From NCBI RefSeq assembly GCF_037975245.1, contig NC_092566.1, positions 17,705,001 through 17,769,000 on the forward strand: DNA of 64,000 bases, given 5' to 3'. A program made the position numbers and the translations under genes. Every line of letters starts with the position of its first letter. The stretch's first letter is position 1. Positions 1 through 64,000 of this stretch are shown piece by piece. Below the pieces are notes generated by a model. The model was not told the DNA's origin. It made no database searches and saw nothing but the letters and a program-made list of their open reading frames with translations. The DNA is from Apostichopus japonicus. Its lineage: Eukaryota > Echinodermata > Holothuroidea > Aspidochirotida > Stichopodidae.

Positions 1-430
<430 letters not shown>

Positions 431-588
431 CCCTCATGGAACAAAAGGTGCACCTTGGTGCAACTTTTTTTAACAGTTTTGTTCTTATCTGCAATTTAAA
501 AGTACTAAGAGTATAAATAGAAAACAACATGGTATATCACTAACAAATACAAGAGGATTTGAACTTATGTATAAAATGCTGAGAGCAT

Positions 589-13131
<12,543 letters not shown>

Positions 13132-13137
13132 GTTAAA

Positions 13138-14139
13138 CTGTAATGGAAAAGAAATAATACCCTTTGAGGCTCATATAAATGACAACTAATAAATTGAAAA
13201 TATGGATTGAACTAACAGGTCTACCTTCAGCTATACCTAGCCAAGTAAATGGAACACCCAAGATGACTGAATATTCCAGTGAGGTAAATTTGCTCCAAGG
13301 TAATAAAAACAGTTTAAGAATGTTGACCAAAGGTGACCATATTTGGATATCTGGCATATTTGAGGCCAATACAGCATACGTATTATATTAACTTAAGTAT
13401 AGCTTATAGGCCTAATGGCTAGCCCTATTTGCTTTTGACAAATGACAGTGAAGGGCTAAATTAGGTAGGATCTAGCAAATGCCTACATTTTCTCGGTTTG
13501 TTAGACAAGAAATGTCTTAAAATATCCCCTACATGATTTTAGAGCCTACATGGGTACAGTGTGCAGTGATGTCGATTGGGTGCCTTGGCCTCCGTATTTG
13601 AGAGAGTGGTCAGATGCTGGGGGTACACTCTCGTCCGTCGGATAGGGTTAAATTGCGGTCCCGTGAGCAAGAATGGGAGGGAATTCACACCCCTGCCTCG
13701 TTATCCTCTGAACACAATTATCGAAAAGAGAAGGCTTGAATAAGCCGGTGCTCATCCACGATCTAACACGGATATGGTCTCAAATAAGCTACTGCAGTGT
13801 AAGGCTTCCTGATCCTTGGGTCTCTAAACTAACAATCTAAACTAATCTAAAGTAGTCTAGACTAAACTAATGTGACGCTTATATTTAAATTGACATTTGT
13901 GCCTACAATTTATTTATGCAAGTGTCGTCAAAAAGAGAACTCACTGTCTTGATTTACGGCTCAGCAAATATGCGTAGTACTACAGGCTACCGCAGCAAAT
14001 ACATGCGTATTTTCTCCAATTTGCGACCTTTACATAGATTACGCAGATATATTTCTCGCGTGTAGTCATTGGGTCGAAGTCGTCGAAAAGTTTGCGTACT
14101 TCGGCACACAGATTGAGCATAGCGCCATCTCTCCAATTT
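13138..14139. other. Upstream region of gene A; dispersed repeats, no gene seen
   Basis: A stretch at about 13262-13385 (AGGTGACCATATTTGGATATC) recurs in diverged form at 7080-7175 and inverted at 31755-31815. A SINE-like block at about 13560-13790 carries CGTCCGTCGGATAGGG and GCGGTCCCGTGAGCAAG, motifs I associate with invertebrate dispersed repeats. The promoter and any 5'UTR exon of gene A should lie here or further up, but no core promoter motif is convincing. Confidence 0.45.
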
Positions 14140-14700
14140 AGTAGTAGTAGCTCCCGTTTTAGAGGTAGTGGTATTGACATTAGTAGTAGTACGTGGATTT
14201 AGTAGTAGTACATGTCAAATTAGTAGTAGTACGTGACATTTTAGATGTAATACACTTCGAGTTAGTAGTAGTACGCGACATTTTAGATGTAGTACACTTC
14301 GAATTAGTAGTAGTACGCGACATTTTAGATGTAGTACACTCCGAATTAGTAGAAGTACACTTCGAATTAGTAGTAGTACGTGACATTTTAGATGTAGTAC
14401 ACTTCGAATTAGTAGTAGTACGCGACATTTTAGATGTAGTACACTCCGAATTAGTAGTAGTACGCGACATTTTAGATGTAGTACACTTCGAATTAGTAGT
14501 AGTACATGTTAAATTAGTAGTAGTACGTGACATTTTAGATGTAGTACACTTCGAATTAGTAGTAGTACGCGACATTTTAGATGTAGTGCACTTCGAATTA
14601 GTAGTAGTACATGTCAAATTAGTAGTAGTACGTGACATTTTAGATGTAGTACACTTCAAATTAGTAGTAGTACGTGTCAAATTAGTAGTAGTACATGTCA
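14140..14700. repeat. Minisatellite built on a 21-bp unit
   Basis: A tandem array alternates two related 21-bp modules: one with TTAGTAGTAGTAC and one with ACATTTTAGATGTAGTAC. They combine into 42-bp and 63-bp higher-order units. The period is a multiple of three and stop-free on both strands. This creates a 201-codon minus-strand frame (TTTNSKC, TTSKMSR and TTTNLTC repeats) and a 185-codon plus-strand frame. Nothing indicates expression. Confidence 0.9.
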
Positions 14701-14857
14701 CCGTGGTCCTTTTGGCGTTCCATATTTTCGCACAATTTAGGCCAAATTGATGTTTGACCTCGAACCTTAACAACCACATTAGCACCTTTCTTTAAAGTGT
14801 CGCATCAGTCTCTACATATCTTGTGGTTTCGTGACTTTTTCCTACATTTTGGCAAGC

Positions 14858-16240
14858 AGAAAATGGCTAAAAGCCAATTTTTATGTTTATTGAACTAAGA
14901 CCTAAGACGTCATCAATCACGGAAGCACACGTTTAAATGGTCGGGCACCTACCCACAATTTTTGAAGTTGATCGGAATTGCGGTCTAGGAGGCGTTTGCG
15001 ACACACATTTTGCTTTTTTTTCAAATTCGTCTCATCATTCTCTACATATCTTGTGGTTTAATGATTTTCCTACATGTTGACCATAGGCGTACGGGACCAT
15101 TTCAGTTTGGGGGGGGGGCAGAACTTTTTGTGCCCGAAAGTTCCCGTGACACTATCTAAGCGGAGCGCCACCATCGTTTGGCGCGTAGCGTACAAGAAAA
15201 TTTTTGGCAAACAATGCCTCTCAGATTGCCGGAAACGGCACTTCTGAGGCCTTGCAAGTTGCATCTAAACATTCTTTATTTTATAATCTCACGTTTTAGA
15301 AATTTACACTTCCCCAAAAATTTGGTAAATTAGAAGAAGAAGAACAGGTAACATCACTTTGAAGGGAAAAATGGGACAGTATATTTTTTAAGCTCCTATT
15401 TAGTTACCTTATTTATTATTTTAACATAGTACTCAGCTACCTCCAGGAAAACATACATTGTTCAACGACACGTAGGGGGGATAATGTCGCTGTGTCGGGT
15501 GAGACTGCAATTTGTCTCAGAAAAAAAGTATAAAATATAACAAAGAATATGATAAACCTGCACCCCGCCCCCCCCCCCCCCATCCATGAAAAAGAAAATG
15601 TTTCTTATTAACACTCATGTTGGGGATGTCCAGGTCAAGGGCGGCGGAAGCACTTTTAATCTGGGGGGGGGGGGGCACCGACATCAATTCAAAGGGCACT
15701 TTGCAGAAATTCGATTGGACTGATGCAGCCTTATATTTAGTACCCTTTATAACTCTTATTGCATTATCATATTTGTGTATACACATCACTCCATCAACAC
15801 CCCCCCCCCCCCCAAAGGAAAATATGCATAATAGCACCGCAATATCCAATTCGCAAATTGGGAAACCAAGAACAATTTTTCTTTTGAGACAAAATGAGGT
15901 GAAATCATGCTAGTTGCTAATGTAGGAATCTTCCGAATTAAAGTTTTTTTTCTTGTTAATATCTTAACAAATTTTTTCCATTCAAAATAGCTTTGAGTTT
16001 GCCCCACAGAAATTCATTAAAAGTCACGGGCTTAGCCAGGATTAGCAACGTTGTATGCACGACTATCTGAGCGGAGCGCCACCATCGGTTGGCGCGGAAC
16101 GTACTAGAAAATTTTTGGTTTAACAAACCCCTCAGATGGCCGGAAACGGCCCTTCCCGAGTGTTCATTCTGGTTCCCTGGCCTCTTGCTAACTTGAGGCA
16201 CCTCAGGCACGTGCCCCCTGTGCCCCCCGGTTCCGCCACC
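14858..16240. repeat. Mixed dispersed-repeat block
   Basis: 14858-14980 (GCAAGCAGAAAATGGCTAAA and onward) recurs at 19128-19262. 15080-15290 begins CATAGGCGTACGGGACC, like the foldback element end at 18610. Both this block and 16050-16160 contain GCGGAGCGCCACCATCG followed by AAAATTTTTGG and GGCCGGAAACGGC-like sequence, so they are two copies of one repeat. Long C and G homopolymers occur at 15104, 15565, 15663 and 15800. No gene recognised. Confidence 0.6.
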
Positions 16241-16868
16241 CAGGGGCGTAGCGAAGGGTTTTTTGTTGGGGGGTGTGGAGAATTTGATTGCCGAGATCTG
16301 GAAGTGGTGACTGAAATGGGGGAGGGGTCTAAGGGGAGTGGGTGTCTCCCTCCCCTTTGGAAAATTTTTAGTTTTGAAACGTCCTTAGAAGCAATCTGGT
16401 GTATATTTTAAGTCAAATTTGATTTGCCGACGGATCTGGAAGTGGTGACTGAAATGAGGGAGGGGTCTAAGGGTAGGGGGTCTACCCCTCCCCTTTGGAA
16501 AATTTTTAGTTTTGAAACGTCGTTAGATGCAATCTGGTGCATATTTTTGGTGTGGAGAATTTGATTGCCGAGATCTGGAAGTGGTGACTGAAATGGGGGA
16601 GGGGTCTAAGGGTAGGGGGTCTACCCCTCCCCTTTGGAAAATTTTTAGTTTTGAAACGTCGTTAGATGCAATCTGGTGCATATTTTAAGTCAAATTTGGC
16701 ACGGAAGAAGCTCCCGTTCTCCTTTTCTCTATTCAGCTTTCCTTCTTTCTTCCCCTTCCGCTCTCTTCACCTTTTCTCCTTTTGCCGACAGACCCAAAAT
16801 TTGCCGACAGCGACCAAATTATTGGGGGGGTGTGACACCCCCCCACACCCCCGCTCGCTACGCCCCTG
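16241..16868. mobile_element. hAT-type MITE, 628 bp, internally tandem-duplicated, exact 8-bp TSD
   Basis: The inverted termini are CAGGGGCGTAGCGA and TCGCTACGCCCCTG, flanked by the exact 8-bp duplication CCGCCACC (16233-16240 and 16869-16876). The interior holds three copies (from about 16297, 16434 and 16574) of a unit of about 140 bp. Each unit has GATCTGGAAGTGGTGACTGA, AGGGGTCTAAGGG and CCCTCCCCTTTGGAAAATTT. No transposase ORF, so it is non-autonomous. Confidence 0.88.
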
Positions 16869-16944
16869 CCGCCACCCTTTGTCCAGGTAAACAATTGACT
16901 AGTTAGAAAAAAATTGATCGAGCAAAAGCGTGGGAGCCCAGATG

Positions 16945-17075
16945 AACTGCGCTTACGGTGGTGTTACACGGAAATATTCGGGCATCATGATGCTAAATAA
17001 AGAAAATCATAGAATTGTCGGGCAAAAATTTGAAAAAGATTCGGGCAAGCTACTGCATATATATATTCATATTTC
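16945..17075 (+). repeat. Second copy of the repeat found at the window start
   Basis: GCTTACGGTGGTGTTACACG, CGGGCATCATGATG, AAATAAAGAAAATCAT and GCAAGCTACTGCATAT follow in the same order and spacing as at positions 7-115. The TA tract after it is only a few units long here. From 17076 to about 18130 I see no gene or further repeat that I can name. Confidence 0.8.
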
Positions 17076-18138
17076 ATATATATTCAATGTATGTGTGGCT
17101 AAATGTGTAAGACTGCATTGACTCCTTACATAAGTGCTCATTCTGGACACTCAAAGAGTAGACTTCAGAAATAAGAGATCTGCCAAGCAAGATGATATAC
17201 CAAATTGGAATTGGTCTAAAGTCCGAGTGCAGAAAACTGGACTCGAATACTATAAACGTGTATGGGTATTACACATTTCTTTGTGGGTATACTGTACGGG
17301 TGGGATCAACATTAAATACGTGTTTGTTGCCATATTGTTCAGTTCAGTGGTGTTGTTATTGTTTGTTGTGTAGGGCAATCAATCTTGTAAAGCTTTATAC
17401 AACAGACACATCCCTACCTGTGATTCATTGATTAACGGTAAACTGTAACCGTAGGTGCTTTTTTGTTTTTTAAATTATGTGTTGCAACTTACCAGGTAGA
17501 AACAATTAAACACAAGAACACTGTGATACAACAAATTTAAACACATTGTTAGTAACAGATGATGAGGCCGCAAATGAAAGTATGAGTTCATGTATAAGAA
17601 TTCAAAATAATAACAATTTTGGAAGCTAGGAAAGTTTTAAAGAAAATGGTTACACATCTCTAAAAGAGTAATGGCGTTCCGTTATAACAATTCCTCATTC
17701 ATATAAACACTTAACAGACATGCCGTTTTACCTGCAACTTTAAACCAGGGAGTTGAAAAAAAATATTCATCTGTTTGCACAAATCGTAGATACAACCCTC
17801 AGTGTCAACGTGTAAATTGTGTAAACAAGAGTACAACGACACAGGATTCGGTATTTGAGCAGGTTTCCAATAACATGTTTTTGTACTTTTTGGAATTATA
17901 TCTTTCTTTCTTTCTTTAAAAAAAAAATGCAACTTCTCAAAAGAACCAACATTTCTTCCAATCCTTTGTATATTGAATTTGTTTCAAAACAAATAAATGA
18001 TAACAATCAACCGCAAAGTAGAAGGTTAAAAACACTCCCCGGCGTTACAAAGAAGTTTCATGCTGAAAGCAGTCAATGATGCGTTTCCAAATTTCATGTG
18101 ATTTGTTTTGCTAATAGTCCTTACCATTGTCTGCAAAC

Positions 18139-18491
18139 CAGTGGCGTAGGAAGGTACTTTTGAGTGGGGGGCTGAAGACTGATGGCCGGCCTGGGGGAGG
18201 GGACACCCCCTCCCCTTTGGAATTTTTGGCATTTCCAGGTGGCCTCAGATGCAATTTGGTGCAATATAGCACACTTCAACACCCGCTCTAATTTGTAGAC
18301 TTAATTTTGTATTTTCACCTGGCCTTAGATGCAATTTGGTGCTCCAAATGAGATTTTTTTCTCATTTGAAAATGAAAAAGGGGTTTTCTGACTTGCGAAC
18401 CGGGGGGGGGGGCGGAATGATACTTCCGCCCCTCCACATTTTTCACTGGGGGGCTGGCGCCCCCCCAGCCCCCCCGGTTCCTACGCCCTTG
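18139..18491. mobile_element. hAT-type MITE, 353 bp, with 8-bp target duplication
   Basis: The element starts CAGTGGCGTAGGAA and ends TTCCTACGCCCTTG. CTGCAAAC lies on both sides (18131-18138 and 18492-18499). Its ends and subterminal blocks (ACTTTTGAGTGGGGGGCTGA; TTTTTCACTGGGGGGCTGG) match the 110-bp element at 6019-6128, read on the other strand. The extra interior includes GGGGGAGGGGACACC and CCTCCCCTTTGGAATTTTT, resembling the core of the 16241 element. Confidence 0.85.
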
Positions 18492-18609
18492 CTGCAAACA
18501 TTTTTGCATTTATCGTGCTCAATTTACACAACGTATTTTGTTTAAATAACTTATTTATATAGCGCATTATACCGACGGTCTCAATGCAACTAATTATAAC
18601 GTTGCTGTC

Positions 18610-18794
18610 CATAGGCGTACGAGGCGGGGGGGGGGGGCAGACTGCCCCCCCCAAATTTCCAGAGGACAAGAAATTCGGGCAAAAGTCCTGAAAAATTCGG
18701 GCAGCCTAAGAGGAGAAAAATATATTTTTTCTCCTCTTAGGCTGCCCGAATTTTTCAGGACTTTTGCCCGAATTTCTTGTCCTCTGGAAATATA

Positions 18795-18829
<35 letters not shown>

Positions 18830-18854
18830 GATATATATATATATATATTATATT

Positions 18855-18920
<66 letters not shown>

Positions 18921-19118
18921 TTCCAGAGGACAAGAAATTCGGGCAAAAGTCCTGAAAAATTCGGGCAGCCTAAGAGGAGAAAAAATATATTTTTCTCCTC
19001 TTAGGCTGCCCGAATTTTTCAGGACTTTTGCCCGAATTTCTTGTCCTCTGGAAATTTGGGGGGGCAGTCTGCCCCCCCCCCGTGCCCCCCCCCCCCCCCA
19101 CGCCTCGTACGCCTATGA
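18610..19118. mobile_element. Large foldback element: palindrome containing two hairpins and a TA tract
   Basis: The outer inverted termini are CATAGGCGTACGAGGCG (18610-18626) and CGCCTCGTACGCCTATG (19102-19118), followed inward by G- or C-runs and GCAGACTGCCCCCC/GGGGGGCAGTCTGC. Inside are two near-identical hairpins, 18657-18790 and 18921-19054. Each has arms with AGAGGACAAGAAATTCGGGC and TTCGGGCAGCCTAAGAGGAG around an AT-rich loop. A TA tract (18790-18921) separates them. No ORF of its own. Confidence 0.85.
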
Positions 19119-19283
19119 TGTTGACAAGCAGAAATTGGCTAAAAACCAATTTTTATGTTTTTTGTTGAAGCTTATTTTTTTACAAATGACGTCATTAATA
19201 ACGCAGGCATGAACTTACATGGTCACTCAGGCAGCTACCCACTACGTTTGAACTTGAACGGACTTACTCGCGAAACTGTTTTG

Positions 19284-19750
19284 CTCACTCACTCACTCAC
19301 TCACTCACTCACTCACTCACTCACTCACTCACTCACTCACTCACTCACTCACTCACTCACTCACTCACTCACTCACTCACTCACTCACTCACTCACTCAC
19401 TCACTCACTCACTCACTCACTCACTCACTCACTCACTCACTCACTCACTCACTCACTCACTCACTCACTCACTCACTCACTCACTCACTCACTCACTCAC
19501 TCACTCACTCACTCACTCACTCACTCACTCACTCACTCACTCACTCACTCACTCACTCACTCACTCACTCACTCACTCACTCACTCACTCACTCACTCAC
19601 TCACTCACTCACTCACTCACTCACTCACTCACTCACTCACTCACTCACTCACTCACTCACTCACTCACTCACTCACTCACTCACTCACTCACTCACTCAC
19701 TCACTCACTCACTCACTCACTCACTCACTCACTCACTCACTCACTCACTC
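19284..19750. repeat. Uninterrupted (CTCA)n microsatellite, about 467 bp
   Basis: Roughly 117 perfect tetranucleotide units, ending in a short GCAC(GCAC) variant. A plus-strand open frame through it gives a THSL repeat and is spurious. Near-perfect identity over this length suggests recent expansion, or assembly of a longer array. Confidence 0.97.
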
Positions 19751-20479
19751 GCACGCACGCACACTTCCTCACAATTCTGATGTAGGGTGAAGTACAATAT
19801 AACATCTCCCTATCTATACATTACATGCAGGGAGATGAGATAAAGTACATAACGTTTCTGTGTGCTTTTTTGCCTTACGGTGTATGTGTGTGCGTGTGTT
19901 AGACTTGCCTTCTGAAGACTGTGCCTCGAAGGCAAAATAAAACACACTAACTCCATATACGTCTCTGACGAAATGTAAAGGCTAACTTGACAAGAAGATT
20001 GTAAAAAGGTATTCCAACCTTTTGCCTTGAATGCAATAATGGTTTAATATGGTAAGTTACGCTGGGAGGGTTTGTCACTGATAATGATACTTGAATGGTT
20101 TTTCAAATATGTGAAATAATTGGGATTGTTTTGTTCTTTTTTCTCGCGATATCCATGAATTGCGCTTAATGCCTCGCTTCGCAAGATTTGAATGAGCAAT
20201 GGCCTTGGTCACAAGGGCAGTTAGACAATCAGGTCATACCACGGTAGATGTCATAAAAATCAGATCGAGTCCCGGCCTTCATTATTTCTCGGAACATTAA
20301 CTGAGATAAAAAAGCAAGTTAAATCGCTAAAAAAGGTTACAGTTAATAACAAGTATAATGATGTCAGCAGTTATTTTTACGACGTTTAAGCGACAACAAA
20401 TGTGGGAGAAACCCGCAAGGGTTTATGGGTTACAACTTACACATCGTTTTATTGGTTACGATCCGAAGTAATATTTCCA

Positions 20480-21260
20480 ACTCAAATGCTTTTTGGGACA
20501 CATTCTTTAGGCCCGAATTTGTAGCTCCCAATATCTTTAGACCATTCGGACCCACATTTCGTGCGTTCAACTTAAGGGGGGGGGGGGGGGAGAAAATATT
20601 TTTTAAGCCAGTTTGATTGCGCCAAATATTTTGGGACCATATTTGGGACAAAATTTCATTGGGCCCAAGTTTTGGGAAGGGGCCAAAATTTTAAAATTGC
20701 AATAACTCCACAACTGAACATCGGATTGTATCCAAACTTGGAATACAGTTGTTGATTAATAGCTGGTACATGAAGGCCTACATTTTTGTGGGACCATCCA
20801 AAAAATATTCCGGATTCATATTTTGGCTAGGTGAGCCGAAATTTACTTTCATCTCAAACGCATTTCGGGGACACATTCTTTGGGCCCAAAACTTTTGAAG
20901 CCTAATATATTTGGGCCCACATTTGTTTGGGACGGGGGCAAATATATTTTTCAGTCAGTTTGTTGGGCCAAATACTTTTAGGACCATTTAAGCGCAAACG
21001 TTTAGTGGGCCCAACTTTTTGGGAGGGCCCAAAATTGTACAATTGCAATAACTCCACGATCATAAATTGTGTTGTATCCAAACTTGGAATACAGTTGTTA
21101 GTTAATAGCTGGACATGTGGGCATTAACATTTTAGGCCCACTTGGGTTCAGCATTATGTTGAGCCCATATTGGGAACCAAAGTTTTTGTTTGGACTTTTT
21201 GGGCCCAAATCTCTTTTGGCCAACGTTTTTGCACCCAAATTTGGATAGCGCCATTTGGGC
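20480..21260. repeat. GGGCCC-rich repeat, two diverged copies of about 370 bp
   Basis: AATTGCAATAACTCCAC, TGTATCCAAACTTGGAATAC and TTAATAGCTGG occur at about 20694-20765 and again at about 21038-21112. Around them are many variants of TTTGGGCCCAAATTTTGGGG. A long G-run is at 20577-20590. From 19751 to 20480 no gene is seen; 19840-19960 has GT-rich simple sequence. Confidence 0.65.
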
Positions 21261-21451
21261 TCTTGTGTTTAGTATTTACTTTATACTAATGATATGATTG
21301 AAAAACAACACAGCTTGTAGACACGATATCTCAACAAGCGCAGGTTAAATCAATGTCACACCTGCTAGGTAGGTCTAGCTTGGTGAGTTCAAGACCCCTA
21401 TTGAATTGGAGGTCAAAGGTCACATGAGGTCCACCGGTGTTAAAGTCTGGA

Positions 21452-21625
21452 AATATATATATATATATATATATATTAAATAAATAAAGAACAAAACACC
21501 GGAAAAATTCCACTTCACGACCGGTTTCGTCCTTTTGGGACTCATCAGGCGAAGGTAGAAATCGAACCCCGGATCTTGTGTCACAGACCGAAGTCCGTAC
21601 CACTCAGTGACTCTACTGGTGTGTG
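21452..21625 (-). mobile_element. tRNA-like element carrying a hammerhead ribozyme motif
   Basis: On the minus strand a tRNA-like head (about 21620 to 21552) with B-box-like GGGGTTCGATTTC is followed by a hammerhead core and then, past a TTTATTTAATA stretch, the TA tract at 21452-21477. A second TA tract lies at 21772-22016. The arrangement looks like a non-autonomous retroelement, either a SINE or a Penelope/retrozyme-like unit. Confidence 0.65.
21513..21555 (-). ncRNA. Hammerhead ribozyme motif, type I-like, canonical core
   Basis: Minus strand, in order: stem I strand CTTCGC, core CTGATGA, stem II GTCC-CAAAA-GGAC, core GAAA, short palindromic stem III CCGG, cleavage triplet GTC, stem I partner GTGAAG. 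Stem I pairs over six positions with one G-U. Cleavage would fall after the C at 21519. All invariant core bases are present. The very short stem III is the form known from Penelope-like and retrozyme hammerheads, which can act as dimers. Confidence 0.8.
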
Positions 21626-21768
21626 AAATGCATATAAATTGGCTCTGCATAACTGTTATTAAGGGCGTACTACCCAAGTGTATTGATTGTACAGAGTAAA
21701 CCCCTGATTTCACACAGGATAACCACTCTTTATAGGCAAGCCAAGCAAAGCCAATTAATACGCATTCA

Positions 21769-22016
<248 letters not shown>

Positions 22017-23930
22017 GTTATGAATGCGGGCATATGTTTACATTCGTGGGTGGTAGCTGGGGCCTATGTGTACCTTGGGCATCTGTTTACCAACTTCTTG
22101 GTAAACATAAGTCTGAGACATTACCAGTTCAAATATCGTGCGTTGTGTAAACAAATTTCACTTCGAATGTAGACAACATGATGGTATTTGTCAGAAATTA
22201 ACTTAGAATTAATTGTATGTTCTTACTATAAAGAGCATTTTCAGTGCAAATATGAGCCTCACTCAAAAGTGTATATAACGTTATTTTCGCATACGGTGTA
22301 TGTAGGATTTATGTTAACCCAAACTTTCCGCGCAATATACGGGAAAACTAGGATATATATATCAGCGACATCCAGAATTTGTATTAAAGACATATTAGTG
22401 CTAAACTTGGTGACATTTGGAATATTCTGGTTGTAAAATAACGAAAAATGGCAATTTTAGACCCTCGCAGTACGACATTGTAACGACATGGCGCCATCAA
22501 CTGTTTACGTGGGACACATACGTACGTTCACGAAGTACGACTGTAACATGTTGTACACATACCTGTACTGTTACGATTAAGAAGCAGTAGTAATTGGCAT
22601 CATCTTCTTAGCAACGTAAGTATCTCATTTTACCTGTAATTGTTTCGGCGAAAGACTACCGATTATGTGCTCACCTATAACCAAGGCCATACGCATTACC
22701 TGTCTATCCTAGATACTTCATTTGAAACTTGTCGCTACTAACAGCAGTATTAGTTGACGGAAAGTATACGGCATAACTTAGGCCAGCCTAAGCTAGGTGC
22801 TAAGGTAGGAGGTAACGAGTGTGCCGAGCCGAGCAAGTACCTATCTCATTCATTAGGCTATTTGGTTATAATTGAAGGTCATGAGTAGTCATGACCCATG
22901 GAAGGTGTACAAATAAAGCTTAAATAGCTAAGTGGTTGAAAAGTGATGAGCTCTGTGCATGAGCATACCAACATTTTCGGTTGGAGATTTGGGGCTTTCC
23001 TTGCTGTTCCAAAGAATGGTAACCTAAATTTACTGTTACTAGTTACTACTGCAACTGATATGTAATGCATTGAAATGGTGATACTGAGTGAACTGTCACT
23101 GATGATAGGCTCTTAAGTACCTAGTACTACTACTAACTACTGATAGGACTCCAACAATTAACAAACTGCATGTAGGCTACTCACTCGCAAATTCATATAA
23201 TTCAATGCAGAGCTCACTAGGAAGAAAGAAAGTTTCACATATATCATGCTGCCATTGAAATCAAGCAGCTGTTACCGTGCTGCCATTACCACTCAACAAT
23301 AATAAAAAATAGCACTACTAGTAATGCGTTGGTTTCCTTGAATAAAGGACTCAAGAAGTTTCTCAATCTTCATATTTTTTATGATGAAATGCAATTGGTT
23401 TTCGATTTGTTAGTGCATTAATTTGTGAATTTTATACTTTCAATTGAAAACTGCGGTGATACTGATATAGGGAATTTTTTAAAAGTTTGGCTGTCAATTA
23501 ATGTAAGCCTAGGCTAGGCTATTGTTTAATCAACATCTTCATGAATCAAAGTAGTGGATTGACTACATTTTAGTCTAAATATGTATAAGACGGTATATAT
23601 AAGCAACAGGAAACATAATGAGTATGCTCATGTTCAACTCAACTTTTTGGAGATAAACCCCATCAGCCTGCTATGTTATACTACTCTAGAATTGTTATTC
23701 ATTTCAGGCCAGACACTGTTGTTTCATTTAGCACATATAAGAAAAAGATGTTTTTGAACTCAGTCACATCTATTTATAATACTATGAGAGTAACATGACA
23801 TATCCTAGACCTACATATATAGTTACTGTCCTTAGAAGAGTTGTGTCCATGCATTTTAGATGTATTTGAAGCTACATTCTTGGCATCCTTCCCCTTCAGC
23901 TTTCACCTATTTTGTATTTCAAATCTGTAG
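22017..23930. other. Upstream region of gene B; possible noncoding first exon
   Basis: No ORF is supported. The stretch 22440-22615 is less AT-rich and has ATGGCGCCATCAAC. It ends GCAAC at a strong donor, GTAAGTATC (22616), the kind of sequence expected for a 5'UTR exon spliced to the acceptor at 23930. This is an inference from one donor and the gene's position. Confidence 0.35.
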
Positions 23931-24045
23931 ATGAATTTACGGCCAAGGTTAAGGAAAAGAAGCCATTTGCAGACAGCAATTAAGTACTGCAAAGATAAAT
24001 CAGATCGTCCTTCATTGACATCTCGCTGGATAAATGACGAAATAG
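23931..24045 (+). CDS. Gene B exon 1: basic N-terminus leading into SET
   Basis: The acceptor AAATCTGTAG is followed at once by ATG. The 115-nt exon encodes MNLRPRLRKRSHLQTAIKYC, then KDKSDRPSLTSRWINDEI, and ends in phase 1 at GTAAAG. The sequence before SET (AIKYCKDKSDRP...WINDEIG) is like the segment that precedes the SET core in KMT5A-related proteins. RPRLRKR is a possible nuclear signal. Confidence 0.78.
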
Positions 24046-27000
24046 GTAAAGTACTCTGTTAAATTTTGTATCTTTTCCAGTTTAACCTAGTACAAAGCTT
24101 TTGTCAGAGTTTATTTAACTTAAAATAGGTTCTAGCTGTATTCGAACATTCAGCATGCTAACTCTACCAGAAATATTGCTCAAGCCAAGTTGGACAATGA
24201 TCTGAACCTCTCAGAATCGATCAATGAAACAACATTTATTATTTTCATAGTCTTAACAAACTGAACTGTACCAGAAGACCACATACTAGTGAAACACATA
24301 GGAAGAATGGTGTATTTCCAGGCTTAGTCAGACCTTCTTTTCCAACTACTATTGTTTACAGCTACAATGTAATCTCATAAGCTTTGAAAGTGGTAGCATC
24401 CTTAATGTGGGGCCAGTCAGTACAGATCTTTAAGATAATATTTGTTGATTGATTGCAGTTTCTGTGATCATAGGCGTATATGCATCTCACATCTCAATTG
24501 CTACGATCCCAATTTCCTTGCAAACTGTTAAGGTTTAGTGTCATGTTATAATGCAAAATAAGTCTTGCATGTCAGGCTGCAATAGTCTCTTTAAAGCCTT
24601 GATAAGAGTTTGATTTAAACCAGTGTTTGTTCGAGTAATCCTGGTATCCAGGTACCCGCCTGACTGATTACTACCTGGTTCTGAAAGTACTTCCCAGTTC
24701 CGCCTTAAAATGTAAAATATATATGTTTGGTAAAAATTGTACGAATTGTTTGGGAAACCAGTATTGCCGCATTGCTTTGAATGTTTGCCACAATGCCCTC
24801 GAAAAATAAATTACAGTTACTGCAGAAATGTCGATATGCCTTGAATCCATAATTGTCGTAAACATTCAAAGGCTGCTATATCATTGGAAAACAGATTGAT
24901 TCTTCTAAAGTTCATGTAGGTACCGTTAGGCCTAACTTTAGGTTGAAAAATTGAGAAATGGCCTCGGAATACCGTCTATAGTTTTGCATCAGTAAATGCA
25001 AATTTCCCAAATTAAGAAAAAAAATTGCAGTAGTTTTTAGTTGTTATAATTTCTTTAAATCTATCTGGTAATGTTCTACATTAATTCTAGAGGAGTTATA
25101 AGAGTTCCATTGCTGTTCAGTTTGATTGGCCTAAGCTTTTATTTTCCAATTGAACTTCAATGGACTTTGGAAGGTAATGAACAAGGATGTTTAACATTAA
25201 ATACGTAACATTTTTATTTGTTCATAAACAGAATAATAATGAACATAAGTACAAAATAATTTCGGAATGTAAGAAATAGTTAATCAAATTTTATATTTTG
25301 GTAAAGATTGAAGATGATTGATTTTTCTGAGATACTTTTTTGGGATGGATAATTTTAGTAGCTATGCTTAGCATATTTAGGCCATTAACAGGTAACATGA
25401 ACTTCACACACATCAAGGTGGTTAGGCCATGTGCTATGGACATAAATACATGGCTATTTGTAATATGTCATATTTTCTGTATTTTGGAAATTTGTAGAAA
25501 GTCTTTTCCGCAAAATAAATTTTTAGCCTCAAGTGGTGCCTTTCATTTTAGCTTGCATGGTACCCCGAATAAAGATAGAGTTTAAGGCTATATAGCCTTG
25601 CACTCAAAATGACAAATCTCCAGGCATGCCACTCTCCTGTGTGAATAACACATTGCAGTAGATTATTGGCGGAGGGGACCGGCGGGTATGGTTGTCTATT
25701 ACCCTGTTCCAATTTTATATACCCAGTGTAAACACTAATATTAACTTTCAAGTCTTCTTGTTTTTGGACAGGGTATGGCACTTTTGCATGTTATCCTTTC
25801 TTTGAAAATGAGTTCCTGCTGGAGTACAGGGGTGAGCTATTGCACTACAGAGAAGCAATTCAGAGGGAAAACATGTACCCACCCTCTCGTAGGAGTTACA
25901 TGTATTTCTTTAAGTTCAATGAGAGATCATACTGGTAAGTTATTCTATTAAGTATTGATAAATTTGAAATATCAAGTCTTAAAGAATGGCTAGAAATTAT
26001 AAACCTGAACTTTGGGTGTATCTAATTATCACATATGACACTAATTGTTATCTATATATGCTGTTTTTGTCAAGGGTATATTACAAAAAAGAATATCCAG
26101 TTTTTTTTTTTTAGTGGGCAGTGTGGGAGAGGGGGAGGGTTGCAATGCAGGGGATCATGTTTATAAGTGTGAAAGGGGGTTGGCAAGTATACATCAGGAC
26201 CCAATGGATATCTGATTAAAAGTTCCAAAGGGATGAGCATATTATTGCTCAAGAAAATTCTGGGGAAAGCACTGGAACAGAGGCTAAGGCATAGGGTTTT
26301 GTATAAAATATTCAAAATTACCAGTTGGGTTCCAATTAAGGGAGAATTTTCAGAATTTTAGACCTACAGTATAAATGGTTCAATTTAGCAAGCATGCATT
26401 TTACTATATATAATTAAAGGAGAAGGGATTTTAAGCAACCTTTAAAATACTGATTTTATTCCTGAAAATTCATGCCCTCCTAAGGCTATATACCACTAAT
26501 AGAAGATATAAATGTACAGAATGCTTTGTTCAAGGCTATATAATCTATAGCATTGAAGGTAGGCAAATATTTTTGTTATATTAGTGTTGATGCCACAACC
26601 TCTACTGGGAATGGACGCCTTGTAAATGATGCCCCGAAGAACACCAGCAAGTGCAACTGCAGAGCAAATGTTGTAGAGATCAATGGACAGCCATACTTGT
26701 GTCTGTTCAGCACAAGGTCAATTTCAGCAGGGGAAGAGCTCCGTTACGACTACGGGGTTAGCAACTTACCATGGCGCAACAAGGTAGAATATATTTTCTA
26801 ATGGAATCTGAAGTGCAAATATTTACTAAATATAGTTATAACAAAACAACTTCTATGAAAGACAGCAAGTTGCTGAAATAATGTATCCTGCAGTACATTA
26901 TGTGCAGACATAAGACTGTTGACATGGGATAATGTACATTCTAGTGGTTATCTAGGTCAAAGGAGTAGACCTTGGTCAGTACTGTAGTATATACAGTAGG

Positions 27001-30000
27001 CATTACATTTAGGGTGATATCTGAACTGTGCCTTAATATAGGCTCCATTTCGCTGTGGGTATTGAGCCTGTGATACCCGTAGGGTTTGTGAGTTTATTGA
27101 GTTCAAAATAGAAGTTACTTTAGGATGAACATAAATATAACAAATGTAGTCTGTTTAGCAAATCTGAAGTCAAGTTCATTAAATCAAAATTCAAGTCCAG
27201 CTGGTCGGCGACAAGTCCGTGTCCGCCCAGTATCTATGGAAAGGGTATTAATTATACCCACCCCCCATGATCGACCTATTGGACTTGATTTTCCCTTACT
27301 TTATGATACTAAGTATTACTAGCCATTGAAGTCTCCAAAAGTACCGCCCTGTTCATCAGAGTGGTCATGTTTATAGACATACTGAAATTCAGAAAGAAAA
27401 GTTGAGTATAAACGACCAATCCTGGTTTTGCTATGCATTGCTGCAATGAATACTTAGCTGTAAGCATTAGACATAAATATACATTGAATATGGGAACTTT
27501 TAAACCATTTGGGCCTATAATTTAGTATTTTATACAGATTTGGAAAAGCTATCAGACAAATGTTACAGTATAACAATAATCCACAAAGTACATCATTCAC
27601 TGGCATTTCACCAACTTGTGAATAAAAGTGACGATAATCCTGACATGTGCATTTTTAAAGGGGGCATTTTAATACTTGTGAACATTTGTGGATAATCAGC
27701 ATGCTTCTTCAGCTCAAACATTTTGGAACACTACTGTCAATCATAGTACACTAACTTATATTGTCCTAATGTTTAAACATACTCATTTGTACATTTAGGA
27801 ACACTACTATCAGTCAGAGTGTCCTTATTTATACTGTGTGTTCACTTTTAACAGTCTCTTCTTTGGTTCAATTGAGGACACTACTGTCAGTCACGGTGAT
27901 AATCTCCTTACTTATCCTGTCCTGGCTTTTAAATTCTCATGTGGCGTGATATGTGGCGCTGCTCGCGTGGCGACACAGCTTGCAGTTTCCTCTCGAATTC
28001 CATGTTTCATCGTTCTATTGTCGCTGTTTTATCCACCGAATGCTGTCAATATGTGCTCTAAGTGGATGTTTATCGTTTTGTTGGTTGTGTTTGTGACTGT
28101 TTGTATCGTTTCCCACGGAAATGGCGAGGTTTTTCATAATCGCCACCGGACAGTCTTCTATTACACTCCATCGGAACTTCGCGCAATCGGTACTAGATGT
28201 GCAGTCGGTACAGGACTACCAGATATGCGATTACCAAAAGAGATGAGGCGACGAAAGCGTGGGAAAGCAGGGGGTGTCAAACGAAGGAATAGTCAGTGTA
28301 AGAACCGGCCTTATTTACCCTCAATCATAATGGGAAATGTTCAGTCTCTCAGCAACAAGATGGATGAACTTTGTGCGAGTGTGAGATATTTGTCGGACTT
28401 CAGGAATACTTGTATTGTGTCGTTCACAGAGACATGGTTGACAGGTAACCATAGTGACGATCATGTTAACATCGACGGATTCCAACTGGTACGTGGTGAC
28501 AGGGATTTGGAAGCGGCTGGTAAATGCAGTGGGGGAGGTGTGTGTGTTTACGTCAACCAGAAGTGGTGTCACCCAAATAATGTGTACAGAAAGGACTATG
28601 TTTGCACCCCCCACCTGGAAATGTTAACTGTTTCTGTACGGCCATTTTATCTACCGCGGGAGTTCTCACACGTTTTAGTCTGTTCTGTTTACATACCGGA
28701 CAAGTCCGTTGCCAAGGCGGGTAGTGCTGAGTTGATTAAGGCCATTCAAGATTTGGAAGCTAAAGCCCCTGATGCCCTTATTGTGGTTAATGGAGATTTC
28801 AACCATGGATCAATGAAACACCCGGGATTACGGTTTTATCAACACGTCAATTGTCCAACACGGGGGGAATCGACTCTGGACCTTTGTTACACCAACGTCA
28901 AAGACGCTTATGTATCATCCCAGTTGACTAAGCTTGGTGAAGCCGACCATGACCTCGTTCTCCTGTTACCAAAGTACAGGCCTGTCGTCCAGCGTGAAAA
29001 GCCGCGGGTAATTACAATCAAACAATGGTCGGATGATGCCCTGGATCAACTCCAAGACTGTTTTGATCGCACGGACTGGGAAATGTTTGTTGACACTGCC
29101 GATGATATTCACGAATTAACGGACACCGTCAGCTCCTATATCAAATTTTGTGAGGACGCCATCATTCCCACGAAGAAAGTCAAATGTTACCCCAATAACA
29201 AGCCATGGATTACTAAAAGGGTGAAACAGTTGATCAATAAGAATGGAATGAAGCACTGGAGCTCCACAGGGCACTGTGTTAGCACCATTCCTATTCACTC
29301 TGTATACCTCCGGAATACGCTCCACTGACCTCAGCTGTCCGCTCATCAAGTTCGCGGATGACACTGCTCTCGTTGGCCGGATTAAAAATGACGATGACCG
29401 GATCTACCGTGAACAAATTGCCAATTTTGTTGCTGAATGCGACAGGAATTATCTCCATCTTAACGTCAGCAAGACGAAGGAACTCATTATAGACTTCCGG
29501 AGAGCGAACAAGATAGTGCCCGAACCTGTGGTCATTGACAGTAAGACAGTGGATAGGGTAACTGAGTACAAATATTTGGGTGTAGTTATGGATGATCAGC
29601 TAAAGTGGGATGCACATGTTGAGTATGTTGCCAAACGTTTGAAACCACGAATGTATTGCTTGAGGAAATTAGTCTCTTTTGACGTGAACCAGAACATTTT
29701 ATCCATTTTTTACAACTCTATTATTAGTAGTGTTTGGTCATACTGCATAACTTCCTGGGTTGGTAACATAAATAAGACATCCAAGAAAGTGTTAGATGAT
29801 ACTGTTATACGGGCAGGTAGGGCTGTTGGGAAACGCTTGCCAATGGTTGACGAGATCTTTGATAGTCGGGTTAATGTTAAGCTTCATTCAGTTCTCAAGG
29901 ATATCGATCACCCTCTCCACGCTCCATTAAATAATTGTATTATCCCTCGTAGTGGGAGGATGAGACCTCCGAAGGCTCATACTAATCGTTACCCCTCATC

Positions 30001-33000
30001 TTTCATGGGACAAGCTGTTAGAATTTTTAATGCATCTTTTAATCGCTAATCTCTTGCCTTTGTCTTTCCTTCTTTCATTGGGTTCTTATCATATTTACCG
30101 TTTGTGATTTGTTTATACTTTTTATTCCTTGCCATTCTGTGAGCTTCGGCCCATCTGTTCCCGTTCCTTGTTATTAGCATTTCTTATGCTTTTATTGTCC
30201 TACTGTTTGTTCTCTTATTGTTGTATAGTATCGTTTTTATATCTTACTGTTTTATCTGCAAGCATGTATTTTCCCTATCGGATGCAATAAAGTTTATCTT
30301 ATCTTATCTTATCTTATCTTATGTTTGGCACACTTGGGGATATTGCTGTTAGTCACAGTGTCCTAAGTTATATATTCACACTCTTAGCAATCCACACCTC
30401 TAATCACTCTTCTTTTGTTTTTTAATGCTCTGCCTACTAGTACTTTAACAATGTTCATGTTATTGTTTTATTACATTTCATCTTTTCTGTTCAGGCATCA
30501 ATTTATGCCGTGCTACTTCCCAAATTTTCTTAACTCTTTGTCTAAAATTTTACCATATGATCTCTTTCAAGTCACTGCTGTATACGAGGCTGGGTTAACT
30601 TTCTTTAACCATTTATTCTTAATGTAATAAATAGACATATGGATGCTGTACCGTACATCAACACATGTGATTTTATAAGTAAGAAAAGTGTGTACAGGAC
30701 ATGTTCCCTATAATAGAAGTTTCTTTTGTTTATATAGGACATATTGCAATCTTAGGAGAGAAATGGGAAAGGGGCTAATATGAACCATGGGGGTGATGAG
30801 CCAAGAGGTCAATTGAAGTCTATTAGGCTATACCTACATGCCGTACAATCACTAGCTACAGAAGCTATGTGTAAGGCACATTGGATAATTTAAATAAAAA
30901 TAGGCTAAAAAAGCAGGAACCATTTATGATTCAACCATGGGTGGCCTTGCCTGAGTCTCAAGTACAAGTCCAGAGCATCCAAAATTTGAGTCCAAATTCC
31001 AGTCCGCAGAAATAAGGAATTTCCATATTCCTAGTCCAAACTTAAGTCCTACAGAACTGCTGTTTAAACATTTCATTGTCTTCATGCAACGTCCAAATTT
31101 GGCGCTGTAATCTGAAGCTTATTCCTCTCGTGTATTTGCTACAGGCTGAGGTATGTCCATTTGAATAGTAGTGTATGCTCAAATAGACACACTCATCCTT
31201 CATATCCTCACTCTGAGGTTTTCTTTTTAAAGACTTGCTTCAGTCTATCAACTTTTCTCATTTGAAATTTGTCTATGCTTGTTGGGTTCTCCACAAAGCT
31301 ACTTATATTTTAATTTAAGGTGAAAATCACACCTGAGTAGTTTGAGGGTGATTTGTTTTTGTGTTTGTTTTGTGTATTAAGTCAAAGTGTGCATTGCTCA
31401 TGTAACAATTACAGGATTTCAGCCATTGACCTGTAATTTGCTACAATAACCCTGATAAAACTGGCATATTTTTTCCCTCAGATGTGGTTACAAATCCATG
31501 AGTAGTACTATACAGTAGCTATGCTCAATTTTGCTAGCTACCACCCTCATGTAATATTCTCTCAGAGCTTCACTGCAGTATGTACATGACCAAATTAATG
31601 AACCTGTAACATTAACTTCCCTCCTCACTTATCTGTCTCCCACAACCAATGAACCTCAATCTACCATGCCTATAGCATAGAAACATGTAGTATCTTTGGA
31701 AACTGTTATGCCTTGTAAAGTTTACTGTATTGTAAATTATGTTTAAAATTCATTAAAGGTATGCTGTATTGGCTCCAAATATGCCCGATATCCAAATATG
31801 GTCATGTTTGGTCCCAATTCTTTGACTACTTAGACTATAGACTATGTAAGTTTTGAATTGAAATTTGTCAGATATTGATTGAGTAGACAAGATAGTTTTT
31901 GAGGTACAGTACATGTACAAGGCAATTTTAAGGAAAGTTCCCATGATGATGCAGACTTCTTGTTAGCCTTCGTCTGAAACACGCCTGTAATCTTGATCAC
32001 TCCAGACTCATGACAATGATGCATCACAAATGCACATCTTGATGACAACTGTGTTCATAGCAGAATTTGGTAAGAGTCTGCTACTGAGCTCATGATCTGA
32101 TTAAGATCCCATGTGAAAGCAGGGTTGTGCAAGTTTTTGTCAGTGACAGGAGGCTGGGGTTATGCTGTCTATCCCAAGCAATGATAGCACTAAAGGAGCT
32201 TCATCATACTTGAGAACTTGTACATTTCCCTCATTTAGTAAAATGATCTCTATCAAAAAGCAATTCCAATAATACAGTATATTTCAGTACTGGGCTGAAT
32301 GCCTTTGCTGATATTGTTTCTATTACTATAAACAGATAACTTTCTAACTGAATGTATGTAATGTTTATGTGCATGGCAATATTGTGTTTTGACTTGTGTA
32401 ATGAGAGTATAACTAATTTTCTTTATATATAGGAAGACTATTTGGAAGATGATCCCTTCATCGACTCTCCTGCGGTATGTTGTCTCATTTACATCTATTG
32501 GATTTCCTTTTCATGTATCAAACTATCATCATATGTCATGACAAGCTTCAATGTTCAATGTTTCAAAAACCCCTCCATGCCACCCTGTGGGATGAACATT
32601 GCTTAAAAATGCCTACCAGTTCTTGTGCCAGATGTATAATGCTGAATTAAATTTCAATGAAAGTTATGCAGAAGTTTCTTTTCTTCAGTATTCAGAGGGT
32701 GCATGAGAGAGCCAAATTGCAGTAATTAGGTACATAAGTGAGGAAACAATCACAGGAAGTGTTCACTCTTCATTGCCACTGCTGTACAATGTCCCCTTTC
32801 TGCTACCACTTCTGCCCATCCCTATGCTCTATTCTAATATTAGTTCTTAAACCTGCATTGCCATTTACTCACACCAAGAGGGTTACTTCACTGTCCCTTT
32901 TTGGAGAAGTCGTGGCAAAGGAAGGCCTCAAGACATTGCTGAACTTCTCTGAGTTCACTTTTCTTGCAATGTCATGATGACTTTGAGGAAGAGCCTGGAT

Positions 33001-36000
33001 ACTAGCTACTTCGTAGCATGAATGCTTCTCTCCTGCAACTGAGTTGATAAAAGAAAGCTTTTAACTTCAATATAATACAAAACCTATTACAGTATACTAT
33101 AAGCCTATAGCTTCAGCAGGGTTTTTATTGTCCAGGCATATAATTTCAAAACAATTGGCGGAATTCGCTAATTTGTCTTCTGTACTCATTCATATCTCTA
33201 CTTGCATTCTTTAAAGTGATTGAATTTCATTTATATTCAAAACAATTGAGGTGTATTTGTTTCTCTTCAGCCATTAGGAAATGAAGACGAAATTACAGGA
33301 AGTAGTAGCAATGGTGAACCTGTTCCAGTAAGTATATTCTCTTAAACTGTCAATCTTGAGCAAGATAATGTACCTGAACCCCCCCCCCCCCCCCCACTCC
33401 ACTCCTTAATATCTAAACTAAAGTGAATTATTAAAAGTGCATTGAATTTCATTTATATTCAAATCAATTGAGGTGTATTTGTTTCTCTTATCAGCCAGAG
33501 AATGAGGAAGAACCTACAGACAGTGATGTTAGAGATAACTCTGTAGTACCCATAAGTTTTTGTTGCACTTGTTTTCCATTCTGTTGTTTGGGACAAATTT
33601 GTTAGGTATAAGTAGCAGGCATTTATAGATAGGGTCTCATCTGTACACTAGCTGTCTTTACCACAAAGAAAATATATGCTCTCAAAAGCCCTTTCCCTGG
33701 AGAGTTAACGACTTTATTTCTTTGGAGGTGTGAGTTGGGGGGGGGGGGGTGAGGGGGAGGTAGCATGGGATTGGCTAGTATTCATTTGTTCATGGCTGAG
33801 TGCCTGAATTTCTTGCTGGCTCACCAGTCAAAAGTTGACTGACTGTTGGTTTAAGTGCACTGGTTTGAAACGAAATCTATTTCACATAAAATACACTTTT
33901 ATTTAGTATTGGCCTTTATTTAAAATACTCTTTTATTATACTTAATTCCAATCTGCAAATTTCTAATTTTTCTAGGTAGTAACCAATGACAGTTCCATCT
34001 TGGACAATATTTCCTTTTGTGGCCTTTTGAAGGTAATCCTTCTGCTTTGTTCTTCATATAAGAAAAAATAATCAATATAAATTAAAGCTGTGTACAACAG
34101 AGCAATATAAATCATGCTCATCTAATTAATACTGTAGTTCATTTAACAGTCTTTACTGTACATACATTAACTCTGAAAATGTCTTGCTTTTATTTTAGAT
34201 TATTGATTGATTCTTTTCTTGATTGATTACTTGATTATGTTTGATTATGTTTAAATATTTATTTTTAATGCAATCCCATTTAAAGAAAACATTTAATAGA
34301 TGGATAAATCTTGGACTACTGAAATGTGTAAAAGACTATAAGATATCTCTTTGCAATTGCAAAACAAATAAAGCAAATTGAAAATGCATTCTCTTTTGCA
34401 TGCAATGGAGCATATAGGATAGTGCATGACCTAAACCTGTTAGGATCACCTAAAAACTTAATGTTGACATTGTAATTATGTGTCAGAACTCATACATGCT
34501 TGCTTCATATTTTATTTCATACAGATAGCAATTATCCCCTACTCATAACTTAAACTTAATCCAGTCCCATGATGAAATGTTGAAAGGAATAATATATCCT
34601 AAAGTATTCAGCAGAAAGCTGACAAGTCAATGCTAAATAAATTGGAAAAGGCAAATAGAGTACTGCCTCAAATACAATTATTAAAGTACTAGTGACCTTG
34701 AGCTGTATGCATCCTATTGCCATTTATAAATGCAGGTAAACTTCATGTGGGTAAACTTCATGTTCATAGTGTATATCTGACATCTGTAAATGTTTGTTCA
34801 TTTGATTCAATAACCTTTTAGAAATTGTTTTATGTGTAGAGGTTAACATTGACCCCTAATTACCCTGTTTGTAATGGGGATAAACATTGGGGGCTGTGAA
34901 AAATTACCCCTTAGCTTCTGTTTTGCACTAAATGGCAAGGGGATGGGGAATGCCTTGTCCTCCATTGCTCTGGATAACCTGTGCATTTAAGGTCAAAAGT
35001 AGCAGTGCTGGACATTTCACTATTAATATAGCATACTTAATAATATTTTCCTACTCCAAAACATCTCCCCTTTCTCTTCAAGCTCTACCCTTACCACTCC
35101 TCCAAACCTGTTATGTGTAAGATTTCATTGAAAGCATCCTCCCTTATAGATTGCCTTAGTATGTACTGATAACATTCAATTTATGTAGAGGTGAACATAG
35201 ACCCCATTGATCCATATTTGCAATGGGCTACAGGGATTCATTGTGGGCTATGAACTTGTTTCCCAGCTGGCTTCCATCTAGAAGCTAAGTGTAGACTTAT
35301 TGGTGGTCTTGACTTTTTCCCAACTCCCTTAATAATGTTAACCAACTGCAAGATATCTTTGTCACATGGTTTTTTTAATCTCTACCTTTAACCCTTCTCC
35401 ATCCACTTGTATGCATGAACCAATGTAAAATCAAATTGAGAGGTGCTTCCTTTACTGATTGTCTAATTTTGATACTGCATACTCAATGTGTAGAGGTTAA
35501 CAAACACCCCGTGTTACCCTGTTTCCATTGGAGGGATCATTGGGGGCTGTGAAATGTATCCCCAGCTGGCTTCCATCTGGAAGCTAAAGGTATACTTCTT
35601 AGTGGTCCTGCATATGTTTCAAATTCTTGTCTGTGGATGATCTGCTTCCCCCCCCCCCTCCCCCCTTGTTTGTCTAAGCAACTGGGCATATCCCTGCCCT
35701 GCATTTTTTTCTGCCTAATGCATTAATAAATGTCAGAGGTAGTAATCCAAAAACTTCTTTTATACCTCTACCTATAAGTAATATTACACACTACAAAATA
35801 TCTTTGTCACCTATTTTCTTCAACCTCTACCTTACCACTCCTCCACCCCTGGTAAACTGTTAACCAATGCAGAATCAAATTTAGAGGTGCATCCTGTATT
35901 GATTGTCTAATTTTGATACTGCAATAATCAATGGTTAACATAGACCCCATTTTACCCTGTTTCCAATGGTGGGAGGGGGTTCATTGGGGGCTGTGAAATG

Positions 36001-39000
36001 TACCCCCGGCTGGCTTCCATCTGTAAGCTAATTAAGGGTCGACTTCTTGGCGTTCCTGACTTTATTTTCACGTTCTTGTTTTTTTTGGTGGGGGGGGGGG
36101 ACATTCTGCCTTACCCTTCCCTCATTGGCTTAGCTAATGGGTTTGCCCCACCCTATCATTTTCTTTGCCAGACTTGTATAATCAAATGACTTTTCAAATT
36201 AGGTATAAGTCCTGGGTACGTATTTCATGTTGTATATGTAGCCCCATTCCAAACTTCACCTTTCTGTTCATAAAAACTCTAATCTGACCCCTCTTCCACG
36301 CCCCTGACAAGAATCATTGCAGACTTCCATTGATATCTGCCTCCCATATTGATTGCCTCATTTTGTTAGATTTGATGAAAGTCGATGTGTAGAGGTTGCA
36401 TAGACCCCATTTTATCCTATTTGCAATGTTCCCTTGGTAATCTTTGGGGTGGGGGGGGGACCATTAAACAAACCTGCTGGCCTGATGTTGTTTCCAACTT
36501 TTTCAGCTGGGGATGCTCTGTCCCCCCCCCCCCACCCCCTTCTTTTCGATAAGTTACGGGGTATATCTCTGTCCTACTCTTTTATGCCTGACTGATAAAT
36601 TAATGCCAAAGGTGGTATTCCTATATACTTCACTAATGCCTTTGCCTACATGTACTAATGTTACCCAACCCAAAATATTTCCGTCCAATTTCTCTTCAAT
36701 CTCTACTCTAACCCCTCCTCCAACCCTGATATGCATAACCAAAGCAAACTCACATCGAGGGCTGCCTCTTTTATTGATTGCCTAGTTATTTCATTTATGT
36801 ACTATTTAACCCACATCAAAGAACCCTCCCAGTTTCTGTTCAATTCCTACATTTACCCTTGCTCTACCCCTCATATGTAGTGAACCAATGCCAAATCATA
36901 ACTCCTTTATTGATTTTGTAATTTTGTTACTTTCACACCAAAGTTATACCTTGAAACTTATGTGCCATAACCTGTGTAGGTTTAATATACACCCCATTGA
37001 AGGGCAGGGGGATGGGGGGATGGTGGTGGCAGAGGGGCTGTAAAGTTGTATCCTCTACCGTTTAATGTAGGATTTTTGACCTCACATACTAATTTAATTG
37101 TACATCATTTTCATCACATTCAGCAAGTCATGTTCAATCTTCCTGATCTTCCAAATTATGAGGTGTTGGATATTTGTTTCACAGATACACACAAAAGATA
37201 ACTGCAACAACAAGGCAGATGGGAGGTATGCAGTCTCCGAAGTAGATGAGGATGGTGAGTTTGACTGTTTCTCCACAGGATTGTCCTTAGCCGGCTATCT
37301 AAATGTTGTATCTTGTAAATTTCCAGCTAACTGCACTCTGCTTGCTTTTATATCATCTTTATGTTACTTTACAGGAAACCATATATAAAAAAGTATGGTA
37401 TAACACGACTATAACAGAACAACTGTTGAAGTTACAACCATATAGGTCAGACTGCTTTATTGGCCCCAAGTATAGCATGATACTGCCAAAGATTTTCCTA
37501 CAATGATGGCATTCACCTGCCATGGTCCTAAAATGACCTCATTTTACCAGTTATCCTGCACCATCTAGGCTGGCACATATTTTTCCTTGTGTGAGAGTCT
37601 TTGTGTAGACAATGTCTGGTAAACTACACTGTCGACTATACGGACATATTACCACACAGTGTTTACACGAAGAACCTCACAGTGTCAACAAGCTGTGCTG
37701 ATTACTTCATAGTAGCCATGTCATTTTAGGAAAGTGTCAGGTTGATTACGTAATTACAAAACTTTATTAACTGTTGCGTGCTATAATTAGTCACAATACA
37801 GCATAATTTGCAATGTAAAAAGGGACTAAAATAATAAAATGGAAACAATAATTAAGGTTATTTAGGGACCAATTTCAGCTCAGAGACAGAGGAAAGGGTT
37901 CATTTTAAATTCAAGGCCAAAGTCTGAAAACCTCAAGTAGCAGTGGGTACATTGTTTAAATATTAACTCTTTTTCTTTAGACATTGATCAATTTCTAAGA
38001 AGAATTCTACTCAAAAACTTGTCTGACCTGATCCTTTCATATACAGATCTAGTCAGACTATAATGCAGCATTTACTTATAAGCAAGTCAGATATGATAGA
38101 GTAACCCTTTAACCTTCGCATTCTGTTCATTAGATGTGGTCCCAACATCTGACCAGGAGGAGGAAGAGCATGGGAAAGTTCATCCTCATCACAGTAAGCT
38201 GGTCTACCATTAATACTCATTTACATAATGACATGCACACAATTTGTAGGCATATATGACACTAAGCTTGCAAGCTATGTCTCATATAAGAGTTGAAGTT
38301 CAATTAAACTCATATGTGTTTCTGCACCATATTGACTAAAAAAAGCCTACTTTGCTTTTGGAGATGTCAAGAAGTAAAAGCATAGTCAACCAGGTAGTTC
38401 ATATCGCCCATAGTTTTCATGTCGATGTTAATTCAGATTGATTGCGTCATAGATTGTTTTGTGTCAGAAAGATTTAAAGTTTGACACAGAGCTTAGTGTA
38501 GTAAAACAGAAATTAAGTATTTTGTTTTTTCTTTAAAATGTAAAAGCCTGTATTATTCATTAAATTCATTGTTACTTACCAACACTAGTACACAACATTG
38601 CAATGTGAAATCATGATGAAACACACACATTGGACATGCCTGGACTCAAACTTTTAAACTGTAAAACTTCATTGTAACACTTCTTGTCATTCTGAACCAC
38701 AATATGGCTAATGTAGATGAATAATCCAGCCAGAGTTCATAAGTACTTTAAGTAGTTATCATATACTCCACAGGAACATTTACACCAGAACCTGATGAAA
38801 GGAGCATGGAACTGGGTGCACTTCCTGAAAGTTGTGAGTGTGTCTTCATCTAAATTTATTGAAATCTACATTTATTTTTAATTAAAGAAGACATTTATGT
38901 CTATACTAGTAATGATTGGCATTGTACGTGTACAGTAATAGTAATTGGGCAGTGTGTGGTGACCATGAGTGTTACCAATGCTTTTGCAACCTTGGTATAA

Positions 39001-42000
39001 GTGCAATTTGTCAATTCTTTACATCTAATTTACAGCTTATAAACCTCCTCAGCAAGGACGTCCACAGAGATTCTGTCCATTTTGTTCGAAGACCTTTTCA
39101 GGATCTCAGCTTACTCGACACATAAAACGAATCCATAAACATGAAGATGAAGTACAGATGGCATTGAAAATGCCAAGAAAGAAGCAGCATCAGCTTTTTG
39201 CTAACATGAAAAAAAGGGGCATTCACATTGTTAATAGGGAGGAAGTTTTGAAAGGAATTAAACATGTTACTAGACTCAGAGCTCAAGGGAATTCAGATGT
39301 GATCATCTGCAGTTTGTGCAAAGGCACTTACAGTAAAAAAAACTTTAGAAAGCATAAGAAAAGGTGCATGAGTGTAACATCTGATGAGTTACAACCTATC
39401 TCATTGCCCCTGTCTGCTCTTTCTTTACATGAAGAAGATTCAAATTTTGGTGAAAGCATTTTGAAGAAAATGAGAGATGATGAGGTTGGACAACTTGCCA
39501 AATCTGATCCAAGCATTGTTACCGTTGGCAAATGCTTGTGGCAAGAAAAAAGGAACAAGAAAGACAAGCTAATTGAAGGAAGAAAGTCTGTAATCAGAGC
39601 AATGAGACGTTTAGCAAATCTGTTCAAGCATTTCAGAGGAGAACTTAAACTCACAAACAAAGAAGTTCCTCATGCTACTGCCAGTGCTTCAGACATGTTC
39701 AAAAGAATGTATTTCCAAGAGCTTGAGTTTAGTGTCATACACATCACTGATTCTGAGGGTGACAATATGAAGTATGGCCTAAAAAATGAACTAAAATACT
39801 TAATTAAGAAGTCTGCATGGATTCTGAGGTCAAACTTCCTCATCCTCGAAGAGGATGATAGTGCTAAAGAAATTGAACAATTCTTGGTAGTGTTTGACAT
39901 GAGAAAGCACTCATTGTTCAGTGATGCAGAATACCAGCTTCAAAGAAACAGGCAAATCAAGCACAGGAAGCCAGTGGAACAGCCTCTAGATTCTGACATT
40001 GATAGGATCAAGGAGTACATCCACCAGGAAATGAGCCACCTAATAAACGAAGAAGATTGGACTACCAACAAATACTCACAACTTCGGGACTTGGAGATCA
40101 GTAGACTGACATTATATAATGCAAGGAGAGGAGGGGAACCATGTCGGATGACGCTTGATGAGTGGGAGGATGCAGCTAAGGATTCCTGGATCCAGTCATC
40201 AGCTGCAGCTACAGTACAGGATCCCCTAGAGATAGAGCTGCTCAAGACCACCAAGATTGCATTTCAGTCCGGAAAAGGGAACAATCGTTTGGTATCGGTT
40301 CTTATACCAGAAGATTGTATCAGAGGGTTGGAGTTGCTGGCAGATTCTAAGATAAGGCAGATTTGTGGAGTGAATCCTTCAAACAAGTTCTTGTTTCCTT
40401 TCACACAAAGTTCCTTAGAGCACCCCAGTGGGTGGCATGCAGTCAACAGAATTGCGAAAGCAGCGAAAGTGGAATGTATTGACAAAATGACTGCTACGTC
40501 TATGCGTCACCGAACTAGTACCCTCTATGCAATGCTCGACATCCCAGAGTATGAAAGAGACAGATTCTATGACCACATGGGGCATTCATCTGCCATTAAT
40601 AAACATGTTTACCAGGCTCCTCTGGCAGTCACTACAATTACAAAAGTTGGCAAGCAGTTGCACCATTTTGATAAAGGTAAGGGTATGTTTTTTGTCAGTA
40701 TTAAAGGCATTGAAGACTCGCCCCAAACCGTGTGCGGCCATCTGAAAAAGTTTACTTTCCGTTGCTTGCAAGTGACGTTTTGTTTGTGTCTTTACAAAAT
40801 GCAGACATCAATCAAACGTGATACCTATATGATTGTTATATTTTATCTAGACTTGAAATTTCCATTGCTGCTATTGTATGTACACATGTACTGACTGTAC
40901 ACTAGTGTCTAATTATCAACGGTAGCAAGTTGTGTATGTATTTTATGCGATCGATGGTGGTGTCTAACACTTCTGTTACACCTCATTTAAAACTAGGTCA
41001 GATTACCGACATGAGACGTTCCTTTGTGCGCGATTCTTCACACCCTTTGAAGCAAGCTGTCCTTTAAGTAAAGAAAAACATCCTTCAGTGCAGATCTGAT
41101 CTTGGTATCTTGAGATTTTGGGATCAAGTAAAATACGGATCCTAACATATGTTTGTTATACATTGTAAGCTATAAGACATTGATTATCAAGAGTGAGTGT
41201 CCCATGATTTGTGTGGTATTTCTTTCTTCAAACAGGGAAGGCAGAAGGTACTGGGATACCACTGCAACTAGAGAATGCTGATAACCACTCAAGTAAGTCT
41301 AGCTATTACAAAGTTACATGTGGGTGCAAAATCTTTCAGAACACTTCTCGGAAATACTTGTTTCTGTAAAACTTTAAATCTGAAATCCTGTTAACGCCAT
41401 GCAGGTTGAAAGAGTGTAGAAATCTTCTGGCTTGTTAGTTTAGGTATTTTTATTCCTTGATGAACGTAAAAGAAATCTATCCAGGCGTGAGTGATGTGTG
41501 TGCCTTGGGATGCTGCTTGTAAATACGATATCTCAAGAAGTAGAAGATGCTTTAACTTCAAAGTCTTTGTGTTGGTAATCCTCGGGAGTAGATCAATGAT
41601 TGCTATGGATTTTGAAGGAGATCAAAAGTCATTTGAGGTCAGAAAAGGTCAAAGTCTGAAAAACTTGTATCCTTTTTTCCCAAGACAAAAAATTGGTTTA
41701 TTACTAAAGTTGGTTTACCATTAAACTGAATATGTAAACAGATATCTGTTAGTGAGTACTTGCAAAGGTATGTCACAATATGTCAAGCTGACAAATTGGC
41801 ACACCACTTCAGTTGTGGTACAAGTTGGAAAATGTTGTATCCAGAGTTTGTTTATCTTTCTTTTTAAACTGTTTGATGCTTAGTTGTGTTATCAATTTCA
41901 TAAACTCATTGATTTCCTTGTATTCTTTAGTCGTGCTGTTATTAAGTCACAAAATCACACCTTGATACAACTGCACCCCAAAAAGAAATGCTGTGTATGC

Positions 42001-44822
42001 GTATTTTCTAATACAGCTAAGCCATTTTTTAAGTTTTGACTTTTGAGCTTACATGCATTTATACAAAGAGATACAGACATTGTTCTGCTTGGTCTTTAAT
42101 ATATTAGATGGAAACTGTGATGAAGAGATTGACCCAGCTTTGCAGAGGAACCAACAAGAGAGTGAGTTTATTTCTTTGTGTGTTTACAGCTCTAAAATGA
42201 TCCGATATGCTGTGGTGCACACATTTGTTGCTGTTTTGAAATTCACAATTCATTAGCTCATTCATTAGTTATAGAAACATTCTTGTTTTGGTCCTGGTTG
42301 AATAATGAAATGGAATTTTTGAAAGATTACAAGGAAACTATGGGTATTGAGAGGAAGACAGATGGTTGGGGAACTTCTGCTGGTGTCCACTGACTTATTC
42401 GAATTTGCTTTAGGATGAGCAGTCATTGGTAGCTAGGTTATTTTCAAAGGAGGGTTACTTCTTCATTGCTTGCCATTGTAGAATTTGTCTTATATCAGTT
42501 CTTCATATCATAAAATGTTGACATCACATGAATTATTGCAAAAATCAGTAACATTTGTCACACATATCATGTTATCTTTGAGAATAGCCTACCCCTTAAC
42601 CACTGCTGTTCAATGTTAGTAACAATTGTCATATTATCATTTGTAGGAAGATGTAAAGACAAGGGACTTCACGCTAACAGCGAATCTGGGGTTTCAATGA
42701 GTAAGTTCAAATAGTAATTTTAAGGAAATGAAAGTAAAAATAGATTGCAGCATTGAACATTATTACATTATTGGTACATTATTTATCACTTTGATAATTT
42801 AAAGGATTGTTTCAGGTGTTTGACATGCCTATTTTGTATGAAAGAGCACAAAAAGACTAAAAGAACAGTGAAGAAACTACCATGATAGCATGCTCTGTTA
42901 AGGAGATATGACACTTTGAAGATATCAAAATTTCTTTGAAAACGACTGGTGTAGAAAGACTTACTGAGAGGGTGTGACGTCACATCCTCACTTCCTTAAC
43001 ATTTGTGAATATATTTCTTTAAAAATTATTTACATTTTTAACACATTTGAAAATAATATAATCAAAAATTCTTCAGATGTTTAATCTCAAATACTCCTCT
43101 GACAAATATGAGATCTCCTGACATATCTTTTGGTTGAAAGTAATGAAATCTCACAAAATATTTAGAGAAAAAAACAAAGACTTTTCAGGAATGTGAGGAT
43201 GTGACATCACAGCTAGTCAGATTTCAGCAGTTTCTACACAATCTGATAAAACTTTACACTTGAATATCTCTTTAACCGAAAAAAATATTTGAACAGTTTT
43301 TTCACCATAGTGTTTCTTTTATTGTCCTCTTTCATATTACATAAACATGTATGACAACTGAACCAATCCTTTAAGCACAAGTATGTGTTTCTACTAACAT
43401 ATACTGTATGCTCCTCGTGAATTATAGCCTCGGAACTTAAACATAGTGATTAAAAAATAGTTAACAATTTTGGGCACATTTTGTTAAAGTGAAAATAAAT
43501 GTTACCCTTTAAATTATCAACATTCCTGGGAAGCATAGCAAGGCATTCAAGATGAAATTTCTTACAAAACTGAAGGGAAAGGATCTGCAATCAAGTTTTT
43601 TATGGCAAATAATGATTATTTTGCTTGAATTAACATGTTAACATGCAGTGTTGTAAAAGTGAATATCTACTTTAAAGGTTACATACTGTAAAAATATTTA
43701 CCATGTTTAGGTGACAGTGATGATGAAGACACTGATTCAGATGATTACCATGGGTCACCATTGAAGAAGCATTGTAAGAAAGGTGAGTGTTTCGTCATAG
43801 TGTTTCCTTGTCTCAGTGTTTTATGGCTTTGCTATTAAAGATTCAAAAAGCTGCTGTAGATTGCTACTATTTGGACAGTTTCTAGCAGATGATTACTTTG
43901 TAAACATGAGACTGGTAGTCTTGACTCTCAAGTTAGGGTAGAATCACCCATTAATTAGTCTCATATCATCTGGTTGATACAAAAATCTTAATTCATTTAA
44001 GATATACTTGCTGAGATGGAATTCAATAATATACACCATCATGTGGAGTTGTTACCTATAAGAGCTGCAGCTCTTAATAGTACATGATTACACTTAGAGC
44101 ATATATTGTAGTTGATATCACCAATTTACAGTTCTACATGGAATGTTCTTTCAGTAACCGGAACTTGTTGATTGGTCACATCATCTGTTAGAGCTCCCAT
44201 GTATGATGGCTGGCAAAGGCAATATGTACTAAGAGTTATTTATATCATTGTCTTAGCTGAGGATTTCATAACACCTATATGTTATTTGCTTAAATGTGTA
44301 ATAACTGCATATAAGTGTATGTTGACCATTGATACTAATATCTTCTTCATGTTCCAGGAACAAGACAAAAGTGGACAAAGACAACCACGGATCTGATTCA
44401 GTCAAGGTTCATGAAGTACATCGTTGAAGAGGGATCTGGAAGCTGTGGCTGCTTGCCAGGTAATCTTTTCACAAATAAACCATGCACTAACTGCTGCACT
44501 GACTCACTATGTCTAAACATACTTTATCCACTATTTAACACATTGTTTATAATATAATGGTAGATAAGTTAAACACTACTACCTAATGTACATATGTTGC
44601 ATTAGGTATACATATAAATATATATACATATTACTATGCCAAATTCAATAGATAGTCTTTTTTATCTCTGCAGGAAGGAAAGAGCTGTCAGACTTTTTGG
44701 TAGAAAACAGAGAGATATTGCCTTCGGTTACTACTTTGAAGAGGAAAGTTCTTCTTCTAAAAACAAAAGTTTTTAACGAAAGAAAATCTTATAGGTCAAA
44801 GCTGTCAAAAAAATGTTCATAG
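23931..44822 (+). CDS. Gene B: SET domain / zinc finger / tyrosine-recombinase fusion protein, 17 coding exons, 1000 aa
   Basis: Exons: 23931-24045, 25772-25934, 26585-26783, 32433-32474, 33271-33327, 33495-33545, 33976-34032, 37185-37254, 38134-38193, 38774-38833, 39036-40676, 41236-41292, 42108-42161, 42647-42700, 43711-43782, 44358-44459, 44674-44822. All introns are GT-AG, all phases fit, and the sum is 3003 nt ending TAG. Order: KMT5A-like SET 34-159; acidic low-complexity 160-291; C2H2 finger 305-325; C2HC finger 383-402; tyrosine-recombinase catalytic domain about 640-825; acidic and basic tail 838-1000. Predicted chromatin or DNA-binding role, nuclear; substrate unknown. The start ATG directly follows an acceptor, so translation may begin there or upstream exons may exist. 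Exon 6 could instead end at 33542. The large recombinase exon is certain; the small exons rest on splice sites and phase. Confidence 0.86.
25772..26783 (+). CDS. Gene B exons 2-3: KMT5A-like SET domain
   Basis: Exon 2 (25772-25934) gives the GYGTFA turn and LLEYRGELLHYREAIQRE, then SYMYFFKFNERSY. Exon 3 (26585-26783) continues CVDAT, GNGRLVNDAPKNTSKCNC, INGQPYLCLFSTRSISAGEE and LRYDYG. KMT5A proteins mono-methylate histone H4 Lys20, and YCVDAT plus EELxYDYG are close to that subfamily. The SAM-binding NHS motif expected after GRL is NDA here (residues 107-109), so methyltransferase activity is uncertain. No pre- or post-SET Cys clusters, as usual for KMT5A. Confidence 0.9.
28051..29250 (+). 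pseudogene. LINE ORF2 fragment: APE-type endonuclease
   Basis: The open frame runs from 27838; a Met at 28051 is the more likely element start. It has RRRKRGKAGGVKRR, IIMGNVQSLSNKMDEL, SFTETWL, GGGVCVYVN, VVNGDFNHG, STLDLCYTN and GEADHDLV, the ordered motifs of the apurinic-type endonuclease. SDH of the usual motif is ADH. The frame reads KPWITKRVKQLINKN and then loses homology at about 29245, where the deletion junction lies; it ends at a stop at 29328. Confidence 0.85.
29254..30049 (+). pseudogene. LINE ORF2 fragment: C-terminal half of reverse transcriptase
   Basis: In the next frame, STGAPQGTVLAPFLFTLYT, LIKFADDTALVG (the catalytic Asp pair), HLNVSKTKELIIDFRR and YKYLGVVMDDQLKW form the palm and thumb blocks. 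The C-terminal part, LHSVLKDIDHPLHAPL and SSFMGQAVRIFN, is typical of this LINE group. The fingers and early palm are missing, and the frame differs from the endonuclease part, so the element cannot be active. Confidence 0.87.
32433..34032 (+). CDS. Gene B exons 4-7: small acidic exons
   Basis: All four exons are phase 0-0 (42, 57, 51 and 57 nt). They encode EDYLEDDPFIDSPA; PLGNEDEITGSSSNGEPVP; PENEEEPTDSDVRDNSV; VVTNDSSILDNISFCGLLK. Exons 5 and 6 (33271, 33495) share about 50 bp of preceding intron (GAATTTCATTTATATTCAAA and GAGGTGTATTTGTTTCTCTT), so one is a tandem duplicate of the other. The region is probably disordered. Exon 7 (33976-34032) is the least certain. Confidence 0.68.
34830..37080. 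repeat. Intronic tandem repeat, about 300-580 bp diverged units
   Basis: A motif like GAGGTTAACATAGACCCC recurs at about 34838, 35190, 35494, 35931, 36392 and 36978. It is followed in several copies by GGGCTGTGAAATGTA and CTGGCTTCCATCTG, and later by CTCCACCCCTG and GATTGTCTAATTTTG. The same family forms the array at 46900-48560 downstream of the gene. Poly-C and poly-G runs interrupt it. Confidence 0.75.
37185..38833 (+). CDS. Gene B exons 8-10: acidic linker before the zinc fingers
   Basis: Exon 8 (37185-37254, phase 0-1) encodes IHTKDNCNNKADGRYAVSEV followed by DED. Exons 9 (38134-38193) and 10 (38774-38833) are each 60 nt, phase 1-1: DVVPTSDQEEEEHGKVHPHH and RTFTPEPDERSMELGALPES. Acceptors and donors are good (GTGAG, GTAAGC, GTGAGTG). 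No fold is recognised; Glu/Asp-rich and likely disordered. Confidence 0.72.
39036..40676 (+). CDS. Gene B exon 11: zinc fingers and tyrosine-recombinase domain
   Basis: This single 1641-nt exon opens with FCPFCSKTFSGSQLTRHIKR, a C2H2 finger (C305, C308, H320, H325). A C2HC finger follows, CSLCKGTYSKKNFRKHKKRC (383-402). After a helical region comes a tyrosine-recombinase catalytic core: box I LTLYNARRGGEPCRMTLDEW (Arg655/656), the strand turn SGKGNNRLVSVLIPED, box II TSMRHRTSTLYAMLDIPEYE (Arg782), HMGHSS (His808) and KHVYQ (Tyr817). The His of the HxxR motif is Thr779. Such enzymes cut and rejoin DNA through the Tyr. The spliced host-gene setting suggests a captured and repurposed domain, possibly DNA-binding only. 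The open frame runs on to 40891 in the intron, but the GTAAGG donor at 40677 continues the phase. Confidence 0.92.
40701..41051. mobile_element. MITE with TTAAAGG termini, in an intron of gene B
   Basis: The left end is TTAAAGGCATTGAAGACTCG. The right end, CGCGATTCTTCACACCCTTT followed by GAA, is its inverted counterpart. Long shared interior with 52731-53136: CTTTCCGTTGCTTGCAAGTG, GTGTCTAATTA, GGTGTCTAACACTTCTGTTA and ACTAGGTCAGATTAC. Non-coding. TTAA-ended inverted repeats suggest a piggyBac-type relative (inference). Confidence 0.8.
41236..44822 (+). CDS. Gene B exons 12-17: acidic repeats and basic C-terminus
   Basis: Exons 12-14 (41236-41292, 42108-42161, 42647-42700) are 57, 54 and 54 nt, all phase 1-1. 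Exon 15 (43711-43782) adds SDSDDEDTDSDDYHGSPLKK followed by HCKK. Exon 16 (44358-44459) encodes GTRQKWTKTTTDLIQSRFMK, then YIVEEGSGSCGCLP. Exon 17 (44674-44822) encodes GRKELSDFLVENREILPSV, then a Lys/Arg-rich end, KLSKKCS, and TAG. All donors and acceptors fit. The KWT...DLIQSRFMKYI segment looks like a small helical domain I cannot name. Confidence 0.78.
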
Positions 44823-44826
44823 TTAA

Positions 44827-45475
44827 ATTGTTTAAAATGAATTATTCATTTAACTTTACTTATTGTTCAACAAACAATATGTACACAATACCTTTGTATT
44901 AGAGGGTTTTTGTCTAGTTTCCCTCTTTTAATAGTGGCATGAATATGTCACATTGGAAAAAAGGAAAGAGACTGTAAAAAAAAGGGTTTAGCTAGTTATC
45001 ACCAGTACAGTTGCCTTCATTCTAAAATTTGAATTATTATATTGAATTGTATTGAATTATTGTAATGAAATTACCCTATGTTAATCTTCATTTTTCATTG
45101 GGACATTTTGATCTCTGGAGTTGCTTTTGCATTGTTCACTCCAATTGTTTAAAATGAATTTTTCATGTAACTTTACTTATTGTTCAACAAACAATATGTA
45201 CACAATACCTTTGTATTAGAGGGTTTTTGTCTAGTTTCCCTCTTTTAATAGTGGCATGAATATGTCACATTGGAAAAAGGAAAGAGACTAAAAAAAAGGG
45301 TTTAGCTAGTTATCACCAGTACAGTTGCCTTCATTCTAAAATTTGAATTATTATATTGAATTGTATTGAATTATTGTAATGAAATTACCCTATGTTAATC
45401 TTCATTTTTCATTGGAACATTTTGATCTCTGGAGTTGCTTTTTCATTGTTCACTCCAATTGTTTAAAATGAATTT
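44827..45475. repeat. Tandem duplication just after the stop codon of gene B
   Basis: A unit of about 316 bp starting ATTGTTTAAAATGAATTATT is at 44827, repeated from 45144, with a third start at 45458. The two full copies are nearly identical, including a poly-A run and TTGTCTAGTTTCCCTCTTTT. It begins 5 nt after the stop codon, so the 3'UTR probably contains it. Confidence 0.93.
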
Positions 45476-45489
45476 TCCTAAAAATATAT

Positions 45490-45830
45490 AACATTTGCAT
45501 TCAGTGTTGTAGCCATAGTTAACATCATTTTGCATAATTTTTTTTTTTTAATGTAAATACTGTCACATATTGAAATTAATTATCCCATGCATTCTATTCT
45601 GTGTTGTAGCCATCTTTGACCTCCTTTGCATGAAAATAACCAAACATATTGTCAAACATTGGAATTCTTCATTTCATGCATGTTGTGCTGTAGCCACCAT
45701 GTACTTCACTTAATGTTAAAGTAATAGCATATACTGGTACATATTGGAATTCTTCATTCCATGCATACTGTGTTCAGTGTAGCCATCTTTGATCACCTTC
45801 GCATGAAAAGAAATCAAACCTTCTCTGAAA
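45490..45830. repeat. Diverged tandem repeat, about 90-100 bp unit
   Basis: GTGTTGTAGCCAT-like motifs recur at about 45506, 45602, 45692 and 45775. They are followed by TTGCATGAAAA-like and CATATTGGAATTCTTCAT-like blocks. From 45830 to 46880 no gene is recognised. Confidence 0.6.
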
Positions 45831-46899
45831 GTCAATATTGAGAGTAACTTAACAATATGATATAGATAGTCCTACCATTCAGATGCAATTTGTTTTATTA
45901 AAATGCACACTGAAAGTGCCTTCATGATTGGTATGTTAAGGATCATGTATGCACTTTTAGCAGTACAGTTAACAATTGATATGGAAATAACTGTCTGAAA
46001 AATTACCCTTTAAGGAGTGTTGTCTAATTATTCCAAGTAGCTGGAGTACTACTCAGTCTAGCCCACATACACTAAGACTTTTATGGCCTGCACTGACAAT
46101 CCCATGTTCAAAGACATTCACAAATTTATGAAGGATAAAAGGCATTGTAGTCAAAGCCTAAGTGGTCTTGTGGAGCCAGATTCACTGATAAAACATTTTA
46201 CCCAAAGGTTTGCATGTTAAGGAAGGCAACCTGAGAGCGTGAAAATCAAAGATAAAATACAACATATATATAAAAGACAGACGGAAACAACTTAGGCTCA
46301 CATTCCACTATTTTGTGGTACCAGTACTAAAAGATTTCAAGGCCAGAGTTCTGCCATAAACAATTCATAGTGATGCAATCCTCTGTTTCAGGTATTGTTT
46401 AAAGTGAACTGTCACAAATTGGTAGTGTCCTATATGCATAATAGACCCATTCATTAATGGTTCATCCACCTGTCCTACTTTTGAATATTTGTTAATTCAC
46501 AATTGAAATATTATGTAACATCTTGCCATTCCAAACGCTTTGCATTCAATCCTCTTGGATTATATCACACCATTTGTGTACGCTAATACAATGTGAAAAT
46601 TAAAATAGCATGTAGTATGTCTTCATTTGTGCTTTGGTAATCTTTTGTAGATTATGTAGGCAACCAGACCGAACAAGATATTTCAAAAATGTAGTTAATT
46701 CTCTTTGCAGTACATTTCCCCATCCTTGTCTTAGTTTTACATTTAACCTGGAGAGAAATGTGTTTTTTCAAAGTTTTAACACTTCTTCTCATTTGGAACA
46801 AGTACTTACAGCTTCATTTGTTTTTTTCCATGATTGCACCCTATACTATTGGAGATGGGATGGAAATTGTCCAATTTACCATGGCTTTTTGTACCTAAG

Positions 46900-48560
46900 G
46901 AGAGGTGTTATATCACACCCTTCCTTTTCTGTGGCTGACCTGTCCATTGAGGTCAAGGTTGTAGCAGTCCTGGATATTTCACTTGTACCATTTATAAACT
47001 AAATGAACCTACTCCAAAACATCTTAATTCCTCCCTCTCTTAATCGCTGCCCTTACACATCCTTCACCCCTGGTATGCAGTGAACCAATATATCTGTCTT
47101 GCAAAAAGGGGGAGGTACAAAGCCTGCCCACCCATTAATAGTGTTCGATATTTATTTACTTATGTTACCCAACTCCAAAACACCTTCCCTGTTTTCTTCT
47201 TTCACACCAGATATAGACCTTCAAAGCATAAGTGCTAAATCTGATAACACTAAATATATGTGGAGATTAATATACACCCCTTGTTTGGTGGGGGGGGGGG
47301 GGCTGTGAATCATTTCCATTTGTTTTTTATGCAACTGTAAGGGGAAGAGGGTGTGCTGCCTTTCCTTTGGTCTATGGGTTACCTGCACAAAGTTAGTATT
47401 CCAGGATAATGTCACACATAACTTTGCCAATATATTATGTTACACCACTCCAAAACATTTTACCCTTTGTGCCTCCAGGGCCCACCCTTACCCATCCTCT
47501 CCCCCTAGCATGCAGTGAACCAATGCAAAAACACATTGGGAGCTTCTTCCCTAAGTAATTGCACAATTTTGTTTCTTTCACACCAGATAAAGACCAGCCT
47601 ACAACATTAATGCTATATCTGCAAATGCTAAATGTATGTAGATGTTAACATACACCCCAGTTTCGGGTGCTGTGAATTATTGCTCTTTAATTATTCATGC
47701 TGTTAATGGGAGGGGTGTGCTGGCCTTCCTTTTGTTTATTTGTAACCTGTACATTACATCAAAGTTAGTATTGTAGGATATTTCACTACAATAACTTTGC
47801 CTATATATAATGTTACACAACTTTGATACATTTTCTCCCTTGTGTCCAGCCCCACCCTAACCTCCCCCTCCTCCAACCCTTGCATGCATGCAGTGAAGCA
47901 ATGCAAAATACTATTGGAAGCTGTCTCCCTTATCTATTGCATTTCTTTCCTTTACACCAGATATACCTTTAAAACATTAATGCCATATCTGATTACACTA
48001 TATATACATATATATAAGTAGAGGTTAACATACACCCCATTTGTAAGGACTGTGAATATTTTCCCTTTGTTTTGCATGCAGTTAATGGGACATGGTGTCC
48101 TACCCTACCTATTGTCAATGGGTTACCTGTACATTGCAACAAAGTTAGTATTCCAGGAAATTTCACTACAATAGCTTTGCCTATACTGTACTGTTTCAAC
48201 ATTTCACTACACTTTCCCCTTTGTGTCCAGTCACCACCCTTACTCCCAACCCCCCCCCCCCCGCTCCAACCACCACTGCTATATAGAAGCACATTGGGAG
48301 CTGCCACCAGTATATCGGCTGCATAATTGTGTTTCTTTACACCAGATTTAAAACTTACAAACATAAGTGAGATAGCTGATAACACTAAATATATATAGAG
48401 GTTAACATACACCCCATTTTTGTTGGGGAGGGGGGGTGTGGGGGCTGTGAATCATTTCCCTTTGTTTTTCATGGAAGTAAGGGGAGGGGGTGTATTACCC
48501 TTCCTTTCGTATTTGGTAACGGGTACATTAATGTCATAGTTAGTATTCCTGGATATTTCA
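46900..48560. repeat. Tandem array, about 380-bp unit
   Basis: GAGGTTAACATACACCCC-type motifs at about 47262, 47642, 48022 and 48399 give a regular 377-380 bp period. Each unit has GCTGTGAATCATTTCCCTTT-like, GGTTACCTGTACATT-like, ATTTCACTACAATA-like, GCAGTGAACCAATGCAAAA-like and TTTCTTTCACACCAGATATA-like blocks. It is homologous to the irregular array inside gene B (34830-37080). Confidence 0.85.
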
Positions 48561-48589
48561 CCGATAACTGTGCCTATTTATAGTGTTAC

Positions 48590-49320
48590 ACCACTCCCCT
48601 TCCACCGCCTCACACACACCTTCTACCTCCTCCCACTCACCTTGCACTCACCTCCCCCAATCACATTCTACCACCTCGCACGCACCATCCACTGCATCGC
48701 ACCCCCCTTCCATCCCCTCCTACTCACCCTCCCCCCTGCCTCACCTTCCCCCCTCGCACTCACCTTCACCCCATCTCACTCACCCTCCCCCCTGCCTCAC
48801 CTTCCACCGCCTCGCATGCACCTTCCCTCCCCTCGCACTCACCTCCCCCTCGCACTCACCTTCCAACGCCTCGCACACACCCCTCACCACCTCGCACACA
48901 CCTTCCACCCCCCACTCACCTTCCCCCCCTGCCTCACCTTCCCCCCACAGCACTCACCTTCACCCCTCCCACTCTCCTTCCCCCCTTGCCTCACCTTCCA
49001 CCGCCTCACACTCACCTTCCATCCCCTCGCACACACCTCCCCCCTTCACACTCACCTTCCACTGCCTCGCACGCACCTCTCACTGCATCGCACCCACCTT
49101 CCACCCCCTGCCTCACCTTGCACCCATCCTCCATCCCCTCCCACGCACCTTCCCCCTACCCACTCACCTTCCATCCCCTCGCACACACCTTCCACCACCT
49201 CCTACTAACCTTTCCCCCTGCCTCACCTTCCACCGCCTCGCACACACCTTCCACCACCTCCTACTAACCTTTCCCCCTGCCTCACCTTCCACCGCCTCGC
49301 ACGCACCTCCCCCCCCCCCC
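48590..49320. repeat. C-rich CACCTTCCACC minisatellite
   Basis: About 730 bp of variants of CACCTTCCACCGCCTCGCAC and CTCACCTTCCCCCCT, ending in a C-run. It interrupts the last unit of the 380-bp array: TTGGCATGCTGTGAACCAAT resumes at 49324. Almost no G on the plus strand, so strand asymmetry is extreme. The Pro/Ser/Thr/His-rich open frames across it are artefacts. Confidence 0.9.
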
Positions 49321-49699
49321 CCCCTTGGCATGCTGTGAACCAATGCAAAACATATTTGAAGCATCCTCCCTTATCAATTGCATAATTTGTTACTTCACAC
49401 CAGATATATACCTTGATAGCATTGGTGCCATACTAACACTAAATGTATGGTGGTAAACAAACACCACAAAAATGGGATATGAAAAGCGCTCTGGGCATAT
49501 GTTAACCGAAATGGATATACCGTTCCCCTATGGGCTATAGAATAACCCCTAAATAGTTTTGCCATCATATACCCCCTGGTATTTGACAAGTGGTATACAA
49601 GGTACAACATGACACCCTTACCATAGTGTTTGGTCACATGTCCAAAAGGCAACCGATACCCCACTTAGAAGGGTGTAAACATATGCCCCAATCCAGTGC

Positions 49700-49702
<3 letters not shown>

Positions 49703-49791
<89 letters not shown>

Positions 49792-49889
49792 AATATATAT
49801 ATATTTATATATATATATAAATATATATATATATTTATATATATATATTTATATATTTATATATATGTATATCTATATATATATATATT

Positions 49890-49925
<36 letters not shown>

Positions 49926-49986
49926 AGTATATATATATATATATATAAATATATACATATATATACATATATATACACATATATAC

Positions 49987-50022
<36 letters not shown>
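49703..50022. repeat. TA microsatellite, about 320 bp
   Basis: TA repeats broken by TAAATA, TGTATA and CATATA. The 50023-51000 stretch after it holds no gene or repeat that I can name. Confidence 0.95.
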
Positions 50023-50024
<2 letters not shown>

Positions 50025-51009
50025 GCACAACTTCGACGACCTTCCAGAGCCAGTCCCAGAGCCAGTCCCATAAATTATGAGCATTCTACATTGTCAGTAA
50101 GGTATCTCCACAGGTCATATCGTCAGGGATCATAACACAACAATGATATCATTTATACAAAATCTCTTTCAAACTTAAAGATTCATAGGAGTTTAAAAGG
50201 CTAATGTTTGCACACACACAAAAAAATTGTTAACTATTCATAACTACATATATAGTATACAATAACGCTTAAAGTTCTTTTTTTTTTCCTCGTAAGCTTG
50301 AATACTGCCATAGCCTTGAGCAACTCTATATATAGTCAAAAGCCATTGTATAGCCATGCTTTTATATGAAGTATAAGCCTATTCGTATCAACTATTCGTA
50401 AATGCAGTCTTGTGAATATTGTTTTGGGGTTTTTGTTTTATGTACTTTCAGTTGTCGGTTGACCTTAAATTTGAGACGGAGGTGTTTTTGAGATCGTGTT
50501 TGGAAGTAGAAAAAGTCAATCAATGAAAAATAATTCAGTAGAAATTGAACACGACTTGTTTATGTCGCTAAGTTCATTGGCAACACCACATGCAAAGGCC
50601 CTTTCCACAAAATATGGTGGTAGTTTTAACAGTATAAATAAATGCTGATCTGAATGTTTGAATTCAAAATTTCAGTTAGTGAGGATATTTAATACATCTA
50701 AATATAAGCACTTAAAATAAGTTTACTTTATAAATTTCCAATGAAAAAAAGTGTGAGGGAGGGGGAAGGAGGAGGAACAGTCTATTTTTATAAATGTCCG
50801 GTTTCCAACCAGTGCCGTGTGCATGTTACGAAATCATAACACAAAGATATTAAGATAATGCATACCTGCTAGTGCGGCATTAAAACTAGCTGTTCCTTTT
50901 TAGTCCTAGTATGCTATTCTCAATTGTCACAGTTGGTTTTATCTGTGTGTATAGGCAATGTCTGCTTTATTACAAATCCTTGCTTCACCGTGACCTTTTT
51001 CGGTTTCGT

Positions 51010-51290
51010 TTTTTGCGACCCCGTGTTGTGATTTCCTTATAGGCTAGTAGTAGCAATCCATCTCTATAAGGCTTAAAGGCATGATCACCAAATATTTATT
51101 GTAGTGCGCGTGCGCGCTACAATAAATATTGTAGTGCGCGTGCGCGCTACAATAAATATTGTAGTGCGCGTGCGCGCTACGTTTGCGACCCCGTGTTGTG
51201 ATTTCCTTATAGGCTAGTAGCGATCTATCTCTATAAGGCATGATCACCAAATATTTATTGTAGTGTGCGTGCGCGCTACAATATTGGCAT
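51010..51290. repeat. GCGC-rich tandem repeat inside a larger duplication
   Basis: TAGTGCGCGTGCGCGCTACA plus ATAAATATTG forms a 30-bp unit present three times at 51092-51180 and once more near 51259. The surrounding block GCGACCCCGTGTTGTGATTT to GCATGATCACC (from about 51016) is repeated from 51184. The core GTAGTGCGCG...GCGCGCTAC is itself an inverted repeat. Confidence 0.85.
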
Positions 51291-51449
51291 TACTTGCCAA
51301 GTGAACAATACCTTCATAACTGGACGCTGAAACTTCAAGTTTCATATAGTCTCTGTACATTTGCAGTTTCAGAGGCTAACTGCGTAGGCAACTTATTCTG
51401 AGGCGCTCACAAGCGCCCTCACTTTATAGGTATGACTATACTCTCTGGT

Positions 51450-51974
51450 ATACACACTGTCAAGCATTTTTAAAAGCAAAAACATAAGCCGGAAAATTAA
51501 GCTTAGGATCTTTGAGACTTTATTAAAGAGTATTTTTTTGTACAATTGCGAACTGTGGGGCACAATGAAGGATCTTGATCGCAAAATTGACACTTTTCAA
51601 AGGAGACTACTTCGAAATATTCTCAACATTAGATGGACCAATAATAATTGGTTATCAAATGATGAGCTCTACAACGAAACCAACCAAACACCTTGGTCAT
51701 CGATAGTCGCACATAGAAGATTGAGATTTTTCGGTCATGTAGAAAGACTCCAAGAGGACGCTCCGGCAAAGGTTGCTTTAAGAGAAGCACTGAGACATAT
51801 TGCTAAACCAGTTGGAAGGCCCGTGACTACATTGCTTGGAAAAATAAAATCGCAATTCAAGGACATTAATATTAACAATTTCGAAGAAGCAATAAACCTT
51901 GCGCAAGATCGTGATACGTGGCGGAGGTTAATCACTGAGCATGTCGGATAGACGAGACTCAACTTACTACTACT
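51450..51974 (+). mobile_element. 5'-truncated non-LTR retrotransposon with 15-bp target duplication
   Basis: ACTATACTCTCTGGT occurs at 51435-51449 and again at 51975-51989, bounding the insert. The insert holds only the C-terminal end of a LINE polyprotein and ends in a short TAC-repeat tail. This is the usual structure of an aborted target-primed insertion. Confidence 0.85.
51463..51951 (+). pseudogene. C-terminal fragment of LINE reverse transcriptase polyprotein
   Basis: The frame is open from about 51463 and reads KIKLRIFETLLKSIFLYNCE, LWGT, FQRRLLRNILNIRW, ELYNET, AHRRLRFFGHVERL, GRPVTTLLGKI and AQDRDTWRRLI, ending HVG and TAG. This is the well-known tail of many LINE ORF2 proteins (helical region plus RLRFxGHxxR and D-R-xxWR motifs). 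The reverse transcriptase core is absent. Confidence 0.88.
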
Positions 51975-52730
51975 ACTATACTCTCTGGTGTGTTGTCCGC
52001 TCCAAAAAAATAACACCATGAGCAACCGCAAGTTCTTCCTAAACACTGCAAGCACTCCACGCGCACTACAATACTGCGTATTTGCAGGCAAATGCAGTTC
52101 TAGTTAGTCTTTGGTGATTGATTGATTTTAACTGCACATTTTGATTGGTTTGATCGCACACTATCTGCAACTTTGTAAACAACAACAAAACGTATCGAAA
52201 CTAGGGGAAACCAATCACGTCGCAATATGGAAACATCTGATCTGTCCTTTGGCTGTGTTTTGTTTCTCGCTACACGGCTCCCGACCAACCGCCGTGTAGC
52301 CTTGTCGACCCATAAACTTTGTTTGGAAAAGCAAAGCTTAGGGTTACACCCATGGTTATAGTTTCATTTGCGTTCCATGTATTAATACAATTTGTTCATA
52401 TATAGTTCGACATTATATGAAGAATACACTTGCACAATATCGCAGACGAACCGAATCACCAGGTCAATCGTGGCATTCACTTTGTGCACTTCATGCTTTT
52501 CACCTCGAAAAATAAAATAAAAAGGGGGGGGGGAACGAAAAATAGAATTGTTCTTATTCCTTAGATCTCGTGTCGATTTCCAAATACCCTTATTTTTCTA
52601 AAAAATGAGTACAATAAAAGCAATGGCCAAATAAATGGGTTAAATACACTAAAATCAGGACTAAAGGGAAGCAAACTAATTAAATTATACTACGAGAAAC
52701 GGCTAACGTAATATTTAGCGTTAAAGGCAT

Positions 52731-53136
52731 TGAAGAATCGCCCCCAAACCGCTTGCCGCCCTCTGAAAAAAAAAAAGAGTAAACTTTCCGTTGCTTGCAA
52801 GTGAAGTTTACTTCTTGTCGCTACAAAATACAGACAGTAATGAAACGTGATACCTTGTTATCTTTTATCTGGACCTGAGATCAGGGAGTTCTATAACAAC
52901 TACCTACTGAGATGTCCATCACTGCTATATGTACAATGTGTTGTGAGTATATTGACCGTTGCTGCATGTATCGACTGTACACTTTAGTGTCTAATTACCG
53001 ACGGTAGCAAGCTGTGTTTTCCTATTTTCTGGGATCGATGGGGGTGTCTAACACTTCTGTTACACCTCATTCGAAACTAGGTCAGATTACTGGCATCAGA
53101 CGTTTTTTTTTGTGCGCGAGTCTTCACTCCCTTTAA
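52731..53136. mobile_element. MITE with TTAA termini, second copy
   Basis: It begins TTAAAGGCATTGAAGAATCG and ends CGAGTCTTCACTCCCTTTAA, a clean inverted repeat with TTAA on both outer edges. The interior matches the copy at 40701-41051 with an extra stretch of about 50 bp (CAGGGAGTTCTATAACAACT). No ORF. Confidence 0.85.
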
Positions 53137-56100
53137 GAGTCTGTTACGTGTGTACTGCCATCAAAAGTTCCCGAGGTATACGAATCGAGGAAGACGTCGG
53201 GGTGTCACGCCATGGCGGGAACCAGGATTATCGACATTGTATTTTTCTTCACCCAAGCTTTACTTTATCATTATGTCAAATGTGATGTAATAAAATATAT
53301 TGAGATACAGTCTGTGAATCAATCCATTTCAAGAAATTGAGTGGGTAACTCAATTGTTGGAACCCAAAACAATTACTTTTGCCCCTTCCGGTTTTGGAAA
53401 TATAGTTTTCAACAGCCATTGCAAATAGTAAATTTAATAGTAACATCCTGGATATTAGTCTTTGCTTTTTTATGTTTACAATGAAAGAAATAAAATAAAA
53501 ACTTTGGGTGGTAAATGAAAAAGGATGTTTAATTAGTTTTTTGAAACCAAAGAAAATTTCTTCTTTGGAAGATACAGAACAATTGCCAAGATATCTGCTC
53601 TCTAAATCCATCAAAAGAAAAAAAAAACAACGTGACAGTCCTTCACATGTCCTTTCGTCGTGAATTTTGCAAAAGTAACTGGAATTAAATATGATTATTT
53701 TCGTAAAATATGTATATAAAGAATATTATGTTCTTATTTTCATTTGGTTTAATTTTTCCTGATGGATTTTGAAGACTCCAAGATGGGGACACGTTGGCCT
53801 CCTTGCATGAGAAAAAAGGAAGAGTTTTACGCAATCTGTAACTACAAGTTTCGTTTTCTTGCGCAGGAAGTCACTTGTATAGGCTATACCGTATTTACCA
53901 CACTAACGTAGTAGATTGGCGAAGTCCCTTTCCTCCGGTCAAAACAAGATTTATTTACAAAATATCGATAACAAATAGAGAAAGAGATTACAAAGCTATA
54001 GTGACCATTTCTTAATAACTAGGAGTTTTACAAACGAGGTAATGGACCATGTAATTTTTTTATATACCATTGGTTATAGTTGTGAACAAATTGTTCTTAT
54101 TGGTTTAACCTTTCATATCAGCCGTTGTTGTTTGTGAAAAGGTTGCTGCAGTCGCCATACGCAGTGAACTAAATCCAAAGTAGATCCTCCTAAATACTTT
54201 ACTTGACGTTTGGGGGGGGGGGGGGGGATGAAATTACATGCTGATGAATGGTATAGGCCGCACGCTTTTGTTACTTACGATTGACCGTACATCAGTTAAA
54301 CAATGGATATTTAACAAAAGGGTATTTCAGTAGAGGGGGAAAACACGTTTTAGGCATTTTTTAATTAAAAGGAAGTTTTTGTTTGAGTTTGATGTACTGA
54401 AATACATAACGATAAATTAGTATCAGCAAGTTAGTGAAAAGTCTTTTCATGAAGTAAAATTCGAAATTTGTGAAGGCTCCCTATTTGCTTGTGATTATAA
54501 TGCTAATTACCAAAGAAGTCTGGTTGGCCAAATGTTGACAAATTGAATCGATTTCGTGGATTCATTACGTAACTTATATACTGGGTGGATGTAAACTTAT
54601 AGCAGACATATCGAATTTCGATTAATCCTTTCATTGGTAGTCCAAGCACGGGATTTATAACGACTCTTTGATCAGATTCTAATTGTATGCAGGGGCGAGT
54701 CCAGGAATTAAACAAAGCAACCAAAAATAAGGGGGTGAGGAATGCAATTATACATGGCCCGCTGGGTTTGTTGAAGCTGACTCTCCATGTTGGGGGCGCT
54801 GGGATTTTCATTCTCAGAAGAAAAGAAAATCAAATTGTGCCAAATATACTATATACTGTTGTATTTCTTGTTTGTGAGATTGAAAAGGGGACGAAGGTAT
54901 GTATCGCCACCCCTCCCCCCCCCCTTCCCCGACTTCACTCACATCATTTGGCTTCGCGTCTGGTTTATATAAGAGTAACGGTAGCATATAAGTTAAATGT
55001 GCGATCCAAATAGATTAAGAGGCATGACAAGTATACCAGTTCCAACACTGGCGCCATATTGCCTACAGCATTGCAGCTGGCTGGTTTTTACGAATTAAGG
55101 AAATAAAACAACAATGAGAACTATTTCACTAAAAAGTCAATAACAATGATGAGGCTTACAATTCGGGGTTGTGACCTTGGCAAAGAATTATGAAAAGGAA
55201 CAATCGTTCTTCCTCAACGTCTACAGCACAAAACCGCGAACCAAAAAAATTGTCACTATATTAAAAAAAAGGCAAAGAAAGAAATGGTGCAGTAATATAA
55301 AGTTATACCTAAAAATTACGAATACGGATGAATGAATTGACACTTCATAGAATAAAAACAGACCACAAACAAATATGTTAAGGTAACTAGGCATATTGTA
55401 CTACCAGTACAGCAGACAGTAGGAATGGTCGCTTTGAAACGTGGCCGTCTGCGTAATTTTTTTTTCCTAGAACGAATAAGGGCATCGGCCAATCAAATCT
55501 CTGGATTCCAAACATGTGACGCTTTTTCAAAAGCCATGTTCTGAATCTTTTTTTTACTAATTTTGACCCCAGATTATGAACGACAATCCTTCATTATTAT
55601 AAGATGTAGATCCCCAACAACCCACTTTCTAAACCCTAACTCTGATTTCAAACGAATTTGTAAATTCCTGAAAAACCTGAAACCCTTATCCGTCCTAGGA
55701 ATAAAAATTAGGCTGGCCGTCTGGCATGATCTCTCTAGGTAGTACAGTACAAACAAATGTCGAGTGTGTGGATTGTAGTGTTAGAGTATACAACAGCAGC
55801 TGAGACACATGGTTTGTGAGACACATGGTTTGTGATATCCCATCATAAACAATAATCTAGATGATTGCCCATATGATGCCGCACATTATTATATTGGTGA
55901 AAATGATCAATTTAAGCGGTATGATTTTTAATTATCGGATTAAAGTAATTAATAATGATTGTTGTGTACATACTTATGCAAATTATCTGTTAATCTGCTA
56001 TTAATTCGTGTTGTCATTGTTCATATTGTTGTTGTTTATTATTTAATATTGTTGTCGTTATTTTCTGAACCATCTGAATTTAGATTTCCTATATTCACAG

Positions 56101-57290
56101 AAAGTCTGAGGCTGATAATCTAAATTTGACAGAGCAAGTTAATTGACAACCAGAGTACACCAAAATTTGCCACATCGTCTAGACTATATCACCAAAGTGT
56201 GACAAATTGTCTACCAAGACACAAACGTTCTATCTATGCATTCTACCGAAATTACCTGACAATAAAGTGAGTGACGAATTGTATATATACTAGTACGAGC
56301 ATATCACAAGAAGTGTGACTTGGACTATCACCAGGATATCCCAGTTTTCATCGTTGGAATTTACAGTAACTCGCGAGGCAACTTTTATAGTAGATGTTAT
56401 TGACCAGGGATTTTTTTATCTCAGTGTAAAACCTTTTTTTTTTTCCTTCTTCGCAAGTGGGGGAGGGAGAGATGAGGAGGAGAGTAATAAAAAACATAAG
56501 TTCAACCACATGATAATATTATTAAATATATGTGTGAAGTTCCATACGGTTGCTAGCCCCCCCCCCCCCACCACCCCCACCCTAACCGATCTTCCCATAA
56601 GGATGAACAACTTTACAGGTCAACACTTTGCAAACAAAGAAGATATCTTGAGATTAAATTGTCAACAGTTTTGGACAAAGGAGTCGAAGGTTTGAAATGA
56701 AATGTCGAAAGTTTAACGTGTTTTTACTAATTCCAATTTTCAGTAAAGTGTGTTCAAATATAATAAATTATATTGTTCTGAAACGCTCCAAATCACAATA
56801 CAAATAGTGCATTAGAGTGTTTTAGCACAAGTCACGTATATAGATGGGTGGAGCTGCTATGCAGTTTTTCAGCGGTAACCTAAAAAAGGTACAAGAACTT
56901 GCATTTTGAAATCAAATGTATAAGTTAACTTTCAGTTAGGTTATTATTACAAAGAATACATAGATTGTGCTACCATAGCAACGGATAAGCAAACAATAAC
57001 AGCGAAAATGGGACACAAAAGGGACCTTGATAAGTGAAAAATAAATCAATTTAACCATTTAATTTAATTTTAACTACTAACAATGGAATACCGTTTATAC
57101 TATAAAAGGTATAAAGAGTTATACTAGATTCTACCGACGCAACATCTTAACTCAAAATGATAACCGGTTAGTTGTTCGTGTAGTTTTCGTTTTCACAGTG
57201 GGAAATTTGGTTTAAACCTTTTCATCTCACCGATAGGAGTATAAACAGAGTTTGGGTTGGAATGCGGTGAGCTTGGATAGGGGTGTGCAG
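53137..57290. other. AT-rich region without a recognisable gene
   Basis: I see no splice-bounded exon with conserved motifs. Short frames at 53276-53614, 54503-54811 and 56315-56695 have no recognisable domain. G- and C-runs occur at 54211-54227, 54912-54924 and 56555-56572. A CAGGGGCGAGTCCAGG stretch at 54690-54705 resembles one end of a hAT-type MITE, but no matching second end was found. Confidence 0.5.
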
Positions 57291-57299
57291 TTGGAGGGG

Positions 57300-57615
57300 G
57301 GGGGGGGGGTAGACGAGGATTGGGCTAAGGCGACGGACTTGTGATCGAAGGATGGCTGGTTCGATTCCTGCCTAGTTCATTACGTTGTGTCCTTTTGCAA
57401 GATGCTTGATCTCAATTGCCTCTCTCCACCCAGGGGTTAAATGGCGGTTACCTATGAGGTAACTTGTCATTGGGGCAGTATATAACTGCAACCGATTCGA
57501 GGGATTGTCTTTGGGACAGGTTATCATTGACCAGGGGTAATATGACGTCTGTTAAGCGCTTTGCAACGGCGCTGGTATAAAGCGCTATTTTGGTTGAACA
57601 TTGTTATCATTATTT
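57300..57615 (+). mobile_element. tRNA-derived SINE
   Basis: A tRNA-like head carries TGGGCTAAGGCG (A box region) and GGTTCGATTCC (B box, about 57358). A body follows with GCAAGATGCTTGATCTCAAT, CTCTCCACCCAGGGGTTAAA and GCGCTTTGCAACGGCGCTGG, and a tail TAAAGCGCTATTTTGG ending in TTGTTATCATTATT. The tail resembles LINE 3' ends used by partner SINEs. It sits directly after a run of G. Confidence 0.75.
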
Positions 57616-57939
57616 AAGGGGATGGCAGTACATCAGAAAAATTTCGACTTTGCATCTTGTTATGTTGACTTTTCATTTCAAAATTTTGACATTCCATAAC
57701 TGTGATATTGTATCTGATATTTTGAACCTTTTTTGTTTGTGAAAAAATAGACATTGTATCATATAAGCGCGTGTGGTATTGTGTGTTATTTTCCCCGTGT
57801 CACTGTTTTGTATGATCTAAAGGTCACGTACAGTTTTTTGAGCTTCAGTTTACTGTTCAGGTTGTATGGTATACTATAACTCGATGATTGTCAGGGCCAT
57901 GTATAGTATCGAGGAAAGATCCAGTTTTTCCCATGTAGG

Positions 57940-58215
57940 TGTTTGTCACCTGTACCGAACAATGCTAGTTCTGTTTTGGTGACATATTTGCCTTACTCTA
58001 GAGATCAATCAGGATGCTAACCAACTCGAAATCATTTGTGATTCCATTTCCTAAGGCCGGATCTCGAAAGAGATACTTTGAGCAGACTTTTGTTAATGAA
58101 ACGGAGGTAAACGACAAACGCAAATGAACATATCTATAATTGAATTCGTAATGAGTTGGAAAATCGAGAACAGTGAAACAACTTCCAGCCTCCACTGGGA
58201 TTCGAACCCGGGCCT
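57940..58215 (-). mobile_element. Second copy of the 9.9-10.2 kb SINE family
   Basis: TTTGTCACCTGTACCGAACA, TTTTGGTGACATATTTGCCT and GGATCTCGAAAGAGATACTT match 10070-10200. TTCGTAATGAGTTGGAAAA through the B-box GGGATTCGAACCC (58197-58209) matches 9895-9960. The orders differ between loci (the tRNA-like part is on the other side), so the two copies are rearranged relative to each other. A partial third copy is at 63062-63137. Confidence 0.6.
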
Positions 58216-58218
58216 CGT

Positions 58219-58491
<273 letters not shown>

Positions 58492-59011
58492 GTAAATGCT
58501 GTTGTTTCACTTTGTTGGTTTACGAACTTGTACACTTAAACAGTGATATTCTAAGCAGGCGTTTTAAAACAATTAGTGTTTATTATGTTTATTATTTCCA
58601 TATTAGCATTACTTGATTCTCGTTCTTGTGATAGTTTGTAAATTGCATCTGGCAACAACAGAATGAATGATGTCATCACGGCAAATCAGTTGAATTATTA
58701 TTGAATTATTTTTTTCTGTAAAATATTTAACTCATTTAATTACCAAAGGAAAATAATACTTCTACAAAAAAAAAAAAAAAAAAAATAGGTTGCATTTGCA
58801 TGAAAATGGAGCAACTGACAGCTGTAGGCAAACTTATACCAAAAAGATCAAATGTTAAGGATAAATCAACACGAAGATTATAAAAGGAATGTAAAGCTTA
58901 TATTATAAACCGCTCCCTGGCAGGTTCGAAGGTTTGGCCTTTTATTCAATTTAACATATTACTTGAGTTTTCTTTCTATTCAAAACAGTCGTTACAATAC
59001 ATGTGCTACTG

Positions 59012-59519
59012 CAGGGATGTGCTCAGGATTTCCTGAGTGCCCGGTATACTGATTGCCGTCCTGGGGGAGGGGTCTAAGGGGAAGGGAGTTTCCCCTCCCC
59101 TTTGAGAAATTTTTCGATATTTGAAGGTTCTCAAATGCCAAATGCTGGCACTTGTGTAGCTTTTTAAGCAAATACACAATTACTAGTTTTGCTATCAGTT
59201 TACATTTTAAAATTTTAATTAGTGAGATATGTTACGCAACTGGTAAAAGATATTAGTTTGTTTCAAAGAGATTTTACAAGGGACCGATTGAGAGCCGTAA
59301 GTAATGTTTCTTGCATGCGTAACTGATGCATTATTAGTCTGTATGATTTTGGCATAGACTAGGCCCAATTTATGTTGAATACGGTACATTGTAGGGAATG
59401 TCGGGATTTTAGATTTTAGTGCTGGGCGGGATTACGATTTTTAAGACAGTGCTGCATGGGCGGTAGTTTTTAGTGCTGGGCGGGGCCGTCCAGTGCCGCC
59501 CAGCGTGGGCACATCCCTG
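59012..59519. mobile_element. MITE with CAGGGATGTGC inverted termini
   Basis: The left end CAGGGATGTGC and right end GCACATCCCTG are perfect inverted repeats. The interior has CTGGGGGAGGGGTCTAAGGG and TCCCCTCCCCTTTGAGAAAT, very like the core of the hAT-type elements at 16241 and 18139, and several AGTGCTGGGCGGG repeats near the right end. No clear 8-bp target duplication was found. Confidence 0.7.
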
Positions 59520-59649
59520 CACTGTAATATCTCGTTTACTCTGACCTCTTACCTTTGACTTCATAAATTGCAAACAAGAAAACGACCACACGACTAAATT
59601 TATGCTCTCATATGATAAACGTGGGAAAGTACAATAAATAAATTTAAAA

Positions 59650-60345
59650 AAATATGTTAACTTTGTCTGAATGCAGTGTTTAGTATAAGTCATTTATATC
59701 GCTTCAATAATAGTTTCAATTTTTCTAGCGCGAATATCATTAAAAAAAAAACACTTGCTATGTACTTGCTATAAAAAACTTGCTATAAACTTGCTATAGT
59801 GTATCAAGTATCAAGTATATATGTATAGTATATACTATTATAATTATTTATTAAAAATTATATTAAACATCATAATTAAATTATAATTATATAATAAACA
59901 CTTGCTATGTAAACTTGTTATAATTTTTTTGTTAACTTAGTAGACTGAATCAGTATATAGTATAAGTAATTTATATCGCTTCCAAAATGTTTTCAATTTT
60001 TATAGCGCGAATATCATTTTAAGAAAACACTTGCTATGTACTTGCTACAAAATACTTGCTACAAACTTGCTACAGTATATCTAGTATATAGTATATGTAT
60101 ACATAGTTTTTATTATTATAGTTATATATTAAAAAATTATTAAAATTTATTAAATATTGTATTAAGAATGATAATTAAATTAAAATTATAAAATAGACAC
60201 TTGCTATGTACTTGCTATGTTAACTAGCTATAAAAAAAATATGTTAACTTAGTAGACTGGATGCAGTGTATAGTAGAAGTCATTTATATCGCTTCAATAA
60301 GTGTTTCAATTTTTCTAGCGCGAATATCATTTAAAAAAAACACTT
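59650..60345. repeat. AT-rich tandem repeat, about 280-315 bp unit
   Basis: TTTATATCGCTTC plus TTTCAATTTTTCTAGCGCGA and AATATCATT recur at 59693, 59970 and 60283. Between them lie ACACTTGCTATGTACTTGCT variants and ATTA-rich stretches. It also contains short internal repeats of ACTTGCTAT. Confidence 0.8.
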
Positions 60346-60855
60346 TTTTTGCCCTCCGTTTATTTCAACTATACATTAATATACAAATAACATATCCATT
60401 CAAAAATAGCAAAAATTAAATAAAAATGAAGTTGAGAATTACCATGCAGTATAATAACGACCAACGTGGCGGATAGAAAACAAATAAATATAATAAGAAC
60501 AATTAGGAGAAGTACTACAATTGATAGAAACACTACAAGAATCCCAGACTTACTTACAAAAATATTACAACGAATAGCAGCAAAATATAAGATTTGAGGA
60601 TGCGGAAATTGCGAAATATTAAATATTTGAGATATTTATTAATGAGGAGAAAGCATCCTTGCGTTCCTCGAAATTAATTTTATTCTTATTATTCTTTTTG
60701 TTATGTCTAAATATATAGTTCTCCACCTTTAATGCAAACGTGAACTTATGAAATAAATTCATTAAAACTTAAGGTCTTGTTTTGACGCTTGGTACTGAAA
60801 ATATTGAACTTAAGATGAAGAATGAGAATGAGAAAATTATAACCGTGACGTTTCT

Positions 60856-61179
60856 TTAATAAAACCCAAAGAAAAAATCCTCTTTTGTGAAGTGAATATT
60901 TATACCAATAACCTTACTGACTACTTCCCCTGTAAAAGAAGAAGTGCTGTGACACTCCCAGAAAAGGTGATGAATGGTTTCAATTTCAATTTTACAGAAT
61001 GAACATAACGTGTTGTCAGAGATACCTATGAGTTTAAGGAATCTGTTGGTTGGAAGAATTCTATGTAAGAAACGGAATTGAAAGTAGGAGAGTCTCGTCT
61101 CAGAAATAGAGTGCCAGGGCACACTGAAAATGATACTCCAATCGTGACAGGTGAAACCCCTATAAACTCTGCAAAACAC
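60856..61179 (-). pseudogene. L1/Tx1-like LINE ORF2 C-terminal remnant
   Basis: The minus-strand frame reads ETRLSYFQFRFLHRILPTNR, then LKLIGISDNTLCSFCKIEIE and TIHHLFWECHSTSSF. The pattern (FQxRxLHRILPTN, then CxxC, IxHLFWEC) is the C-terminal CCHC-type end of L1-clade LINE polyproteins. The catalytic regions are absent. The frame stops soon after, so it is a decayed 3' piece. Confidence 0.82.
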
Positions 61180-62640
61180 TACTATATCTGTTCTGAAAAT
61201 GCTCCTGTTAGTAGGAAGACTATGTGGCGTGATAAGTTATAAATAAAGGCTACGAGAAATTAAATTACCATGACAAAAGAATTATTTAAAACAAAAATAC
61301 AAATATAACAACAATAATAAAACTATATTCTGCAATTGATGCTAAGTTTGCTCCGATTTTATTGAACGCGGTTTACGAAATACCAATTGGGTGATTTCGA
61401 CCATTCATCTACAATTTTTTTATCTCCTCACATCTGGTCCTCCAAATAAAGAAGTACAAAAAAAAGAAGCAGAAACAGGTAATTAACTGCGTGGGTTTAA
61501 ATTAAATTGTCCGTAACGGAGTATGAAAGAATTTTCATGCCATGTGTCGATATACAGTTGTACTCTTTACGACCTGGAAGAAAAAAGATCAGTCTATTTC
61601 AGCGTTTTATTTTGCCCGAATTTATTTAAATATTCACATTAATTTGACTTAATATAGATTTGACATTCGTGGTATCTACTTTAGGTTCGTTGATATATCC
61701 GCGGTAAAATTTGGTAGCCTTGCTGACCGATCAAATAGATCGAGAAAATTATATAGAGTCACATAACATTTATGTATCCAACCAAATTAGGGTAATGCTT
61801 GCCTTCAAAAACAAGTAATCTTCTACGACTGTTTTAACCAATTTAACCGCCAAAAAAAGTGATACATTGGTCAAATATTGTCTGCATTTTGCTTCTTTGT
61901 GGGCAAAACTTTACCCAAATTAGGTTGGATACATATTAATTAAGTAACCATTGATGGATCAAATATTCGCACAACTTTTTTTTATACTTTATTACAGTGC
62001 ATTATTCATAATATAAATGAACGAATATGTAGATATATTGTACACTGTCTATATCACACCGTTATATTGGAGGGTGTAACGCGTATCTCCTATAGTGCCG
62101 TACCAATCCCGTTAAGCCACAAAAGGAGCTATTTGCGTTGAGTAATCGATAATAATAATAATCCTACTCGACTAAACTAGTCGTGACTATAGCAGTGAAA
62201 ACAATCACCTTTATTTTTATTCTATTCTTATTATTCTTATTCTAATTCTTATTATTTGGTTTGGCCAACCTTTTGGTATTGTTCATGTTGGAGTATATAT
62301 ATATGCCGCTTTAATAACTGACACGGAATGGAATGGAATCTCTGACATGGTAGATTGCACACTGACAGAGGTAATACAGTTATTGTGCTTGCCGATGGAA
62401 TACCACCTATTTCATTTTCACATTTGTTCCAACGATTCCTTTGACTGAGCAACTGATTCAGCCGATCACTGATTTGTATTTCTGATATCGGAAAGTTTAA
62501 TCATTAGTGGAGACGTTCAATGCCTACAGTAGCCCCGTGGAAGGTTCACAATGGAGTAGAACTGGAATTAACGAAAACCAGGTAATAAACTTTATTCTTC
62601 TTTTTTTGTATCTATTTATTTACATGGAAAACATAAATAA
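61180..62640. other. AT-rich region without a recognisable gene
   Basis: No ORF with recognisable motifs. ATTATTCTTATTCTTATT-type simple sequence occurs at 62205-62260. TTTGGTTGGATACAT-like phrases recur near 61770 and 61920 but are too short to call. Confidence 0.4.
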
Positions 62641-62920
62641 AAATAACTGCAACAAGAAGATGCCTCGTTGAAGGAAAGATGTGACTCCCTAGAAGCCGAC
62701 CTCACTCAATAAGAGCAAGCAAATCAATTGAAAAAGCAGGAACGACATTCCCGTCGTAGTAATGTGCGGACTGTGTCGGGCCTTAAAACAACCGAAAATG
62801 ATGACTGTACGACTGAAAAAAATTGCGACAGAAATATTCAACAAAGTTGGAGAACCAGGGTACAGGATAGAGGGGGCCCACCGTGCTATAGACTATACGC
62901 TTAAGATCAAAGTGTAAAAT
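62640..62920 (+). pseudogene. LINE ORF1-like remnant
   Basis: Two frames carry readable pieces: SLEADLTQ, then EQANQLKKQERHSRRSNVRT, then KKIATEIFNKVGEPGYRIEG and AHRAIDYTLKIKV. A coiled coil followed by ERHSRRNN-R-V and AHR is the layout of L1-type ORF1 RNA-binding proteins. Stops and a frameshift show it is dead. It may belong to the same family as the remnant at 60856-61179, although on the opposite strand. Confidence 0.6.
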
Positions 62921-63134
62921 GGAAAGTTTTTTTGAAAGGTTAATCATATATTGTATACCCCTGTTTCATCTCAGGACTGTGGGCCATGGATCATGCAACC
63001 TCAGTCGCCCGACCCGACGGGATACTACCCGGTGTAATTTATTACCCGAATCATACGCAAAAACCTGTATCGAACAATACTAGTTCTGTTTTGGTGACAT
63101 ATTTGCCTTACTCTAGAGGTCAAACTAACCAACT

Positions 63135-63137
<3 letters not shown>

Positions 63138-63219
<82 letters not shown>
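63138..63219. repeat. TA microsatellite
   Basis: Pure TA, about 82 bp, between the partial SINE copy (63062-63137) and the Penelope-derived end (63228 onward). Frames across it are artefacts. Confidence 0.95.
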
Positions 63220-63222
<3 letters not shown>

Positions 63223-63501
63223 AAGATAAGGACAACATGTAATGCCTTTAAATCCAACATAATATTTAGAATAGAATAGATATAACTACACGCTACACAA
63301 ATTTTCGGACACTCTGGTCCTTCGTCAGGTGTAAAAAGAGTGATTGAAATCACGTTAGTCTACCGTAAGCCCCAGACTGCTCAAAGTGCTTGAACCCGGA
63401 AAGAAAAGCCATATCCCTATTGAGACCATGACAGTGTGAACGTACTTTAAGGATCAATTCGACTTCCTTCAAGTTTCTTTTATTATGTGTAAAAGTTAGT
63501 T

Positions 63502-63537
63502 GGCCTGACGTTTCGATCCTAGGATCTTCTTCAGAGG
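63502..63537 (-). ncRNA. Hammerhead-like motif in the Penelope-like element end
   Basis: Minus strand: GCCT (stem I), CTGAAGA core, A, GATCC-TA-GGATC (stem II), GAAA core, ACGT minimal stem III, then cleavage triplet GTC and AGGC (stem I partner). An extra A precedes stem II and the stem II loop is too small, so the fold is non-canonical. A damaged inverted copy lies next to it (63558-63590). Confidence 0.5.
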
Positions 63538-63650
63538 CTAAAAAAAAAAGAAAAAAGCCTCTGAAGAAGATCCTGCTAGGATTACTGGTTTCTGCTGAAT
63601 TGAGCAGAAGTTTTAGAAATTTGGATTATTTTAATCCGCGTCGGATTATT

Positions 63651-64000
63651 TTAATCCGATTCCGTCGTAATTGCAAAGGAGTTGTTTTGGTTTATCTGGG
63701 ACGGCAAATCGTTTCTGATGTTTAAACCGAATGGTGCCGTGGTCTTTAGGTTTAGTTCCCAGAAATTTTCTTTACCTTTCCTAGATTTATCTGTCCAAGA
63801 ATCGTTTTGGTCAATGGCAATAACACGCAAATTCTGAATTGAATGATTTTGGAGATTGAAGTGATTTGCAACAGGTTGGTTGATCTTTTTTGTTTTGATC
63901 GCCGATCTATGTTGTGTCAGTCTCATTCTAAGAGTGTTTTTTGACTCTCCAACGTATTGTAAGTTACAAATATTGCAGTAGATGAGGTAAATGACATTTT
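63651..64000 (-). CDS. Penelope-like GIY-YIG endonuclease domain, partial
   Basis: The frame is open to the window edge: NVIYLIYCNICNLQYVGESK, then NTLRMRLTQHRSAIKTKK, ANHFNLQNHSI, and GKENFWELNLKTTAPFGLN, with a stop at 63651. VIYLI...QYVGES is the GIY-YIG core. LRMRLTQHRS holds the conserved Arg, and ENFW holds the Glu that coordinates metal. CxxC spacing (CNIC) fits the Penelope type with a Cys pair. The domain nicks target DNA for retroelement insertion. No internal stop is seen, so it may be a recent copy. Confidence 0.85.
   Translation of the reverse strand, partial: NVIYLIYCNICNLQYVGESKNTLRMRLTQHRSAIKTKKINQPVANHFNLQNHSIQNLRVIAIDQNDSWTDKSRKGKENFWELNLKTTAPFGLNIRNDLPSQINQNNSFAITTESD

Follow-up and report, generated by a model that had tools for sequence, protein, structure and literature searches.

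The question raised by this locus of the sea cucumber Apostichopus japonicus, contained in a window of 64,000 nucleotides (the whole stretch of DNA that was analyzed), is whether a chromatin-type SET domain and a tyrosine recombinase (YR) are encoded there by a single gene and, if so, what kind of gene it is. The 5' part, like all features of the window described here, lies on the forward strand and comprises three exons that join in-frame: exon 1 (23931–24045), with the start codon and the N-terminus as far as the SET domain; exon 2 (25772–25934), with the first half of a KMT5A-like SET domain; and exon 3 (26585–26783), with its second half (YCVDAT, RLVND, YDYG). The joined exons match the Pfam profile PF00856 (E 1.6e-14) and have KMT5A as the nearest solved SET domain (E 1.3e-23), bearing out the KMT5A-like module read from the sequence in the preliminary description. 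Their N-terminal part is homologous to that of P0097, a public SET-YR protein of the same species, with 63/157 identities from residue 6. The KMT5A-type fold and the YCVDAT and YDYG motifs are present, but the NH motif of KMT5A/SET8, the H4K20 mono-methyltransferase, is absent from the window domain, which reads RLVND with Asp in place of the His; because of this ND, the methyltransferase activity of the window SET may have been lost, judging from its residues. The same substitution is seen in 15/17 SET domains of the family, with NH in the other two, one of which belongs to the bounded element described below.

The main exon (39036–40676; 546 codons from 39038) codes for two zinc fingers, a helical region and the core-binding and catalytic domains of a YR. 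The first finger (C13, C16, H28, H33; 39074–39136) has conserved Cys and His residues and matches zf-Di19/zf-C2H2 below the curated cut-off, and the second (C91, C94, H106, C110; 39308–39367) is recognized by its conserved residues without a Pfam match. The recombinase domain (residues 153–544; 39494–40669) has the core-binding and catalytic fold of the tyrosine recombinase superfamily, in which the motifs named earlier are found, and retains the R-K-H/x-R-H-Y active site in the form of the catalytic Arg I, R364 (40127–40129; 113/114 non-gap rows), the beta-hairpin Lys, K413 (40274–40276; 109/115), the catalytic Arg II, R490 (40505–40507; 111/112), the catalytic His, H516 (40583–40585; 106/108) and the nucleophile Tyr, Y525 (40610–40612; 108/109). 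The His I position is occupied by Thr487, with Thr in 100/112 non-gap rows. These counts come from an alignment of 125 rows with gaps excluded per column, and the active site is retained in nearly all non-gap rows. Six more exons close by GT-AG as far as the stop codon TAG at 44820–44822: 41236–41292 (the acceptor at 41236 yields the GKAE of the public protein P0001, while 41248 closes too), 42108–42161, 42647–42700, 43711–43782 (an acidic stretch), 44358–44459 (C-terminal, with a KWT... region whose similarity to Haliotis P0003 is weak, E 0.027) and the last exon, 44674–44822. The public protein BSL78_00778 (P0001) matches the main exon and these six.

The gene had been described as 17 exons closing to 1000 codons; of that model the three SET exons, the recombinase exon and the six 3' exons stand, whereas the seven small exons 4–10, placed between 27 and 39 kb, receive no support from the Haliotis linker. 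It might accordingly be asked whether the SET exons and the recombinase exon are two adjacent genes. The public annotation does cut them apart, into BSL78_29199 (P0004), in which the SET exons are fused to an intronic LINE, and BSL78_00778, with the fingers and the YR; exons 4–10 are unproven, the donor of exon 3 at 26784 is weak (0.5 by a simple matrix), and the 12-kb gap holds the LINE remnant (27799–30046; endonuclease and reverse transcriptase pieces, RVT_1 at 3.5e-8 and Exo_endo_phos at 8.1e-4, below the Pfam cut-off), which is intronic and outside the gene. Set against this are one-piece proteins with the same domain order, P0097 and P0076 in A. japonicus itself, P0003 in Haliotis, P0026 in Strongylocentrotus and P0067 in Magallana, so that two separate genes are highly improbable. 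These paralogs and orthologs, as sequences, speak for the split being an annotation fault. SET, zinc fingers and YR belong to one gene family.

This family is not confined to the window. A SET domain stands upstream of the YR at 46/61 YR loci of the A. japonicus genome, which rules out a one-off SET-recombinase fusion, and with it the earlier idea of a single capture by a chromatin gene. No SET is seen at the remaining 15/61 loci and in 29/52 rows of the YR tree, in part through incomplete models, among them P0001, the window's own gene. Near-identical SET-YR copies are dispersed in the genome. Neither DUF3504 nor DUF3435 came up when the window ORF and another 20 proteins of the family were scanned against Pfam at E limits of 1, 5, 0.1 and 10. 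A viral origin was also considered, but a scan of viral contigs with the family alignment turned up no relative, its hits being 36 pattern stretches. No protein of this architecture was found in the literature searched (Repbase and preprints being outside its scope), in agreement with the preliminary description.

Element ends could be defined in the 1041-aa subfamily only, which belongs to a clade of the YR tree other than the window's. The boundaries were set from three copies, A, B and C, with A and B alone giving a fuzzy boundary. Copies B and C share identical, exact ends between flanks that are unrelated on both sides, and carry 11-bp inverted repeats of the GGTT type near both ends; short direct repeats, with TGGTT as the candidate, stand at both ends of the element, which is about 17 kb long, as in the units at C19:453430–470246 and C8:31662632–31679848. 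Since the right end of copy A was located by means of that copy's inverted motif, its control (1/2000) is circular. A fourth copy (C14) matches on the right side over only 1.9 of 4.0 kb, at about 91%. Two gene-less derivatives with internal deletions, L056 and L057, retain the left end and the right-end region, but break off some 98 bp before the right inverted repeat of copy A, short of a right end. The L004–L008 group shows no end within the 4.65 kb examined. This one subfamily thus combines dispersed copies of definable bounds with short terminal direct repeats and non-autonomous derivatives, in the manner of Crypton-like elements.

Such copies might in principle have spread by segmental duplication of a host SET-YR family without any YR-mediated transposition. 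The genes are long and spliced, and some copies lie close together, as in the tandem pair on C1 and in a pair on C16 whose two members lie 199,200 bp from each other and show 100% identity across 9,601 bp. The common ends of B and C in unrelated flanks, the inverted repeats, the two gene-less copies and the 80 occurrences of the left-end motif spread over 21 contigs all argue to the contrary, making this account unlikely in general and disfavoured for the 1041-aa subfamily. Alternatively, the SET-YR gene might be a passenger of an element moved by another enzyme, or lie inside a commoner repeat family sharing the end motif. The end motifs, at 80 and 147 places, do outnumber the gene copies bearing them, the element contains long minisatellites, and the right side of copy A is satellite-like. 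Yet within the bounds of copies A and B, the only ORFs of at least 150 aa are that of the YR and two others that overlap it, and the presence of short direct repeats at each end fits a YR, going by Kojima and Jurka (2011, PMC3212892), which leaves the passenger reading with quite a small probability. On the 46/61 linkage, the conserved active site and, in one subfamily, the bounded copies and gene-less derivatives, SET-YR looks to be the recombinase that a family of mobile elements uses, as far as sequence can tell. Two end motifs near YR loci, which stand in the wrong arrangement, speak against this.

A SET joined to a DNA-mobilizing enzyme has a parallel in SETMAR, a single primate host gene in which a SET is combined with a mariner (DDE) transposase; the SET-YR fusion, in contrast, exists as a family of many copies and relies on a YR. 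A YR gene also drives the movement of the fungal Starships, which are likewise large, but SET-YR occurs in animals, has a SET and no DUF3435 match, and at about 17 kb shows no cargo ORF of at least 150 aa. DIRS and Ngaro elements have reverse transcriptase and RNase H beside the YR; no intact ORF for either (at least 150 aa) is seen in copies A and B, which resemble CryptonA in this respect, and the reverse transcriptase in the window is that of the intronic LINE. According to Kojima and Jurka (PMC3212892), Cryptons are YR elements with animal hosts including sea urchin and mollusc and with non-autonomous derivatives, all of which SET-YR shares; fungal and oomycete Cryptons have 4–6 bp direct repeats at their ends (TATGG in many CryptonS), comparable to TGGTT. 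Cryptons are described there as lacking terminal inverted repeats, and animal ones any terminal repeats, unlike copies B and C, and SET-YR further differs in its SET and two zinc fingers, spliced gene, minisatellite-bearing element and lack of a CryptonA-like DUF3504 match. The DUF3504 genes (KCTD1, KIAA1958, ZMYM2/3/4, QRICH1, WOC), treated there as domesticated Crypton YRs, are similarly animal genes of several exons that combine a YR-derived domain with other domains, but have lost the catalytic Tyr and Arg II, both of which SET-YR retains.

This last difference bears on the window copy itself, which could be a domesticated host gene, that is, an ancient SET-YR element gene fixed and kept for DNA rearrangement or binding, or for chromatin marking. 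Among the scored matches, no other member of its subfamily has the YR exon whole, the next best being the C1 tandem genes at 54% (dN 0.40 and dS saturated against one of them, L002). No element ends were found around it; its GGTT-type inverted pairs, one of 11 bp and three of 10 bp, without a palindrome, are about what chance would give by our own arithmetic. The intronic LINE also stands behind these SET exons in P0004, on a different, shorter contig, so that the insertion is present in at least two assemblies. On the other hand, all catalytic residues are intact, as they are not in the tyrosine-less DUF3504 genes of the cited account (PMC3212892), a stop-containing fragment (82%) at C8:40632730 suggests that the subfamily left another copy, and a resident element, if intact, would look no different. 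Domestication is a tentative reading, of less than even probability.

Quite probably, the window gene belongs, as an intact and spliced copy, to a family of YR proteins that is widespread in animals and has an N-terminal KMT5A-like SET domain and two zinc fingers. At the level of this family, the protein would most likely be the recombinase of Crypton-like DNA transposons; we infer for the window subfamily the behavior of the bounded one. In such a scheme, the fingers and core-binding domain would bind the inverted-repeat ends, Tyr525 chemistry would cleave them, and a circle would be released and rejoined elsewhere at a short shared core, perhaps TGGTT, with the protein moving its own element and, in trans, the gene-less derivatives. 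For the SET, the substrate or binding partner might be the nucleosomes of donor or target sites, through histone H4 K20-type marking or docking. Evenly balanced is the broader proposal of an undescribed superfamily of animal DNA transposons, recently active in the sea cucumber, whose spliced recombinase gene has its own KMT5A-type histone methyltransferase, one protein thus marking or docking on chromatin and cutting and rejoining DNA; its YR relatives would range from cnidarians to fish, those with a SET coming from echinoderms and molluscs, and single copies whose active site is intact, the window gene among them, would be on offer for host use.

If true, no YR mobile element with a histone-methyltransferase-type domain would have been known before, as far as the literature searched goes, and the fusion of chromatin enzyme and recombinase would be ancient rather than one-off. 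It may also explain several "uncharacterized" or misnamed SET proteins in marine invertebrate annotations. It would open to experiment the ways in which chromatin might let a transposon steer or time its movement, and it provides candidate ends for a recombinase family of animals that current Pfam models match poorly.

The gene in the window, which joins a SET domain to two zinc fingers and a tyrosine recombinase (YR), lies in a genome of 671.6 Mb in 35 contigs, where the window occupies C6:17705001–17769000. Three forward-strand exons (23931–24045, 25772–25934 and 26585–26783) join in frame to give an N-terminus of 159 codons that holds the SET domain, which matches the Pfam SET profile (E 1.6e-14); its proposed likeness to KMT5A is upheld by the top solved structural relatives, KMT5A/SET8 (E 1.3e-23); the splice donor of exon 3 scores weakly (0.5 with a simple matrix). 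The forward-strand main exon (39036–40676) encodes the two zinc fingers, a helical region and then the YR; downstream of it six small GT-AG exons reach the stop at 44822, in agreement with P0001, a public A. japonicus protein (BSL78_00778) that matches the window at 99% identity across 77% of the query. Of the 17 exons described initially, ten are supported; the seven linker exons remain putative. Two public models split the gene into halves, and the one that fuses the SET exons to a LINE remnant in the intron after them (27799–30046, forward strand), BSL78_29199, is an annotation artefact. Left of the gene, minus-strand ORFs at 3574–3906 and 9242–9565 look as if they belong to a host gene for a HECT-type ubiquitin ligase.

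P0001 finds at least 67 YR matches in the genome (65 of 189 first-look candidates scored), merging into at least 61 loci, and the window SET finds at least 141 (150 of 237 candidates scored), both being lower bounds because only part of the candidates were scored. At 46 of the 61 YR loci a same-strand SET match lies no more than 60 kb upstream (largest gap 30.7 kb), and at four a SET match within that distance is arranged otherwise; simple arithmetic puts the chance expectation at about 0.4. Of the 141 SET matches, 56 are followed downstream by a listed YR. Several subfamilies have near-identical copies on different contigs, mostly 97.6–100% over the 4.6–9.6 kb compared, with lower identity in tandem-repeat stretches and in one 550-bp stretch of the pair L004/L008. 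Among 12 copy pairs tested, dN/dS was 0 to 0.39 in eight, most with small counts (e.g., seven silent and one replacement changes in L004/L008; 23 and 32 in L002/L003, at 0.39); one pair had no change, and dS was saturated in three, including the window copy against L002 and against L003 (dN 0.40).

Other repetitive arrangements were also seen. The SET-YR copies at C16:31815700 and C16:32014900 lie 199,200 bp from each other; they match at 100% over 9,601 bp and have the same SET-YR gap, which would fit a recent duplication or an assembly duplication. SET matches at C13:9229198, 9269225 and 9309252 are spaced by exactly 40,027 bp and may be 40-kb units repeated in tandem. Many SET matches on contigs C4, C14, C19 and C20 (about 32–38% identity) have no YR listed close by; they may form another multicopy SET family, or their YRs may be too diverged for scoring.

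The ends of a bounded element were defined by comparing three copies of a subfamily with a 1041-aa YR ORF over 22–30 kb. Copy B (C19:453430–470246; 16,817 bp) and copy C (C8:31679848–31662632, minus strand; 17,217 bp) both start with TTTTTGGTTTCGATGAAATCGTAACC and end with GTCATCGAAACCTCAATGCATTTTGCATTCTGGTT, and their flanks share no similarity over 3 kb per side (0.8 kb to the right of C). Both carry the core GGTTTCGATGA 5 bp inside the left end and, inverted, 23 bp inside the right end, an inverted match equalled in 4 (B) and 1 (C) of 2000 random same-length pairs. In copy A (C8:7746267 to about 7764830) the left end reads differently, GGTTCCTTGCTT, and its inverted counterpart stands on the right; the control of 1 in 2000 for A is circular because that copy's right end was placed by this inverted match. 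No target-site duplication is visible by eye in B and C, and TGGTT, present in both copies 4 bp in from the left end and again at the right extremity, may be a crossover core; fungal and oomycete Cryptons are described in the available text of PMC3212892 as having 4–6 bp direct repeats at their ends. The element encloses the YR exon and both SET exons, and its SET is divided at nearly the same point as that of the window gene. The end of a fourth copy (C14) is undefined because its right side matched over only 1.9 of 4.0 kb, at about 91%. Self-matches of element copies (L029–L030, L023–L025) show long tandem arrays with periods near 210 and 320 bp, and the right side of copy A holds a 399-bp repeat.

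Across the genome, the 26-base left end of B is present at 80 places (21 contigs) and the 30-base palindrome of A at 147, the reversed controls giving 0 in each case. Gene-less copies are read from two of these 227 places, on C9 and C1 (1.5 kb each): with unrelated left flanks (about 60 bp) and a common start TTTTTGGTT, they have 61–77 bp of A's left end and then directly A's right-end region (A 20878 on), the gene being omitted; their right ends are unseen because the sequence examined stops about 98 bp before A's right inverted repeat. Among 180 listed places, the three defining copies aside, two YR loci from other subfamilies have an end motif upstream on their own strand, at 6.0 and 7.8 kb, with 0.33 in all expected within 40 kb; two more motifs are close to YR loci in a different arrangement. 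The left-end motif also recurs at C22:17071894, 17073249 and 17074604, exactly 1,355 bp apart, perhaps as a head-to-tail array.

The SET-YR fusion is old and widespread. Residues 385–935 of the Haliotis protein P0003 retrieved 85 proteins including itself (best 7999 candidates scored), from sea cucumbers, urchins, crinoids, a tunicate, molluscs, an annelid, hydrozoans, many metagenome records and, weakly, a bug. A precomputed SET domain is present in nine of them, and a SET profile adds partial domains in P0032, P0047 and P0073. The order SET, zinc finger, YR recurs in Haliotis P0003, Argopecten P0057, Magallana P0067, Saccostrea P0071 and Apostichopus P0097, among others, and in Strongylocentrotus P0026. 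A divergent-paralogue query gave 16 proteins (8000 candidates scored), including a fish YR whose model lacks SET and A. japonicus models numbered as far as isoform X30. The YR tree (52 rows) has two clades with SET in both; the SET label requires 12 changes, and shuffled labels averaged 17.4 and were this low in 2 of 500 trials. No SET is seen in 29 rows, and P0001, a partial model of the window gene, is among them. SET and YR distances correlate (17 pairs; r 0.52; 0 of 5000 permutations); this set includes two near copies, L017 and L018, and one truncated SET, that of L022. Elsewhere among the relatives, Magallana gigas P0109, named BRCA1-like, has a BRCT domain and is possibly another fusion of a host domain with a YR, and the public names of P0055 (Argopecten; "myosin heavy chain, skeletal muscle-like") and P0111 (Pseudorasbora; "lcorl isoform X4"), SET-YR or YR proteins, are probably misleading.

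In the available text of Kojima and Jurka 2011 (PMC3212892), animal Cryptons are described as having neither C-terminal domains nor terminal repeats, the Figure 1 legend names YR, GCR1_C, DDE, C48 and HTH with SET absent, and the word "methyltransferase" does not occur; the Repbase papers, in the parts available, name groups CryptonA, F, I, S and V. The preliminary description knew of no protein of this architecture, and none was found in the literature searched; Repbase and preprints lay outside that search, and hence an unnamed entry may exist.

Among the matches scored, the window copy alone in its subfamily has a complete YR exon, the next best being at 54%, besides an 82% fragment with a stop. 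A search for element ends around it found none, and it may be either a long-resident element or a domesticated gene. Whereas the domesticated Crypton-derived genes, according to the available text of Kojima and Jurka 2011 (PMC3212892), have lost the tyrosine, its YR active site is intact.

That SET-YR proteins serve as the recombinase of Crypton-like elements is, we consider, a good deal more probable than otherwise, and is rated slightly lower because the right ends of the derivatives were not reached and the control for copy A is circular. On this mechanism, a protein with SET, zinc fingers and intact YR would bind the element ends, and the YR would cut and rejoin them via a covalent tyrosine link, probably with a circle intermediate; the same protein would also move short copies that keep the ends. 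The NH-motif histidine is aspartate in 15 of 17 SETs, and therefore docking instead of catalysis is a possible role for the domain, judging from these residues; the bounded element keeps NH. The SET may mark nucleosomes, or hold on to them, at either the donor or the target.
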